Both the position numbers and the translations under genes were made by a program. Positions 1-64,000 of a stretch of 64,000 nucleotides of DNA are shown here, piece by piece. This DNA is from Acidimicrobiaceae bacterium. GTDB lineage: Bacteria > Actinomycetota > Acidimicrobiia > Acidimicrobiales > RAAP-2. The DNA lies in assembly GCA_003153575.1 (NCBI GenBank), contig PLZW01000035.1:142175-206174 (forward strand). The letters run 5' to 3'. Below the pieces are notes generated by a model that searched no databases, had not been told where the DNA came from, and saw nothing but the letters and a program-made list of their open reading frames with translations. Within the stretch, counting starts at the first letter, position 1, and every line of letters starts with the position of its first letter.

Positions 1-1095
1 GCGGCCGGCCACCGGATGGATGGCGTAGAAGACCTCGACCCCGCGCTCCATGAGGAGGTCGGCGAGCTCGCGCACCGTGTGCTGGGCCTGGGCCACGGCC
101 AGCCCGTATCCCGGGATGATGACCACCTTCCGGGCGTAGGCGAGCAGCACGCCGATGTCCTCGGCGGTGCCCGACTTGACCGTGCGTGTCTCCCCCGTAC
201 CGTCGGCGCCGGCGGCGGCAGTGACCACCGAGCCGAACGCGCTGAACAGCACGTTCGAAAGCGAGCGGCCCATGGCCTTCGACATCATCCGGGTGAGGAG
301 GATGCCCGAGGCGCCGACCAGGGTGCCGGCGATGATGAGGAGGTTGTTGTTGAGGGTGAAGCCCGAGGCGGCCACAGCCACGCCGGTAAACGAGTTCAGC
401 AACGAGATGAGCACCGGGACGTCGGCCCCGCCGATGGGCAGCACGAAGATGATGCCGAGCACGAGCGACAGCAGCGCGGTGGCGATCATCAGGGGCACGC
501 TGTCGGTCAGCAAGGTGGCGACGGCCAGTCCGACGATGGCCACCCCGACGAGGCCGTTGATGACCTGCTGGGCCGGGTAGGTGATCGGCCGTCCCGTCAT
601 CAGCTCCTGGAGCTTGGCGAAGGCGATGGCACTGCCGCTGAACGACACGCAGCCGATCAGCAGGCCGAGCATCCCCTCCGAGATGGCGTAGACGGCGGGC
701 TTCTGGTGGACGACCCCCGGCAGGACCCGCGCGTCCGACAGGAACACCACGATCGAGATGAGGGCGGCGGCCCCGCCCCCCACGCCGTTGAAGATCGCCA
801 CCAACTGCGGCATCGCCGTCATCTTGACGAGGCGCGCCACGGGCACGGCGATGACCGTGCCGATGACCATGGCCACGATGGCCAGGACCAGATTGGTGGT
901 GTGGTGGTGGAACTCGGCCTCGGGGTTGAAGAACGTGGCGCCGACAGCCACTACGGCCGCCGAGGCGGCCAGCAGGTTCCCGTTGCGGGCGTGCTTGGGC
1001 GAGCTGAGGCCCTTCAGGGCGATGATGAAGGCGACGGCCGCCAGCAGGTAGATCAGGTCGATCCAGACGGACAGCGTCAGTTGGACGGCGACCAT
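1..1095 (-). CDS. pntB: NAD(P) transhydrogenase subunit beta (partial, truncated at window start)
   Basis: Reverse-strand translation MVAVQLTLSVWIDLIYLLAAVAFIIALKGLSSPKHARNGN...GYGLAVAQAQHTVRELADLL...VFYAIHPVAGR; ATG overlaps the stop of the upstream gene. Confidence 0.95.
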   Translation of the reverse strand, partial: MVAVQLTLSVWIDLIYLLAAVAFIIALKGLSSPKHARNGNLLAASAAVVAVGATFFNPEAEFHHHTTNLVLAIVAMVIGTVIAVPVARLVKMTAMPQLVAIFNGVGGGAAALISIVVFLSDARVLPGVVHQKPAVYAISEGMLGLLIGCVSFSGSAIAFAKLQELMTGRPITYPAQQVINGLVGVAIVGLAVATLLTDSVPLMIATALLSLVLGIIFVLPIGGADVPVLISLLNSFTGVAVAASGFTLNNNLLIIAGTLVGASGILLTRMMSKAMGRSLSNVLFSAFGSVVTAAAGADGTGETRTVKSGTAEDIGVLLAYARKVVIIPGYGLAVAQAQHTVRELADLLMERGVEVFYAIHPVAGR

Positions 1096-1439
1096 CACTT
1101 GGCACCGTCCTCGGGGTCGGTCGACTTGGACCGGGCCGGCTTGTCACCGGGCTTCGCCTTGAACATCTCGAGCATCCGGTCGGTCACGGTGAAGCCGCCG
1201 ACGATGTTCAGGGTGGCGAGCAGCACGGCGAAGAAGCCGAGGATCTGCTCGGCGGTCCCCGAGGCCGTCCCCATGATGATCATGGCGCCGACCAGGACGA
1301 TGCCGTGGATGGCATTGCTTCCCGACATCAGTGGGGTGTGCAGGATGCTCGGCACCCGCGACACGACCTCGTTCCCGACGAACATGGCCAGGATGAAGAT
1401 CGTCAGGAACTCCAGGATGCCGGTCGTGTTGCCGCTCAT
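1095..1439 (-). CDS. pntAB: NAD(P) transhydrogenase subunit alpha, membrane part (PntA2/PntAB)
   Basis: MSGNTTGILEFLTIFILAMFVGNEVVSRVPSILHTPLMSGSNAIHGIVLVGAM; between pntA1 and pntB. Confidence 0.92.
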   Translation of the reverse strand: MSGNTTGILEFLTIFILAMFVGNEVVSRVPSILHTPLMSGSNAIHGIVLVGAMIIMGTASGTAEQILGFFAVLLATLNIVGGFTVTDRMLEMFKAKPGDKPARSKSTDPEDGAK

Positions 1440-2653
1440 GACTCCCCCTGCTCGTTGTCGGTGGCGCCCGGTTCGGCGGCCGGTGCCGGGGCCGGCTCCG
1501 GCTCGGCCGGGGCCGGGACGCTGAGGCCCAACGCCTCGGCGGTCGGGGCGTGGACCACCTGGCCGGCGCGCACCACGCACGTGCCGGCCACGATCTCGTC
1601 CTCGAAGTCGGGGGCCAACACGCCGTCGGTCACCACCAGCCCGAGGAAGTTGGCGATGTTGCGGGCGTACAGGAAGCTGGCGTGGGTCGGCATGGAGGCC
1701 GGCGGGTTGGACAGGCCGACGATCGTCACCCCGCCGACGCGCACGTCCTCACCGGGCTTCGAGAGCTCGCAGTTGCCTCCGGAGTCGGCGGCCATGTCGA
1801 TGATGACGGCCCCTTCCCCCATGCCCCGGACCATCGCTTCGGTGACCAGCACCGGTGCCTTGCGTCCGGGGATCTGGGCGGTGGTGATGACGACATCGGA
1901 GGCGGCCACTTCGGCGGTCAGCAACTCCTGCTGCTTGGCCAGGTACTCGGCCGACTGCTCCTTGGCGTAGCCACCGGCGCCGTCCTGGGTCTCGAGGTCG
2001 AGCTCGACGAACTTGGCCCCGAGGCTCTGCACCTCCTCTTTGGCGGCGGCCCGGACGTCGTAGGCGCGGACCACCGCACCGAGGCGCCGCGCCGTGGCGA
2101 TGGCCTGGAGGCCGGCCACACCGGCCCCCATCACGAGCACCTTGGCCGGCGGCACGGTGCCGGCCGCCGTCATGAACATCGGGAAGAACTTGGCCAGGTG
2201 CTCGGCGCCGGCCAGGCCTGCCCGGTAGCCGGCCACCGTGGCCTGCGACGAGAGGGCGTCCATCGATTGCGCCCGGCTGATCCGGGGCAGGAGGTCGAGG
2301 CTGTAGACGGTGGCGCCCTTGGCGGCCAGGGCTTGCACGACGTCGGCACTGGCCACAGGCTGGAGGAAGCTCATGACCGACGCGCCGGTGGGTAGCAGCG
2401 CCACCTCGTCGATGGTCAGTGGCTGCACATGGGCCAGGAAGTCGGCGCCGTCCAGGGCCGCGGCGGCGTCGGCGACGATCGTGGCCCCGGCTTGGACGAA
2501 TTCGTCGTCGGAGAACCGGGCGCCGGCGGCCGCGCCGGATTCGACGACCACATCGACGCCGGTCTTGGCCAACTTCGCCGCCACCTCGGGGACGATCGCC
2601 ACGCGATCCTCCCCCGGGCGCGACTCCTTGATGACAGCGAGTTTCACGGGCAT
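1436..2653 (-). CDS. pntAA: NAD(P) transhydrogenase subunit alpha, soluble part (PntA1/PntAA)
   Basis: MPVKLAVIKESRPGEDRVAIVPEVAAKLAKTGVDVVVESGAAAGARFSDDEF...; ATGA overlap with the next gene. Confidence 0.93.
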   Translation of the reverse strand: MPVKLAVIKESRPGEDRVAIVPEVAAKLAKTGVDVVVESGAAAGARFSDDEFVQAGATIVADAAAALDGADFLAHVQPLTIDEVALLPTGASVMSFLQPVASADVVQALAAKGATVYSLDLLPRISRAQSMDALSSQATVAGYRAGLAGAEHLAKFFPMFMTAAGTVPPAKVLVMGAGVAGLQAIATARRLGAVVRAYDVRAAAKEEVQSLGAKFVELDLETQDGAGGYAKEQSAEYLAKQQELLTAEVAASDVVITTAQIPGRKAPVLVTEAMVRGMGEGAVIIDMAADSGGNCELSKPGEDVRVGGVTIVGLSNPPASMPTHASFLYARNIANFLGLVVTDGVLAPDFEDEIVAGTCVVRAGQVVHAPTAEALGLSVPAPAEPEPAPAPAAEPGATDNEQGES

Positions 2654-2849
2654 GGGTATATCAGGCAATTGGGGGGTGCAGACCACTCCTGCCTGGATGT
2701 GGAGCCGGTCGGCAAGCGGTCCGGGCATGGTAGCCAACACGTCGTCCGGCGACGGTTCCGGACCGCGGCGGCACTGGTCGGAAGTGGGGTGTGGCCGTCG
2801 TCCGCCGGCGCCGGCGGCCCGTCAGTCAGTCAGTTAGCCCGTCACCAAC

Positions 2850-3758
2850 TCAGTTGGGTGCCTGCACCCCGGAGTCGGGCACGGACTGCGGCAGGGTCAC
2901 CGCCGACGACGCGTCGGGCCCGGGATCGGTGTCGGTGAGGAGGGAGTCGACCGACACGGCCTCGCCGTTGGCCAGGAGGAGCGTGTGGGCCTCGGTCCGT
3001 GAGAACACGGGGATGTCGGGTCCGGCGGCGAAGGAACGGGAGTCGACCCGTGACAGGGGGTGGGCGAAGAAGAAGCCCTGGGCGGCGTCGGCGCCGAACC
3101 CGGCGGAGATGCGGGCCTGGGCGGCATTCTCCACCTGCTCGACGATGGCCGACATCCCGAGCGAATGGGCCATGTGGATGACCGTCTCGACCACCAGTCG
3201 GTTGATCCCCAGATTGGACTCGAGCCCGGCGATGAACGAACCGTCGATCTTGACCGTGCTGATGGCGTGGCGCTTGAAGGGCTCGAAGGACGACCAGTTG
3301 GTACCGACGTCGTCCACCGACAGCTGGACCCCCATGTCGGAGATGGCCAGGAGGTCGGCCGAGGCCGTGGGGTCCACCACCGCGTCCTCGGTCACCTCGA
3401 TATTCAGCTGGTCACTCGGGAAGCCGGTCTCGCGCAGCGCCTCGGCCACGGCCTCGGAGACTTCACCGCGCTGGAGCTGCTCGACCGTGCAGTTGACCCC
3501 GAGCTGGATGCTGCGGGACCAGTGGCAGGCCTCCTCGCAGGCGGCGGCCACGATCCAGCGGGTCAGCGGCCCGATGTCGCCGCTGGCCTCGGCCGCCGGA
3601 ATGAGCAGGTCCGGCGAGATCCGCCCCCGGGTCGGGTGGCGCCACCGCACCAGCGCCTCCATACCGAGGAGGCGGCCCGTCGAGACATCGACGACCGGGA
3701 GATACTCCAGGTAGGGTGTCCCCTGCAGGGTGAACGTCGGCTCCGGGTAGGTCAACAT
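2850..3758 (-). CDS. EAL-domain protein (putative c-di-GMP phosphodiesterase)
   Basis: MEALVRWRHPTRG, NIEVTEDAV, SVDDVGT, VKIDGSFI, VEQVEN and AQGFFFAHP motifs. Confidence 0.85.
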   Translation of the reverse strand: MLTYPEPTFTLQGTPYLEYLPVVDVSTGRLLGMEALVRWRHPTRGRISPDLLIPAAEASGDIGPLTRWIVAAACEEACHWSRSIQLGVNCTVEQLQRGEVSEAVAEALRETGFPSDQLNIEVTEDAVVDPTASADLLAISDMGVQLSVDDVGTNWSSFEPFKRHAISTVKIDGSFIAGLESNLGINRLVVETVIHMAHSLGMSAIVEQVENAAQARISAGFGADAAQGFFFAHPLSRVDSRSFAAGPDIPVFSRTEAHTLLLANGEAVSVDSLLTDTDPGPDASSAVTLPQSVPDSGVQAPN

Positions 3759-3921
3759 GACACTCGTCACTCCTGGACCAGGACTGCGTCCCCAGGGTCG
3801 GGGCATGGCAACGACGTCCGGTCCTCAGCCCCTCCATCGTCCTGAGACGGGGCGAACTTGAGTCCTGCCAGCCACCCGAACGCCTCCCGGGGCCGCCTGG
3901 CCCGTGCCTGGCGGGGTCCCG

Positions 3922-4749
3922 TCAGGGACCAGTCACCGCTTCGACGGCGGTGAGGAAGGCCGGCCGCTCGCCACCCCCGTGGGCCACCACGTTCGCCCCG
4001 CTCACGTAGGCGGCCAGGGGGGAGGCCAGGAAGAGGCAGATTCCGGCCACGTCGCCCGGCGTGCCGAACCGCCCCAGCGGGACCGTGGCCGCGGCCGCGG
4101 CGATGCCCTCGGGCCCCCCGTAGTGGTCGTCGCCGGCCTCGGTGGTCACCAGGCCGGCGCTGACCGCGTTGACCCGGACCTTCGGAGCCCACTCGACGGC
4201 CAGCGACTGGGTGAGATTGAGGAGCCCCGCCTTGGCCGCCCCGTAGGCGGCCGTGCCCGGCGAGGGGCGCAGGCCACTGACCGAAGCCATGTTCACGATG
4301 ACGCCGCCGTCGTCCTGGCCCTGCATGACCGCATTGGCCGCCTGTGCACAGTAGAGAGGCGCGAGCAGGTTGAGGTTCACGATGGATGCCATCAACCGGG
4401 GCGACGCGGTGGCGGCGTCGGCGTAAGGCGAACCGCCGGCGTTGTTGACCAGTACGTCCAGTCGCCCGTACCGCCCGACGGTGGCCTCCACCAGTGCCGA
4501 CGCCTGGTCCGGGTCCCGGACGTCGGCGGCGAAGAACCCGGCCCGGCGCACGGTGGCGGGGCCGTCCGACACTTCGGGCAGTGCCCCGTCGGCAATCTCC
4601 GTGCGCCCGCACACCATCACGTCCGCCCCGGCGGCCAGAAACGCCTCGGCGACGGCGCGCCCGATGCCGCGCCCGCCGCCGGTCACGATGGCCACCCGGC
4701 CGCCGAAGTCCAGGGGGTCGAGGCCGTCGGTGCTCCGCTGCGCTCCCAC
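3922..4749 (-). CDS. SDR family oxidoreductase (Rv3549c-like position in HIP cluster)
   Basis: VGAQRSTDGLDPLDFGGRVAIVTGGGRGIGRAVAEAF...; GTG start at 4749 preceded on the - strand by GGGAGG; the longer ATG option at 4806 falls inside the palindrome. Confidence 0.8.
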   Translation of the reverse strand: MGAQRSTDGLDPLDFGGRVAIVTGGGRGIGRAVAEAFLAAGADVMVCGRTEIADGALPEVSDGPATVRRAGFFAADVRDPDQASALVEATVGRYGRLDVLVNNAGGSPYADAATASPRLMASIVNLNLLAPLYCAQAANAVMQGQDDGGVIVNMASVSGLRPSPGTAAYGAAKAGLLNLTQSLAVEWAPKVRVNAVSAGLVTTEAGDDHYGGPEGIAAAAATVPLGRFGTPGDVAGICLFLASPLAAYVSGANVVAHGGGERPAFLTAVEAVTGP

Positions 4750-4794
4750 TGCTGCCTCCCTGGTTCCGGCTGGTACTGTCCACACCACTATTAC

Positions 4795-4809
4795 CTGACA
4801 CCGCATCAG
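4795..4809. promoter_or_regulatory. CTGA-N7-TCAG palindromic candidate operator (SDR/EchA20 divergent region)
   Basis: CTGACACCGCATCAG; a TAATAG -10-like hexamer lies next to it on the - strand (4788-4793). Confidence 0.5.
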
Positions 4810-4963
4810 ATCGGAAACCGCACCCGGCCGGACGCCGGGCGGACCCAGCGGCGGCGTCGGAGGATAGGGAACACCAGTGCACGCCGAGTGCGTGGCCGCG
4901 TCACCGCCGGGCCCCGGGCCCTGTCGGGCCGACCGGACACGCCGCAGATCCCCGGAGCAGAAC

Positions 4964-5722
4964 ATGCCCATCGTCACCCACCAGGAACGCCCCGGCATCG
5001 CCGAAGTGGTCATCGACCACCCGCCGGTCAACGCCCTCGACGTGGCCGGCTGGTACGCCCTAGCCGATGCCGTGCTGGCCGCCGGACGCGTGGCCGCCAA
5101 CCGGGCCGTGATCTTGCGGGCCGAGGGCAGGGGCTTCTGCGCCGGCGTCGACATCAAGGAGATCCAGGCGAAGGGTGACGACGCCCTGATCGGTGCGAAC
5201 AGGGGGTGCTTCGCCGCCTTCGCCGCCGTCTACGAGTGCGAGGTGCCCGTCATCGCCGCTGTGCAGGGATTCTGCCTCGGCGGGGGCGTGGGACTGGCGG
5301 GCAACGCCGACATCATCGTCGCCTCTGAAGATGCCACGTTCGGCCTACCCGAGGTCGACCGCGGCGCCCTCGGTGCGGCCACCCACCTGTCCCGGCTCGT
5401 CCCCCAGCACCGCATGCGGTCGATGGTCTACACGGCGAAACCGGCGACGGCGGCCGAGCTCCACCACTACGGGTCGGTGCTGCGCGTCGTTCCCGCCGAC
5501 CAGCTGGTAGCCGCGGCCTACGAGGTGGCCGAAGAGATCGCCGCCAAGAGCCCGACGATCATCCGGCGGGCCAAGGAATCGCTCAACGGGATCGACCCTG
5601 TCGACGTGCGCCGGAGCTACCGGTTCGAACAGGGGTTCACCTACGAGCTCCACGTCGCCGGCGTCGCCGACGAGCAACGGGCCGCCTTCGTCGACAAGCG
5701 CGACGCCGACACCACCAAGTGA
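4964..5722 (+). CDS. echA20: Enoyl-CoA hydratase/isomerase, EchA20-like
   Basis: MPIVTHQERPGIAEVVIDHPPVNALDVAGWYALADAV...FCAGVDIKEIQ...GGGVGLAGNADIIVA; immediately upstream of the IpdA/B pair. Confidence 0.75.
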   Translation: MPIVTHQERPGIAEVVIDHPPVNALDVAGWYALADAVLAAGRVAANRAVILRAEGRGFCAGVDIKEIQAKGDDALIGANRGCFAAFAAVYECEVPVIAAVQGFCLGGGVGLAGNADIIVASEDATFGLPEVDRGALGAATHLSRLVPQHRMRSMVYTAKPATAAELHHYGSVLRVVPADQLVAAAYEVAEEIAAKSPTIIRRAKESLNGIDPVDVRRSYRFEQGFTYELHVAGVADEQRAAFVDKRDADTTK

Positions 5723-5785
5723 CCGCTCCGGGGGCGGCGCCATCCGCTCGTCGGCATCGGGCCCACATACAGACAGGACCGCACC

Positions 5786-6676
5786 ATGGCTGACAAACGA
5801 CTGACCCTCGAGGACCTGGTGGCCGAGCTCGACTCGGGTATGACCATCGGCTTCGGCGGCTGGGGCTCGCGGCGCAAGCCGATGGCCGCCGTCCGGGCCA
5901 TCCTCCGATCCGACCTCACCGATCTGACTGTCGTCTCCTATGGAGGCCCCGACGTCGGGCTGCTGTGCGCCGCAGGCAAGGTGGCCAAGGTCGTCTACGG
6001 ATTCGTGACCCTCGACTCCATCCCCACCGACCCCCACTTCAAGGCGGCCCGCCAGTCCGGCGCCATCGGGGCCATGGAGATCGACGAGGGCATGTTCTAC
6101 CTGGGCCTGCTCGCCGCCTCGCAACGCGTCCCGTTCCTGCCCACACGGGCCGGCCTGGGCTCCGACGTGCTGGCCGTCAACCCGTCGCTGCGCACGGTGC
6201 GCTCCCCCTACGACGACGGCGAGGAGCTGGTAGCGATGCCGGCGCTCCGGCTCGACGCCGCCGTCGTCCACGTCAACCGGTCCGACGCCGCCGGTTCCGG
6301 CCAGATCCTCGGGCCCGACCCGTTCTTCGACGAATTGTTCCTGGGCGCCGCCGACCGGCGGTTCGTCACCACCGAGCAGGTGGTGGCCACCGACGAGCTG
6401 GCGCCGGGCGGCCCGCTCCAGTCGATGTGCATCAGCCGCCTGCTGACCGACGGTGTGGTCGAGACGCCGGGAGGGGCCCACTTCACCGCATGCGTCCCCG
6501 ACTACGGACGCGATGAGGGATTCCAGAGGGAGTACGTGGCGGCCGCCGGCGACCCGGACGCGTGGGCGGCGTTCCGCGGGCGGTTCCTCGACGTCGACGA
6601 GGCCGGCTACCAGGCGGCCACCCGCCGGGCGGCCGACGAGCGCTCCGCCGCCAAGGCCGCCAAGGAGGGCGCATGA
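5786..6676 (+). CDS. ipdA: CoA-transferase alpha subunit, IpdA-like
   Basis: MADKRLTLEDLVAELDSGMTIGFGGWGSRRKPMAAVRAILRSDLTDLTVVSYGGPDVGLLCAAGKV; overlaps the next gene (ATGA). Confidence 0.8.
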   Translation: MADKRLTLEDLVAELDSGMTIGFGGWGSRRKPMAAVRAILRSDLTDLTVVSYGGPDVGLLCAAGKVAKVVYGFVTLDSIPTDPHFKAARQSGAIGAMEIDEGMFYLGLLAASQRVPFLPTRAGLGSDVLAVNPSLRTVRSPYDDGEELVAMPALRLDAAVVHVNRSDAAGSGQILGPDPFFDELFLGAADRRFVTTEQVVATDELAPGGPLQSMCISRLLTDGVVETPGGAHFTACVPDYGRDEGFQREYVAAAGDPDAWAAFRGRFLDVDEAGYQAATRRAADERSAAKAAKEGA

Positions 6677-7449
6677 CCGACACGACCGACACCGGAGTCA
6701 CCCGGGCCGAGTACTGCGCGGTCGCCTGCGCCGAGGTGTTCCGCGGCGACGGCGAGGTGATGGCGAGTGCCTTCGGGACCGCACCCGCCCTCGGGGCCCG
6801 TCTGGCCCGGCTCACATTCGCCCCGGATCTCGTTCTGACCGACGGTGACGCCGCCCTGGTCGACGGCGCGCCCCCGCTGGGCGCGGCACCGTCGTCGCTC
6901 GTCCTCGAGTCCCACATGCCGTACCGCCGCGTCTTCGATGTGGTGTGGTCGGGCCGGCGCAACCTGATCATGATGGCCTCCCAGATCGACCGCACGGGCA
7001 ACCAGAACATCAGTGCCATCGGGCCGTGGGCCCGACCGAAGGCCCAGCTGATCGGGGTGCGCGGTGCACCCGGGAACACGGTCAACCATTCGACCAGCTA
7101 CTGGGTCCCCAACCATTCGACGCGCGCGTTCGTCGAGCAGGTCGACGTGGTGTCGGGCGTCGGGTACGCGCGGGCCGCGGCCGCCGGCCCGTCAGCCTCC
7201 CGCTTCCACGAGATCCGGTACGTGGTCTCCAACCTCGGGGTGTTCGACTTCGCCACACCCGACCGGTCGATGCGCCTGGCGTCCGTGCACCCGGGCGTGA
7301 GCATCGCCGAGGTGGTCGAGTCCACCGGTTTCGCCCTGAACGTGCCCGACGACGTGCCCGACACCCGCGATCCCACCCCGGAGGAGCTCGACCTGCTCCG
7401 CACGGTGCTCGACCCGTCGGGCCTGCGCGACCGCGAGGTGCGCGGGTGA
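6673..7449 (+). CDS. ipdB: CoA-transferase beta subunit, IpdB-like
   Basis: MTDTTDTGVTRAEYCAVACAEVFRGDGEVMASAFGTAPALGARLARLTFAPDLVLTDGDAALVDGAPP; directly follows IpdA-like. Confidence 0.8.
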   Translation: MTDTTDTGVTRAEYCAVACAEVFRGDGEVMASAFGTAPALGARLARLTFAPDLVLTDGDAALVDGAPPLGAAPSSLVLESHMPYRRVFDVVWSGRRNLIMMASQIDRTGNQNISAIGPWARPKAQLIGVRGAPGNTVNHSTSYWVPNHSTRAFVEQVDVVSGVGYARAAAAGPSASRFHEIRYVVSNLGVFDFATPDRSMRLASVHPGVSIAEVVESTGFALNVPDDVPDTRDPTPEELDLLRTVLDPSGLRDREVRG

Positions 7450-8510
7450 CCCATCCCGCTCTCCACACCGCCTTCTGCGACCTGGTCGGCGTGCGCTACC
7501 CCATCGTCCAGACCGGCATGGGATGGGTGGCCGGGCCGCGCCTGGTGGCCGCCACGGCCGAGGCCGGCGGGCTCGGGATCCTGGCCTCGGCCACCATGAC
7601 CTTCGACGAGTTGGTGGCCGCCATCGCCGAGGTGCGGTCGCGCACCGACGAGCCGTTCGGCGTCAACATGCGCACCGATGTCGCCGACGTCGGCGACCGT
7701 GTCACCCTGATGATCGACAACGGCGTGCAGGTGGCGAGCTTCGCGCAGGCACCCAGCCAGGCGCTCGTCGACCGGTGCCGCGCCGCCGGGCTGGTGGTCA
7801 TGCCGACCATCGGCGCCCGTCGCCACGCCGAGAAGGTCGCCGGGTGGGGTGTCGACGCGGTCATCGCCCAGGGTGGCGAGGGGGGCGGCCACACCGGGAC
7901 CGTGCCGACCTCGCTGCTCACCCCTGCGGTGGTCGACGCCGTCGGCGACAAGGTCCTCGTCGTGGCCGCCGGTGGGTTCTTCGACGGGCGCGGGCTCGTG
8001 GCCGCCCTGGCCTACGGCGCGTCCGCCATCGCCATGGGCACGCGTTTCCTGCTGACCAAAGAGAGCCGGGTGCCCGATGAGGTGAAGCAGCTCTACCTGC
8101 AGACGCCGGTGACCGGCACCGTGGTGTCCACCGCGGTCGACGGGGCCCCGCAACGCGTCATCCGCACCGACCTGGTGGACCACCTGGAGAAGTCGGGCTG
8201 GCTGCGGGCACTCCCCCGCGCCCTGGCCAACGCCCATGCGTTCCGCAAGGAGACGGACACCTCGCTGCTGGCGCTCTGGAAGGAGGGCACGGCGATGAAG
8301 CAGGGCAACGATCTCTCGTGGCCACAGGTCGTGATGGCCGCCAACGCACCGATGATGACGAAGGCGGCACTCGTCGACGGTCGCGTCGACGTCGGCGTGC
8401 TCCCGACGGGCCAGGTCGTCGGCGAGATCGACGAACTGCCGACCGTCGAGCAGTTGATCCACCGGATCATGGACGAGGCCGGCCACGTCCTCGATCGGCT
8501 CGGCGCCTAG
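7446..8510 (+). CDS. ipdC: Nitronate monooxygenase-fold / IpdC-like (NAD(P)H-dependent flavin oxidoreductase)
   Basis: VTHPALHTAFCDLVGVRYPIVQTGMGWVAGPRLVAATAEAGGLGILASATM...; GTGA overlap with ipdB. Confidence 0.75.
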   Translation: MTHPALHTAFCDLVGVRYPIVQTGMGWVAGPRLVAATAEAGGLGILASATMTFDELVAAIAEVRSRTDEPFGVNMRTDVADVGDRVTLMIDNGVQVASFAQAPSQALVDRCRAAGLVVMPTIGARRHAEKVAGWGVDAVIAQGGEGGGHTGTVPTSLLTPAVVDAVGDKVLVVAAGGFFDGRGLVAALAYGASAIAMGTRFLLTKESRVPDEVKQLYLQTPVTGTVVSTAVDGAPQRVIRTDLVDHLEKSGWLRALPRALANAHAFRKETDTSLLALWKEGTAMKQGNDLSWPQVVMAANAPMMTKAALVDGRVDVGVLPTGQVVGEIDELPTVEQLIHRIMDEAGHVLDRLGA

Positions 8511-8519
8511 CCACGCGCA

Positions 8520-8535
8520 GCGCGCCGGGGCGCGC
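8520..8535 (+). terminator. GC hairpin after ipdC-like gene
   Basis: GCGCGC-CGGG-GCGCGC perfect 6-bp stem about 10 nt after the stop codon; no U-tract. Confidence 0.4.
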
Positions 8536-8550
8536 ACCGGATGCCATTGC

Positions 8551-8580
8551 TTCGCATCACTGCGCATCACATCGCATCAC
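8551..8580 (+). repeat. Three tandem 10-bp units NNCGCATCAC
   Basis: ttcGCATCAC tgcGCATCAC atcGCATCAC, exact 10-bp period. Confidence 0.75.
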
Positions 8581-8733
8581 GTGCGCCGTTGCCCCGCGGC
8601 CGCCTCGAATTTTCGCCTCCACGAGTGTCTTTCGACGGCGCGAAAGGGTCTGCGCCCAGTGTCCGCCGGTGCTGCCAGGGTCAACACAACGGCGAAATTG
8701 CGCAGGTACGGTGGGGAAAAGGTCCATTGCCCA

Positions 8734-8762
8734 TTGTGTCGCCTCGTGCGCTGGGCCATACT
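8734..8762 (+). promoter_or_regulatory. Candidate sigma70-type promoter for the KAS gene
   Basis: TTGTGT-N17-CATACT. Confidence 0.35.
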
Positions 8763-8848
8763 CTTGAACCAGCGGTCAACCGATGCAGGGCGCACGGTAA
8801 ACCCGGACCATCGGATCACCAGCGATCCCAGACCACCGAGGAGGCCAG

Positions 8849-10057
8849 ATGCCCCAAGCAGTCGACCCCTCCTCCTCGCTTCGGCGTGCGGGACGCGATA
8901 CACCGCTGAGCATCACCGGTGTCGGTGCGGTGACCGGCTACGGCTGGGGCGCCAAGCACGTGTGGGACGGCTTCATGCTCGGGGAGAGCGCGGTCCGCCT
9001 CCGCACGGGTCTCGAAGGCTTCGTCGACGGCGGGCAGGCCTACGTCGCCACCATCTCGGCCGACGGCGGACGACCCGGCGGTCCGAGCCGCTTCATGCGG
9101 GCCCTGCGCTTCGCGGCCAGAGAGGCGATCGCCGACGCCCTGGAACGCGGCTGGCGCCCCGGTCCCGTCGTCGGGGTCGTCCATTCGATGGTCCTCGGCG
9201 ACGTCGAGATGTGGCGCGACTACTACCGGACCCCGTCCGCCACCATCGGCGGACGCCAGTGGGTCCAGATGATGCCGGGCACCGTGATCTCCATGATGAT
9301 GAAAGAGAACGACTTCCACGGACCGGCCATGTCCGTGACGGCCATGTGCGCGTCGGGCAACGCCGGCATGATCACGGCCAAGTCGTGGATCGACTCGGGC
9401 ATCGCCTCCGACGTGATCCTCCTCGCCACCGACCTCTCCGGGATCCCGGAGAACCTCCGGCGCTTCCAGGACATCGGCGTCGCAGTCCTCGACTCGCCCC
9501 CGTTCGACGGCTGCCGTCCCTTCCAGGAAGGGAGCCGTGGATTCGTCGGCGGCGAGGCCGCCGTCGCCATGGTCCTGTCGAACCAGGACTCCGGTTCCTA
9601 CGCCGACGTCCTCGGCGGCGCCATGACGATGGACGCCTGGAGCGCGGTGTCCATCGCCCCCGACATGAAGGAGATGTTCCGCTGCTTCGAGGAGGCCCTC
9701 GAGGTGTCCGGCGTGGACGCGTCGGAAGTGGCCTACATCAACGCCCACGGGCCCGGCACCGCCCAGTGCGACGCGGCCGAGGCCCGGATCCTCGACGAGC
9801 TCTTCCCGGACGCCCACGGCATCTTTTCGGTCAAGCCACTGACCGGGCACTGCCAGGCCGCCTCCTCGACGGTCGAGCTGCTCGCCACCATCTACGCGTT
9901 CCAGTCCGGCTACGTCCCCGCACCACCGCAGGTGGCACCCGGGCATCCCCGGTTGATCGCCGGACGGACCCCTCGCCGCCCCGGCATGATGGTCAAGTCC
10001 TCGATCGGACTGGGTGGATACAACTCGGCCATCGTGGTCGCCGAGCCCCGCCCGTAG
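8849..10057 (+). CDS. Beta-ketoacyl synthase-like condensing enzyme (stand-alone)
   Basis: TAMCASGNAG (Cys nucleophile), AYINAHGPGTAQCDAAE, KPLTGHCQAASSTVE. Confidence 0.8.
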   Translation: MPQAVDPSSSLRRAGRDTPLSITGVGAVTGYGWGAKHVWDGFMLGESAVRLRTGLEGFVDGGQAYVATISADGGRPGGPSRFMRALRFAAREAIADALERGWRPGPVVGVVHSMVLGDVEMWRDYYRTPSATIGGRQWVQMMPGTVISMMMKENDFHGPAMSVTAMCASGNAGMITAKSWIDSGIASDVILLATDLSGIPENLRRFQDIGVAVLDSPPFDGCRPFQEGSRGFVGGEAAVAMVLSNQDSGSYADVLGGAMTMDAWSAVSIAPDMKEMFRCFEEALEVSGVDASEVAYINAHGPGTAQCDAAEARILDELFPDAHGIFSVKPLTGHCQAASSTVELLATIYAFQSGYVPAPPQVAPGHPRLIAGRTPRRPGMMVKSSIGLGGYNSAIVVAEPRP

Positions 10058-10147
10058 CCCATCGGGCCGACCCCGTTGCGACTATCAGTCGCAATGCGGA
10101 ACACAGGCGCTAAAGGCCGGGAAGCGTCAGGCCGATGACATGGGCCT

Positions 10148-13100
10148 ATGGTCATTTCGAGCAAGTTCGAAGGTGGTCGGCCCGGGGTATCGTTCGACCG
10201 CGTCGAGCTCGAGGACGAATCGCTCCTCCATCCGTTCGAACTCTCCCGGAAGATCGACCTTGACGGGGCGGGCGTCAGCACCCTGACCTGGGTGTACGAC
10301 CGGATCGAGGACGCCGTCCTGTGGTCCGCCCCCGTGGAGACCCTGTTCGGGTTCGCCCCCGGGGTCAGGGGGTTCGCCATCAACGGCGCGCCGTCCGTCG
10401 ACGTCGCGTCCGAGGGCGCCAGCGACCACGCCCGCCCCATCGGCCCGGAGCTCCACCTCGACTACGCCGACCCGACCGACCTCGGCCTCGAGATCCTGGC
10501 CCCGATCCTCGCCCCCATCCGGGCCGGGGCGCCGGTGGGCCAGTACGACCTGCGCACCCGGGTCTCCTGCCCCGACGGCACCGAGCACCACCTGGTGATC
10601 CGGGCCTCGGCCGTCGGTGACACCGACGACACCGTCACCGCCGCCCATCGCTTCGATCCCGAGACCTATCTGACGGGCGTGATCGTCGACGTCACCGCGC
10701 AGTCCGAGTTCGAGCGCGAACTCAGCAGCCTCGTCGACCGCTACCGGCTCCTCACCGAGGTCTCCCCCGACCTGGTGATCGTCCACCAGGACGGCCTCCT
10801 GGTGTACGGCAACCGCGCCGCCGTCAAGAAGTGGGGAGCCACCTCGATGACGGAGTACTACGGGCACCCGATCACAGACTTCGTCCACCCCGGTGACGTC
10901 GCCGACGGCCTCGAGCGCATCGCCGCGCTGACCGAGGACGGCCAGTTCGTCGAGCACGGCGAGGCCCGGATCATTTCTCCGGACGGGACCGTCACCGTCA
11001 TGGAGATCACCAGCATCCGCACCACATGGGGCGGCGAGCCCGCCTTCCAGGTGATCCTGCGCGACGTGTCCGAGCGGCGGGCCGCCGAGGCCGCCGCCCG
11101 CTACCGAGCCAGCCTGGTGGCCCACGTGTCCGACGCCATCATCGGCATCGACGCCGACGGGCTCATCGAGTCGTGGAACGAGGCCGCGCAGTCCATCTAC
11201 GGCTGGTCCGAGGCCGACGTGGCCGGCCTGTCCATCGGGACGGTGGTGACGGCCAACCGGTCGGACAGCGCCGCCATCCTCGAACGCGGGCCCCACACCC
11301 ACCATCGCAAGGACGGCTCCTCGGTCGACGTGCTCGTCTCGATCGACCCGCTGATCGACGACACCTTCCAGCCTTCGGGCTGGGTGGTGGTGTGCACCGA
11401 GCTCACCGACGCCCGCCAGGCCGAAGCCGGACGTCGGGCGGCCGAGGAGCGCTACGAGGCGGTCGTCGCCTCCTTGAGCGAGGGCATCATCCTGTTCGAC
11501 GAGGCCGGCAAGGTCAGCGCCCACAACCAGGCTGCGGCGTCCATCCTCGGCAGCCGCCTGACGGAGGCGAACGGCCACCGCCTCTTCACCGGGTCGTCCA
11601 TCGCCACCTCGACCGAGGGGTTCCCCCTCACGCCGTCCATGTTCCCCCACGTCAGGACCCTGGCCACCGGCGAGTCCGAGGACGGCGTGGTCATCGGGGT
11701 CACCGACGACCACGGCCGGCGCCAGTGGCTGTCGATGAGCTCCCGCCTCCTGTCCGGCGCCAGTCAGGCCGATTCCCCCATGGTGGTCTGCTCGTTCACC
11801 GACGTGACCGACCGCCGGGCGGCCGAGGCCCAGCTGCACTGGCTCGCCTACCACGACTCGCTGACCGGGCTCGGCAACCGCTCGTACTTCAACGACGAGC
11901 TCGAGCGCGAGCTGCTGATGGCCATGCAGAGCGACGCCAACCTCGCCGTGCTCTTCATCGACCTCGACCGCTTCAAGCTGGTCAACGACTCGTTCGGCCA
12001 CGCCAGCGGCGACGAGCTGCTCCTCGAGCTGGCCCGTCGTTTCAAGACGGCGGCCCGCAAGGGCGACGTGGTGAGCCGGTTCAGCGGCGACGAGTTCGTG
12101 GTGCTGTGCCCGAATGTGCGCGACGGCGACCACGCCGTCGAACTGGCCGAGGAGTACTCGCGGGTGGTCGATGCGCCGTTCCGGCTGTCGACCGGTCGCT
12201 CGGTGGTCGTCACCTGCAGTGTGGGGGTGGCTTTCGTGGAGCGGGGACGCCAGAGCGCGCAGGACATCCTCCAGCAGGCCGACACCGCCATGTTCAAGGC
12301 CAAGGGCAAGGGCCGGTCGCGGATCGAGGTGTTCGACGAGTCGCTGCGGGTCAACTCGGTGGCCCGACTCGAGATCTACGACGACCTCCGCCACTCCATC
12401 GAGCACGACGAACTCGTCGTCCACTATCAGCCCATCGCCTCGGTGTCCGACGGCACCATCGTGGCCCTCGAGGCCCTCGTGCGCTGGAACCACCCCACCC
12501 GCGGGTTGCTCGGCCCGATGGAGTTCATCCCCTTCGCCGAAGAGACCGATCTCATCTTCTCGCTCGGCCGGTGGGTCCTGCGCGAGGCGTGCACCACCAT
12601 GGCGCGCTGGCGCAACGACGTACCCGGCGCCCAGGACGCCTACATCGCCGTCAACCTGTCGGTCCACCAGCTCAGCGACGTCTCGCTGCTCGACTCCATC
12701 GCCGCGGCGCTGGCCGACTCGGGCCTGCCGCCCGAGGCGCTGGTGCTCGAGGTGACCGAGTCACTCCTGATGAGCGAGACCCAGGAGACGATCGACGCCC
12801 TCGGCGGGATCCATGCCATGGGCGTGGGCCTGGCCATCGACGACTTCGGCACCGGGGAGTCGTCGCTGGCCCGCCTGAAGCGGTTCCCGGTGAAGGTCCT
12901 GAAGATCGACAAGTCCTTCGTCGACGGCCTCGGGATTCTCGAGACCGACGAGGCCATCGTGGCCGCCATCGTCCAGCTGTCGAAGGCGCTGGGCCTGGTG
13001 GTCCTGGCCGAGGGGGTCGAGACCCCCGCCCAGCTCGAGCGGGTGGCGGCCCTCGGATGCGACCTCTATCAGGGCTACCTGATGTCGCGACCGATCAGCG

Positions 13101-13162
13101 CCGACCACGTCGACTTCGCCAAAAAGGCGGAGACGACCCCGCAGACAGACCTCCCCGCGTAG
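10148..13162 (+). CDS. Multidomain PAS-GGDEF-EAL signalling protein
   Basis: Repeated PAS-like segments, LTGLGNRSYFNDELER...RFSGDEFVVLC, then VALEALVRWNHPTRG...DDFGTGESSLARLKRFPVKVLKIDKSFV. Confidence 0.93.
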   Translation: MVISSKFEGGRPGVSFDRVELEDESLLHPFELSRKIDLDGAGVSTLTWVYDRIEDAVLWSAPVETLFGFAPGVRGFAINGAPSVDVASEGASDHARPIGPELHLDYADPTDLGLEILAPILAPIRAGAPVGQYDLRTRVSCPDGTEHHLVIRASAVGDTDDTVTAAHRFDPETYLTGVIVDVTAQSEFERELSSLVDRYRLLTEVSPDLVIVHQDGLLVYGNRAAVKKWGATSMTEYYGHPITDFVHPGDVADGLERIAALTEDGQFVEHGEARIISPDGTVTVMEITSIRTTWGGEPAFQVILRDVSERRAAEAAARYRASLVAHVSDAIIGIDADGLIESWNEAAQSIYGWSEADVAGLSIGTVVTANRSDSAAILERGPHTHHRKDGSSVDVLVSIDPLIDDTFQPSGWVVVCTELTDARQAEAGRRAAEERYEAVVASLSEGIILFDEAGKVSAHNQAAASILGSRLTEANGHRLFTGSSIATSTEGFPLTPSMFPHVRTLATGESEDGVVIGVTDDHGRRQWLSMSSRLLSGASQADSPMVVCSFTDVTDRRAAEAQLHWLAYHDSLTGLGNRSYFNDELERELLMAMQSDANLAVLFIDLDRFKLVNDSFGHASGDELLLELARRFKTAARKGDVVSRFSGDEFVVLCPNVRDGDHAVELAEEYSRVVDAPFRLSTGRSVVVTCSVGVAFVERGRQSAQDILQQADTAMFKAKGKGRSRIEVFDESLRVNSVARLEIYDDLRHSIEHDELVVHYQPIASVSDGTIVALEALVRWNHPTRGLLGPMEFIPFAEETDLIFSLGRWVLREACTTMARWRNDVPGAQDAYIAVNLSVHQLSDVSLLDSIAAALADSGLPPEALVLEVTESLLMSETQETIDALGGIHAMGVGLAIDDFGTGESSLARLKRFPVKVLKIDKSFVDGLGILETDEAIVAAIVQLSKALGLVVLAEGVETPAQLERVAALGCDLYQGYLMSRPISADHVDFAKKAETTPQTDLPA

Positions 13163-13231
13163 CGGCGTGTTCCGGCACCCGCTATGCGGGGTGGGCCCGC
13201 GCCACCCTCCGGGGTCGGCGCGCGCCCGCCC

Positions 13232-14437
13232 TCAGCCCAGGCGCTCGATGATGGTGGCGTTGGCCTGGCCGCCGCCTTCGCACATCGTCTGGAGTCCGTA
13301 GCGGGCGCCGGTGCGCTCCATCTCGTTGAGCAGGGTGGCCATGAGGCGCGCGCCCGACCCACCGGTCGGGTGGCCGATGGCGATGGCCCCGCCGTTGACG
13401 TTCACCCGGTCCATGTCCGGGTGGTACTCCTTCTCCCAGGCCAGCACCACCGAGGCGAACGCCTCGTTGATCTCGACGAGGTCGATGTCGTCCAGGGACA
13501 GCTTCGCCTTCTCGAGCACCAACGCCGTCGCCGGGATCGGAGCGGTGAGCATGATGACCGGGTCGTTGGCCGCCACCGCGAAGGTGTGGAACCGGGCCCG
13601 AGGGGTGAGGCCCAGCTGGGCGGCCCGCTCCTCGGACATGATCAGCACAGCCGCCGCACCGTCCGAGATCTGCGACGACGAGGCCGCCGTGACCAGTCCG
13701 CCCTCCACGAAGCACGGTGGCAGCGAAGCCAGCTTGTCGTAGGTGGAGCCGGCCCGCACGCCCTCGTCGAAGGCGAGGTCGCCCTCGTCGGCCGGATCGC
13801 CCTCGTCGGTGCCGGCCACCGCCACCTTGTCCTCGATCCGGGCGCGACGGGTGGCCAGCGGGACGATCTCGCGCTCGAAGCGGCCCTCGGCGATGGCGCG
13901 GGCGGCCCGTTCGTGGGACCGGAGAGCGAATCGGTCCATCTCCTCGCGGGTGATGCCCCAGCGACGGGCGATCTCCTCGGCGCACAGGCCCTGGTGGATG
14001 AAGTCGAACCGGTCGTGCACGGTCGGCCCGTACGCCTCACCCGGGCCGTGGTCGGTCGTCGACCCGATCGGCACCCGGCTCATGGCCTCGACCCCGCCGC
14101 CGATCACGATGTCCATGGCCCCCGACGCCACCGCCTGGGCGGCGAAGTGGACGGCCTGCTGGGCCGATCCGCACTGCCGGTCGACGGTGGTGCCCGGCAC
14201 CGTGTCGGGAAAGCCGGCGGCGAGCGCGGCGTTGCGTCCGATGTTCATGGCCTGCTCGCCCACCGTCATGGTGCAGCCGAAGACCACGTCCTCCACCAGC
14301 GCCGGATCGAGGTCGTTGCGGGCGATCAGCGCGGCGAGCGGCTGGGCGGCGAGATCGACCGCATGCCAGCCGGACAGTCGTCCGTTCTTCTTCCCTACCG
14401 GAGTGCGGACGACGTCGACGATCACAGCGCTGGCCAT
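13232..14437 (-). CDS. fadA6: Acetyl-CoA acetyltransferase, FadA6-like thiolase
   Basis: MASAVIVDVVRTPVGKKNGRLSGWHAVDLAAQPLAALIARNDLDPALVEDVVFGC...GGAIAIGHPTGGSGARLM...CEGGGQANATIIERLG. Confidence 0.82.
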   Translation of the reverse strand: MASAVIVDVVRTPVGKKNGRLSGWHAVDLAAQPLAALIARNDLDPALVEDVVFGCTMTVGEQAMNIGRNAALAAGFPDTVPGTTVDRQCGSAQQAVHFAAQAVASGAMDIVIGGGVEAMSRVPIGSTTDHGPGEAYGPTVHDRFDFIHQGLCAEEIARRWGITREEMDRFALRSHERAARAIAEGRFEREIVPLATRRARIEDKVAVAGTDEGDPADEGDLAFDEGVRAGSTYDKLASLPPCFVEGGLVTAASSSQISDGAAAVLIMSEERAAQLGLTPRARFHTFAVAANDPVIMLTAPIPATALVLEKAKLSLDDIDLVEINEAFASVVLAWEKEYHPDMDRVNVNGGAIAIGHPTGGSGARLMATLLNEMERTGARYGLQTMCEGGGQANATIIERLG

Positions 14438-14470
14438 ACAGCCATTGTGCCCGATGGGCCACGGTTGCCG

Positions 14471-14495
14471 GAAATCTGAAGGTGTGTCAGATTTC
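14471..14495. promoter_or_regulatory. Perfect 9-bp inverted repeat with 7-bp spacer (CTGA-N7-TCAG family)
   Basis: GAAATCTGA-AGGTGTG-TCAGATTTC between the divergent thiolase and ACAD genes. Confidence 0.75.
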
Positions 14496-14548
14496 GGAGC
14501 GACCGCGACGTGCGTGGATCGCACCCGTCCGAGCGAGGGACGCACCTG

Positions 14549-15727
14549 ATGGACCGACCGATGGACCTGCACTACTCCGACGCCCAGGAGGCGTTCCGGG
14601 CCGAGGCCAGGGCGTGGCTGGCCGGCCACGCACCCGCACCCCGGTCGCTGCCCTCGCTCGACACCGCCGACGGCTTTGAGGCCCACCGGGCCTGGGAGGC
14701 CGAGATGTACGCCGACCGCTGGTCGGTGGTGTCATGGCCCGAGGCGTTCGGAGGCCGGGGCGTCGGCATCATCGAGTGGTTGGTCTTCGAAGAGGAGTAC
14801 TGGCGGGCCCAGGCCCCGCTGCGGGTCAGCCAGAACGGGGTCTTCCTCCTGGCCCCGACCATGTTCGAGTTCGGCACCGACGCCCAGAAGGCGCGCTTCC
14901 TGCCCCCGATGGCATCGGCCGCGGAGATCTGGTGCCAGGGCTGGTCCGAGCCCGATGCCGGCAGCGACCTGGCCGGCATCCGCAGCCGGGCCCGGCGCTC
15001 CGACGCCGAGGGCGGGTGGGTCCTCTCCGGGCAGAAGACGTGGGCGTCGCGGGGAGCTTTCGCCGAGTGGTGCTTCGGGCTGTTCCGCACCGACCCGGAG
15101 GCCGAACGCCACCGGGGGCTGACCTACTTCCTGATCGACATGGCCACCCCGGGGGTGACCGTGCGCCCCATCCCCCAGATCGACGGCGAGACCGGCTTCG
15201 CCGAACTGTTCTTCGAGGACGTCTTCGTGGCCGACGACCTGGTCCTCGGCCAGGTCGGCCACGGGTGGAACGTGGCCATGGCCACGGCCGGCTCCGAGCG
15301 CGGACTCAGCCTGCGCAGCCCGGCCCGCTACAGCCGGGCCGCCGACCGGCTGGTCGACCTCTACGCCGATCGCCTGGCCGTCGACCCCGCCCGGGCGGCA
15401 CGCAGCGCCGACGCCGTGGCCCGGGCCTGGATGGACGCCGAGGCCTACCGATTGAACACGTTGTGGACCGCCACGCGGGTGCTCGACGGCGGGTCGGTGG
15501 GCCCCGAGGCCAGCGCCAACAAGATCCATTGGTCGGAGACGGACCTGGCCATCCACCGGGCCGCCCTCGACCTGCTCGGCCCCGAGGCCGAGCTCCACGG
15601 GGACGGGGTCGACGCCCCGTGGCTCGACGGGTACCTGTTCGCCCTGGCCGGACCCATCTATGCCGGCACCAACGAGATCCAGCGGAACGTGGTGGCCGAG
15701 CGCATGCTCGGGCTGCCGCGGGGCTGA
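14549..15727 (+). CDS. Acyl-CoA dehydrogenase, large partner (FadE-type)
   Basis: MDRPMDLHYSDAQEAFRAEARAWLAGHAP...WCQGWSEPDAGSDLAG...GWNVAMATAGSERGLS...IYAGTNEIQRNVVAERMLGLPRG. Confidence 0.9.
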   Translation: MDRPMDLHYSDAQEAFRAEARAWLAGHAPAPRSLPSLDTADGFEAHRAWEAEMYADRWSVVSWPEAFGGRGVGIIEWLVFEEEYWRAQAPLRVSQNGVFLLAPTMFEFGTDAQKARFLPPMASAAEIWCQGWSEPDAGSDLAGIRSRARRSDAEGGWVLSGQKTWASRGAFAEWCFGLFRTDPEAERHRGLTYFLIDMATPGVTVRPIPQIDGETGFAELFFEDVFVADDLVLGQVGHGWNVAMATAGSERGLSLRSPARYSRAADRLVDLYADRLAVDPARAARSADAVARAWMDAEAYRLNTLWTATRVLDGGSVGPEASANKIHWSETDLAIHRAALDLLGPEAELHGDGVDAPWLDGYLFALAGPIYAGTNEIQRNVVAERMLGLPRG

Positions 15728-15739
15728 GGGGACAAAGCG

Positions 15740-16798
15740 ATGCACTTCGCCTTCTCCGACCAGCAGCTCGAATTCCGTGACGCCGTCCGCCAGGTGCTGG
15801 CCAAGGAGTGCACCACCGACGACCTCCGGGCCGCCGTCGACGCCCCATCGGCCCGGACGCCCCGGTGGGCCACGCTGGCCGAGTTGGGCGTGGTCGGACT
15901 GACCGTCCCCGAGGCCCACGGGGGATTCGGCCTGGGACTGGTCGACCTGGTCGCCCTGGTGGAGGAAGCCGGCCGGGTGGCGCTGCCCGAGCCCCTGGTC
16001 GAGACCACCGGACTCGCCGCCCCGCTGCTGGCCGAATTGGCCGCGGACGGGAGCGACGGCGAGGCCGATCCCCGGGTCACTGGCTGGCTGGGCGGGATCG
16101 CCAAGGGGGGCGTGGCCGCCGCGGTGGGCGACGCCGGACGGCCCACGGCACCCATCGCGGGGGCCGACGGGGCCGACCTCCTGCTGCTGGTGACCGACGT
16201 GTCGGGCCGGCTCGAACTGCACGGGCTCGACGCAGGCGCCTGCCCCGTCACCCCGGTGGCGTCCCTCGACCCGACCCGTCGCCTGGGGGCGCCCGCATGG
16301 GAGCCGTCGCCGGCCACCCTGCTCGCCTACGGGCCCCGAGTGGATGCCATGGTCGACCGCACCGCCGACCGGGCGGCCGTGGTCGTCGGCGCTGAGCTGC
16401 TCGGCCTGGCTGACGCCATGATCACCATGACCGCCTCCTACGCCAGGGACCGCCAGCAGTTCGGCAAGCCGATCGGCAGCTTCCAGGCCGTGAAGCACCT
16501 GGTGGCCGGGGCCCAGGTCCTGCTCGAGTTCGCCCGGCCCGTGGTCTACGGGGCCGCCTGGGCCCTGGACGAACGGGCGCCCGACGCCACCCGGGCGGCG
16601 TCCGTGGCCAAGGCCTACGCCTCGGAGGCGGCCCTCGAGGCGGCCCGGGTGGCCCTCCAGGTGCACGGGGCCATCGGCTACACGTGGGAGTGCGACCTCC
16701 ACCTCTTCCTCAAACGCTCGTGGGCGTTGGCCGAGTCGTGGGGGTCAGCCGGCGACCACCGGGCCCGGCTCCTGTCATCGCTGCTCGACGGGCGCTGA
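15740..16798 (+). CDS. Acyl-CoA dehydrogenase, small partner (FadE-type)
   Basis: MHFAFSDQQLEFRDAVRQVLAKECTTDDLRAA...QFGKPIGSFQAVKHLVAGAQVLLEFARPVVY...QVHGAIGYTWECDLHLFLKRSWAL. Confidence 0.88.
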   Translation: MHFAFSDQQLEFRDAVRQVLAKECTTDDLRAAVDAPSARTPRWATLAELGVVGLTVPEAHGGFGLGLVDLVALVEEAGRVALPEPLVETTGLAAPLLAELAADGSDGEADPRVTGWLGGIAKGGVAAAVGDAGRPTAPIAGADGADLLLLVTDVSGRLELHGLDAGACPVTPVASLDPTRRLGAPAWEPSPATLLAYGPRVDAMVDRTADRAAVVVGAELLGLADAMITMTASYARDRQQFGKPIGSFQAVKHLVAGAQVLLEFARPVVYGAAWALDERAPDATRAASVAKAYASEAALEAARVALQVHGAIGYTWECDLHLFLKRSWALAESWGSAGDHRARLLSSLLDGR

Positions 16799-16886
16799 AC
16801 CCGGCGTTCGACCCAACCCGGAGTCGGCGCGCTACGCCGCCGCGTCGGCCGGTCTCGCCGATCGGACGACGACCCGGTCGGCCGGT

Positions 16887-18299
16887 CTAGGGCTGGGCAA
16901 ACCCGTAGATCGGCACGCCGTTGTAGGACGACGAGTGCGACGGGAGGTAGGGCCCGTTGATGATGACGGCCAGGCTGCCCGTCGCGGCCGGGCCGGCATC
17001 GCCTTCCACGGTGACGATGGCCCCGTCCGGCCACACCTGCACGACGAGGCCGACGTGCACCGACGAGGCGGTCGACCACGGCCCGGTGCCGTAGAGGACG
17101 GCGTCGCCGGGCGACGGTGAGGCCGACGGGGCCAGCACCCCGGTGTCGGACTGGGCCCAGCTGTAGATGCTCCCGGTGAAGGCGTACGACGGTATGGGCA
17201 CGCCGGCCCGCTCCCACACCCACGTGGCGAACAGCGCGCACCACGCCTCGCACGGCCCGTACGGGTTGCAGAAGTACCCGGCGGACGGGTCGGCGTTCAC
17301 CTGGCTGGCGGCCGTGGCCACGATGGCCGAGGCCAGCGGTGAGGGCGTCGGGTCGGGCGGGTTGGCCAACGAGTAGTTGAACCCGTCGGGGTCGAGCATC
17401 CAGTACCCCGAGCCCCCCTGGGTCAGGGCCATGGCGGCAATCGGCGGGACGTTGCGGGGGTTGCCGCCGAAACCGCCGCCGAGCGCGCCCCGGAAGACGG
17501 CGTCGCCGAACGTGAACAGACCACCGTCGGTGGCGACCATGTAGTAGCCGCCGTCGTCGGGCATGGCGGCCATGCCGACCACCGGGTCGTTGAGGACAGT
17601 GCCTCCGATCGAGCCGCGGAAGGGTGCGTCGCCGAACGTGAAGATGCCCCCGTCACCCGCCACCAGCCAGTAGCCCAGGCCGCCGCGGGTCGGGGCCATG
17701 CCCGTCACGGCGGACACCAGTTGCGTGCCCCCCATCGAGCCCAGGAACGGGGCGTCGCCGAAGGCGAACACACCCCCGTCCGAGGCCACCAGCCAGTAGC
17801 CCTTCCCGTCGGGCGTGGAGGCCATCCCCACGATCGGTTGGTTGAGGGGCACCGCGCCCATCGACCCGTAGAAGCCGGCGTCGCCGAAGGCGAACACCCC
17901 GCCGTCCAGGGCGGCCAGCCAGTAGCCCCGGCCGTCCGGTGTGGCCGCCATGGCCACCACCGGTCCCTCCAGTCGCAAGGCGCCGAGCGAGCCGTAGAAC
18001 CCGGCGTTCCCCTGGGCGTAGACTCCGCCGTCGGCCGACGCCAGCCAGTAGCCCTCGTCGGTCGCCGGGGCCACCGGGTTGGCGGCCATGCCCACCACCA
18101 CCGAGTCGAGCGGCAGGGTCAACGGGGGGGCCACCTGCGGGGCTCCGAAGCCAAGCACCCCGCCGCCGGCGTAGAGGTGCGGTCCGGCCAGCGCCTCACT
18201 GACCGAGACGGCCCCGGCCGGAGCCGGAGCCACCGCGAGGCCGGCGGCCAGCGCCAGTGCGGCGGCGCAGCCGGCCAGCACTCGTCGCGGTCCGAACAT
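16887..18299 (-). CDS. Secreted repeat protein with C-terminal CHAP-like (Cys/His) amidase domain
   Basis: Signal peptide MFGPRRVLAGCAAALALAAGLAVAPAPAGA; repeats DGGVFAFGDAGFYGSMGAVPLNQPIVGMASTPDGKGYWLVAS; C-term YFCNPYGPCEAWCALFATWVWERAGVP...GDAVLYGTG...HVGLVVQV. Confidence 0.8.
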   Translation of the reverse strand: MFGPRRVLAGCAAALALAAGLAVAPAPAGAVSVSEALAGPHLYAGGGVLGFGAPQVAPPLTLPLDSVVVGMAANPVAPATDEGYWLASADGGVYAQGNAGFYGSLGALRLEGPVVAMAATPDGRGYWLAALDGGVFAFGDAGFYGSMGAVPLNQPIVGMASTPDGKGYWLVASDGGVFAFGDAPFLGSMGGTQLVSAVTGMAPTRGGLGYWLVAGDGGIFTFGDAPFRGSIGGTVLNDPVVGMAAMPDDGGYYMVATDGGLFTFGDAVFRGALGGGFGGNPRNVPPIAAMALTQGGSGYWMLDPDGFNYSLANPPDPTPSPLASAIVATAASQVNADPSAGYFCNPYGPCEAWCALFATWVWERAGVPIPSYAFTGSIYSWAQSDTGVLAPSASPSPGDAVLYGTGPWSTASSVHVGLVVQVWPDGAIVTVEGDAGPAATGSLAVIINGPYLPSHSSSYNGVPIYGFAQP

Positions 18300-18428
18300 G
18301 GCCCCCCATGGTAGGCAGCGCCCTGGGCCGGCGAAAGGGGTCATTTCGCGAATTCACGGGACGGAGGCCGCGCCACGGACCGGCGGCATCGCGCCGACAA
18401 CGGGGCCCCAGCCGATCCCGGGACGCAA

Positions 18429-18443
18429 CTGACACACCGTCAG
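18429..18443. promoter_or_regulatory. CTGA-N7-TCAG palindromic candidate operator upstream of amidohydrolase
   Basis: CTGACACACCGTCAG; CTGACA-N18-TACACT promoter-like arrangement with the ATG 8 nt after the -10. Confidence 0.55.
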
Positions 18444-18465
18444 AACCGGGGATACACTCCCCTCC

Positions 18466-19662
18466 ATGGCCGAACTGCCCAAGATCATCTCCGTCGACGA
18501 CCACATCGTCGAGCCCGCCGACGTCTGGACCAGCAGGATGCCGGCCAAGTTCAAGGACGCCGCCCCCCACATCGTCCGCAAGGAGATGCCGGACGTCACG
18601 TTCGTCGGCGGGAAGCTGACCGTCAACGAGGGTGGCGGCACGGCCCCGGCCGACTGGTGGATCTACGAGCAGCTGCAGCGGCCCCTGCTGCGGGTCGACT
18701 CGGCCGTGGGCGTGCCCCGCGACGAGGTCACCATGAAAGGCATCACCTACGACGACATGCGCCCCGGCTCCTACAGCCAAAAGGAGCGCCTGGAGGACAT
18801 GGACGAGAACCACATCGAGGCCTCGCTGTGCTTCCCGACCTTCCCCCGGTTCTGCGGCCAGACCTTCTCCGAGGCCGAGGACAAGGAGCTCGCCCTGCTG
18901 TGCGTCCAGGCGTACAACGACTACCAGGTCGAGGAGTGGTGTGCCGGCACCGGGGGGCGCCTGGTCCCGCTCACCATCGTGCCGCTGTGGGACGCCCACC
19001 TGGCCGCCGCCGAGGTCCGGCGCAACGCCGGGCGCGGCGTGCGGGCCGTGTGCTTCAGCGAGATCCCGGCCTACCTGGGTCTGCCCTCCATCCACGACCC
19101 CGACAACTACTGGGACCCCTTCTTCGCGGCGTGCGACGAGACGTCGATGGTCGTCAACATGCACATCGGCTCGAGCTCCAAGATGCCCTCGACGTCGGCC
19201 GACGCCCCTGCCGCCGTGGGCTCGTCGCTGACCCACATCAACGCCGAGCTGTCCATGACCGACTTCTTGATGTCCGGACTCTTCGAGCGGTTCGCCAACC
19301 TGAAGGTCGCCTACTCCGAAGGCCAGATCGGCTGGATCCCCCACCTGCTCCACCGCATGGACGTGGTGTGGGAGGACAACCGGGGCTGGGGCGGCGTGGC
19401 CGACAAGGTCCCGAACCCGCCGTCCAGCTACTTCGCCGACCACGTCTTCGGTTGCTTCTTCGACGACCCCAACGGACTGCTCCTGATCGACGAGATCGGC
19501 GAGGACAACATCACCTACGAGTCGGACTACCCGCACTCCGACTCCACGTGGCCCCGCACGCGCGAGATCGCCGAGAAGCAGATGTCCGGACTGACCGACG
19601 AGCAGCGCTACAAGGTCGTCCGGGGCAACGCCATCAAGCTCTTCGGCCTCGACTTCAAGTGA
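18466..19662 (+). CDS. Amidohydrolase family protein (metal-dependent hydrolase, amidohydrolase_2 type)
   Basis: MAELPKIISVDDHIVEPADVWTSRMPAKFKDAAP...MDENHIEASLCFPTFPRFCGQTF...YESDYPHSDSTWPRTREIAEKQMSGLTDEQRYKVVRGNAIKLFGL. Confidence 0.85.
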   Translation: MAELPKIISVDDHIVEPADVWTSRMPAKFKDAAPHIVRKEMPDVTFVGGKLTVNEGGGTAPADWWIYEQLQRPLLRVDSAVGVPRDEVTMKGITYDDMRPGSYSQKERLEDMDENHIEASLCFPTFPRFCGQTFSEAEDKELALLCVQAYNDYQVEEWCAGTGGRLVPLTIVPLWDAHLAAAEVRRNAGRGVRAVCFSEIPAYLGLPSIHDPDNYWDPFFAACDETSMVVNMHIGSSSKMPSTSADAPAAVGSSLTHINAELSMTDFLMSGLFERFANLKVAYSEGQIGWIPHLLHRMDVVWEDNRGWGGVADKVPNPPSSYFADHVFGCFFDDPNGLLLIDEIGEDNITYESDYPHSDSTWPRTREIAEKQMSGLTDEQRYKVVRGNAIKLFGLDFK

Positions 19663-19683
19663 CCACCGGGCGGTAGGCCTCCC

Positions 19684-20901
19684 GTGGACCTGCGGTACTC
19701 CGACGCCGAGCAGGCGTTCCGATCCTCCTTGCGCGCGTGGCTGGCGACGGTGCTGCCCGACCTGCCCAAGAAACCGTCCCCCGAGGACTGGCCGGGTCGA
19801 CGCGCCTACGACACCCACTGGCAGCGCGTGTTGTTCGACGCTGGCTACGCCGGCGTCGACTGGCCCGTCGAAGGCGGCGGCCGCGGTGCTTCGCCCGTGG
19901 AGGAGCTGATCTTCAAAGAGGAGCTCGAACGGGCCCACGCCCCTTACGTCGGCGTGAACTTCGTCGGCCTCCTCCATGCGGGACCCACGGTCATCGCCGA
20001 GGGCACCGCCGGGCAACGGGCCCGGTTCCTGCCGCCCATCCTGCGCGGCGACGAGGTGTGGTGCCAGGGCTTCTCCGAGCCCAACGCCGGAAGCGACCTG
20101 GCCTCGATGCGCACCCGCGCCGTCCGCGACGGCGACGACTACGTGGTCACCGGGCAGAAGATCTGGACGTCCCACGCCGAAGTGGCCGACTACTGCGAGC
20201 TGCTGGTGCGCACCGGCTCCGAGGACAGCCGCCACCGGGGCATCTCGTGGCTCATTCTGCCCATGGACACCCCCGGCGTCGACATCCGTCCCCTCCACAC
20301 CATCGCCGGGTCCACGGAGTTCGCCGAGCTGTTCCTCGACGAGGTCCGGGTGCCGGTGGCCAACCGCGTGGGCGAGGAGAACGACGGCTGGCGGGTGACC
20401 ATGGTGACCCTCAGCTTCGAGCGGGGCACCGCCTTCGTGGGCGACCTCCTCGAGGCCATCGAACTCCTGGGGGCGTCGGTCGAGCTGGCCCGGCGGACCG
20501 GGGCCTGGGCCGACCCCGGCACCCGCCGCCAGGCCGGCCATCTGAAGGCCGAACTCGACGCCCTCTGGGCGCTGACCAAGCGGAACGTCTCCCAGGCCGC
20601 CCGCACCGGGATCCCGGGCGTCGGCGGCACCTACTTCAAGCTGGCCTACTCCGAGGCCCGCCACAAACTGGGCGAGTTCTCGCTCGGGCTGCTCGAACGG
20701 GCGGGACTCGCCGCCCACGACCTCGAGGGCATCGACGGCTCCGGCCTCCTGCCGGCCGGCACCATGGTCGAGGACTGGCTGCGGGGCATCTCGCTCACCA
20801 TCGCCGCCGGCACGTCGCAGATTCAGCGGAACATCGTGGGCGAGCGCATCCTGGGCCTCCCGAAGGAGCCCCAGGCCACCGCCGCGGGCGCCAAGGGCTG
20901 A
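19684..20901 (+). CDS. Acyl-CoA dehydrogenase, large partner
   Basis: MDLRYSDAEQAFRSSLRAWLATVLPDLPKK...WCQGFSEPNAGSDLASMRT...FERGTAFVGDLL...IAAGTSQIQRNIVGERILGLPKE. Confidence 0.9.
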   Translation: MDLRYSDAEQAFRSSLRAWLATVLPDLPKKPSPEDWPGRRAYDTHWQRVLFDAGYAGVDWPVEGGGRGASPVEELIFKEELERAHAPYVGVNFVGLLHAGPTVIAEGTAGQRARFLPPILRGDEVWCQGFSEPNAGSDLASMRTRAVRDGDDYVVTGQKIWTSHAEVADYCELLVRTGSEDSRHRGISWLILPMDTPGVDIRPLHTIAGSTEFAELFLDEVRVPVANRVGEENDGWRVTMVTLSFERGTAFVGDLLEAIELLGASVELARRTGAWADPGTRRQAGHLKAELDALWALTKRNVSQAARTGIPGVGGTYFKLAYSEARHKLGEFSLGLLERAGLAAHDLEGIDGSGLLPAGTMVEDWLRGISLTIAAGTSQIQRNIVGERILGLPKEPQATAAGAKG

Positions 20902-20918
20902 GGGCTGAGGGCACCACC

Positions 20919-21917
20919 ATGGACTTCGAGGTCACCGGTTTCCAGGTCGAGCTGGCCGAAGGCATCCGACGGCTGTGCGCCGGGCGATTCCCGCTCGAGT
21001 CGATCCGGGCGGTCGAGTCGACCGACCGGGTGGTCGACCGGGCCGGCTGGCGGGAGCTGGGCGAGGCCGGCGTGTTCCACCTGTGCCTGGCCGAGGAGGC
21101 GGGCGGCGTGGGCCTCGGCCTGGCCGAGGCCGCCCTGGTCTTCGAAGAGCTCGGGCGGGCCCTGATCCCGGGCCCGCTGGTCCCCTCCCACCTGGCCGCC
21201 GGCCTCATCGACGGGGCCGACGACGGATCGGTGGTGGTGGGCCTGGTCGAGCGGCCGGTGCCCGGCGCCGTCGGCACCGGCGTCCTGCCGGTCATCGTGG
21301 AGCACCTCGCCGATCTCGACGTCCTGCTCGTCCTGTCCGCGGACGGGATCGAACGCTTCGATCCGGCCGCCCTGGACGCCACACCCCTCCCCCGTCCTCT
21401 CGACCCCCTCACCCCGGTGTGGTCCGTGACCGGCCTGCCCGCCGGCGAGCCGGTGGCCGGGCCCGAGATCGCCGCCCGGTGGCGCCGCGACGGGGCCGTG
21501 CTGACGGCCGCCTGCCAGGTGGGCATGGCCCAGTGGGCCTGCGACCTGGCCGTCGAGTACGCCAAGGGCCGGGTCCAGTTCGGCCGGCCGATCGGCGGCT
21601 TCCAGGCCGTCAAGCACCTGTGCGCGGACATGGCCGTGCGGTCCGAGGTGGCCCGCATCGCCGTGCAGGCGGCGGCCGTCACCGTCGACCAGCCCGACGT
21701 CGGCGACGCCGACCTGGCGGCCGCTGGGGCCAAGCTGCTGGCCGACGAGGCGGCGGTCACCAACGGGCGCTCGTGCATCCAGGTCCACGGCGGCATGGGC
21801 TTCACGTGGGAGGTCCCCGCCCACCTCGCCTACAAGCGGGCCCGGGTGCTGGCCACCCGGTTCGGCACCGCCGACGCGCTGGCCGAGGAGCTCGCCGACT
21901 CGCTGGCCGGGGCCTAG
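20919..21917 (+). CDS. Acyl-CoA dehydrogenase, small partner
   Basis: MDFEVTGFQVELAEGIRRLCAGRFPLESIRAV...QFGRPIGGFQAVKHLCADMAV...QVHGGMGFTWEVPAHLAYKRARVL. Confidence 0.88.
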   Translation: MDFEVTGFQVELAEGIRRLCAGRFPLESIRAVESTDRVVDRAGWRELGEAGVFHLCLAEEAGGVGLGLAEAALVFEELGRALIPGPLVPSHLAAGLIDGADDGSVVVGLVERPVPGAVGTGVLPVIVEHLADLDVLLVLSADGIERFDPAALDATPLPRPLDPLTPVWSVTGLPAGEPVAGPEIAARWRRDGAVLTAACQVGMAQWACDLAVEYAKGRVQFGRPIGGFQAVKHLCADMAVRSEVARIAVQAAAVTVDQPDVGDADLAAAGAKLLADEAAVTNGRSCIQVHGGMGFTWEVPAHLAYKRARVLATRFGTADALAEELADSLAGA

Positions 21918-22005
21918 TCGGCATGGTGGCCGCCTCCCCCCTCTCCGCCCGACACCGGACGACACACCCCACCACCGGTGGGCCCGAGCACGTGAGGTGC
22001 AACCG

Positions 22006-22986
22006 ATGACCGATTCACCATTCGCCCCGCCCGCCGACGTGGTGACCGTGCTTCCCGCAGGTGTCACGTCGTTCGGGATGCAGCTGCCCATCCAGTCGCA
22101 GTCGACCATCTACGTCGAGCCGTGGGAGGCCGCTGCCGGCCCCGACGAACTGGCCCGGGTGGCGCTGGCCTGCGAGGCGGCCGGCTTCTTCTACGTGGGT
22201 GTGTGCGACCACACCTTCATCCCCGACCGGCTGGCCGGCGCCATGAGCACCGTCTGGTACGACACCATCGCCACCCTCGGGTGGCTGGCCGCCGTCACCT
22301 CCGAGATCCATCTGCTCTCCCACATCTACGTGGCCGCCCTGCGCCACCCGCTGCGGGCCGCCAAGGAGTTCGCCACCGTCGACGTCCTGTCGGGCGGCCG
22401 GGTCATCTGCGGCGTCGGCGCCGGGCACGTGACCGAGGAGTTCGACCTGATGGGGCCGGCGTTCGACGAACGGGGCCCAGCCACCGACGAGGCCGTGGCC
22501 GGGCTCGCCCTCGGGCTGACCGAGGAGTTCCCCGCACTGCCCGGGCCGCGTTGGCCGTCGACGGGGATGGGCCTCAAGCCACGCCCCGTGCGCACGCCCC
22601 GGCCGCCCATCTGGGTGGGCGGCTCGTCACCGGCCGCCCTGCGCCGCGCGGCGAGGTTGGCCGACGGCTGGCTGCCGCAGTCGGTGGGACCGAACGTCGA
22701 GCTGCTGGCCACGCTGCGGGACCTGCGGGCCGAGTACCGCGACGGCGCGCCCCTCGACATCGGGTCGATCGCCTACCCGATGTACGTAGGGACGCCCCCG
22801 GCCGGCCACGAGCTGCCGCCCGGGACGGTGCGGGGGTCGTCCGAGCACCTGGCCGAGTACCTGCAGCCCTACCGGGAGGCCGGCTGCGGCCAGGTCCAGG
22901 TGCGGTTCCCGGCCCACTCGGTGGACGAGCTGTGCGACCAGATCGCCGCCTTCGGCGCGGGGGTCGTCCCACTGGTCGACGCCTGA
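22006..22986 (+). CDS. LLM-class flavin-dependent oxidoreductase
   Basis: TSEIHLLSHIYVAALRHPLRAAKEFATVDVLSGGRVICGVGAGHVTEEFDLMG...PRPPIWVGGSSPAALRRAARLADGWLP. Confidence 0.87.
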   Translation: MTDSPFAPPADVVTVLPAGVTSFGMQLPIQSQSTIYVEPWEAAAGPDELARVALACEAAGFFYVGVCDHTFIPDRLAGAMSTVWYDTIATLGWLAAVTSEIHLLSHIYVAALRHPLRAAKEFATVDVLSGGRVICGVGAGHVTEEFDLMGPAFDERGPATDEAVAGLALGLTEEFPALPGPRWPSTGMGLKPRPVRTPRPPIWVGGSSPAALRRAARLADGWLPQSVGPNVELLATLRDLRAEYRDGAPLDIGSIAYPMYVGTPPAGHELPPGTVRGSSEHLAEYLQPYREAGCGQVQVRFPAHSVDELCDQIAAFGAGVVPLVDA

Positions 22987-23009
22987 CGCAACCGGCGATC
23001 GCGTCAGGC
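22981..23009 (+). terminator. Hairpin overlapping LLM stop codon
   Basis: GCCTGACGC-(11 nt)-GCGTCAGGC perfect 9-bp arms; TGA stop inside left arm. Confidence 0.55.
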
Positions 23010-23182
23010 TGCCGCACGCCAAGATGACCGGGCGGTGACGCCGCGATGAAACCTTCGTTACGCGCTAGCGCCCGCCCCGTTCCTCGTACAAGCTGGCAGA
23101 GCCCCGTGCCGCGTGCCGCTGGCAACTGCGGATCCCGGCGCAGGGGCGCCAGAGGGGCCGGCTGAGCGATTGGAGCAAACCC

Positions 23183-23629
23183 ATGCACCGCATTTCCATT
23201 CGGCAGTACCTACTCGGCGGAGCGGCAGCAGCCCTGCTGGCCGTGCCGCTCGTGGCCGTGGCCTCTCCGGCCTCGGCGGTATCCGTCACACCACCGACGA
23301 TCACGGCCCATCCCAACAACTTGATGGTCAACACCTTCACGACGTTGACCGGAAGCAACTTCACCCCCGATAAGTCGATCACTCTCAAGGAGTGCTCGGT
23401 CAAGAACTGGGTAGTCGAAGTTGCGAACCCGTGCGACACCACCAACGCCATCACCTTGACGACCGATGCCAAGGGTGGATTCACCACCGGGTTCCAGGCT
23501 CAGCTCTGCCCCAATGGCAAGCGGGTGGGGCCCACCGCTGTGCGCTGTTTCATCGGCGTGCCGACACCGTCCGGGGTTGACACGATCAAGCTCGTGGGCG
23601 CGGTCAAGATCATCGTCACCTATCCCTGA
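23183..23629 (+). CDS. Small secreted Ig-like protein, neocarzinostatin-family-like
   Basis: Signal peptide; PPTITAHPNNLMVNTFTTLTGSNFTPDKSITLKECS...NPCDTTNAITLTTDAKGGFTTGFQAQLCPNG...AVRCFIG: four Cys in two close pairs as in the NCS fold. Confidence 0.55.
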   Translation: MHRISIRQYLLGGAAAALLAVPLVAVASPASAVSVTPPTITAHPNNLMVNTFTTLTGSNFTPDKSITLKECSVKNWVVEVANPCDTTNAITLTTDAKGGFTTGFQAQLCPNGKRVGPTAVRCFIGVPTPSGVDTIKLVGAVKIIVTYP

Positions 23630-23645
23630 CCGCCTGACCCGACAC

Positions 23646-23665
23646 CGTCCCGTCCCGTCCCGTCC
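23646..23665 (+). repeat. CGTCC x4 tandem repeat
   Basis: cgtcccgtcccgtcccgtcc read directly. Confidence 0.85.
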
Positions 23666-23690
23666 GGCCCCGGGCACCACGCCCGGGGCC
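23666..23690. terminator. Strong bidirectional hairpin between convergent genes
   Basis: GGCCCCGGGC-ACCAC-GCCCGGGGCC perfect 10-bp stem. Confidence 0.65.
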
Positions 23691-23716
23691 GGTGCGCGGA
23701 TCCACGCGTGGCGCGG

Positions 23717-24451
23717 TCAGGACAGCGACGCGTGGAACCCGTTCAACACGGTGGCCGCCTGTTCCGGGTCCTGCAGCGCCCACCAGTGGCCGACACCGGT
23801 CAGGGTCGCCGCTCTGGCTCCCAGCATGATCGCCACCTCGCCCGACAGCCGCTCCTCGCCGAACGGGTCGTCGGCCGCGTGCAGCACCAGTCCCGGTGCG
23901 CTCGTCGGGGTCATGGCGTCGCCCCAGTCGCGGAAGAGGCGGGGACCGGCCGACCGGTAGAGGTCCATGATGCACGAGGCCATCACCGGGTCGCCCAGCG
24001 GGACCAGTGCCCCGGTATCGGCGGCCGGCACGCCCATCGCCTCGTAGCCGGCGGCCAGGTCGGATGCCGGCACGCCGGCCTGGGAGCCGAAGAACTCCTC
24101 GCCCGCCCCAGGGGTCTGCAACAGCTGGGCGAAGTCGTGCCAGGAGTACTCGGGGTGCATCACGTTGGCCACGTCGGCCGCCCAGGACCGCAGTAGGTCG
24201 CCCCGGATGGTGGCCACCCGGTAGGTGAGGGCGGCCCCCCAGTCGTGGCCCACCAGGTCGACGGGACCGCCGATCCCCTCGAGTGCTGCGACCAGCCAGT
24301 GGACGTACTCCTCCTTGGTGGCGCCGAAGCCGTCGGGCCGGGGGTTGGCGAAGCCCGGTAGCGACAGGGCCACCGAGTCGCCGTCCAGCCGTTTCCGCAG
24401 GTGGTCCCACAGGGCGGCGGTTTCAGGCACGCCGTGGACGAGGACGATCAT
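23717..24451 (-). CDS. Alpha/beta hydrolase
   Basis: MIVLVHGVPETAALWDHLRKRLDG...DLVGHDWGAALTYRVATIRGDLLRS...GVGHWWALQDPEQAATVL. Confidence 0.87.
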   Translation of the reverse strand: MIVLVHGVPETAALWDHLRKRLDGDSVALSLPGFANPRPDGFGATKEEYVHWLVAALEGIGGPVDLVGHDWGAALTYRVATIRGDLLRSWAADVANVMHPEYSWHDFAQLLQTPGAGEEFFGSQAGVPASDLAAGYEAMGVPAADTGALVPLGDPVMASCIMDLYRSAGPRLFRDWGDAMTPTSAPGLVLHAADDPFGEERLSGEVAIMLGARAATLTGVGHWWALQDPEQAATVLNGFHASLS

Positions 24452-24497
24452 GGGCGCAGCGTATCGACCGGCCCCGCGGCCCGCCCGGGCCGGACGC

Positions 24498-25040
24498 TCA
24501 GGGGACGGACCCGGTCGTCGTGGTGGTGGAACCGGGTTGCGTCGTGGTCGTGGCGCCGATCCGGGTCGTGGTGGTGGTCGTCGATCCGACGGGCCGGGTC
24601 GAGGTGGTGGTGGTCGTCGGCCGGGTGGTGGTCGAGGTGGACGAGGTCGACGTGGACGTGGTGGTGGTCGGGCCGCCCGGTCGTGTGGTCGTGGTGACGG
24701 GGTTCGGATGGGTGGTGGTGGTCGAGGTGGCCGGGATGAACACCCCCGGGATGACCCCGTTCCCGGCGGACCCGGAAGTGCCGGTGCCCGACGTCGTCGA
24801 GGTCTTCGGCGGGTAGAGGTAGCCGAGGGTCCCGAAGCCGAGGAAGGCGACCAGCATCAGGGCCGTCGACCGCCGGATCGGCACCGAACGCGAGATCGGG
24901 ACGGCCATCAGTCCGACCAGGCGGCTGTGGGGCACCGGCTCCTCGACCCGGGGCGTGGACCCCGTCGTCGGCTCGTCGGTGCCTTCCCACCCGTCGGCGT
25001 CGCCCGCGGCGCCGTCGGTGCCGGACGCCTCGTCGCTCAC
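24498..25040 (-). CDS. Single-TM protein with Thr/Ser-rich low-complexity extracytoplasmic tail
   Basis: GTG start overlapping the mscS stop; IRRSTALMLVAFLGFGTLGYLYPPKTSTTSGTGTSG...TTTTRPGGPTTTTSTSTSSTSTTTRPTTTTTSTRPVGSTTTTTT. Confidence 0.65.
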   Translation of the reverse strand: MSDEASGTDGAAGDADGWEGTDEPTTGSTPRVEEPVPHSRLVGLMAVPISRSVPIRRSTALMLVAFLGFGTLGYLYPPKTSTTSGTGTSGSAGNGVIPGVFIPATSTTTTHPNPVTTTTRPGGPTTTTSTSTSSTSTTTRPTTTTTSTRPVGSTTTTTTRIGATTTTQPGSTTTTTGSVP

Positions 25041-25870
25041 GGGTAGCCGCCGAAGCCCGACGCCCCGACGGCGGGCGACGCGATGCCGGCCGACCGCAAC
25101 GCGATCGACGCCCGCAGGCGGATCTCCCGGGCCACCTCGAACTGCCGACCGGGCAGGGTGCGGGCGATGAGCCGGAGCTGCACGTACCCGACATCGATCG
25201 ACTCGACCCCGGCCACCACGGGGTCGCCCAGGATGAGGCCCGACCACGCCGGGTCGTCGGCCATGGCCTCGACCACGTCCTTCAGCGTCCGGGTGACCAG
25301 CTCGAGGTCCTCGGTGACCGCCACCGGGATGTCGATGACGGCCCGCGACCAGTCCTTGGACAGGTTGGTGACCTGACGCAGGGCACTGTTGGGCACGACC
25401 ACCAGTTCGCCCTGCTGGGTCCGCAGTTTGGTGACACGCAGCGTCAGTTCCTCCACCGTCCCGGTGATTCCGGTGGTCTGGCCGGGGGTGGAGAGCCTGA
25501 TGACGTCGCCGAACGCGAACTGGTGCTCGGCGAAGAGGAAGAACCCGGCCAGCAGATCCCCGACCATCTGCTGGGCGCCGAAACCGAGGCCGATGCCGAT
25601 CACCGTGGCCGGTGCCACCAGGGTGGTCAGCGGGATGCCCAGACGGTCGAAGACCAGGATGGCGACGACGAAGTAGGTGAGAGCCACGGCCGACCACTCG
25701 ACGGCCTCGCTGATGGCCCTGGACCGCTTGAGCGCCTCGGAGGCCACCGCCCCCGACTCGATCTGGCGGCGGATCTGGATGTCGATCCAGCGGCGCCGGC
25801 GCTGGCCCGACCAGTGGGCGAAGCGCACGACCAGCCCGGCCCCCAGCAGGAGCACGATGGCCGGCAGCAC
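25037..25870 (-). CDS. MscS-family mechanosensitive channel
   Basis: VAPATVIGIGLGFGAQQMVGDLLAGFFLFAEHQFAFGDVIRL...GTVEELTLRVTKLRTQQGELVVVPNSALRQVTNLSKDWSR. Confidence 0.92.
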   Translation of the reverse strand: MLPAIVLLLGAGLVVRFAHWSGQRRRRWIDIQIRRQIESGAVASEALKRSRAISEAVEWSAVALTYFVVAILVFDRLGIPLTTLVAPATVIGIGLGFGAQQMVGDLLAGFFLFAEHQFAFGDVIRLSTPGQTTGITGTVEELTLRVTKLRTQQGELVVVPNSALRQVTNLSKDWSRAVIDIPVAVTEDLELVTRTLKDVVEAMADDPAWSGLILGDPVVAGVESIDVGYVQLRLIARTLPGRQFEVAREIRLRASIALRSAGIASPAVGASGFGGYP

Positions 25871-25972
25871 ATGGTTCTGGAAATCAGAAGGGTGGATGCC
25901 CGAACCTTACCGTCGGCATCGGGGACGACCCGGGTGGCACCCGGTTCGCCGGGCGCCGGTGCGTGTCATAAT

Positions 25973-25987
25973 CTGACGCACTGTCAG
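25973..25987. promoter_or_regulatory. CTGA-N7-TCAG palindromic candidate operator upstream of amidohydrolase/D-aminoacylase-like gene
   Basis: CTGACGCACTGTCAG directly after CATAAT (25967-25972). Confidence 0.55.
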
Positions 25988-26097
25988 TTCCACGGGGACG
26001 CGGTGACGGACCTCACCGTCCGCCATGGCCGCCCCGGTCGTACCGATGCTCATCGGGCCGCGGGAGCACGCCCCGGGCCCCACGAAGGGAAGCGCAC

Positions 26098-27831
26098 ATG
26101 CTCGACTACGCGATCCGCAACGGCCTGGTCGTCGACGGCACCGGAGCACCGGGCTTCCGCGCCGACGTCGGGATCAGGGACGGCATGATCGTGGCCGTCG
26201 GGACGGTCACCGAGGTGGCCGCCACCGAGCTCGATGCCGAAGGCCTCGTGGTGGCGCCCGGAATCATCGACCCCCACACCCATTACGACGCCCAGCTCTT
26301 CTGGGACCCGACTGCCTCCCCGTCCAACCTCCACGGCGTCACCACGGTGATCGCCGGCAACTGTGGCTTCACCCTGGCCCCGATCAAGTCGGCGGATCAC
26401 GACTACATCCGCAGGATGATGGCCAAGGTCGAGGGCATGCCGCTGGTCGCCCTCGAGAGCGGCATCGAGTGGGACTGGACCACGTTCGCCGAGTACCTGG
26501 CCCGGCTCGAGGGCAACCTCGGCGTCAACGCCGGCTTCCTGGTGGGCCACTGCGCCATCCGTCGTTGGGTGATGGGACCCGAGCGGGGCCCCGAAGTGGC
26601 CGACGACGCCGAACTGGCCGCCATGACCTCCCTCCTGGCCGAGTCGATCGAGGCCGGCGGTCTCGGCTTCTCGTCGTCGCAGTCGCGGACGCACTCCGAC
26701 GGCGACGGCAACCCGATCTCGTCCCGCTACGCCGACCGGCGCGAGATGCTGGCCTTCTGCGAGGTGGTGCGGGACCACCCCGGCACCACGCTCGAGTACA
26801 TCACCAACGGCTGCCTCGACACCTTCAGCGATGACGAGATCGATCTGATGGTGGCCATGACCACCACGGCGCAGCGCCCGCTCAACTGGAACCTCCTGAC
26901 CGTCGACTCCCGCACCCCGGACAAGACCACCCGCCAGCTCGAGGCCTCGTCGGCCGCCGCCGCCGCCGGGGGCAAGATCGTCGCGCTGACCATGCCGACA
27001 CTGGTCCCCATGAACATGAGCTTCCGCACCCACTGTGCCCTGTTCCTCATCCCCGGTTGGGGTGACGTCATGGGACTGTCCGAGGCGCAGCGGATCGAGA
27101 AGCTCCGCGACCCGGCGGTGCGGGCCGAACTGGACGAGCTGGCCCATTCCGAGGGTGCCGGGGTGTTCCGCCGACTCTCGCACTGGGCCAACTACATCAT
27201 CGGCGACACGTTCGCCCCCGAGAACGCCGGCTACAGCTGGCGCGACGTGGGCTCCATCGCCGAGGAGCAGGGCAAGGAGCCCTTCGACGCCCTCCTCGAC
27301 CTGGTCATCGCCGACGACCTGCGCACCGTCCTGTGGCCCAAGGCCTCGGACGGCGACGCCGCCTCCTGGGAGGCACGCGTCGACGTCTGGAAGGACCCGG
27401 GCGCACTGGTCGGCGGTTCGGACGCCGGCGCCCACCTCGACCGCATGTGCGGCTCCAACTACCCGACGTCGTTCCTCGGGGACTGCCTGCGCAAACGCAA
27501 GCTGGTCCCGATGGAGCAGGCCGTCCACTGGATGACCGAGGCGCCGGCCGACCTGTTCGGCCTCCACGACCGCGGCCGGGTGGCCGAGGGCCTGCGGGCT
27601 GACCTCTTCGTGTTCGACCCGGCCACCGTGGCCTCCGAGCCGGCCACCCTGGTCGAGGATCTGCCCGGCGGCAGCCCCCGGCTGATCGCCGACTCCATCG
27701 GCGTCGTCCGGGTCCTGGTCAACGGGGTCGAGACGGTGGTCGACGGCCAGCCCACCGGCAACCTGCCCGGCACCCTGTTGCGGTCCGGCATCGACACCGT
27801 GACCGTGGACACCTCGGCCGCGGCCGTCTGA
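26098..27831 (+). CDS. Amidohydrolase family protein (N-acyl-D-amino-acid deacylase-like)
   Basis: MLDYAIRNGLVVDGTGAPGFRADVGIRDGMIVAVG...VVAPGIIDPHTHYDAQLFWDPTASPSNLHGVTTVIAGNCGFTLAP...DLFVFDPATV. Confidence 0.88.
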   Translation: MLDYAIRNGLVVDGTGAPGFRADVGIRDGMIVAVGTVTEVAATELDAEGLVVAPGIIDPHTHYDAQLFWDPTASPSNLHGVTTVIAGNCGFTLAPIKSADHDYIRRMMAKVEGMPLVALESGIEWDWTTFAEYLARLEGNLGVNAGFLVGHCAIRRWVMGPERGPEVADDAELAAMTSLLAESIEAGGLGFSSSQSRTHSDGDGNPISSRYADRREMLAFCEVVRDHPGTTLEYITNGCLDTFSDDEIDLMVAMTTTAQRPLNWNLLTVDSRTPDKTTRQLEASSAAAAAGGKIVALTMPTLVPMNMSFRTHCALFLIPGWGDVMGLSEAQRIEKLRDPAVRAELDELAHSEGAGVFRRLSHWANYIIGDTFAPENAGYSWRDVGSIAEEQGKEPFDALLDLVIADDLRTVLWPKASDGDAASWEARVDVWKDPGALVGGSDAGAHLDRMCGSNYPTSFLGDCLRKRKLVPMEQAVHWMTEAPADLFGLHDRGRVAEGLRADLFVFDPATVASEPATLVEDLPGGSPRLIADSIGVVRVLVNGVETVVDGQPTGNLPGTLLRSGIDTVTVDTSAAAV

Positions 27832-27936
27832 GCCCCCAGGCCCGGGCCGGACCGGGCCGGCCCCATCGCCTCGCATCGCAGCACCGACCCACCGCACCGC
27901 CACCAGCACCACCTCCACCAGAACAGGGGACACACC

Positions 27937-29406
27937 ATGGGAAGCACGGTCACCAAGGACGAGTCGCAGCTCCTGATCGGGGGCAAATGGGTCGACGCCG
28001 GCAACGGCACCTACGAGATTCTCAACCCGGCCACCGAGGAGGTCGTCGGCCAGGCCCCCAACGCGTCGGTGGCCGATGCCGAAGCGGCCGCCGCCGCGGC
28101 GCGCGAGGCCTTCCCGGCCTGGGCGGCCACTCCGGTCGAGGAGCGCCTCGCCCTGCTGAAGAAGGCCGCCGAGGCGATCCGGGCCAAGAACGACGAGTTG
28201 GTGCCCCTGGTGATCGCCGAGACCGGGGCCACCGCGTCCGTCGGCTCGCGCATGCAGGTCCCGATCAGCGCCGACCGGTTCGAGCGCTACAGCCGCGACC
28301 TCCGCCACGTCCAGGAGTCGATGCTCCCCCCGATCGCCACCGCCGCCACCCCGCTGGCCCCCGGGGGCCTCATCAGTGCCCTCGCCTACCGCCAGCCGGT
28401 CGGCGTGGTGGCCGCCATCGCCAGCTACAACTTCCCGTTGACCAACATGGCCGGCAAAGTGGCCCCGGCACTGGCCATGGGCAACGCCGTGGTCATCAAG
28501 CCCGCCCCCCAGGACCCGCTGGCTGTCGTGGAGCTGGCCAGGGTGTTGGACGAGGTCGGGTTCCCGCCCGGCGTGGTCAACCTGGTGTGCTCGCAGGGCC
28601 CCGAGCCGGCCAGCGTGCTGACCTCGTCCCCGGACGTCGACATGGTGTCGTTCACCGGGTCCACCTCGGTCGGCCAGCGCATCGCCGCGGCCGGCGCGCC
28701 GACCATGAAGCGCCTGCTGATGGAGCTCGGTGGCAAGGGCGCCGCCGTGGTGTTCGAGGATGCCGACCTGAAGGCCGCCATCATGGCCATCGGGTCCACG
28801 TGGGCCTTCCACTCCGGCCAGATCTGCACCGCCCCCACCCGGGCTGTGGTTCACCGGAGCATCTTCGACCAGGTGGTCGAAGGTCTGAAGGCCTTCGCCG
28901 GCCGCCTCACGGTGGGCGACCCGCGCGAAGCCACCACGGTGGTCGGACCGGTCATCTCCGGCGCCCAGCAGCAGCGGATCCTCGACTACATCGAGTCCGG
29001 CCGCGCCGAAGGCGAGGTCGTGTTGGGCGGCGGGCGGCCCGAGCACATGGAGCGGGGCTACTACGTCGAGCCCACGCTCATCACCGGGACCAACGACATG
29101 AAGTCGGCCCGCGAGGAGATCTTCGGACCGGTCGTCGTGGCCATCCCGTTCGACGACGACGACGAGGGGATCGCCATCGCCAACGACTCGGAGTTCGGCC
29201 TGTACGACTACGTGTTCTCGGGCGACACCGCCCGGGCGTTCCGGGTGGCCAAGCTCCTACGGGCCGGCCACGTGGGCATCAACACCGCGCAGCGCAACAT
29301 GGACGCCCCGTTCGGCGGCTTCAAGATGAGCGGCATCGGCCGCGACGGTGGCGACTACAGCTTGGAGGCCTACTCCGAGCTCCAGTCGATCATCTGGGCC
29401 GGCTGA
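27937..29406 (+). CDS. Aldehyde dehydrogenase family protein
   Basis: QLLIGGKWVDAGNGTYEILNPATEEVVGQAP...FTGSTSVGQRIAAAGAPTMKRLLMELGGKGAAVVFEDADL...GQICTAPTR...FGGFKMSGIGRDGG. Confidence 0.93.
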   Translation: MGSTVTKDESQLLIGGKWVDAGNGTYEILNPATEEVVGQAPNASVADAEAAAAAAREAFPAWAATPVEERLALLKKAAEAIRAKNDELVPLVIAETGATASVGSRMQVPISADRFERYSRDLRHVQESMLPPIATAATPLAPGGLISALAYRQPVGVVAAIASYNFPLTNMAGKVAPALAMGNAVVIKPAPQDPLAVVELARVLDEVGFPPGVVNLVCSQGPEPASVLTSSPDVDMVSFTGSTSVGQRIAAAGAPTMKRLLMELGGKGAAVVFEDADLKAAIMAIGSTWAFHSGQICTAPTRAVVHRSIFDQVVEGLKAFAGRLTVGDPREATTVVGPVISGAQQQRILDYIESGRAEGEVVLGGGRPEHMERGYYVEPTLITGTNDMKSAREEIFGPVVVAIPFDDDDEGIAIANDSEFGLYDYVFSGDTARAFRVAKLLRAGHVGINTAQRNMDAPFGGFKMSGIGRDGGDYSLEAYSELQSIIWAG

Positions 29407-29449
29407 CCGGGTCGAGCCCCGGCCGCGCCGGACCGGCGGTGCCGGTCAG
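29403..29449. terminator. Bidirectional terminator-like hairpin between convergent ALDH and CAP-repeat genes
   Basis: CTGACCGG...CCGGTCAG perfect 8-bp arms, each arm carrying the TGA stop of one gene. Confidence 0.6.
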
Positions 29450-31014
29450 TGGGCGCCGAAGAAGGGGGTGCCGTAGGCGAACACGCCGCCGTCCGCGCCC
29501 ACCATCCAGTAGGCGTTGTTCGCCCGGTCGACCTCCATCCCGACCACCGGGGCCGTGAGGTGCAGTGCACCTGCGCTGCCCCGGAAGGGGGCGTCGCCGA
29601 AGGCGAAGATGCCGCCGTCCGCGCCTACCAGCCAGTAGCCGGAGCCGGTGGCGTCACGGTCCATACCGACCACCGGGGCGTTGAGGGGCTGGCCGCCGGC
29701 GGAGCCCCTGAAGGCGGCGCTGCCGAAGGCGAAGATGCCGCCGTCACGCGCCACCAGCCAGTAGCCGGAGCCGGCGGCGTCAACGGCCATGCCGACCACC
29801 GGGGCGTTGAGGGCCCGGCCGCCCTCCGAGCCACTGAAGACGGCGTCGCCGAAGGCGAAGATGCCGCCGTCGCTCGCCACCAGCCAATAGCCCCTGCCGT
29901 CGGGGGTCGGTGCCATGTCGACCACCGGGGCGTTGAGCGGGAGGTTGCCCGTCGAGCCGTAGAAGCCGGCGTCGCCGAAACCGAAGATCCCTCCGTCGGC
30001 ACCCACCAGCCAGTAGCCCTTGCCGTCGGGGGTGGCCACGATGTGGGTGATCGGCGCGGCCAGCGACTTGCCGGCCATCGAGCCGTAGGCTCCGGCATTG
30101 CCGTGGGGCGAGACGGAGCCTGCCGCCGTGGCCAGCCAGTACCCGGCGTCACGAGCCGAGGCGGCCATCCCGACGAACGAGTCGACCGAGGGGCCGGGAA
30201 CGGAGGGGAGCTCGTTCGGGACCGAGGGGACGGGGTATGGATAGGGGTAGCGACCGCCGGTGGCCGTGATGGCGTCGTTGGGTCCCATGACCTGGCCCGG
30301 GCAGTACACGGGCGATCCGGTTCCGGTGCCGGCCACTTCCGGTCCGGCCGAGACCGGATTGCCCTCCACCGAGTTCTGGGCGGCCTGGCGGCCGAGTGCG
30401 GAGCCGAGGGTGCCGTAGACGAACCCGAACAGCTCCACCGTCCAGGCCTGGCCACCGCTGCACGTGACCCCGATGCCGACGGTGTCATAGCCGGCGTTCA
30501 GCATGTTCTGGCGGTGGCCGGCCGAGGCCATGTATGCGCTCTCCATGCCGTCCGAGCCGTCGCCGGGCCAGAAGCCGTTGCCCGAACTGCCGGCGTTGCT
30601 GGCCAGCATGCACAGCTGGCTGGGCGAGGGGGACGGGCCGCAGCCGGACAGCGGGGCGTCTTGGACGACACCGGTGGAGGCGATGTAGTTCGACCACGCC
30701 TCAGCCGCCGCGTTCAGTCCGGCGTCCATGACGAGCGGGGGCACCGGCTGTCCCGGCGAGTTGCGCACCGCCCGCTCGGCGTTCATGCGGGCCACCAGGT
30801 CGCCGCCGTACAGGGCCTGGACGGACCCGACGTCGTTGGCCGATGGTGCGGCCGCGGCCCGGCCGGAGGACAGCGGTCCCACCGGGGAGAACGCGGCGGC
30901 TGACACCAGCACCACGGCGGTGCAGGCCCCGGTCAGGGCGCGTCGCCAGGTCGGTGTCGATGCCGCCGACCGGCTCCGGTCGCCGGGGCGCGTGGTTCCG
31001 TCGATCCTCTGCAT
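29446..31014 (-). CDS. Secreted protein: N-terminal CAP/SCP domain plus C-terminal DGGIFAFGDA/GYWLV repeats
   Basis: MQRIDGTTRPG... signal/TM; LVARMNAERAVRNSPGQPVPPLVMDAGLNAAAEAWSNYIAS...SAGHRQNMLNAGYDTVGIGVTC...WTVELFG; then multiple GYWLVASDGGIFAFGDAVFSGSEGGRALNAPVVGMAVD repeats; start codon approximate. Confidence 0.82.
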   Translation of the reverse strand: MQRIDGTTRPGDRSRSAASTPTWRRALTGACTAVVLVSAAAFSPVGPLSSGRAAAAPSANDVGSVQALYGGDLVARMNAERAVRNSPGQPVPPLVMDAGLNAAAEAWSNYIASTGVVQDAPLSGCGPSPSPSQLCMLASNAGSSGNGFWPGDGSDGMESAYMASAGHRQNMLNAGYDTVGIGVTCSGGQAWTVELFGFVYGTLGSALGRQAAQNSVEGNPVSAGPEVAGTGTGSPVYCPGQVMGPNDAITATGGRYPYPYPVPSVPNELPSVPGPSVDSFVGMAASARDAGYWLATAAGSVSPHGNAGAYGSMAGKSLAAPITHIVATPDGKGYWLVGADGGIFGFGDAGFYGSTGNLPLNAPVVDMAPTPDGRGYWLVASDGGIFAFGDAVFSGSEGGRALNAPVVGMAVDAAGSGYWLVARDGGIFAFGSAAFRGSAGGQPLNAPVVGMDRDATGSGYWLVGADGGIFAFGDAPFRGSAGALHLTAPVVGMEVDRANNAYWMVGADGGVFAYGTPFFGAH

Positions 31015-31190
31015 AGCTGCACCGTTCCTGTCCGGGGTGTACGTCACGGTCTGGAGTCCCTCGAAGTTCGCGACCGAGTACCGGGGTGGCTCTCCGGTCC
31101 TCGGTCAGGCCTGCTTCTCTCCGTACCTATCGGCATGTCGGGCCGAAAACTGTTGCCCGGATCGGCTACAACTGGGTCGTGCCCGTGCCC

Positions 31191-32177
31191 GTGCCCCCAT
31201 CGATCCCCGCGTCCTTCACCGAGATGGCGAAACGGGTCTCCAACTGGGGCCGCTGGGGTCCCGACGACCAGATCGGGACCCTCAACCTCATCGACGGGGC
31301 CGCCCGCCTGCGCGGGGTGGCGTCGGTGGTCGACGGCGCCGCCTTCCCGCTCGGGATCCCCATGTCGGAGGCCGAGGGCATCCAGATGGGGTTCGTCGAA
31401 GGTCGGGTCAATCCGTCCCGCACCATGGTGTCGGTCAACGCCCCCCAGAGCGACGATCCCGAGTGGATCGCCTTCTCCGAGGACGTCGTCACCTTCGCCC
31501 TGCAGTGCGCCACCCACTGGGACGGCCTGGCCCACACCTCCTACGGGGCCGGACCCGATGGTGGCCGCCTCTACAACGGCTACCCGGCCTCGTCGATCAC
31601 CGAGGAGGGCGCCTCACTCCTCGGGATCCAGCAGATCTCGACCCTGGTGTCCCGGGGCGTCCTGCTCGACGTGGCCCGCGCCAAGGGGCTCGAGCTGTTG
31701 GAGCCCGGCTACCCCATCACCCCGGGCGACCTCGACGCCGCCTGCGCCCTCGGGGGACTCACCGTCCAGCCGGGAGACGTGGTTCTGGTCCGCACGGGCC
31801 AGGCCGCCCACCTCGCCCTTCCGGGGCGACCCGGCATCGGGGGCGCGCCCCCGGTCCGGAACCTGATCGCCTACACCTGGCCCACCCCGGGACTGACCGT
31901 CGCCACCGCCGCGTGGTTCCACGACGGCGACGTGGCGGCGGTGGCCATCGACAACATGGTCCTCGAGGTCTATCCCTGCGAGTCAGACGACCTGTTCCTG
32001 CCCGTCCACCTCCTCCATCTGGTGGAGATGGGTATGACCCAGGGCCAGAACTGGTTCCTCGACGACCTGGCCGATGCCTGCGCGTCCGACGGTCGCTACA
32101 CGTTCCTGCTGAACGCCACGCCGTTGCCATTCACCGGGGCACTCGGCTCACCGGTCAACCCGGTCGCCCTGCGCTGA
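31191..32177 (+). CDS. Cyclase family protein (kynurenine formamidase-like fold)
   Basis: WGRWGPDDQIGTLNLIDGAARLRGVASVVDGAAFPLGIPM...ATHWDGLAHTSYG...TVQPGDVVLVRTGQ; start approximate. Confidence 0.82.
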   Translation: MPPSIPASFTEMAKRVSNWGRWGPDDQIGTLNLIDGAARLRGVASVVDGAAFPLGIPMSEAEGIQMGFVEGRVNPSRTMVSVNAPQSDDPEWIAFSEDVVTFALQCATHWDGLAHTSYGAGPDGGRLYNGYPASSITEEGASLLGIQQISTLVSRGVLLDVARAKGLELLEPGYPITPGDLDAACALGGLTVQPGDVVLVRTGQAAHLALPGRPGIGGAPPVRNLIAYTWPTPGLTVATAAWFHDGDVAAVAIDNMVLEVYPCESDDLFLPVHLLHLVEMGMTQGQNWFLDDLADACASDGRYTFLLNATPLPFTGALGSPVNPVALR

Positions 32178-32207
32178 TCCTGTTGGTCGAGTGCCGGACA
32201 TCGCCGT

Positions 32208-32987
32208 TCAGGCGCGCCCGCGGCCCCGTCCCCTGGACGTCCGGGCGGCCGCCGCGCCGCCGCCCACCACCGGCCCGGTGCGGGGTGCCGGGCTCTCCGA
32301 CCCGGGCACCCGGGCCCCAGCGGGCGCGGGCCGGCCGGTCACCGACCAGTGGAGCAGGCGGGCCTGGCTGTCGACGAGCGAGGCGGTGCGGATCCCCCAG
32401 AACTCGAAGCCGTAGCGGTGGCCCGCCACCTGGGCCAGCATGGCGATCAAGGTCCCGGCGGCCGCCATCGGGTCGGCACCGGCGGGCGAACCCGAGCTCC
32501 CGGCCTGATTGGCGATGACCCGGGCGAGGGTGACCGTCACCGCGTTGAGCGCCCGGACCCGCAGCCCCTGGAACCGGAGGTCACCCTCCACGGTGGTCAG
32601 CTCGACGACCCGGAAGACGGCCCGGTTGCGTTCCCAGTAGTCCATGAAGCCCTCGACCACGGCGACGGCCGTGTCCCACGATGCCTCCTCCGACCAATTG
32701 CCGGAAACGACTTCGGCGAGCACGCCGGCACCGTCGACCAGCTCCTCGGCCAGGACGGTGATGGCCGCTTCGACGTTCTCGAAGTACTGGTAGAAGGTGG
32801 CCGGCGAGGTGCCGGCCTGGCGGGCGATATCGATGACCTTGATCGAGCGCCACGGGGTGGCCACGAGCAGCTCGGCCGTGCACTCCAGCAGGCGCTGGCG
32901 GGTGGCCAGGCCCCGACGACCGGGTACGCGGCCGTCGGTGGTGGCGATGAGTTCCGTGTCGTCTTCGGTGGACTCGGCGGTGGGCAT
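32208..32987 (-). CDS. TetR family transcriptional regulator
   Basis: RQRLLECTAELLVATPWRSIKVIDIARQAGTSPATFYQYFENVEAAITVLAEELV. Confidence 0.9.
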   Translation of the reverse strand: MPTAESTEDDTELIATTDGRVPGRRGLATRQRLLECTAELLVATPWRSIKVIDIARQAGTSPATFYQYFENVEAAITVLAEELVDGAGVLAEVVSGNWSEEASWDTAVAVVEGFMDYWERNRAVFRVVELTTVEGDLRFQGLRVRALNAVTVTLARVIANQAGSSGSPAGADPMAAAGTLIAMLAQVAGHRYGFEFWGIRTASLVDSQARLLHWSVTGRPAPAGARVPGSESPAPRTGPVVGGGAAAARTSRGRGRGRA

Positions 32988-33033
32988 GGCGGCCCATCGT
33001 ACCGAGGGCGACCGCCCCGGGGACGGGCCCGAC

Positions 33034-33048
33034 GCGATCGCCGATCGC
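33034..33048. promoter_or_regulatory. Inverted repeat between divergent TetR genes
   Basis: GCGATC-GCC-GATCGC. Confidence 0.3.
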
Positions 33049-33131
33049 ATCCCGTCGCCCCTGGTGGCTGCGCCGGCGCGGCCTCCGGGGTGGCCCAAGC
33101 CGGGAAATCGTGTCCGACTAGGGTATTCACC

Positions 33132-33734
33132 ATGGCGAACGGTCCGGTGCCGCGCACCTTGACGCGGGCTCAGCAGGCCCGCCGTCAGCGCGTGGTCGAC
33201 GCCGCCATGACCCTGGCGTTGGACGGGGGCTACGAGTCGGTCCAGATGCGCGACGTCGCCGCCCGGGCCGACGTGGCCATGGGCACCGTCTACCGCTACT
33301 TCACCAGCAAGGATCACCTGCTGGCGGCCGCCCTGGTGCACTGGGTTGAACAGCTGGACAGCCGCCTGGCCCAGAACCCGGCCCAGGGTGCGAGCCCGGC
33401 CGAGCGGGTCATCGACGCCCTCGACCGGGCCCTGCGGTCGATGGGGCGCCAGCCGCAGCTGGTCGGCGCCGTGTTCACCGCGCTGGCCTCGCCCGACCCC
33501 GCGGCCATCGAGTGCCAACAACAGGTGTCGGTGCTGATGGAGGGGATCATCACCCGGGCCATCGGCGAGCCCCAACCGCCGGACATCAGCGACCGGGCCC
33601 GGATCTTGGGCCACGTCTGGTACTCGGCCCTGGTCGGCTGGGTGAACGGCTGGAGCAACATGAACCGCGTGCACGACGAGCTCGTGGTGGCCATCGGCCT
33701 CCTGCTGCCCGTCGAGGTCTACGCCGAGGTCTGA
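33132..33734 (+). CDS. TetR family regulator, KstR-like
   Basis: RRQRVVDAAMTLALDGGYESVQMRDVAARADVAMGTVYRYFTSKDHLLAAALVHW closely matches the remembered HTH of mycobacterial KstR. Confidence 0.85.
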   Translation: MANGPVPRTLTRAQQARRQRVVDAAMTLALDGGYESVQMRDVAARADVAMGTVYRYFTSKDHLLAAALVHWVEQLDSRLAQNPAQGASPAERVIDALDRALRSMGRQPQLVGAVFTALASPDPAAIECQQQVSVLMEGIITRAIGEPQPPDISDRARILGHVWYSALVGWVNGWSNMNRVHDELVVAIGLLLPVEVYAEV

Positions 33735-33782
33735 TCGACCGCACGTCCTTTCGTACCGTCCCGCCGGACGCTACGGTCGTTC

Positions 33783-34748
33783 ATGACCTCCGCCATCGAG
33801 GTGCGCGACCTGAGCAAGCAGTTCAGGTCGGTCCGCGCCGTGGACCACCTGACCTTCGAGGTCGCCGAGGGCCGGGTCACCGGGTTCCTCGGCCCCAACG
33901 GCTCGGGCAAGACGACCACCCTGCGGATGCTGCTCGGCCTGGTGTCGATCACCAGTGGCGGCGCCACCTTCGGCGGCCGCCGCTACCTCGACCTGGACCA
34001 CCCAATCCACCACGTGGGCGCCGCCCTCGAGGCCACCAGCTTCCACCCGAGTCGTCGGGCCGAGGACCACCTGAAGACGGTGGCGCTGGCCAGCGGCATC
34101 CCGCTCACCCGCGTGGCGGAGACGCTGGACCTCGTCGGCCTCACTGATGTGGCCCGGCGGCGGGTCGGCAAGTTCTCCCTCGGCATGCGCCAGCGCCTGC
34201 AGCTGGCCACCGCAGTGCTTGGTGACCCCGAGATCCTGATCCTCGACGAGCCGGCCAACGGGCTCGACCCCCAGGGCATCCAGTGGCTGCGCACCTTCAT
34301 CCGCCATCAGGCCTCGCTCGGTCACGCCGTGCTGGTCTCCTCCCACCTCCTGTCGGAGATGGAGGAGACGGTCGACGACGTGGTCATCATCTCGCAGGGG
34401 AAGCTGGTGCTCCAGACCACGCTCGCCGACATGGCCGCCCAGGCCGGCACCGGCACGGGCCTGCGCATCCGGACCCCCGAGATCAACCGGCTGGCCGAAG
34501 TGCTCAACGCCGTCCCCGTGGGCTGGCGCCAGACCGCTCCCGACACCCTGGTCATCGACGGAGCCACACCGGAATGGTTCGGTCCGTTCGCCGCCCACCA
34601 CCGGATCGTCCTCTACGAGCTGATCAACGAGCGGGGCAGCCTGGAGGACGTCTTCCTCCGACTGACCCACGGGTTCGATACGGCCCATCCACCCGACCAC
34701 TCCGGCGGCCAGTCGGCGCCTTTCCGCATGCCCGAGGCGTCAGCATGA
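33783..34748 (+). CDS. ABC transporter ATP-binding protein
   Basis: GFLGPNGSGKTTTLRMLLGL (Walker A), FSLGMRQRLQLATAVLGDPEILILDEPANGLDP. Confidence 0.95.
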   Translation: MTSAIEVRDLSKQFRSVRAVDHLTFEVAEGRVTGFLGPNGSGKTTTLRMLLGLVSITSGGATFGGRRYLDLDHPIHHVGAALEATSFHPSRRAEDHLKTVALASGIPLTRVAETLDLVGLTDVARRRVGKFSLGMRQRLQLATAVLGDPEILILDEPANGLDPQGIQWLRTFIRHQASLGHAVLVSSHLLSEMEETVDDVVIISQGKLVLQTTLADMAAQAGTGTGLRIRTPEINRLAEVLNAVPVGWRQTAPDTLVIDGATPEWFGPFAAHHRIVLYELINERGSLEDVFLRLTHGFDTAHPPDHSGGQSAPFRMPEASA

Positions 34749-35515
34749 TCGCCGTCATCCGCTCGGAGCTCCTCAAGATCCGGACCACTGCGGTCCCGTG
34801 GGTGCTGGCCGGCATCGCCGTCCTCATCAACGGGCTGCTGATCCTGGTCATCTACCTCAGCCAGAACTACGGCGGGCCTGGCGACGATGTGCCCCACACC
34901 ACCCAGCAGCTGCGGAACCTACTCGGCTCCGGATTCCAGGGCTACCTGCTGGCCCTGATCCTGGGCGTGCTCCTCATCACCATCGAGTTCCGGCACAAGA
35001 CGGTCACCACCTCGTTCCTGGTCACGCCCCGGCGCCCGGCCTTCGTGGCCGGCAAGCTGATCACCGCGGCCATCCTCGGTGCGCTGCTCGGCGTGCTGAT
35101 GCTGATCGTCGCCCTGGTCGGAGGCGGGCTGACGCTCACGGCCCGGGGCGGGTCGTTCACGGGCCTCGTCCACCAGATCCCGGCTGTCGCCCCCGGCTTC
35201 ATCCTGGTCTTCGCCCTGTTCTCGATCCTCGGGGTGGGCATCGGGTCGATCCTCACCAACCAGGTGGCGGCCATCATGGTCAGCCTCGGGTGGTTCATCA
35301 TCCTCGAGGCGATCCTGGTCGGCCTGGTCCACGGCGCCTTCAAGTGGGTGCCGACGGGCGCGGCCGACGCCGCGTCCAACCTGACCCGCAACGGGGGAAA
35401 TGGGATCCACCTCACTTTGTTCTCCTGGTGGCAGGGCGGCCTGCTCATGCTCGTCTACGGGCTGGTCTTCGCCGGCATCGGCTCGATCCTGCTCACGAGC
35501 CGCGACATCACCTGA
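34745..35515 (+). CDS. ABC transporter permease (ABC-2 type)
   Basis: MIAVIRSELLKIRTTAVPWVLAGIAVLINGLLI...ITIEFRHKTVTTSFLVTPRRPAFVAGKLITAA; overlaps the ATPase gene. Confidence 0.88.
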   Translation: MIAVIRSELLKIRTTAVPWVLAGIAVLINGLLILVIYLSQNYGGPGDDVPHTTQQLRNLLGSGFQGYLLALILGVLLITIEFRHKTVTTSFLVTPRRPAFVAGKLITAAILGALLGVLMLIVALVGGGLTLTARGGSFTGLVHQIPAVAPGFILVFALFSILGVGIGSILTNQVAAIMVSLGWFIILEAILVGLVHGAFKWVPTGAADAASNLTRNGGNGIHLTLFSWWQGGLLMLVYGLVFAGIGSILLTSRDIT

Positions 35516-35559
35516 GCGCGTCGCGGGCCCGGCCGGGTGCCTCGCCGTAGGCTCGGTCG

Positions 35560-36849
35560 ATGGCCGACATCGCCGACAACCGGCTCCCCGCCCACGGCGT
35601 CGACGCCGACACCGTGCTCGCCCGCCTGGACGCCCTGGCCGGTGACGACCGCGACTGGCGGGGCGGCCGTGTGTTCAGCCTCGTGTACAACGCCGGCGAC
35701 GACGTGCTCGACCTGCTGACCCGGGCCGGCAACCGGTTCTCGGCCGAGAACGCTCTCAACACCATGGCCTTCCCCAGCCTCGGAAGGATGCAGCACGACA
35801 TCGTGACCATCACCGCCGGCCTGCTGGGGGCCGATCGGCGGCCGGCCGGGAGCGGCCGCGTCCGGGGCTACCTCACGTCGGGGGGCACCGAGTCGCTCCT
35901 CCAGGCCACCAAGACCGCCCGCGACCGGGGTCGGGCCGAGCGGGGCGTGACCCGCCCCAACATGGTGCTCGCCACCAGTGGCCACGCCGCCTTCGACAAG
36001 GCGGCCCACTACTTCGACGTCCAGGCCCGCCGCGTGCCGGTGCGACCGGACGGGGCGGCCGACGTGGGGGCCATGGCCGACGCGGTGGACGACGACACCG
36101 TGCTCGTGATCGGCTCGGCACCCTCGTACCCCCAGGGGGTCATCGACCCGATCACCGACCTCGGCGCCCTGGCCGCCGAGCGTGGCATCCTGTGCCACGT
36201 CGACGCCTGCCTCGGGGGGTTCCTCCTGCCGTTCCTCGCCACCCTCGGGCACGTCACGACGTCGTGGGACCTGGCGGTTCCCGGGGTGACGTCGATCAGT
36301 GCCGACCTCCACAAATACGGCTACGCGTCCAAGGGCGTGTCGGTCATCCTCTACGGCGACGCCGCTCTGGCCCGCCTCCAGCCCTTCGTGACGTCGAACT
36401 GGCTGGGCGGCCTCTACGGCTCGCCCTCGATGGCCGGCACCCGGCCCGGCGGACCCATCGCCGCCGGGTGGGCCGTGCTCCACTACCTCGGCGAGGACGG
36501 CTACCTGCGCCTGGCCGCCGACGCCCATCGGGCCGCCGGCAAGCTCCGCTCCACCATCGAGGCGACCCCGGGCATCGCCGTGCGGGGCGCTCCCGACGCC
36601 ACCGTGCTCGCCTTCGGCGACGACGGGACCGGGTCGGTCGACACCTTCAGCCTGGGTGACGCCCTCGTCGAGCGGGGCGGGTGGTTCTTCGACCGCCAGT
36701 CCCCTCCCGACAGCCTGCACGCCACGGTCCACGCCGGGCACGCCGAGGTCATCGACGAACTCTGCTCAGACCTGGCGGACGCCGTCGCCGACGTGTCCGG
36801 CTCGGGCGCCCGGGCCGCCGACCGCGGCACCACCTACGGGACGGTGTGA
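35560..36849 (+). CDS. PLP-dependent decarboxylase/lyase, sphingosine-1-phosphate lyase-like
   Basis: GYLTSGGTESLLQATKTARDRG...CHVDACLGGFLLPF...SISADLHKYGYASKGVSVILY. Confidence 0.8.
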   Translation: MADIADNRLPAHGVDADTVLARLDALAGDDRDWRGGRVFSLVYNAGDDVLDLLTRAGNRFSAENALNTMAFPSLGRMQHDIVTITAGLLGADRRPAGSGRVRGYLTSGGTESLLQATKTARDRGRAERGVTRPNMVLATSGHAAFDKAAHYFDVQARRVPVRPDGAADVGAMADAVDDDTVLVIGSAPSYPQGVIDPITDLGALAAERGILCHVDACLGGFLLPFLATLGHVTTSWDLAVPGVTSISADLHKYGYASKGVSVILYGDAALARLQPFVTSNWLGGLYGSPSMAGTRPGGPIAAGWAVLHYLGEDGYLRLAADAHRAAGKLRSTIEATPGIAVRGAPDATVLAFGDDGTGSVDTFSLGDALVERGGWFFDRQSPPDSLHATVHAGHAEVIDELCSDLADAVADVSGSGARAADRGTTYGTV

Positions 36850-36902
36850 GCCGGGTCCGCCCAGACCCCGTACCCAGGAGTGTGCCCGCCGTCGCCGATC
36901 CA

Positions 36903-36931
36903 TTGCCGGTCCGGTGCGCATCGTCTATACA
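36903..36931 (+). promoter_or_regulatory. Candidate sigma70-type promoter for the MFS gene
   Basis: TTGCCG-N17-TATACA upstream of the GTG start at 37004. Confidence 0.5.
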
Positions 36932-37003
36932 TGCCCAGGCACCGGTCGGCGTCGGAGCGTAAGGGACGAGACGCAGTCGGCGGACTGAGCTGAGGAGATC
37001 TAC

Positions 37004-38599
37004 GTGGACCGTAAGTGGTGGACCCTCATCGCCGTCTGCTTCGGCACCTTCATGTTGCTGCTCGACATCACCGTCGTGAACGTGGCCCTGCCCGACATCC
37101 AGGTCGCCCTCCACTCGTCGTTCGCCGACCTCCAGTGGGTCGTCGACGCCTACGCCCTCACCCTGGCCGCCTTCCTGCTCACCGCCGGTGTCCTCGGCGA
37201 CATGTACGGGCGCCGGGGAGTGTTCGCCATCGGCCTCACCCTGTTCTCGCTGGCCTCGTTGACCTGCGGCCTGTCCACCACGCCGCTGATGCTCAACCTG
37301 TCCCGGGCGGCCCAGGGGGTGGGCGGGGCCATCATGTTCGCCACGTCGCTGGCCCTCATCGCCCAGGCCTTTTCCGGGAGGGAGCGGGGCACGGCCATCG
37401 GCGTGTACGGCGCCGTGGTGGGCGGCGCCGTCGCCATCGGCCCGCTGGTCGGCGGGGCCATCACCAGTGGCATCGGCTGGCGCTGGATCTTCTTCGTGAA
37501 CATCCCCATCGGGGTCATCGCCGTGGTCATCACCCTGACCAAGGTCGACAATGCCAAGTTCTCCACCGGGCGGCGCATCGACTGGCTCGGGTTCGTCACC
37601 TTCTCCGCCTCGCTGTTCCTGCTGGTCTTCGCACTGGTCCAGGGCAACGCCAAGGGGTGGGGCAGCGCGTACATCCTCTCGCTCCTGGTCTCCTCGGCCA
37701 TCCTGATGGCGGTCTTCCTGGTGGGCGAGTGGAAGCAGGGCGACCCGATGCTCGACCTCGGCCTGTTCAAGCGGCCGGCGGTGGTCGGCGTGTCCCTCGG
37801 GTCCTTCACCCTGTCGGCCTCGATCTTCGCCATGTTCCTCTACCTGACCCTGTACTTGCAGGAGGTGCTGGGCTACTCACCTTTCCAGGCCGGCCTCCGC
37901 TTCCTGCCGCTGACGATCCTCGCCTTCATCGTCGCACCCGTCGCCGGCAAGCTCACCGTGCGGATCCAGTCGCGGTACATGCTGGGACTGGGCCTGGCCC
38001 TGGTGGCGATCGGCTGTCAGCTCATGACCCACACCGAGGCCACCTCGTCGTGGCTGGTCCTGCTGCCCGGCTTCCTCGTCTGCGGCGTGGGGATCGGCAT
38101 CACCAACCCGGTGCTGGCCTCCGTGTCGGTGTCCGTCGTCCCCCCAGAGCGCAGCGGCATGTCGACCGGCTCGGCCAGCACGTTCCGCCAGGTGGGCATC
38201 GCCACCGGGATCGCCGGGCTCGGCGCCATCTTCGTCCACCAGATCGGGCCGGCCGTCGTCACCTCGCTCCAGACGACGGCCTCCGGCCAGGGCGTCCTGG
38301 CCCATGCCGGCTCGCGTCTGGGTGGCGCGCTGGCCTCCGGCAGCGTCCGCCAGGCGACGGCGTCCATCCCCTCGGCCGCGGCCAGGGACGCTCTGCTGTC
38401 GGCCTACCGCACCGGATTCGCCCAGACCCTCAACCACCTCATGGCCATCGCCGCCGTGACCGCCATGGTGGGGGCGATCGGCTGCCTCCTCCTCGTCCAC
38501 CAACGTGACTTCGTCCTGAGCATCGCCGAGAGCGGGCGGGCCGCGCAGCCCGAGGCCGACGACGGACCGACGGAGGTCGCCGCGGCCCAGGCCGGATGA
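37004..38599 (+). CDS. MFS transporter, DHA2 (EmrB/QacA) family
   Basis: TFMLLLDITVVNVALPDIQVALHSSFADLQWVVDAYALTLAAFLLTAGVLGDMYGRRGVF... Confidence 0.94.
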   Translation: MDRKWWTLIAVCFGTFMLLLDITVVNVALPDIQVALHSSFADLQWVVDAYALTLAAFLLTAGVLGDMYGRRGVFAIGLTLFSLASLTCGLSTTPLMLNLSRAAQGVGGAIMFATSLALIAQAFSGRERGTAIGVYGAVVGGAVAIGPLVGGAITSGIGWRWIFFVNIPIGVIAVVITLTKVDNAKFSTGRRIDWLGFVTFSASLFLLVFALVQGNAKGWGSAYILSLLVSSAILMAVFLVGEWKQGDPMLDLGLFKRPAVVGVSLGSFTLSASIFAMFLYLTLYLQEVLGYSPFQAGLRFLPLTILAFIVAPVAGKLTVRIQSRYMLGLGLALVAIGCQLMTHTEATSSWLVLLPGFLVCGVGIGITNPVLASVSVSVVPPERSGMSTGSASTFRQVGIATGIAGLGAIFVHQIGPAVVTSLQTTASGQGVLAHAGSRLGGALASGSVRQATASIPSAAARDALLSAYRTGFAQTLNHLMAIAAVTAMVGAIGCLLLVHQRDFVLSIAESGRAAQPEADDGPTEVAAAQAG

Positions 38600-38600
38600 C

Positions 38601-38633
38601 CGACAGGGGACGATGATCGACAGGGGACGATGA
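38601..38633 (+). repeat. Tandem duplication of a 17-bp translation-initiation unit
   Basis: CGACAGGGGACGATGA-t-CGACAGGGGACGATGA; creates the mini-ORF ATG ATC GAC AGG GGA CGA TGA (38613-38633) overlapping the next ATG. Confidence 0.85.
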
Positions 38634-38866
38634 GCGGCAACGAGCCGCTGGCCGACCGCGGTCCGGACGAGCCCCATCCGTCCCGCCTCGCTCCCGACCA
38701 ACCCCGGCGGGCCGAGATCCTCGCCGCCCACCGGGCAGCCATCGAGGCGGGCGAACCCACCTACGCCGATCCGGCCACCGGCTACTTCGTCATGACGTCG
38801 GCCTACCTGGCCGGCCGGGGGACGTGCTGCCACCAGGAGTGCCGGCACTGCCCGTATGTCGTGTGA
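38630..38866 (+). CDS. Small Cys-rich protein, DUF5522-like
   Basis: ADPATGYFVMTSAYLAGRGTCCHQECRHCPYVV. Confidence 0.75.
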   Translation: MSGNEPLADRGPDEPHPSRLAPDQPRRAEILAAHRAAIEAGEPTYADPATGYFVMTSAYLAGRGTCCHQECRHCPYVV

Positions 38867-38872
38867 GCCCCG

Positions 38873-40390
38873 TCAGGCGTCGCCACCCGACCCTGGTCCA
38901 TCGGGCTCGAGCACCGTCCGGTCGCCCGCCCGCAGTCCGGCGATGATCCGCCGGTAGGCGCCCGCCGAGTCGCGGCCCATGGCGTCGGTCTCCATCCACG
39001 TGCCGCCGCGGCCGCCGCGGTCGCGGTCCACCCCGTGCAGACCGAAGCGCGGTTCGTAGGAACCCCACTCGTAGTTGTCGACCAGTGACCAGTGCCAGTA
39101 ACCCTCTACGGGCACGCCCCCGTCGATGGCGTCGACCACGGCGGCCACGTTGGCCCTCAGGTACCGGGGCCGGTCCCACCCGTCGAGCCGCCCGTACGAC
39201 CGGCCGCGGCGCAGCCGGTGGCACATCCCGTTCTCCACCACCCACAAGGGCAGGCCGGGAGCCAGCGCGTGCTGCACGCCGAGCCACCGGGTCAGTCCGG
39301 CGGGGTCGGGCGGGTCGTCCCACAGCTCGCGCACCGGGAGCAGGCTGCGGCCCCCGGCCGTGCGGTGGCCGGGCAGGCGGAAGTGCCGGGCGGCCATCGG
39401 GTCGTAGTAGTCCACTCCGAGCACGTCGAGGGTGCGGTCGTGCGGACTGGCCTCCAACGCGTCGAGGGCCCGCCGGGGGGCCCACGACCCCTGCCCGCTC
39501 GCCCCGTAGGAGGCGAGGCGGGCCCCGGCCCTGCGTAGCAGCTGCTCGCCGATCCCGGGAGTGGGCAACAGCGCGTAGTGGCCCCGGCGACGCTCGGCGA
39601 TCCACCCGTCGAGGTCGCGGCGCCCGATGCCGTGGCTGCGAGCCAGCAGCAGGTCGATCAGCATCCGGTCGTAGTCGTAGACCGACAGGCAGAAGTTGTT
39701 GGTCGTGACCACGGCGTCGGGGCGCGCGGCGTGGATCATGTCGTAGCCCAACACGTGGGCCGCCACCAGGTTGTCGAGAGCCACGGCGGCGTCGCCGAAG
39801 GCGGCCGTCCGCCCCGGTGGGAAATCACCGGTCACATAGGTCTGGACCGCGAAGATGTTGAGCTCGTTGAGCGTCACCCAGTGGCGCACGAACGGGGCCA
39901 GGGCCGGGACCACCGTCCCCGCCCACTGAGCGAAGCGGGCCGGGGCGTCGGGCCGGAGCCACAGGTCCTCCCCCAGCCAGGCCGGGTGGGTGAAGTGGTG
40001 GAGCGTCACCAGGGGTGCCATGTCCCGCTCCACGCACCCCGCCACGATCGACACGTACCGGGCGAGGGCCGCCTCGTCGACCCGGTGGGCGTCGGGCATC
40101 ACCCTGGCCCACTCCACTCCGAGGCGGAAGCTGTCACATCCGAGGGCGGCCGCCCGGTCGAGGGCCTCCTCGGGCCGGTCCCAGAAGCCCACCGCATTCC
40201 CCGAGGGCTCCACCCGGCCGACCTGCTCCCACGCCAGCCAGTTGTTGGCCGGCTCGCCCGGGCCGTTGAAACCGCCCTCGACCTGGAACCCGGCGGTGGC
40301 CACCCCGAACTGGAACCCCTCCGGCAGCAGGCGGCGGCCGGCGTCCGGCGCTCGCGGTCCCGTACCGGATGTCTTCCTGGTTGGCGACAC
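38873..40390 (-). CDS. Glycoside hydrolase family 1 (beta-glucosidase-like)
   Basis: GFQFGVATAGFQVEGG...FRLGVEWARVMP...HHFTHPAWLG...HWVTLNELNIFA...WVVENGMCH...GYWHWSLVDNYEWGSYEPRFGL. Confidence 0.92.
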   Translation of the reverse strand: MSPTRKTSGTGPRAPDAGRRLLPEGFQFGVATAGFQVEGGFNGPGEPANNWLAWEQVGRVEPSGNAVGFWDRPEEALDRAAALGCDSFRLGVEWARVMPDAHRVDEAALARYVSIVAGCVERDMAPLVTLHHFTHPAWLGEDLWLRPDAPARFAQWAGTVVPALAPFVRHWVTLNELNIFAVQTYVTGDFPPGRTAAFGDAAVALDNLVAAHVLGYDMIHAARPDAVVTTNNFCLSVYDYDRMLIDLLLARSHGIGRRDLDGWIAERRRGHYALLPTPGIGEQLLRRAGARLASYGASGQGSWAPRRALDALEASPHDRTLDVLGVDYYDPMAARHFRLPGHRTAGGRSLLPVRELWDDPPDPAGLTRWLGVQHALAPGLPLWVVENGMCHRLRRGRSYGRLDGWDRPRYLRANVAAVVDAIDGGVPVEGYWHWSLVDNYEWGSYEPRFGLHGVDRDRGGRGGTWMETDAMGRDSAGAYRRIIAGLRAGDRTVLEPDGPGSGGDA

Positions 40391-40511
40391 GGTCGCGCCC
40401 TCTCCTCGCAGGCGGGCCCCGACCGACGGGGTCGCCACAGGGAGGCGATGGTAGCTTGCCGCCCCGTGGGGACCCCGCCCCCGCGGACCCCGAGCATCAG
40501 GACATCCCACC

Positions 40512-42047
40512 ATGCCGCCAGCCATCCTCGATCCCGAGCGCCTACCGGTCGTCATCGCCTCCGGACAGGCCATCGAGCGCGACTCGCTGGTGACGCCGGT
40601 CGAGCTGATGGCCCGGGCGTGCGAGTCGGCCCTGGCCGACGCGCCGGGCCTGCGGGACCGCATCGACCGCCTCAGCGTGGTCGACGTGATGACCAAGACG
40701 GGTCCGGCGCCGGCCACCGAGATCGCCGCCCAGCTGAGCCTCGGGGCCGACGTGGTCAACGAGGTCACCACCGTCGGGGGCAACACCCCCCAGTGGCTGG
40801 TCAGCAGGGCGGCCTCCGAGATCGCCGCCGGAACGCTGTCGGTCACCCTCATCGCCGGGTCGGAGGCCATCCGGTCGTCGCGGGCCCGGCGCGCCCAGGG
40901 GCTCCCACGCCACGAGGGCGCCACCGACCTGGCCCCCGACGCTGTGGTCGGCGACGACCACCCCGGCTTCGGGCCGGCCGAGCTGGCCGTCGCCCTGCTG
41001 GCCCCCGTGCACGTCTATCCGCTGTTCGAGAACGTGTTGGCGTCCCGGGCCGGTCGCGACGGACCCGCCCAACGGATCGCACTCGGCGAACTCATGACAC
41101 CGTTCACAAAGGTGGCCGCCGCCCACCCCTACGCCTGGTTTCGCCAGGAGCGCTCAGCCGCCGAGATCGCCACCCCCTCGGCCGACAACCGCATCGTCTG
41201 CGAGCCGTACACCAAGCGGATGACGGCGTTCCTCGGCTCCGACCAGGCGGCCGCCGTCCTCGTCTGCTCGCTGGCCGCGGCCCGGCGGGCCGGCATCGCC
41301 GACCGGGCCGTGTTCGTGTGGTCCGGAGCGGAGGCGGTGGACGTCCGGTTCGTCACGGCCCGGACCGACCCCGGGCGCTCCCCGGCCATCCGGGCGGCGG
41401 GCGAGGCGCTGTTCGCCGCGGCATCGACCGCGGCCAAGCGCACCGTGGGTGTCGACGACCTGGAACGGATGGACATCTACTCCTGCTTCCCCTCGGCGGT
41501 GCAGATGGCCGCCGAGGCGCTGGGCCTCGCCACCGACGACACCCGGGGACTGACCGTCACCGGTGGACTCCCCTACTTCGGCGGACCCGGCAACAACTAC
41601 ACGACCCACGGCATCGCCACGCTCACCGACTGTCTGCGCGACGGCACGGGTACGGGCACCCGACTGGGCATGGCCACCGGCCTCGGCTGGTTCGTCACCA
41701 AGCACGCACTCGGCCTCTACGCCTCGACCCCGCCCCCGGGCGGCTTCCAGCGGGGGGACACCACCACCGCCCAGGCCGCCATCGACGGCACGGCCGCCGA
41801 CGTCGCCGAGGGGCTCGACGCACCGGAGACGGCCACCGTGGTGGCGGCCACCGTGTGGCGGGACAACGACGGCACGGCCGCCGGTGCGCCGGTCGTCGCC
41901 CGCCTGGCCGACGGGCGGCAGATGGCGGTCTCGCCGGCCGACGCAGACGTCGTGGCGGCCATGGGCGACACCGACATGCCCGGTCTGATCGGTGGCGCCG
42001 TGGTCGTCCAGGCCGGCGAGCCGCGCTACCGTCTGGCGGAGCGCTGA
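40512..42047 (+). CDS. Thiolase-like / acetyl-CoA acetyltransferase family protein
   Basis: SLGADVVNEVTTVGGNTPQWLVSRAASEIAAGTLSVTLIAGSEA...DIYSCFPSAVQMAAEALGL...GGLPYFGGPGNNYTTHGIATL. Confidence 0.82.
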   Translation: MPPAILDPERLPVVIASGQAIERDSLVTPVELMARACESALADAPGLRDRIDRLSVVDVMTKTGPAPATEIAAQLSLGADVVNEVTTVGGNTPQWLVSRAASEIAAGTLSVTLIAGSEAIRSSRARRAQGLPRHEGATDLAPDAVVGDDHPGFGPAELAVALLAPVHVYPLFENVLASRAGRDGPAQRIALGELMTPFTKVAAAHPYAWFRQERSAAEIATPSADNRIVCEPYTKRMTAFLGSDQAAAVLVCSLAAARRAGIADRAVFVWSGAEAVDVRFVTARTDPGRSPAIRAAGEALFAAASTAAKRTVGVDDLERMDIYSCFPSAVQMAAEALGLATDDTRGLTVTGGLPYFGGPGNNYTTHGIATLTDCLRDGTGTGTRLGMATGLGWFVTKHALGLYASTPPPGGFQRGDTTTAQAAIDGTAADVAEGLDAPETATVVAATVWRDNDGTAAGAPVVARLADGRQMAVSPADADVVAAMGDTDMPGLIGGAVVVQAGEPRYRLAER

Positions 42048-42081
42048 ACCGCTTCCGCAGACCCGCACCAGGGAGACCACC

Positions 42082-42855
42082 ATGTCCGACGTACTGCTCC
42101 GCGAACGCCAGGATTCCATCGAGATCCTCACCATCAACCGGCCGGAGGCCCGCAACGCCGTCAACGGCGCCGTCTCCAAGGCCTTCGCCGCCGCCTTCGA
42201 CGACCTCGAGAACGACGACGGCTGCAACGTGGTCATCGTCACCGGCGCCGGCGACAAGGCATTCTGCGCCGGGATGGACCTGAAGGCGTTCGCCGCCGGC
42301 GAGGCGGGCGACATCATGGGCGCCCGCGGCGGGTTCGGGGGCATCGCCCAGCGCGACTTCCCCAAGCCGATGATCGCCGCCCTCAACGGCTCGGCCCTGG
42401 CCGGCGGGTGCGAGATCATGCTGTCGTGCGACCTGGTGGTGGCCGTCGAAGGGGCGATGATCGGCATTCCCGAGGTCAAGCGGGGCCTGCTGGCCGGTGC
42501 CGGCGGCCTCTTCCGGCTCCCCAAGCGGATCCCCCGGGCCATCGCCCTCGAGCTCGCCCTGACCGGCGATCCCATCGACGCCCAGCGGGCCCTGGCCATC
42601 GGGCTCATCAACCGGGTCGTGCCCCCCGCCGAGCTGATGACGGCGGCCCTGGCCCTGGCCGGGACCATCGCCGAGAACGCACCGCTGGCCGTCCGTGGTT
42701 CCAAGAAGGTCATGCTGGAGGCTGGCGAAGTGCCCGACGCCGAAGGGTGGGCGATCAGCAACGCCGCCCTGCCGCCCGTCTTCAGCTCGTCCGACGCCAT
42801 GGAGGGCGCCGTCGCCTTCGCCGAGAAGCGCAAGCCGGTCTGGACGGGCAAGTAG
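42082..42855 (+). CDS. Enoyl-CoA hydratase (crotonase family)
   Basis: MSDVLLRERQDSIEILTINRPEARNAVNGAVSKAF...FCAGMDLKAFAAGEAG...GSALAGGCEIMLSCDLVVA. Confidence 0.9.
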   Translation: MSDVLLRERQDSIEILTINRPEARNAVNGAVSKAFAAAFDDLENDDGCNVVIVTGAGDKAFCAGMDLKAFAAGEAGDIMGARGGFGGIAQRDFPKPMIAALNGSALAGGCEIMLSCDLVVAVEGAMIGIPEVKRGLLAGAGGLFRLPKRIPRAIALELALTGDPIDAQRALAIGLINRVVPPAELMTAALALAGTIAENAPLAVRGSKKVMLEAGEVPDAEGWAISNAALPPVFSSSDAMEGAVAFAEKRKPVWTGK

Positions 42856-42864
42856 CCGACGCCG

Positions 42865-43305
42865 ATGCCCGCAGCCATAGTCATGGTCGCCACCGCCCCG
42901 ACCCTGGCACCGGGGCTGGATGGCTTCCGGCTGATCCTGCACGTGCTGGCCGCCACTGTCTGGGTGGGCGGGCAGTTCACGGTGGCCGGGCTGCTACCGA
43001 CCATCCGCACCCTCGGCGACGACGCGCCGAAGAAGGTGGCGCGGGCCTTCGGGCGCCTGCTGTGGCCGGCCTACGGTGTCCTCCTTCTGACCGGCTTCTG
43101 GAACATCAGCGCCGTCGACGCCAAACACGCCTCGTCCGCCTGGAACGCCGTGCTCGGGATCGAGATCGCCGTCGTGCTGATCGCCGGGGTGGCCGTCTTC
43201 CTCCACCAGCGGTCCACCTCCAAGGTGGGCCTGGCCGTCTGGGGCGCCATCGGCGCCCTGGCGTCTGTGGCCGCCCTGTGCCTGGGCGTCTTCCTGGCCG
43301 GCTGA
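42865..43305 (+). CDS. Integral membrane protein, CopD-like
   Basis: LILHVLAATVWVGGQFTVAGLLPTIRTLGDDAPKKVARAFGRLLWPAYGVLLLTGFWNI. Confidence 0.6.
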   Translation: MPAAIVMVATAPTLAPGLDGFRLILHVLAATVWVGGQFTVAGLLPTIRTLGDDAPKKVARAFGRLLWPAYGVLLLTGFWNISAVDAKHASSAWNAVLGIEIAVVLIAGVAVFLHQRSTSKVGLAVWGAIGALASVAALCLGVFLAG

Positions 43306-43327
43306 CGGCAACGCCGGGAGCCCGTCA
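43303..43327 (+). terminator. Hairpin with stop codon in left arm
   Basis: TGACGG-N13-CCGTCA; TGA is the stop of the preceding gene. Confidence 0.4.
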
Positions 43328-43400
43328 TCTGATGGACCGGTCGGCAACGAACCCTGGGCACGTCTAACCTGGTAGTAGCACTCGACAAGGGAGCATCGTC

Positions 43401-43709
43401 ATGCCATTCAGCCCGCCAGCAGAGTTCGCCAGCGTCGACAACATCCTGATCCTGGTCGTAGTCGTCCTCCTCGTCTTCGGGTCCACGCAGATTCCCAAGC
43501 TGGCCCGCTCGCTGGGCTCCGCCCAAAAGGAGTTCAAGAAGGGCCTCGACGAGGGTGCATCCGAGGACCCGAAGCCCGCCACCGCCGAGGTAGCGGCCCC
43601 CGCCGTCGCTCCCGCGGTCGCACAGGCGCCGGCTCCGGCGCCGGCCCCCGCCCCTCCTGTCGCGCAGGCTCCTCCTGCCGCAGACGGGACCCCGGGCGCT
43701 CCCTCCTGA
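43401..43709 (+). CDS. tatA: Sec-independent protein translocase TatA
   Basis: NILILVVVVLLVFGSTQIPKLARSLGSAQKEFKKGLDEGA, Ala/Pro-rich tail. Confidence 0.88.
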   Translation: MPFSPPAEFASVDNILILVVVVLLVFGSTQIPKLARSLGSAQKEFKKGLDEGASEDPKPATAEVAAPAVAPAVAQAPAPAPAPAPPVAQAPPAADGTPGAPS

Positions 43710-43722
43710 ACAGACTTCACCG

Positions 43723-44412
43723 ATGACGACGGCGGCTGGAGATCCACCAGCTCCGTCGGACTCCGCTCCGAGGTGGCGATCTGGACGATGGATTCCCTTC
43801 TGGGTACTGCAAGCGTCGGAACTGGCCCTGGCCGTCGTCCTGGCCGACCTCTCCATCCACGTGCCCCACGGTCAGGCGCTGATCGTCGCCGCGGCGACCC
43901 TGTTCGTACTGGCCCTGACGGCCGACGGGCCCCTCGGAATCCTGCGGGTCGTCGGCAAGCGCACGCATGTGCAGCTGGCGGTGGCGGTGGCGATCGTCTT
44001 CGGGGTCGCCGTGTGGCTGCCTGCCCTGCATGCGGACAGCGAGGAGAAGGTCGTCGTCATGGTGGTCTCGATCGGACTCATCCGGTTGGCCACCCTCACG
44101 CGGACCAGTGGCATGACCGGTAGGGGGCGGCGGCGCAAGGGCGCAGGCAACGGCGAGGTAATCGACGCCACAGCCACAGCCACCGCCACCCCGGTGTCGC
44201 CGCCACCGGAGCACCGCGAAGGGGAGTCCGAGGCCGAAACGGCGTTCCGCAAGGCGGGCCGGACCACCGGGGCGGCGGCGGCTGCCGGCAAGCGGGCCGT
44301 CGACGAACACCGTCCCCAGGTGGAGGACCAGGTGAAGCGGACACTCCGGGGTGCGGGCCGCTTGGCCGGCCGCTTCGCCGGGCCCAAGTCACCCCCCGAC
44401 CCACCGGCCTGA
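43723..44412 (+). CDS. Hypothetical membrane protein
   Basis: Several hydrophobic segments (WIPFWVLQASELALAVVLADLSIHV; ALIVAAATLFVLALTADGPLG; VAVAIVFGVAVWLPAL). Confidence 0.55.
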   Translation: MTTAAGDPPAPSDSAPRWRSGRWIPFWVLQASELALAVVLADLSIHVPHGQALIVAAATLFVLALTADGPLGILRVVGKRTHVQLAVAVAIVFGVAVWLPALHADSEEKVVVMVVSIGLIRLATLTRTSGMTGRGRRRKGAGNGEVIDATATATATPVSPPPEHREGESEAETAFRKAGRTTGAAAAAGKRAVDEHRPQVEDQVKRTLRGAGRLAGRFAGPKSPPDPPA

Positions 44413-44473
44413 CCGGGTCGGAACGTCCACCTATTCCCACCCAACGCAATCATTCGCTGAGGAGCCGAGCAGC

Positions 44474-45760
44474 ATGCCCGAGGACCACGACGTCCTGGCC
44501 ATCGCCGAACGCCTGTGGAACGGCGACGGCCCGTCGGGACCGAACCCCATGGCCCCCGGAGGGGGCATGGCCGAGGTGGCCGACGGGGTGGCCTTCGTGC
44601 CCTCGTTCGCCAATGTGTCGGCCGTCCGCACCGACGACGGGCTGGTCCTGGTCGATGTCGGCAGCCCATTCCTGTCCGGCCAGGTCCACCGGACCCTGCG
44701 GACGTGGAGCGACCTCCCTCTCCACACCGCCGTCTACTCCCATGGGCACATCGACCACGTCTTCGGGGTCCACCGATGGGAGGCCGAGGCCGACGAGCAC
44801 GGCTGGCCCGCCCCGTCGGTGGTCGCCCACGAGGCGGTGGCGGCCCGGTTCGACCGCTACGTCCGCACCGCCGGCTACAACGCAGTGGTCAACCGGCGCC
44901 AGTTCGGCATCGACGACCTCCAGTGGCCCACGGAGTACCGGTATCCGGACCGGACCTTCCGGGACCACCTCGACCTCGAGGTGGGGGGTGTACGGGCCGA
45001 GCTCCACCACGCCCGGGGCGAGACGGACGACCATGCCTGGGCCTGGTTCGCCGAGCAGCAGGTGTTGTGTGCCGGCGACCTGTTCATCTGGGCCTCCCCC
45101 AACGCCGGCAACCCGCAGAAGGTCCAGCGCTTCCCGCTCGAGTGGGCCGAGGCTCTGAAGCGGATGCTGGCGCTCTACGACACACCGGGCGGCGGGCCCG
45201 AGGTCCTCCTGCCCGGGCACGGCTACCCGATCGTGGGAGCCGACCGGATCCGGCGGGCCCTGTCCGAAACGGCTGAGCTGCTGGAGTCCCTGGTGGCCCA
45301 GACCCTGGAGCTGATGAATGCCGGGGCCCGCCTCGACGAGGCGATCCACTCGGTCACCCCGCCCGCCCATCTGATGGCCCGGCCCTACCTCCAGCCCGTC
45401 TACGACGAGCCGGAATTTGTGGTCCGTGGGGTGTGGCGGCTCTACGGCGGCTGGTGGGACGGCAACCCGGCCACGTTGAAGCCGGCCCCGGAGGCCGACC
45501 TGGCACGCGAACTGGCCGACCTGGCCGGGGGACCCGGAGCCCTGGCCGACCGCGCGCTGGCCCTGATCGAAGCGGCCGGGAGCGCCGACCCCGACGCTGC
45601 ATTGCGTCTGGCCGGACATCTGGCCGAACTGGCCTGGCTGGCGGCACCCGACGACCCCGGCGTGGCGGAGGCCCGGCGGTCGGTGTGCACCCGACGGGCG
45701 GACGCGGCGACCTCCACCATGGCCCGGGGCATCTTCGCGTGGGCGGCCCGGGAGTCCTGA
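44474..45760 (+). CDS. MBL-fold hydrolase, alkyl sulfatase-like
   Basis: GLVLVDVGSPFLSGQVHRTLRTWSDLPLHTAVYSHGHIDHVFG...DDHAWAWFAEQQVLCAGDLFIWASPNAGNPQKVQR...LPGHGYPI. Confidence 0.85.
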   Translation: MPEDHDVLAIAERLWNGDGPSGPNPMAPGGGMAEVADGVAFVPSFANVSAVRTDDGLVLVDVGSPFLSGQVHRTLRTWSDLPLHTAVYSHGHIDHVFGVHRWEAEADEHGWPAPSVVAHEAVAARFDRYVRTAGYNAVVNRRQFGIDDLQWPTEYRYPDRTFRDHLDLEVGGVRAELHHARGETDDHAWAWFAEQQVLCAGDLFIWASPNAGNPQKVQRFPLEWAEALKRMLALYDTPGGGPEVLLPGHGYPIVGADRIRRALSETAELLESLVAQTLELMNAGARLDEAIHSVTPPAHLMARPYLQPVYDEPEFVVRGVWRLYGGWWDGNPATLKPAPEADLARELADLAGGPGALADRALALIEAAGSADPDAALRLAGHLAELAWLAAPDDPGVAEARRSVCTRRADAATSTMARGIFAWAARES

Positions 45761-45887
45761 GGGGACGTCGGCGGAGGTCCTGCGGACCGGCGCCGAAGGG
45801 CCCCATTCGCACGCCTGTGACCAGGCAGTTCTCCGACGCCAGGCACCCACATTCTCAACTTCTCAATTTGGTTCGGTCCCCACTAGT

Positions 45888-46864
45888 GTGACCCCCGTGA
45901 ACGCCTTCACAAACGGATCTCCGACCTCCCTACTCGCACGCGACCCCTCGTCCGACGCGCACCCGGCGGGGCCTTCGGACCCGGCCCGCGGCCGTCGTTG
46001 GAAGCGTCTGGCCGTCGGCCTGGCCATCGGGGCGCCGCTCGTGCTCGGGGGCTGCAACTTCTACCCGACATACGGCGCCAGCCGGGGGGTCACCACCCAG
46101 GGGCAGGACACCTTCAAGCTCTACTCGGGGATGATGACCACGGGCATCATCATCGGCGGCTTCGTCGGCATCCTGATCCTGTACACCGTCCTGCGCTACC
46201 GCCGGCGCTCGGACGACATGCCGAAGCAGTTCCACGAGAGCATTCCCATCGAGATCCTGTACACCGCCATCCCGGTGTTCGTGGTGGCCGTCCTGTTCCT
46301 GTTCACCGTGCTCACCGAGAACAACGTCGACGCCACCGTGCCCAACAACGCCCGGATCACCACCACCGGCGCCCCGGTGCTGGAGGTGAAGATCACCGCC
46401 TTCCAGTGGGGTTGGCGGTTCGACTATCCGAACAACAACGTGAGTGTCTCAGGTGAGGTGACCGACGGCCCCGGCGGCCTCGGGCCCCAAATGGTCCTGC
46501 CCGTCGGCGAGACCGTCCAGATCCTGCTGGTCTCCAACGACGTCATCCACGGGTTCTACGTACGGGACTTCAACTTCAGCCGCTACGCCCTGCCCGGCGT
46601 GCAGAACCGGTTCGACCTCAACATCATCAAACCTGGTCTCTTCCCCGGGCAGTGCACCCAGATCTGCGGCCTCTACCACTCGGAGATGCTCTTCACCGTG
46701 AAGGGCGTGACCCCGTCGGACTTCGCCACGTGGACGACCTCCGAGATCGCCGCCGGCCACACGTTGCAGCGCTACCCGGTGCCGGCGGCCAACACCCCGC
46801 CCCCCTACACCCACGTGACCCCGTCCAACGCCCTGGCTGCGCCTTCCGCCAAGAAGGGTTCCCT

Positions 46865-46868
<4 letters not shown>
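45888..46868 (+). CDS. ctaC: Cytochrome c oxidase subunit II
   Basis: Lipobox [33 protein letters not shown] (CuA ligands). Confidence 0.94.
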
Positions 46869-48621
<1,753 letters not shown>

Positions 48622-48625
<4 letters not shown>

Positions 48626-49014
48626 GAATCAGCGGGACGTTCCTCGCCGCCATCGGCTTCTTCTTCGGCGTCATCGCCCTCATCTACTGGTTCACGGCCT
48701 ACGAGGACGCCGGATTCCTGATGCTGATCGGCTCCGCCATCCTCGGGCTCCTGCCCGGTGGCTACTACCTCTGGTGGTCGAGGCGGATGCGTCCCTTGGA
48801 GGGAGACGTGGACGATGCCGACATGAGCGACGGCGCCGGCGTCATCGACGCCTTCCCGGGCTCCAGCATCTGGCCCTTCCTGCTCGGCATGGGGGCCTTG
48901 TTTGCCGCCCTCACCTTCATCTTCGGACTGTGGCTGGCGCCCATCGCCGCCGCCCTCGGCCTGTCCGCCGTCATCGGTGGCGTGATCGAGAGCCGCCGCG
49001 GCGGCGCCGTCTGA
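48622..49014 (+). CDS. ctaF: Actinobacterial cytochrome c oxidase subunit IV
   Basis: [56 protein letters not shown]; overlaps ctaD. Confidence 0.9.
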
Positions 49015-49046
49015 CCGGCGCGGTTGCCGATACTCAGGCCCCTCCG

Positions 49047-49787
49047 TCAATGCTCCTGTGCGACCTCTCGTGCGATCTTCCACATGGCCTGGATCTCCTC
49101 GGTGGACAGATTCGGATCGGCGGTCTTCCGTTCGGCAACCTCCAATATCCTCGGTCTCAATGCCGAACGGTCACGGCCGCCGAGGAAACCACGAATCAAT
49201 TGCGTGCGACCCCAGCCCAGGATCTTCTGTTCGAACCTTCCGCCTGGAATTGTGCCTGAGGCGATGAGCAGATATGCCAACGTGACATCGACCAGAGGAT
49301 CGCCTCTTCCCGCGTTCGTCCAGTCGATGACCACCGGCCCGTGGGGACCGATCAGCACGTTGAGGGGATGAAGGTCCATATGGACAAGTGACTCTCCCTG
49401 GCCGAACGCAGCGGGACCGAGGAAGTCCGGCGGAGGGATCTCGTGCAGTTGCCGGTGCAGCCCGGCCAGGGTTCGCCCAAGGTGCCGAATCTGCCACGGT
49501 CTTCGGCTCAGGTAGTCCACCATCGTGGGGCCATCGATCCGCTCCATGACGAGTTCGGTCCCGTCATCGGACACGCCGTGGATAGCAGGGACCGGATAGC
49601 CGCTCCCATGGAGATACTCCATGACTCGGGCCTCGTGTGCGACGGAGCGTCCTTTGCGCGAACGGCGGAGCACCAGGCCGGGCCCAAATTCGAAGATGTC
49701 GGCGTCACGGCCTGACGCCAGCTTGCGGCCCGGCTGTCCCATCAGAAGAACGTAGCGGAACGGCAGTCCCGTGAACGCCTGCGCCAC
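49047..49787 (-). CDS. Aminoglycoside phosphotransferase-fold kinase
   Basis: GESLVHMDLHPLNVLIGPHGPVVIDWTNAGRGDPLVDVTLAYLLI. Confidence 0.85.
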   Translation of the reverse strand: MAQAFTGLPFRYVLLMGQPGRKLASGRDADIFEFGPGLVLRRSRKGRSVAHEARVMEYLHGSGYPVPAIHGVSDDGTELVMERIDGPTMVDYLSRRPWQIRHLGRTLAGLHRQLHEIPPPDFLGPAAFGQGESLVHMDLHPLNVLIGPHGPVVIDWTNAGRGDPLVDVTLAYLLIASGTIPGGRFEQKILGWGRTQLIRGFLGGRDRSALRPRILEVAERKTADPNLSTEEIQAMWKIAREVAQEH

Positions 49788-49808
49788 ATGCGGGCATCGC
49801 TGTCATCG

Positions 49809-50162
49809 CTAAGCGGGCTGCCAGAGCTCGACGCGGTTGCCCTCGGGGTCGGTCACCCAGCCAAATCGGCCGACGCCTTCCATATCCTGGATTTCGTCTG
49901 CCACGTCGGCGCCCGTGTCGCGGAGCTGGGTGAGCATGGCCTCCAGGTCGCCAACCCGAAAGTTGAGCATGGTCTGCTGGGATCGGGAACCGAAATAGTC
50001 GGTCCCAACCTCGAACGTCGCAAATACTGTGGGGCCCGTCACTTGGTGCCACAGGCCGTGCTCATCGGCATCGAGGCCAAGGCAGCCCCGATACCAGGCG
50101 CCCAGAGCCGTCGGATCCGAGGCGCGAATGAAGTATCCACCGATTCCGAGCACGCGTTCCAT
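49809..50162 (-). CDS. VOC family (glyoxalase/bleomycin resistance-like) protein
   Basis: MERVLGIGGYFIRASDPTALGAWYRGCLGLDADEHGLWHQVTG...WVTDPEGNRVELWQPA. Confidence 0.88.
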   Translation of the reverse strand: MERVLGIGGYFIRASDPTALGAWYRGCLGLDADEHGLWHQVTGPTVFATFEVGTDYFGSRSQQTMLNFRVGDLEAMLTQLRDTGADVADEIQDMEGVGRFGWVTDPEGNRVELWQPA

Positions 50163-50215
50163 GACGGGATCTTGCCAGACCGGGCCACGAGGATCCTCTG
50201 AGATGCGCCTACCCG

Positions 50216-50575
50216 ATGGTCCTGAGTCGCGGTCACGTCGACCTCGGACATACTGGTCGGATGCACCGATCTGAGGCGAGGCACGTCGATAGCGCCGCCC
50301 TCAGGGTCCGGGTCGGGATCGCCCTCTGGTTGGTTTCGTGGATCCCGTTCGGCGTGATCTTCCGCGTCAACGGCTGGGCATTCCTGGTGGCGATTGCGGT
50401 AGAGATCATTGTGGGTCTCATCGGTCTCGCCCTGGCCGGGTCGGAAGTGGCGCGAAGTGCGGCGTGCCGGGTGGCAGCAAGGATTGCGCTCCGGTTGGGA
50501 GCTCTTCAGGTGAGGCCGCAGGCGAAAGTCGGCAGACGCGATCTGAGCGATCACGCTTCTCCCCCCGCAGCATGA
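50216..50575 (+). CDS. Small hypothetical membrane protein
   Basis: VGIALWLVSWIPFGVIFRVNGWAFLVAIAVEIIVGLIGLALAG; two predicted TM segments; start uncertain. Confidence 0.5.
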   Translation: MVLSRGHVDLGHTGRMHRSEARHVDSAALRVRVGIALWLVSWIPFGVIFRVNGWAFLVAIAVEIIVGLIGLALAGSEVARSAACRVAARIALRLGALQVRPQAKVGRRDLSDHASPPAA

Positions 50576-50591
50576 GACGCGTGGTCGTACG

Positions 50592-52115
50592 TCAGTCGAA
50601 GTGTTTGAGCTGCGGCCAGAGGACCCAGGGCACCCGCTGATTCCTGCAGATCCAGATCGGCACCCCGCGTTCGTGGGGATCGATGGGAGTCGATCCCGAC
50701 TCCAGGGTGTCGACCCGGACGACTGAGCCCCAGTACCGCCGCACGACATCGCCGGGTAGGCCCACCGCCAGGACTGTTGCCTGGGCTGCCGGTCGACCGT
50801 AGCCCCACGTCCAGAACGAGTTGTGTCCACTGATGGCGTCGGGCAGCCCATAGGTTGCAGCGTAGAAGTCGATCGCGCCGGCTTCGGAGTAGTTGCTCGT
50901 CAAGATGACCGCATGACGCTGTTGGCCGACCGGCAGCCGATGGAAGTCGCGGGAGATGTACGCCGTGGTCGTCGCCCACCCCATCATCCCGCCGATGTCG
51001 GCGTTCGACGTGTCGATGTGCAGCCGCACGGCGGTCGCCTCTGGTACCAGTGGCGTGGCGAACGGCGCGAAGAGCAGACCGGTGACGGCTACGGCGCCGA
51101 GGACGACTCCCCGGGCGCGCCGTCGCCACCGGTGCTCGATGGCCACCGACCCGACCGCCACCAATGGTAGGTACCACGAACCGAGGTAGTAGGGCTTTCC
51201 GGCCAGCGCGATGAGGATGGTGAAGGCGACGACGTAGCCGATCAGCAGCCAGCGCTGGGGCCGCCACTCGGGCCGGGCCAGGACGATGAGCGCCGTGATC
51301 CAGACGATGGCTCCCCCGAGGGTCACGAGCAGGAGTTGCACCGGCGCGAACTGGATGAGATTGCTGTGTGCGCCGCTTGTCCGGATGTTCCGGAGGAACT
51401 GCCAGGTGGGCCAGTGGTTGTCGATCTCCCACAGGATGTTGGGTGCCACCATCACCCCTGCGACGATGGCGCCGATGGGGAGCCAGACACTGGCCATGAG
51501 GCGCCGTTGCGACGTGAGGAGGAGCCCGGCCACCGTCGCCACGATCCAGAAACCCATCGTGTACTTATTCAGTAGACCGAAGCCGCAGACCACGCCGATC
51601 CAGATCCATAGACGACGGTCGCCGGTCCGGGTCATCCGGAGCACGAGCAGGGAGCCCAGTGCCCAGAAGACCAGGTCGAGACTGAGCGTGCTGAGGAAAT
51701 GGCTGGTCGTGAGGAAGATCGAACCGAGACAGGCAACGACACCGGTGAGCAGCTGGGCGTACCGCCGTCCGCCCAGCTCACGGGCGAGCAGACCTCCGAG
51801 GATCACGTAGACGCCTCCAAGGAAGGCCGGCACCACCGCCAAGGCGGAAACGGAGTGACCGAATACGAGCTCCTGCAGCCGGTAGACCACGGGAACAAGG
51901 GGAGGATTGTCGACATACCCCCACGCCAGGTGGTGGCCACTCTCGAGGTAGTAGAACTCGTCCCGATGGGCGCCGTAGAGATTCGAGGTCAGGAGCTGGA
52001 GGACGACCTTTGCGCCGGCCAAGGGCCCGAGGAATCGCCATGCAATGGGAGCAAGATCGGCGACCGCCGGGTCAGCGCCGTCCCTATCGGCTTCCACGTC
52101 GCCAACCATTGACAC
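50592..52115 (-). CDS. Glycosyltransferase family 39 membrane protein (ArnT/PMT-like)
   Basis: LTSNLYGAHRDEFYYLESGHHLAWGYVDNPPLVPVVYRLQELVFG; many TM segments. Confidence 0.88.
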   Translation of the reverse strand: MSMVGDVEADRDGADPAVADLAPIAWRFLGPLAGAKVVLQLLTSNLYGAHRDEFYYLESGHHLAWGYVDNPPLVPVVYRLQELVFGHSVSALAVVPAFLGGVYVILGGLLARELGGRRYAQLLTGVVACLGSIFLTTSHFLSTLSLDLVFWALGSLLVLRMTRTGDRRLWIWIGVVCGFGLLNKYTMGFWIVATVAGLLLTSQRRLMASVWLPIGAIVAGVMVAPNILWEIDNHWPTWQFLRNIRTSGAHSNLIQFAPVQLLLVTLGGAIVWITALIVLARPEWRPQRWLLIGYVVAFTILIALAGKPYYLGSWYLPLVAVGSVAIEHRWRRRARGVVLGAVAVTGLLFAPFATPLVPEATAVRLHIDTSNADIGGMMGWATTTAYISRDFHRLPVGQQRHAVILTSNYSEAGAIDFYAATYGLPDAISGHNSFWTWGYGRPAAQATVLAVGLPGDVVRRYWGSVVRVDTLESGSTPIDPHERGVPIWICRNQRVPWVLWPQLKHFD

Positions 52116-52256
52116 GTGGTGAGTATCCCGCGACTCTCGTCAATCCGCCTCGAACCCCGGGGAACTCGCTCGACCTGGATGAACGCGGTCACCGGATCGG
52201 TCCCTGCCGCAACGACCAGAGCGGACCCACCGATCGAGCCTGCATCAACGGTGGAC

Positions 52257-53060
52257 TTACCAGCGTGCGGCCAGTGCCTTGGCCTGCTGCTGGTCGAATG
52301 AACCGGCCAGCTGGAGCTCCCCTTCGAATGACGTGAACGACGACTGTGTCGGCTGTGTAATCGGAGCCGAGATCACGTGACCGTCGACCACGACACCGAC
52401 GAAGGCGTGAAACTGCTCTTGAGCCAGTGCGTCCCACTGGGCCGATCCGGCATCGGTGAGTCGGAGCAAGACGGCCCACTGACCGTCGATGTGAACTGCC
52501 GTGGCGGATTGGATTCCCGCGCCGGTCAGTCCGGCAGGACCGAGCACATAGCGGCCGTCCGATGCAGTCGCACCGGGCAGCAGCACGGTGGCATCTTTGG
52601 TGTCGTCCTGCGACGACGTCGACGGAACGGCTGCCAAGGAGGGATCTGCTCGACCGGGGTTGTCGACGATGAACCCGCCAACTCTGTTGGTCTCCGGAGT
52701 GACTCCCAGGTGCGCTGGGGTCAGCTGGAATGCCTGGCCGCACGTAGGAGACGTCCCGGCGCTGACCGACAGGCCAGTGGGTGCGAACACAGGGGCAAAA
52801 CACAGCAACGGGCGCACGCTGAAGTCGGCAGCTGACACGGCGGAAGCGGCCGGGACGGCGGCCGACGGTACCGGGGGCTGCGTGCCCCCTCCACGTCGAC
52901 CGACGGACAGGCCGAAGGTGACACCCATGACCACGAGGATCACCAGTGAGACGATGCCGGAGACCAACCACCGACGCCTTCGGCGCTGCTTGGCCTCCTG
53001 GAAGAGGAGCTGGGCCGCGTCGAACTCGGGCGGCGCGGTCCGGGATTCGATGAGAGTCAA
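52257..53060 (-). CDS. Single-TM protein with SecD P1-head-like extracytoplasmic domain
   Basis: LVSGIVSLVILVVMGVTFGLSV TM; GRYVLGPAGLTGAGIQSATAVHIDGQWAVLLRLTDAGSAQWDALAQEQFHAFVGVVVDGHVISAPITQ...LQLAGSFDQQQAKALAARW. Confidence 0.7.
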   Translation of the reverse strand: MTLIESRTAPPEFDAAQLLFQEAKQRRRRRWLVSGIVSLVILVVMGVTFGLSVGRRGGGTQPPVPSAAVPAASAVSAADFSVRPLLCFAPVFAPTGLSVSAGTSPTCGQAFQLTPAHLGVTPETNRVGGFIVDNPGRADPSLAAVPSTSSQDDTKDATVLLPGATASDGRYVLGPAGLTGAGIQSATAVHIDGQWAVLLRLTDAGSAQWDALAQEQFHAFVGVVVDGHVISAPITQPTQSSFTSFEGELQLAGSFDQQQAKALAARW

Positions 53061-53083
53061 CGTCGGCCCCGCCTCGAGTAGTT

Positions 53084-53110
53084 CATGGGACTACTATGAC
53101 TAGTACCATG
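53084..53110. promoter_or_regulatory. Hyphenated palindrome upstream of SecD-P1-like gene
   Basis: CATGGGACTA-CTATGAC-TAGTACCATG (9/10 matched arms, 7-bp spacer). Confidence 0.5.
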
Positions 53111-53202
53111 TTGCCTGTCAAGGCGGACAGGTCGATCCGGCGATGGCGCACGGCGACCTGCCAACGGCGATCCGCCGTTCCGACGCTGAATACGCAACCG
53201 GA

Positions 53203-53658
53203 TCAGTGCCAAGGAGGGCGACCACGCGCACGGCGATCAAGACCAGCGGGAACGTCGCAGGCTCGAACCGAACGCGTCCGGCTGTACGTGACCTCGAGCG
53301 AGTGCACACCACGTCTGGTGAACCCGGCCGCAGGGCGAACCCATGTGTCGGTGGAACAAACGCGCAACTCCCGATCGCGGTAATTGCTCCCCACGTCGGC
53401 CGGAAACCTAAATTCATTTTCAACCTCTTCAGTGCTGACGCAGACGTCCACGTCCCTGGTGAATCGGCAATTCGACAGAGGATCACGATCGCGGGCAACA
53501 AAGTACATCCGGACGCACCTCGGCTCCGAAGAAGCATCGAAAGGTGAAAACCGATCGAGCTCGACTTCACCAACGACCGACCATCCTGACCGTTTCGCCA
53601 CGCATCGGAAACGTGATCCATTGGTAGGATCACTGGCATCCGCCGATGCGGGGCGCAT
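53203..53658 (-). CDS. Uncertain ORF in low-GC interval
   Basis: 151-aa ORF with a mixed polar/hydrophobic pattern, but it competes with overlapping ORFs and no family was recognised. Confidence 0.2.
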   Translation of the reverse strand: MRPASADASDPTNGSRFRCVAKRSGWSVVGEVELDRFSPFDASSEPRCVRMYFVARDRDPLSNCRFTRDVDVCVSTEEVENEFRFPADVGSNYRDRELRVCSTDTWVRPAAGFTRRGVHSLEVTYSRTRSVRACDVPAGLDRRARGRPPWH

Positions 53659-53703
53659 CGAACGGGGAGCCTCGGCCGTCAGTGGGTTGGACGAGTCCGT
53701 CGG

Positions 53704-53734
53704 CCAGATGCAACATCAGTCCAGATGCAACATC
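53704..53734 (+). repeat. Direct repeat CCAGATGCAACATC x2, 17-bp period
   Basis: CCAGATGCAACATC-agt-CCAGATGCAACATC just upstream of the RBS of the next gene. Confidence 0.85.
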
Positions 53735-53752
53735 CAAACAAGGGGGTAGGAC

Positions 53753-54376
53753 ATGAACAAGTTCGTACGAAGATCGGCACTCGTCGCCGCACTGTGCGTG
53801 GCACCGGCCGGGGCGACGCTCGCCACGGTGATGCCCGCCGGCACGGCGTCCGCCACTTCGGCGTCAGGGATACCGGTCAACTACGTCGTCAACGCGTCGA
53901 CCACGCTGGCCAAGCTCCACCAGACCGTGGTGGTGCCGCCCGGCACGTTCAAGGGGAGCGTCTCGATACCGGGCTTCATCCTGACGGGCGTGCTCAAGCT
54001 TCCACCGGCCAGCGACACCATCGCGTTGGCCGGAGTCGGCTTGGCCACGGCCACGTTCAAATTGGCCGAGACGAAGCCGGTCACGGGGGTGGTCGACCTG
54101 TCCAACCTGACCGTGACGGCTACGTCCACCTTCAACGTCCTGATCACCTCGGTGAACCCACTGGGACTCCCGATCAACCTCGTGGGGAACAGTTGCGGCA
54201 CGTCCAAGCCCGTGTCGGTCACCTTCTCGGGGAAATTCTCGTTCGGGGGTTCGTCGTCGTTCTCCGGGAGCTATAAGATCCCACAGCTCAGCAACTGTGG
54301 TGCGCTCACCGCGGCCCTGAACCTGGTGATCCCGGGCCCTGGAAACCAATTCAACGCGTCGTTCGCACCGGCCTGA
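53753..54376 (+). CDS. Secreted beta-rich hypothetical protein
   Basis: Signal peptide MNKFVRRSALVAALCVAPAGATLATVMPAGTASA; AAGGGGG RBS upstream; one Cys pair NSCGTSKPV...LSNCGALTAAL. Confidence 0.75.
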   Translation: MNKFVRRSALVAALCVAPAGATLATVMPAGTASATSASGIPVNYVVNASTTLAKLHQTVVVPPGTFKGSVSIPGFILTGVLKLPPASDTIALAGVGLATATFKLAETKPVTGVVDLSNLTVTATSTFNVLITSVNPLGLPINLVGNSCGTSKPVSVTFSGKFSFGGSSSFSGSYKIPQLSNCGALTAALNLVIPGPGNQFNASFAPA

Positions 54377-54404
54377 GCCGGTAGCCCGGCCGTTACCCCC
54401 GGCT
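54376..54404 (+). terminator. Hairpin at end of secreted-protein gene
   Basis: AGCCGG-N17-CCGGCT, first base shared with the stop codon. Confidence 0.35.
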
Positions 54405-54489
54405 GACTCCACGCCGGCCCGGTTTCCTCGTCGAAAGCAAACGACGGGGTACCCGGCTCGGCTGGAGCATCCGGCAAGTTCAGAGGGCG

Positions 54490-54876
54490 GTGTGGTGGCG
54501 GCAGGGCGGTGTGGTGGCGCACAGCATCGATCGGTGGCGGCGGCATCCGGTCGATACTGTGCAACTTCGTTGTGCCCCGAGGGTCCTCAGCATCGCGTTG
54601 ATCGGATCGCTCGGTGTGGCGATGGCAAGTTGCTCGTCGGGTACGGGTCCTCTGGCCGGTTCCTTCTGCGCCGGAATCAGGCACGATGCCGCCGTGCTCC
54701 ACCAGGCTGCCGGGGGCGTGTCGACGTTCACCGGAACCCATGACGGCCTGGGCGATGCCGGGCTCGATGCGGCCTCGACCGACCTGTTCCATGCCCTGGG
54801 TGGATCCGACCAAGCCGACAAGGTGCGGGCGGTGGCCGAGGTCCACACCGCCTGCAGCCGCCTGCGGCTGTGGTAG
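54490..54876 (+). CDS. Small putative lipoprotein
   Basis: VLSIALIGSLGVAMASCSSGTGPLAGSFCAG lipobox; start uncertain. Confidence 0.45.
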   Translation: MWWRQGGVVAHSIDRWRRHPVDTVQLRCAPRVLSIALIGSLGVAMASCSSGTGPLAGSFCAGIRHDAAVLHQAAGGVSTFTGTHDGLGDAGLDAASTDLFHALGGSDQADKVRAVAEVHTACSRLRLW

Positions 54877-55037
54877 CCGGCTCCCGGAGGCACCCTCCCC
54901 GACGGCCCTAGGGACGAACCCTCCACCAGGGAGGTCTCGACGATCCGTCGTGCGAGGTGTTCAAGGTCCACCTCCCCAGTATGGGTCGGGGGGTCGGAGG
55001 ACGCTCTGACCTTCGTCCGACGACGGGCCGCAAACCC

Positions 55038-55547
55038 CTACTCGCCGACCGTGCCGTCGATCGCCTCGCGGAGCAGGTCGGCGTGCCCGGCGTGCCGGGC
55101 CGTCTCCTCGATGAGATGCAGCACCATCCAGCGCAAGGAGAACTGCTGGCCGCTGTCCAGCGGCATGACCGACAGCGCATCCAACGACGCCGCTTGGAGG
55201 ACGACGGTCCGGGTCCGGTCACAGGCCTGGCAGTAGCGGTCGTGGAGCTGGTCGGGTGAGCATTCGGCGGCGGTGCGGAACTCCCAATCAGGGTCGGCCG
55301 TCCAATCCACCTGCGACCACGGCTCGCCTTCGGGCAGACCCAGGAACCGGACCTGGGCCCAAGAGTCCTCGACGAGGGCCAGGTGGTTCAAGATGCCGCC
55401 CAACGACAGAGTGGACGGAGGGTGGATCTGGGCCATCTGCCCGCCTGAGAGCCCGTCGGCCTTCATGACGACGGTGGCCCGTTGGAAGTCCAGGAACTGA
55501 GTCAGGAGCTCTGTCTCGGGGGCGGTCCCGACCGTTTGATTGCGCAT
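55038..55547 (-). CDS. DinB/DUF664 family protein
   Basis: LTQFLDFQRATVVMKADGLSGGQMAQIHPPSTLSLGGILNHLALVEDSWAQVRFLG...LRWMVLHLIEETARHAGHADLLREAIDG. Confidence 0.88.
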   Translation of the reverse strand: MRNQTVGTAPETELLTQFLDFQRATVVMKADGLSGGQMAQIHPPSTLSLGGILNHLALVEDSWAQVRFLGLPEGEPWSQVDWTADPDWEFRTAAECSPDQLHDRYCQACDRTRTVVLQAASLDALSVMPLDSGQQFSLRWMVLHLIEETARHAGHADLLREAIDGTVGE

Positions 55548-55677
55548 CCTTCGATACTGCCCCGTCCGCGGGGATCAGGCCACCGCGATCGACCGACACG
55601 ACCGTCGGCGACACCGGACTGTCGCAGCCTCCCGGATCTCCCGTATCCCGTGCCCGGGCCAACGGTAAGTTGGCGCG

Positions 55678-56082
55678 ATGGCAACCACGCACGATGATCT
55701 TCCCCCAGGTCTCGGAAATGCCCGGTTCGTGGGCTTCGTGCCGGTCCGGGATCTCGGCGTCGCCCGAATGTTCTACGAAGGGACGCTGGGCTTGGCCGTC
55801 ACCACGGCGAGCCCGTTCGCCGTAGTCGTCGACGCCGGTGGCACGTCACTGCGTCTGACCGAGGTGCCCGGCCTCGAGCCGCAGCCGTTCACCATCGCCG
55901 GATGGGAGGTGTCCGACATCACCGCTGTCGTCGACCTCCTGGCGTCGCGCGGAGTCGCCTTCCGTCGCTACGACGGCATGGAGCAGGACGAGCGTGGGAT
56001 CTGGACCACGCCCGGTGGTGACCGGGTGGCCTGGTTCGGTGACACCGACGGGAACACCCTGTCGTTGACGATGTTCGCCTGA
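55678..56082 (+). CDS. VOC family protein
   Basis: FVGFVPVRDLGVARMFYEGTLGLAVTTASPFAVVVDAGGTSLRL...WFGDTDGNTLSLTMFA. Confidence 0.87.
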   Translation: MATTHDDLPPGLGNARFVGFVPVRDLGVARMFYEGTLGLAVTTASPFAVVVDAGGTSLRLTEVPGLEPQPFTIAGWEVSDITAVVDLLASRGVAFRRYDGMEQDERGIWTTPGGDRVAWFGDTDGNTLSLTMFA

Positions 56083-56104
56083 CCGCCGCGGCCCGGCCGG
56101 CGGT
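56082..56104. terminator. Bidirectional hairpin between convergent VOC and SDR genes
   Basis: ACCGCCG-N9-CGGCGGT. Confidence 0.5.
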
Positions 56105-56120
56105 GCCTCGTGCGTCCGCC

Positions 56121-56969
56121 CTACTCCTCGGCGTTGCCGATGTCGGCCAGCATGCCCACCATCGACTCGGTCCGGGACCGCGAGTTGCGGTAGGTGGGCC
56201 CGGTCGTGAGTCCCCCGTCCACGGCGATGGCCTGGCCGTTCACGAAGCTCGACGAGTCACTTGCGAGCCACAGCGCACACTCGGCGATGTCGATCGGCTG
56301 GCCGGAGCGCTTCATGGGGGCCACGTCGGCCAGGACCACCTCCATGACGGCAATCGTCTTCTGGGCCGCCTGCCCGTCGAGGCCGGCGCCCCGCCCGAAG
56401 ATCGAGGTGGCGATGCCGCCGGGGCAGATGGCGTTGACCCGGACTCCGTCCTCGCCCAACTCGTTGGCGGTGGTCCTGGTCAGGTGGGCGATGGCCGCCT
56501 TGCAGGCGCTGTAGTCGTGGCCGCCGTAGTTGGCCTGGAGGCCAGCCACACTGGCCGTGTTGATGATGCTGCCGCGTCCTTGGGGACGCATCACCCGGGC
56601 CGCGGCCCGGATGCCCAGGAACACGCCCCGAAGGTGGATCCCGACCGTCTTGTCGAACAGCGCCATGTCGATCTCCTCGACACGGCCGAGCGAGCCCGGA
56701 TTGCCGGCGTTGTTGAACACGCAGTCGAGGCCACCGAAGGCCGACAGCGCCTCGTCGATGGCGTGCTCGATGGCACCCTCCTCGGCCACATCGACATGCA
56801 CGTAGCGGGCCTGGTCGCCGAGCTCGACGGCGATGGCCTTCCCGCGCTCGTCGTCGACGTCGGCCAGGATGACTGTGGCCCCCTCGGCCACGAACAGCCG
56901 GGCTGTCTGCTCGCCGATCCCGCTGGCGGCTCCGGTGATGACGGCACGGCGGCCTTCGAGACGCGACAT
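56121..56969 (-). CDS. SDR family oxidoreductase
   Basis: MSRLEGRRAVITGAASGIGEQTARLFVAEGATVILADVDDERG...YSACKAAIAHLTRTTANELGEDGVRVNAICPGGIATSIFG. Confidence 0.93.
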   Translation of the reverse strand: MSRLEGRRAVITGAASGIGEQTARLFVAEGATVILADVDDERGKAIAVELGDQARYVHVDVAEEGAIEHAIDEALSAFGGLDCVFNNAGNPGSLGRVEEIDMALFDKTVGIHLRGVFLGIRAAARVMRPQGRGSIINTASVAGLQANYGGHDYSACKAAIAHLTRTTANELGEDGVRVNAICPGGIATSIFGRGAGLDGQAAQKTIAVMEVVLADVAPMKRSGQPIDIAECALWLASDSSSFVNGQAIAVDGGLTTGPTYRNSRSRTESMVGMLADIGNAEE

Positions 56970-57072
56970 GGCGGGACTCCGATCGATCGCGGGTGGGTCC
57001 GGGCGCATCGTGGCACGCCCACCCACGAGCGTCAACGCAGAGCGCGTACGGTACCGACTCGGGCGGTGGCGG

Positions 57073-58557
57073 CTAGCGGATCACCCGGCGGACGCCGGCC
57101 GCCGTGGCCAGGTCCGGGTGGGTGGTGTCGATGTAGGTCGGCACCGGGATGGCCTCGAGCTCCTCGTGCGCATCGCCGGGGCGGGGCTCCGACTTGACTG
57201 TCGAGTACTCGCCCTCGGCCGAGCGGGACACCACAAGCGCGCGCTTGCGCTTGCCGATGCCCTCGGCGGCCCGCATCTCGTTGCAGATCTTGTACGTGAG
57301 GAAGTACGCCACGATCGGTGCCAACGGCACGAAGAAGCGGAAGAACCAGAGCACATCGAGGAGGGGCAGCTGGAAGAAGTTGGCCATCACGTCGGTCGAG
57401 GAGGCGAAGAACACGGCGAACAGCAGGGTCAGCATGGATGCACCGGCCGCCGTCCGCTTGGGGCGGTCCCGCGGGCGGTCCAGCAGGTTGTGGTAGTTCG
57501 TGTCCTTCGTGTAGATCGACTCGATGAACGGCCAGACGATCAGGATGTTGAAGACCAGGCCCGGGAAGACCACGGCCGGCAGGAACACCTCGAGCGGGAT
57601 GGTGTGGCCCCAGCCCACCCACTCCCAGCTCGGCATGATCCGGAGCGCACCGTCGAGCCAGCCCATGTACCAGTCCGGCTGCACGGCGTACGAGATCTGA
57701 TAGGGCTCGTATTGACCGAACTGCCAGATCGGGTTGATCTGGGCGAAGCCACCGAGTCCGAAGGTGACGGCGCTGGCCATGAAGAGGAAGCCGGTCGTCT
57801 TGGCGATGAAGGTCGGGAACATCGGCGAGCCGACCACGTTGTGTTCGGTCTTGCCCTTACCCGGAAACTGGGTGTGCTTCTGTTTGACCAGCAGCCCCAG
57901 GTGGGCCGCCAGCAGCCCGACGATGATCGCCGGGACGATCAGCACGTGGAGCACGTAGAACCTCGGAATGATGATGCCCGAGCCCGGGTAGTTGCCCCCG
58001 AAGAGGAAGAAGCTGAGGTACGTGCCGACCAGCGGGATCGACTCGGTGATGGAGTAGGCGATGCGGATACCGGTACCGGACACCAGGTCGTCGGGAAGCG
58101 AGTAGCCGAGGAACCCGTTGACGATGCCCAGGATGAGCATCAGGGTGCCGACGATCCAGTTGAACTCGCGGGGCTTGCGGAAGGCCCCGGTGAAGAACAC
58201 CCGGGCCATGTGGACGGCGATGGCGCCGAGGAAGATGTCGGCCGCCCAGTGGTGGGCCTGGCGCATCAACAGGCCGGAGCGGACGTCGAAAGAGAGGCCG
58301 ACGGTCGACGCGTAGGCCTCCGACACGCGCTGGCCGCGCAGCGGCACGTAGCTGCCGTGGTAGACGATCTCGTGTCCGGAGGGTACGAAGTAGAGGGTGA
58401 GGAAGACTCCCGTGCCCAGCAGGATCACGAACGAGTACAGGGCGATCTCGCCCAACATGAACGACCAGTGATCGGGGAAGATCTTGTCGAGGAAGGTGCG
58501 GCCGCCCTTGGCGATGCCCAGGCGGTCGTCCACCCAGTTGAGGGATTTGTCGATCAT
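57073..58557 (-). CDS. qcrB: Cytochrome bc1 complex cytochrome b subunit
   Basis: MIDKSLNWVDDRLGIAKGGRTFLDKIFPDHWSFMLGEIALYSFVILLGTGVFLTLYF...RQAHHWAADIFLGAIAVHMARVFFTGAFRKPREFNW. Confidence 0.96.
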   Translation of the reverse strand: MIDKSLNWVDDRLGIAKGGRTFLDKIFPDHWSFMLGEIALYSFVILLGTGVFLTLYFVPSGHEIVYHGSYVPLRGQRVSEAYASTVGLSFDVRSGLLMRQAHHWAADIFLGAIAVHMARVFFTGAFRKPREFNWIVGTLMLILGIVNGFLGYSLPDDLVSGTGIRIAYSITESIPLVGTYLSFFLFGGNYPGSGIIIPRFYVLHVLIVPAIIVGLLAAHLGLLVKQKHTQFPGKGKTEHNVVGSPMFPTFIAKTTGFLFMASAVTFGLGGFAQINPIWQFGQYEPYQISYAVQPDWYMGWLDGALRIMPSWEWVGWGHTIPLEVFLPAVVFPGLVFNILIVWPFIESIYTKDTNYHNLLDRPRDRPKRTAAGASMLTLLFAVFFASSTDVMANFFQLPLLDVLWFFRFFVPLAPIVAYFLTYKICNEMRAAEGIGKRKRALVVSRSAEGEYSTVKSEPRPGDAHEELEAIPVPTYIDTTHPDLATAAGVRRVIR

Positions 58558-59522
58558 GGACGCTCCCAGAATCCCGGGCCGACGGCCTGGTCGAAGGTGC
58601 CGTTGGCCCGCATCTGACCGGTGGCGTCCACCGCCAGCGGCAGCTGGGGCAGCGGGCGGGGGGCGGGGCCGAACTGCGGGATGGCCCCGGCGTTGACGTT
58701 GAAGATCGACTGGTGGCACGGGCACACCAGCTGCTGGGTCTTCTCCTGGTAGAGGCCCACGGGGCAGCCGAGGTGGGTGCACAGCTTCGAGTAGGCCACG
58801 TAGCCGGCGGCCGTCCACTCCGTGTTCCCGGGTGGCTCGAGCGTGTAGTGCTCGTTCGGTGCCTGCTGGGCCAAGCGAATCAGGATGACCTGGTCGGGGG
58901 ACGAGCCCTCGTAGCCCTGGGGGAAGACGGTGAGTACGCCGCCCACGTCGAGGTCGTCGACCATGACTTGGCGACCCCCGACGGTCACCAGCTTCGATCC
59001 CTGGCGCCAGTTGGTGGTGAACAACGAGACGTCGGTCGAGCCGTGCGGGTCCTCGGACTTGGCCGGCTTGGGGCCGAGTGAACGCACGCCCGGAATGAGG
59101 AGGGCGAGGGTCATGATGCCGCCGCCGACGGCGAAGAGGCCGAGGAGCAGTCCCCGGCGCTTGACCTCGAGGCCACCGCGTCCGGTGATCGCCGCGTTGA
59201 AGGCGGACCGCTCGTCGTCGGTCGAGTGGAAGTCGTGACGCTCCTCCACGAAGGGCCCCTGGGGCATCAGGTACTTGCCCCAGGAGATGGTGCCGATGCC
59301 CAGTCCGAGCATGCCCACAGTCAAGGTGGCGGCCTGCCACTGTGTGCTGGCGTCGACCCAGTAGGCCCAGATGAAGCCGACGAAGCCGATCATGCCGATG
59401 ACGATGGCCACCGCGGCCAGGGCCTCCATCCGCTCGGGGTGCCCGGTGGCGGGCTGCAGGTGGGGGTCGTCGAGTGCGGCCGGTGGCAGCGGGCCGTCGA
59501 GGCGAATGTTGTGGTCGCTCAC
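58554..59522 (-). CDS. qcrA: Cytochrome bc1 complex Rieske iron-sulfur subunit
   Basis: CTHLGCPVGLYQEKTQQLVCPCHQSIFNVNAGA; N-terminal TM helices. Confidence 0.95.
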   Translation of the reverse strand: MSDHNIRLDGPLPPAALDDPHLQPATGHPERMEALAAVAIVIGMIGFVGFIWAYWVDASTQWQAATLTVGMLGLGIGTISWGKYLMPQGPFVEERHDFHSTDDERSAFNAAITGRGGLEVKRRGLLLGLFAVGGGIMTLALLIPGVRSLGPKPAKSEDPHGSTDVSLFTTNWRQGSKLVTVGGRQVMVDDLDVGGVLTVFPQGYEGSSPDQVILIRLAQQAPNEHYTLEPPGNTEWTAAGYVAYSKLCTHLGCPVGLYQEKTQQLVCPCHQSIFNVNAGAIPQFGPAPRPLPQLPLAVDATGQMRANGTFDQAVGPGFWERP

Positions 59523-60445
59523 TGGCGATCTCCGATCCAGAAGCAGACGAGCATCAGCACACCGACACCGATCAGGAGCCCGACGAAGCCCTCACCGACC
59601 GGGCCGATGCCGCCCAACCCGGCGCCGCCGGCGTTGTTCGGGTGCTGGAGCACGCCGGTCACGTAGGCCGTGATGTCTCGGGCCTCGGTGTCGGTAATGT
59701 TGCCCGGGCTGAACCGGGGCATGTTGCCCGGTCCCGAGCGGATGGCTTCGATCACCTGGGTCGGGGTGGCGAGGTGCAGGCTCGGGGCGTAGGCGCCGAA
59801 GGCCAGTGCGTCACCCGCCCCGGAGATGGTGTGGCAGGCAGCACAGTTGAGGGTGAACAGCGTGTTGCCGGACTCGAGGTCGGCCCCTGCCGTCTTGACC
59901 AGGGGGACCTTGGTGCCCTGGCCCGGGGCCAACGACTGCACCCAGGCGGCGATCTCCAGGGTCTGGATCCGGTTGAATCGGGGCGGCTTGCGGATGGCCT
60001 GGGCGCTGATGTTCTCCAGCGGCATCCGACCGGTGGAGACCCAGAAGTCGACCGTCCCGGCGCCCAGACCCTCGAGGTTGGGTGCGATTGCCACGCCGTT
60101 TTTCACGACCCCGTTGGCCAGGGGTCCGTGGCAGCTGGCGCAGTTGGCCGCGAACAGCGCCTGGCCGGGGGCGATGAACGACGCTGGCAGATCGGTGTAG
60201 ATGATGCCGCCCTGGTTGGACGGCGCGGCGTTCTTGGCCGCGGCCGATGGCGACGGTACGGCGGTGACGGCGGTGGGCGTCTGCTGGACGGTGCCGGGCT
60301 GGGCGCCGGGCACGGTCGAGACGGTGGTCGGAGCGGTGGTGGTCGAGCTGGTGTCGGCCCGGGCCGGACCGGAGGAGAAAGCGACCAGACCGAACACGGC
60401 CACGGCGCCCACCAGGGCGGCGGGTGCGGCCAGCCGGGCCGTCAT
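59519..60445 (-). CDS. qcrC: Cytochrome bc1 complex diheme cytochrome c subunit
   Basis: Two heme motifs CASCH and CAACH; C-terminal TM; start MTARLAAPAALVGAVAVFGLVAF. Confidence 0.93.
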   Translation of the reverse strand: MTARLAAPAALVGAVAVFGLVAFSSGPARADTSSTTTAPTTVSTVPGAQPGTVQQTPTAVTAVPSPSAAAKNAAPSNQGGIIYTDLPASFIAPGQALFAANCASCHGPLANGVVKNGVAIAPNLEGLGAGTVDFWVSTGRMPLENISAQAIRKPPRFNRIQTLEIAAWVQSLAPGQGTKVPLVKTAGADLESGNTLFTLNCAACHTISGAGDALAFGAYAPSLHLATPTQVIEAIRSGPGNMPRFSPGNITDTEARDITAYVTGVLQHPNNAGGAGLGGIGPVGEGFVGLLIGVGVLMLVCFWIGDRQ

Positions 60446-60468
60446 GGGGCGGCGGGAGGTGCGCTGAC

Positions 60469-61083
60469 TCACTTGAGGAGGAAGAGGCAGCTGTAGAGGC
60501 CGACCCACACCACGTCGACGAAGTGCCAGTAGTAGCTGACGCCCTGGAAGACCGGCGTCTCGCCGGGGTCGCCGGCCGGGCCCCGCAGGCGGGTCAGGAG
60601 GAAGAGCATGGCGGCCAGGCCCAGGAACACGTGGAGTCCGTGGAGTCCCGAGGAGATGTAGAAGATCGACCCGTAGGACGTCTGGGTGGGGTTGGTGGCG
60701 TGGTCGTGGGACAGGCTCACCCACTCGAAGAACTGGTTGGCCACGAACAGGCTGCCCAGGACCAGGGTGATCCAAATCCAGAGCTTCGCGCTCTTGCGCT
60801 CGCCCCGCTCCTGGTCCCAGACGGCCTTCTGCATGGTGAAGCTCGAGGCCACCAGGATGATGGTGAAGATTCCCGCCCGCACGGTGTCGAGGTGGGCCCC
60901 CGGGGGCGGCCAGACCGACGAGTGGGCCCGGAGGGTGAAGAAGGCGGCGAAGATGGAGCTGAAGAACATCACCTCGGAGCCGAGCCAGATGATCACGCCT
61001 ACCGCCAGCATCGGCGGCCGGTCGGGTATGTGGCGCGGCGGGCGTGCGCTGATGGCCGGATCGGCGGCGAGAGCCTGGGTCAC
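60469..61083 (-). CDS. ctaE: Cytochrome c oxidase subunit III
   Basis: IWLGSEVMFFSSIFAAFFTLRAHSSVWPPPGAHLDTVRAGIFTIILVASSFTMQ...GLHGLHVFLGLAAMLFLLTRL...YYWHFVDVVWVGLYSCLFLLK. Confidence 0.95.
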   Translation of the reverse strand: MTQALAADPAISARPPRHIPDRPPMLAVGVIIWLGSEVMFFSSIFAAFFTLRAHSSVWPPPGAHLDTVRAGIFTIILVASSFTMQKAVWDQERGERKSAKLWIWITLVLGSLFVANQFFEWVSLSHDHATNPTQTSYGSIFYISSGLHGLHVFLGLAAMLFLLTRLRGPAGDPGETPVFQGVSYYWHFVDVVWVGLYSCLFLLK

Positions 61084-61203
61084 GGCGTACGTTTTAGTCG
61101 ATACGGCGCTCGGAGAGCCAACTCGCCCCGCACCCCGGATCGAGGCTTGCTGACCTGGGTCTTCGACGCCATCGCCCGGGGTCCGACCGGGAGCGCCCGA
61201 GCC

Positions 61204-63483
61204 TCAGTCCAGGGCGGACAGGGCCGTCGGGGGGGTCGTCAACGACACCACCGCCAGGCGCTGGGTGGGCCGGGTCAGGGCAACGTACAGCGTGCGCAGG
61301 CCCCGGGCCGTTTCGCCGGCGATGACGGCCGGCTCGACAACCACGACCGAGTCGAACTCCAGCCCATTGGCCGAGTCGGCCCCCAGCAGCACGAGGGGCT
61401 CGGACAGCCCTCCCTTGCGCATGTCCCGGGCGTCGACCACCGGGACACCCGACTCCTCGAGGGCGGCAGCCAGTACGTCGCGGAGCGACTCGGGGGTCAG
61501 GATCGCCACCCGGCCGGGTCGCACGGCGTCGACCTCCTCCTCGGCCGCCCTGGCCACGGCCCGGGCCAGGTCGCTCGTGGTCGCCGGGCCGTCGCTGCCC
61601 GTCACCTGCAGCATCCTGGGCTCGACCCCGGTGCGCCGCACCGGGGTGGGCGGGGCGAGCTCGGGAGCGGCCACGGCCAGGACCCGGCTGGCCACGGCCA
61701 GGACCTCGGCGGGAGTGCGGTAGCTCACCGTGAGCTCGACGGTGCGGGCCGACCGCCGCCGCGGCAGGTGCTCGACGATGTCGTCCCACGAGGCCGGGGC
61801 CCACGGCGCGGTGGCCTGGGCGATGTCCCCCACCACCGTCATCGAGCCGGCCAGGGACCGTCTGGTCAGCATCCGCAGCTGCATGGGCGAGAGGTCCTGG
61901 ACCTCGTCGACCACGATGTGCCCGTACTTGCGCACCGCCTCGTCGGCGCCCCCGTTGCGCGGCCCGAGCAGGTGCCGGGCCTCGTCGACCAGCGCGGCGT
62001 CGGCCGGGGTCCACGACACGTCGTCGAACGACGCCGAACGCGGACGCCGCAGCAGGGCCTGCTCCTCGGGGGAGAGGACCCCCCGGGCGGCGGCGGCGAT
62101 CAGCGCCGGCGCGCCGTAGAGGTCGTGAAGCAGCTCGTGGGGCGACAGGCGGGGCCACATCCGGTCGAGGGCCTCGGCCAGCTCCGGAACCCGCTTCACT
62201 TTGCGTGAGAAGTCCTCGAAGTCGAACTCGTCGTCGTCGAGCTCGGCCGGATCCTCGTAACCGGGGAAGGCCGTCACCGACGACGGCGAGCCGGCGCCCA
62301 GCCGCTGCTGGGTCTGTCGGGCCCGGTCGGCCAGCACCTGGGCCACCGAGCGCTCGACCAGGCGCCGTCGGGCATTATGGGTGCCCGGGCGGCGGCGGGC
62401 GCCCTCCACGATCGTGCGCGCGTCCTGCGAGCTGAGGCGCAGCACCAGTGCCCCGTAGGGCACCGCTACGTCCCCCGACAACGGGCGCTGGCGGGTGCGC
62501 ACGGCCCGGGCGATCACTTTGGCCATCCGCACGTCGCCCTTCAGGCGGGCCACGTCGGCCGGGCCGTTCTCGCGGATCTTGATTTCGGGGACCAGGCCGG
62601 CCACGGTCGACAGTGTGACCCCCGTCTCGCCCAACGATGGCAGGACCTGTTCGATGTAGCGCAGGAACAGCGGGTTGGGCCCGACCACCAGCACCCCCTG
62701 GCGCTCGAGCGGGAACCGGTGGGTGTAGAGGAGGTAGGCGGCGCGGTGCAGGGCCACCGCCGTCTTGCCGGTGCCCGGACCACCTTGGACGACCAGGACG
62801 CCGCTGAGCGGCGAACGGATGATCTCGTCCTGCTCGGCCTGGATGGTCGAGACGATGTCGGTCATCCGGCCCGACCGGGCCCGGTCCAGGGCGGCCAACA
62901 GGGCGGCGGGACCGCCGATGGGCAGGTCGCCCACGATCAACTCACCCGACGGGTCCCCGGGATGCTCCACCCCGTCGCTGCCCTCCACGGTGTCGGTCAC
63001 ATGGCCCGGGCTGGTGAATCGCTCGTCCTCGACGCTCACCACTTTGCGGCCCTGGAGGGCCAGGTGACGGCGCAGGACGAGACCGAGGGGGTCCCGTCCG
63101 GTGGCCCGGTAGAAGGGCTCGGCCACCGGTGCCCGCCAGTCGACTACCAGCGGCTCGTGGTCCGGCCCGTGGATGGCCAGACGACCGATGTGGAAGGTCT
63201 CGGTGTCGGGGGGGGAGCCGTTGCCGTCGGGCCCGTCCTCGTCGACCACCCGGTCGATCCGCCCGAAGGTCAGCGCCTGGTCGCCGATATCGAGCTGCTC
63301 GAGTCGGGCCAGGCTGGTGCGCACGATGACGTCTCGCTCGGTGCGGGACTGGAAGGTGCCGCCCCTCCCGAGGTCGAGCACCCCTTCGAGCATGGAGTTG
63401 GCGTCGCCCCGCATGGCGTCCAGCCGCGCGTAGGCGAGGTCGACGAAGTCCTGCTCGGCCTCCAGCTCCGTCTCCACCCCCAC
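61204..63483 (-). CDS. HelD/HelR-like UvrD-superfamily ATPase (RNA polymerase-associated helicase-like)
   Basis: EQDFVDLAYARLDAMRGDANSML...PLVVDWRAPVAEPFYRATGRDPLGLVLRRHLALQGRKVVSVEDE...VVQGGPGTGKTAVALHRAAYLLYTHR...VVDEVQDLSPMQLRML. Confidence 0.88.
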   Translation of the reverse strand: MGVETELEAEQDFVDLAYARLDAMRGDANSMLEGVLDLGRGGTFQSRTERDVIVRTSLARLEQLDIGDQALTFGRIDRVVDEDGPDGNGSPPDTETFHIGRLAIHGPDHEPLVVDWRAPVAEPFYRATGRDPLGLVLRRHLALQGRKVVSVEDERFTSPGHVTDTVEGSDGVEHPGDPSGELIVGDLPIGGPAALLAALDRARSGRMTDIVSTIQAEQDEIIRSPLSGVLVVQGGPGTGKTAVALHRAAYLLYTHRFPLERQGVLVVGPNPLFLRYIEQVLPSLGETGVTLSTVAGLVPEIKIRENGPADVARLKGDVRMAKVIARAVRTRQRPLSGDVAVPYGALVLRLSSQDARTIVEGARRRPGTHNARRRLVERSVAQVLADRARQTQQRLGAGSPSSVTAFPGYEDPAELDDDEFDFEDFSRKVKRVPELAEALDRMWPRLSPHELLHDLYGAPALIAAAARGVLSPEEQALLRRPRSASFDDVSWTPADAALVDEARHLLGPRNGGADEAVRKYGHIVVDEVQDLSPMQLRMLTRRSLAGSMTVVGDIAQATAPWAPASWDDIVEHLPRRRSARTVELTVSYRTPAEVLAVASRVLAVAAPELAPPTPVRRTGVEPRMLQVTGSDGPATTSDLARAVARAAEEEVDAVRPGRVAILTPESLRDVLAAALEESGVPVVDARDMRKGGLSEPLVLLGADSANGLEFDSVVVVEPAVIAGETARGLRTLYVALTRPTQRLAVVSLTTPPTALSALD

Positions 63484-63636
63484 CTCCTGTCTGGCCTGCG
63501 CCTGTCCGGAGCCCGAACCCCGGGCGGTGCTTCCGGCTCAGGGGAACCCTCGATTGTATGCGCCGGGGGCCGGGCGCGCTCCAAGGGGCGTGGCGCCGCT
63601 CCCGGAGGCGGGGTCGACCACTCCTAGACTCGGCCC

Positions 63637-64000
63637 ATGTCCACCGCAGCGCCGCGCGCGCCCGGCGGGTCCGCTGATGCGCCCGGCCGCTTCGACGACA
63701 CCCCGTTCATCCGGGCCTGCCGCGGCCAGTCCGTGCCCCACGTCCCCGTGTGGTTCATGCGCCAGGCGGGTCGGTCCCTGCCCGAGTACCGGGCGGCCCG
63801 GGGGGCGGGCAGCATCCTCGACGCCATCGCCCAGCCGGAGCTGGTGGCCGAGCTCACCCGCCAGCCCGTCGATCGCTACGGCACCGACGCCGCCATCTTC
63901 TTCAGCGACATCGTGGTGCCGGCCGCCGCCGTCGGCTTCGGCGTCGACGTCGCTCCGGGCACCGGCCCCGTGGTGGCCGAGCCCTTCCGCTCGGCAGCCG
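63637..64000 (+). CDS. hemE: Uroporphyrinogen decarboxylase (partial, runs off window end)
   Basis: FDDTPFIRACRGQSVPHVPVWFMRQAGRSLPEYRAARG...RYGTDAAIFFSDIVVPAAAVGFGVDVAPGTGPVVAEP. Confidence 0.94.
   Translation, partial: MSTAAPRAPGGSADAPGRFDDTPFIRACRGQSVPHVPVWFMRQAGRSLPEYRAARGAGSILDAIAQPELVAELTRQPVDRYGTDAAIFFSDIVVPAAAVGFGVDVAPGTGPVVAEPFRSAA

Follow-up and report, generated by a model that had tools for sequence, protein, structure and literature searches.

The 64-kb window (the whole stretch of DNA that was analysed) comes from a MAG that is 76% complete; gene starts were taken from a simple composition-based caller, and genome-wide counts from pattern and model searches. The features around the inverted repeat under study are:

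13232..14437, - strand: FadA6-like thiolase (Pfam Thiolase_N/C; NCBIfam thiolase models)
14438..14548, no strand: divergent thiolase/acyl-CoA dehydrogenase intergenic region, 111 bp
14444..14449, - strand: predicted thiolase -10 (CACAAT), from its conservation in close loci
14465..14493, + strand: TTGCCG-N17-CAGATT, predicted promoter of the dehydrogenase, which passes through the putative operator; a consensus match only
14471..14495, no strand: perfect 9-bp inverted repeat with a 7-bp loop, read directly from the sequence
14474..14492, - strand: putative operator core of 19 bp, ATCTGACACACCTTCAGAT in the thiolase direction (conserved in Acidimicrobiia; matrix score 33.1)
14549..15727, + strand: acyl-CoA dehydrogenase (best solved relative Tcur3483, 6wy9)

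The exact sequence of 14471-14495 is GAAATCTGA-AGGTGTG-TCAGATTTC, identical to the palindrome with perfect 9-bp arms described in the initial annotation. Its divergent gap of roughly 110 bp was measured as 111 bp (thiolase on the - strand, dehydrogenase on the +), and the AT-richness that it called unusual is borne out by a GC content of 40% for the 25-bp repeat vs 70% for the window, a value as low being reached by only 0.1% of 25-bp windows. The symmetry by itself is near chance and unremarkable, because perfect 9-bp repeats are frequent in shuffled windows. Those with arms of at least 9 bp and loops of 0-12 number 20 in the window vs 8.8 ± 3.0 after shuffling, and those with a loop of 7 number two vs 0.7. 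The ninth base pair is perfect in the window's own genome, and is broken by CACCGCCAG in most close relatives. What makes the element significant is its conservation and recurrence, not its symmetry. The repeat had also been placed in a CTGA-N7-TCAG family. This pattern is over-represented both in the window (4 observed vs 0.59 expected; 1/100 shuffles reaches 4) and genome-wide (21 places vs 8 for the reversed control); the seven central positions proved not to be free, as the spacer CACACCG is conserved and carries ~7 bits in the weight matrix.

Conservation was assessed in a sample of 80 fetched loci that contain thiolase relatives. Across Acidimicrobiia, a 19-bp element with the consensus ATCTGAC[A/G]CACCG[T/C]CAGAT is retained in this gap between the thiolase and acyl-CoA dehydrogenase genes; upstream of the thiolase, most Acidimicrobiia loci read AATCTGACACACCGCCAGAT and then, also conserved, CGGCAA, with a -10 resembling ACAAT behind it. 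An alignment of orthologous gaps had been proposed as the check on a regulatory palindrome in this divergent promoter, and the retention of the palindrome in most of ~50 Acidimicrobiia loci supports the regulatory reading. In the 15 close loci that share this spacing, one of them the window itself, identity is 95% over the 19-bp core vs 47% over the 50-bp outer upstream stretch. Part of this conservation is due to the promoter elements that overlap the element. The palindrome is not universal, because one arm is gone in 8 loci (thiolase upstream, L051, L056, L058-L060, L063, L065, L073), which have lost the right arm and kept TTGCCG-N17-CAGATT; these are probably natural operator-loss variants. 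A search for the motif letters in the literature, largely outside subscription journals, found nothing relevant, and nothing was found on such regulators in Acidimicrobiia.

The weight matrix, whose training set took in three of the four window sites and left out the one at 4793, gave these four sites scores of 33, 33, 27 and 25, vs 11.5 for the next match on other sequence and at most 14 in shuffled windows. The three further sites and their neighbouring genes are:

3922..4749, - strand: SDR (NF005893)
4793..4811, + strand: second putative operator copy, in the SDR/EchA20-like divergent gap (score 24.9; conserved in relatives)
4964..8510, + strand: consecutive EchA20-, IpdA-, IpdB- and IpdC-like genes (HIP operon)
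18427..18445, + strand: third putative operator copy, 20 bp upstream of an amidohydrolase (score 33.2; conserved in ~28 loci)
18453..18458, + strand: predicted -10 TACACT, 18 nt downstream of the in-operator CTGACA (TANNNT pattern)
18466..19662, + strand: amidohydrolase (Amidohydro_2 domain match)
25971..25989, + strand: fourth putative operator copy, upstream of a second amidohydrolase (score 27.4)
26098..27831, + strand: second amidohydrolase (Amidohydro_3 domain match)

The initial reading can be refined, in that the element belongs to a regulon of several promoters, for which a candidate regulator can be named. The SDR/EchA20 site also occurs in relatives L031, L032, L034, L232 and L235, and the site of the second amidohydrolase at the corresponding gene in L184, L195, L227 and L237. 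Where dehydrogenase and thiolase are unlinked, as in some genomes, a copy of the element is found at each gene. Beyond the window, the element stands before further acyl-CoA and steroid-type genes of the own genome: it lies upstream of an AMP-ligase gene and of a cytochrome P450 gene, and occurs as tandem copies 22 bp apart (L012:1499-1539; G000:C27:31351-31387) between divergent genes for an acyl-CoA dehydrogenase and for a protein with an OB-fold domain of ChsH2 type. In G020, a genome on a single contig, all 18 sites scoring >17 lie within ~100 bp before a gene start in the stretches read (18/18), and the genes downstream are mostly acyl-CoA, AMP-ligase or amidohydrolase genes.

The window's gene set is that of HIP catabolism (PMC5380842). 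Besides the FadA6-like thiolase and the IpdA/IpdB/IpdC/EchA20-like set (for IpdA, the best solved relative is 6co6, E 5e-102), it encodes several dehydrogenases; a CHAP-domain protein (16887-18344) also lies within the catabolic cluster, with homologs in the same place in L025 and L146. KshA_C was found in the own genome and 9/30 relatives, with one relative below the cut-off (10/31 genomes in total), while most of the 31 genomes have the regulon. Either the assemblies, some of which are incomplete, account for the small number of KshA_C matches, or the pathway serves other substrates.

TetR genes are not consistently present near the thiolase in relatives. Two divergent TetR genes elsewhere in the window, the nearer of them 18 kb from the inverted repeat, were considered as sources of the regulator:

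32208..32987, - strand: candidate regulator, TetR family, PF19352 (TetR_C_38), EthR-like (from co-occurrence, motif linkage and profile/fold)
33132..33734, + strand: KstR-like TetR, the candidate's divergent neighbour and its rival as regulator (NF033703 E 1.5e-46)

The protein encoded at 32208-32987 scores 119.9 bits against TetR_C_38 (cut-off 23.9) and 27 against TetR_N (cut-off 24), and its predicted structure has a mean pLDDT of 86. Its recognition helix, TSPATFYQYF, is invariant among orthologs down to 39% identity. Orthologs occur in 22/31 genomes, and 22/22 of these have motif matches (E <= 0.1), as against 3/9 of the genomes lacking an ortholog (Fisher p 1e-4, with relatedness ignored). 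In four other families, moreover, the ortholog's gene or the operon that includes it is preceded by the element. In G019 the sole motif match at E <= 0.1 lies 17 bp upstream of the ortholog; in G020 an isochorismatase gene, the first of an operon that includes the ortholog, has a site 14 bp upstream; and the ortholog's operon is also headed by a site in both G021 and G023. None of these four sites was in the matrix training set. Sites beside the ortholog are weak in G007 and G017 and weak or absent in the own genus; the own genome lacks a strong one next to the TetR gene, and G030 has none before the ortholog's gene or operon. Considering co-occurrence and linkage together, the 32208-32987 protein is probably the repressor that binds the element.

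Relatives of this TetR on Streptomyces plasmids were also considered and set aside, as their neighbourhoods are unrelated and the motif is absent. A reading of 30 TetR loci of the own genome found no strong site beside a TetR gene. The best of the 30 (L106:2983-3001) has ATCGGACACTCTGTCCGAT, a perfect palindrome of the same spacing with CGGAC arms, which precedes a gene adjoining another TetR and is possibly the operator of a paralogous regulator.

Promoter-like sequences overlap the element at several sites. Toward the dehydrogenase, TTGCCG-N17-CAGATT was matched in 37/52 loci vs 0.85 after shuffling. In the thiolase direction many distant loci have the consensus match CTGACA-N18-AACAAT; in the own genus the thiolase -35 is uncertain, because the -10 (CACAAT) lies further away. 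At the amidohydrolase sites, TANNNT follows CTGAC[A/G] by 17-18 nt in 25/28, with a start codon shortly downstream, and the operator therefore appears to occupy the -35 position of the amidohydrolase promoter. Because the element overlaps promoter-like elements in this way, repression by occlusion is the likeliest mode of regulation.

These matches raise the question of whether the conserved block is nothing but an overlapping pair of divergent promoters, its symmetry a by-product. The match toward the dehydrogenase, which survives in the 8 loci without the right arm, and the one toward the thiolase in distant loci fit this explanation. However, the right arm, which neither promoter requires, is kept in most loci, and this 19-bp element recurs at promoters of differing geometry (amidohydrolases, SDR/EchA20 and TetR operons), so we regard a promoter pair alone as improbable. 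That the repeat arose by chance, or is a transcription terminator, is more improbable still: shuffled windows of equal size do hold ~9 perfect 9-bp repeats, but from family to family the element is kept in this gap, and it is repeated at other promoters. The terminator reading was dropped, as a terminator would have no evident role between divergent gene starts.

A more serious competitor accepts the element as the operator of a regulon and assigns it to a different binder, either the KstR-like TetR at 33132-33734 or another, unlinked regulator. Two observations that count against our candidate speak for this: three genomes have the motif without a 32208-32987 ortholog, and the KstR-like gene, which adjoins the candidate, has a nearly identical distribution among genomes. 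It is because of this similar distribution that 33132-33734 stays a rival. In G019 and G020, however, the motif heads the orthologs of 32208-32987, and no match lies near the orthologs of the KstR-like gene; we consider a different binder unlikely. No KstR-type site was found upstream of 33132-33734.

We therefore favour as likely the explanation that a TetR-family repressor, most probably the one encoded at 32208-32987, uses the palindrome as its operator. As is characteristic of TetR-family operators, the element is short and palindromic, lies in promoter regions and is conserved from ortholog to ortholog. Comparison of genomes brings out the conservation of the element, the apparent regulon, the overlap with promoter-like elements and the linkage to the TetR gene; that a protein binds and represses here, and which ligand and substrate are involved, is our inference. 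A TetR dimer would sit on the two half-sites CTGAC/GTCAG. At 14471-14495 it would cover two parts of the dehydrogenase promoter, the spacer and the -10, and adjoin or overlap the thiolase promoter, so that a single dimer would shut both divergent genes. The same repressor would act on the echA20-ipdABC promoter and the two amidohydrolase promoters in the window, and in several relatives on its own promoter. The repressor would be released by an intermediate of the pathway, probably a CoA thioester, and the C/D-ring (HIP-type) catabolic set would then be turned on.

The element is thus probably a conserved switch site before genes for steroid-ring-like catabolism in uncultured soil actinobacteria, with its probable repressor encoded 18 kb away. 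On balance we lean towards a broader interpretation, in which several families of the order control the C/D-ring (HIP) pathway of steroid catabolism by a TetR repressor of PF19352 that has replaced KstR2 without being its ortholog and that recognises an operator not described before. The regulon of this repressor would be wider than KstR2's and would extend to genomes in which no KshA was found. If true, the presence of the regulon in those genomes would suggest a role beyond steroids, and the system would be a clear case of a pathway kept while repressor and operator were exchanged. For uncultured actinobacteria the analysis offers a regulator and operator of a catabolic pathway that can be put to the test together, and the motif can serve to find further pathway genes.

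Among known repressors, EthR of M. tuberculosis is the closest solved relative of the candidate by profile (E 1.3e-11) and has the closest fold to its predicted structure (TM 0.80 on target, 0.62 on query), though identity is only ~20%. The EthR motif is described as larger, more complex and present in several copies (PMC4482099), unlike the 19-bp element. KstR, the cholesterol catabolism repressor, resembles the protein encoded beside the candidate, but that protein scores 158 bits vs the NF033703 cut-off of 280. What we take to be the KstR operator pattern, TNNAACNNGTTNNA, has one match in the window, at 23733 and inside a predicted gene. Neither this pattern nor the KstR2 operator, AnCAAGnnCTTGnT in Mycobacterium and Rhodococcus (PMC3068626, PMC5380842), gave a meaningful match in the window, with 0 matches for the latter and none even for its core CAAGNNCTTG. 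Because the KstR2 operator is absent from the window and the candidate does not look KstR2-type (it matches EthR, and KstR2 is absent from its solved-structure matches), we classed the operator and its regulon as new ones of TetR type and not as a KstR2 regulon. The regulon here also differs from KstR2's in taking in amidohydrolases and others. In its targets and layout the system nevertheless parallels the KstR2 regulon. KstR2 too is a TetR repressor that uses a short palindrome in divergent gaps and controls ipdAB, ipdC, echA20 and fadA6, the HIP genes that the sites at 4793 and 14474 accompany here, and one of its sites falls in the SDR/echA20 gap (Rv3549c/Rv3550; PMC3068626), as the 4793 site does in the window. 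The pathway of the KstR2 (HIP) regulon thus appears in these bacteria under a different repressor and a different operator.
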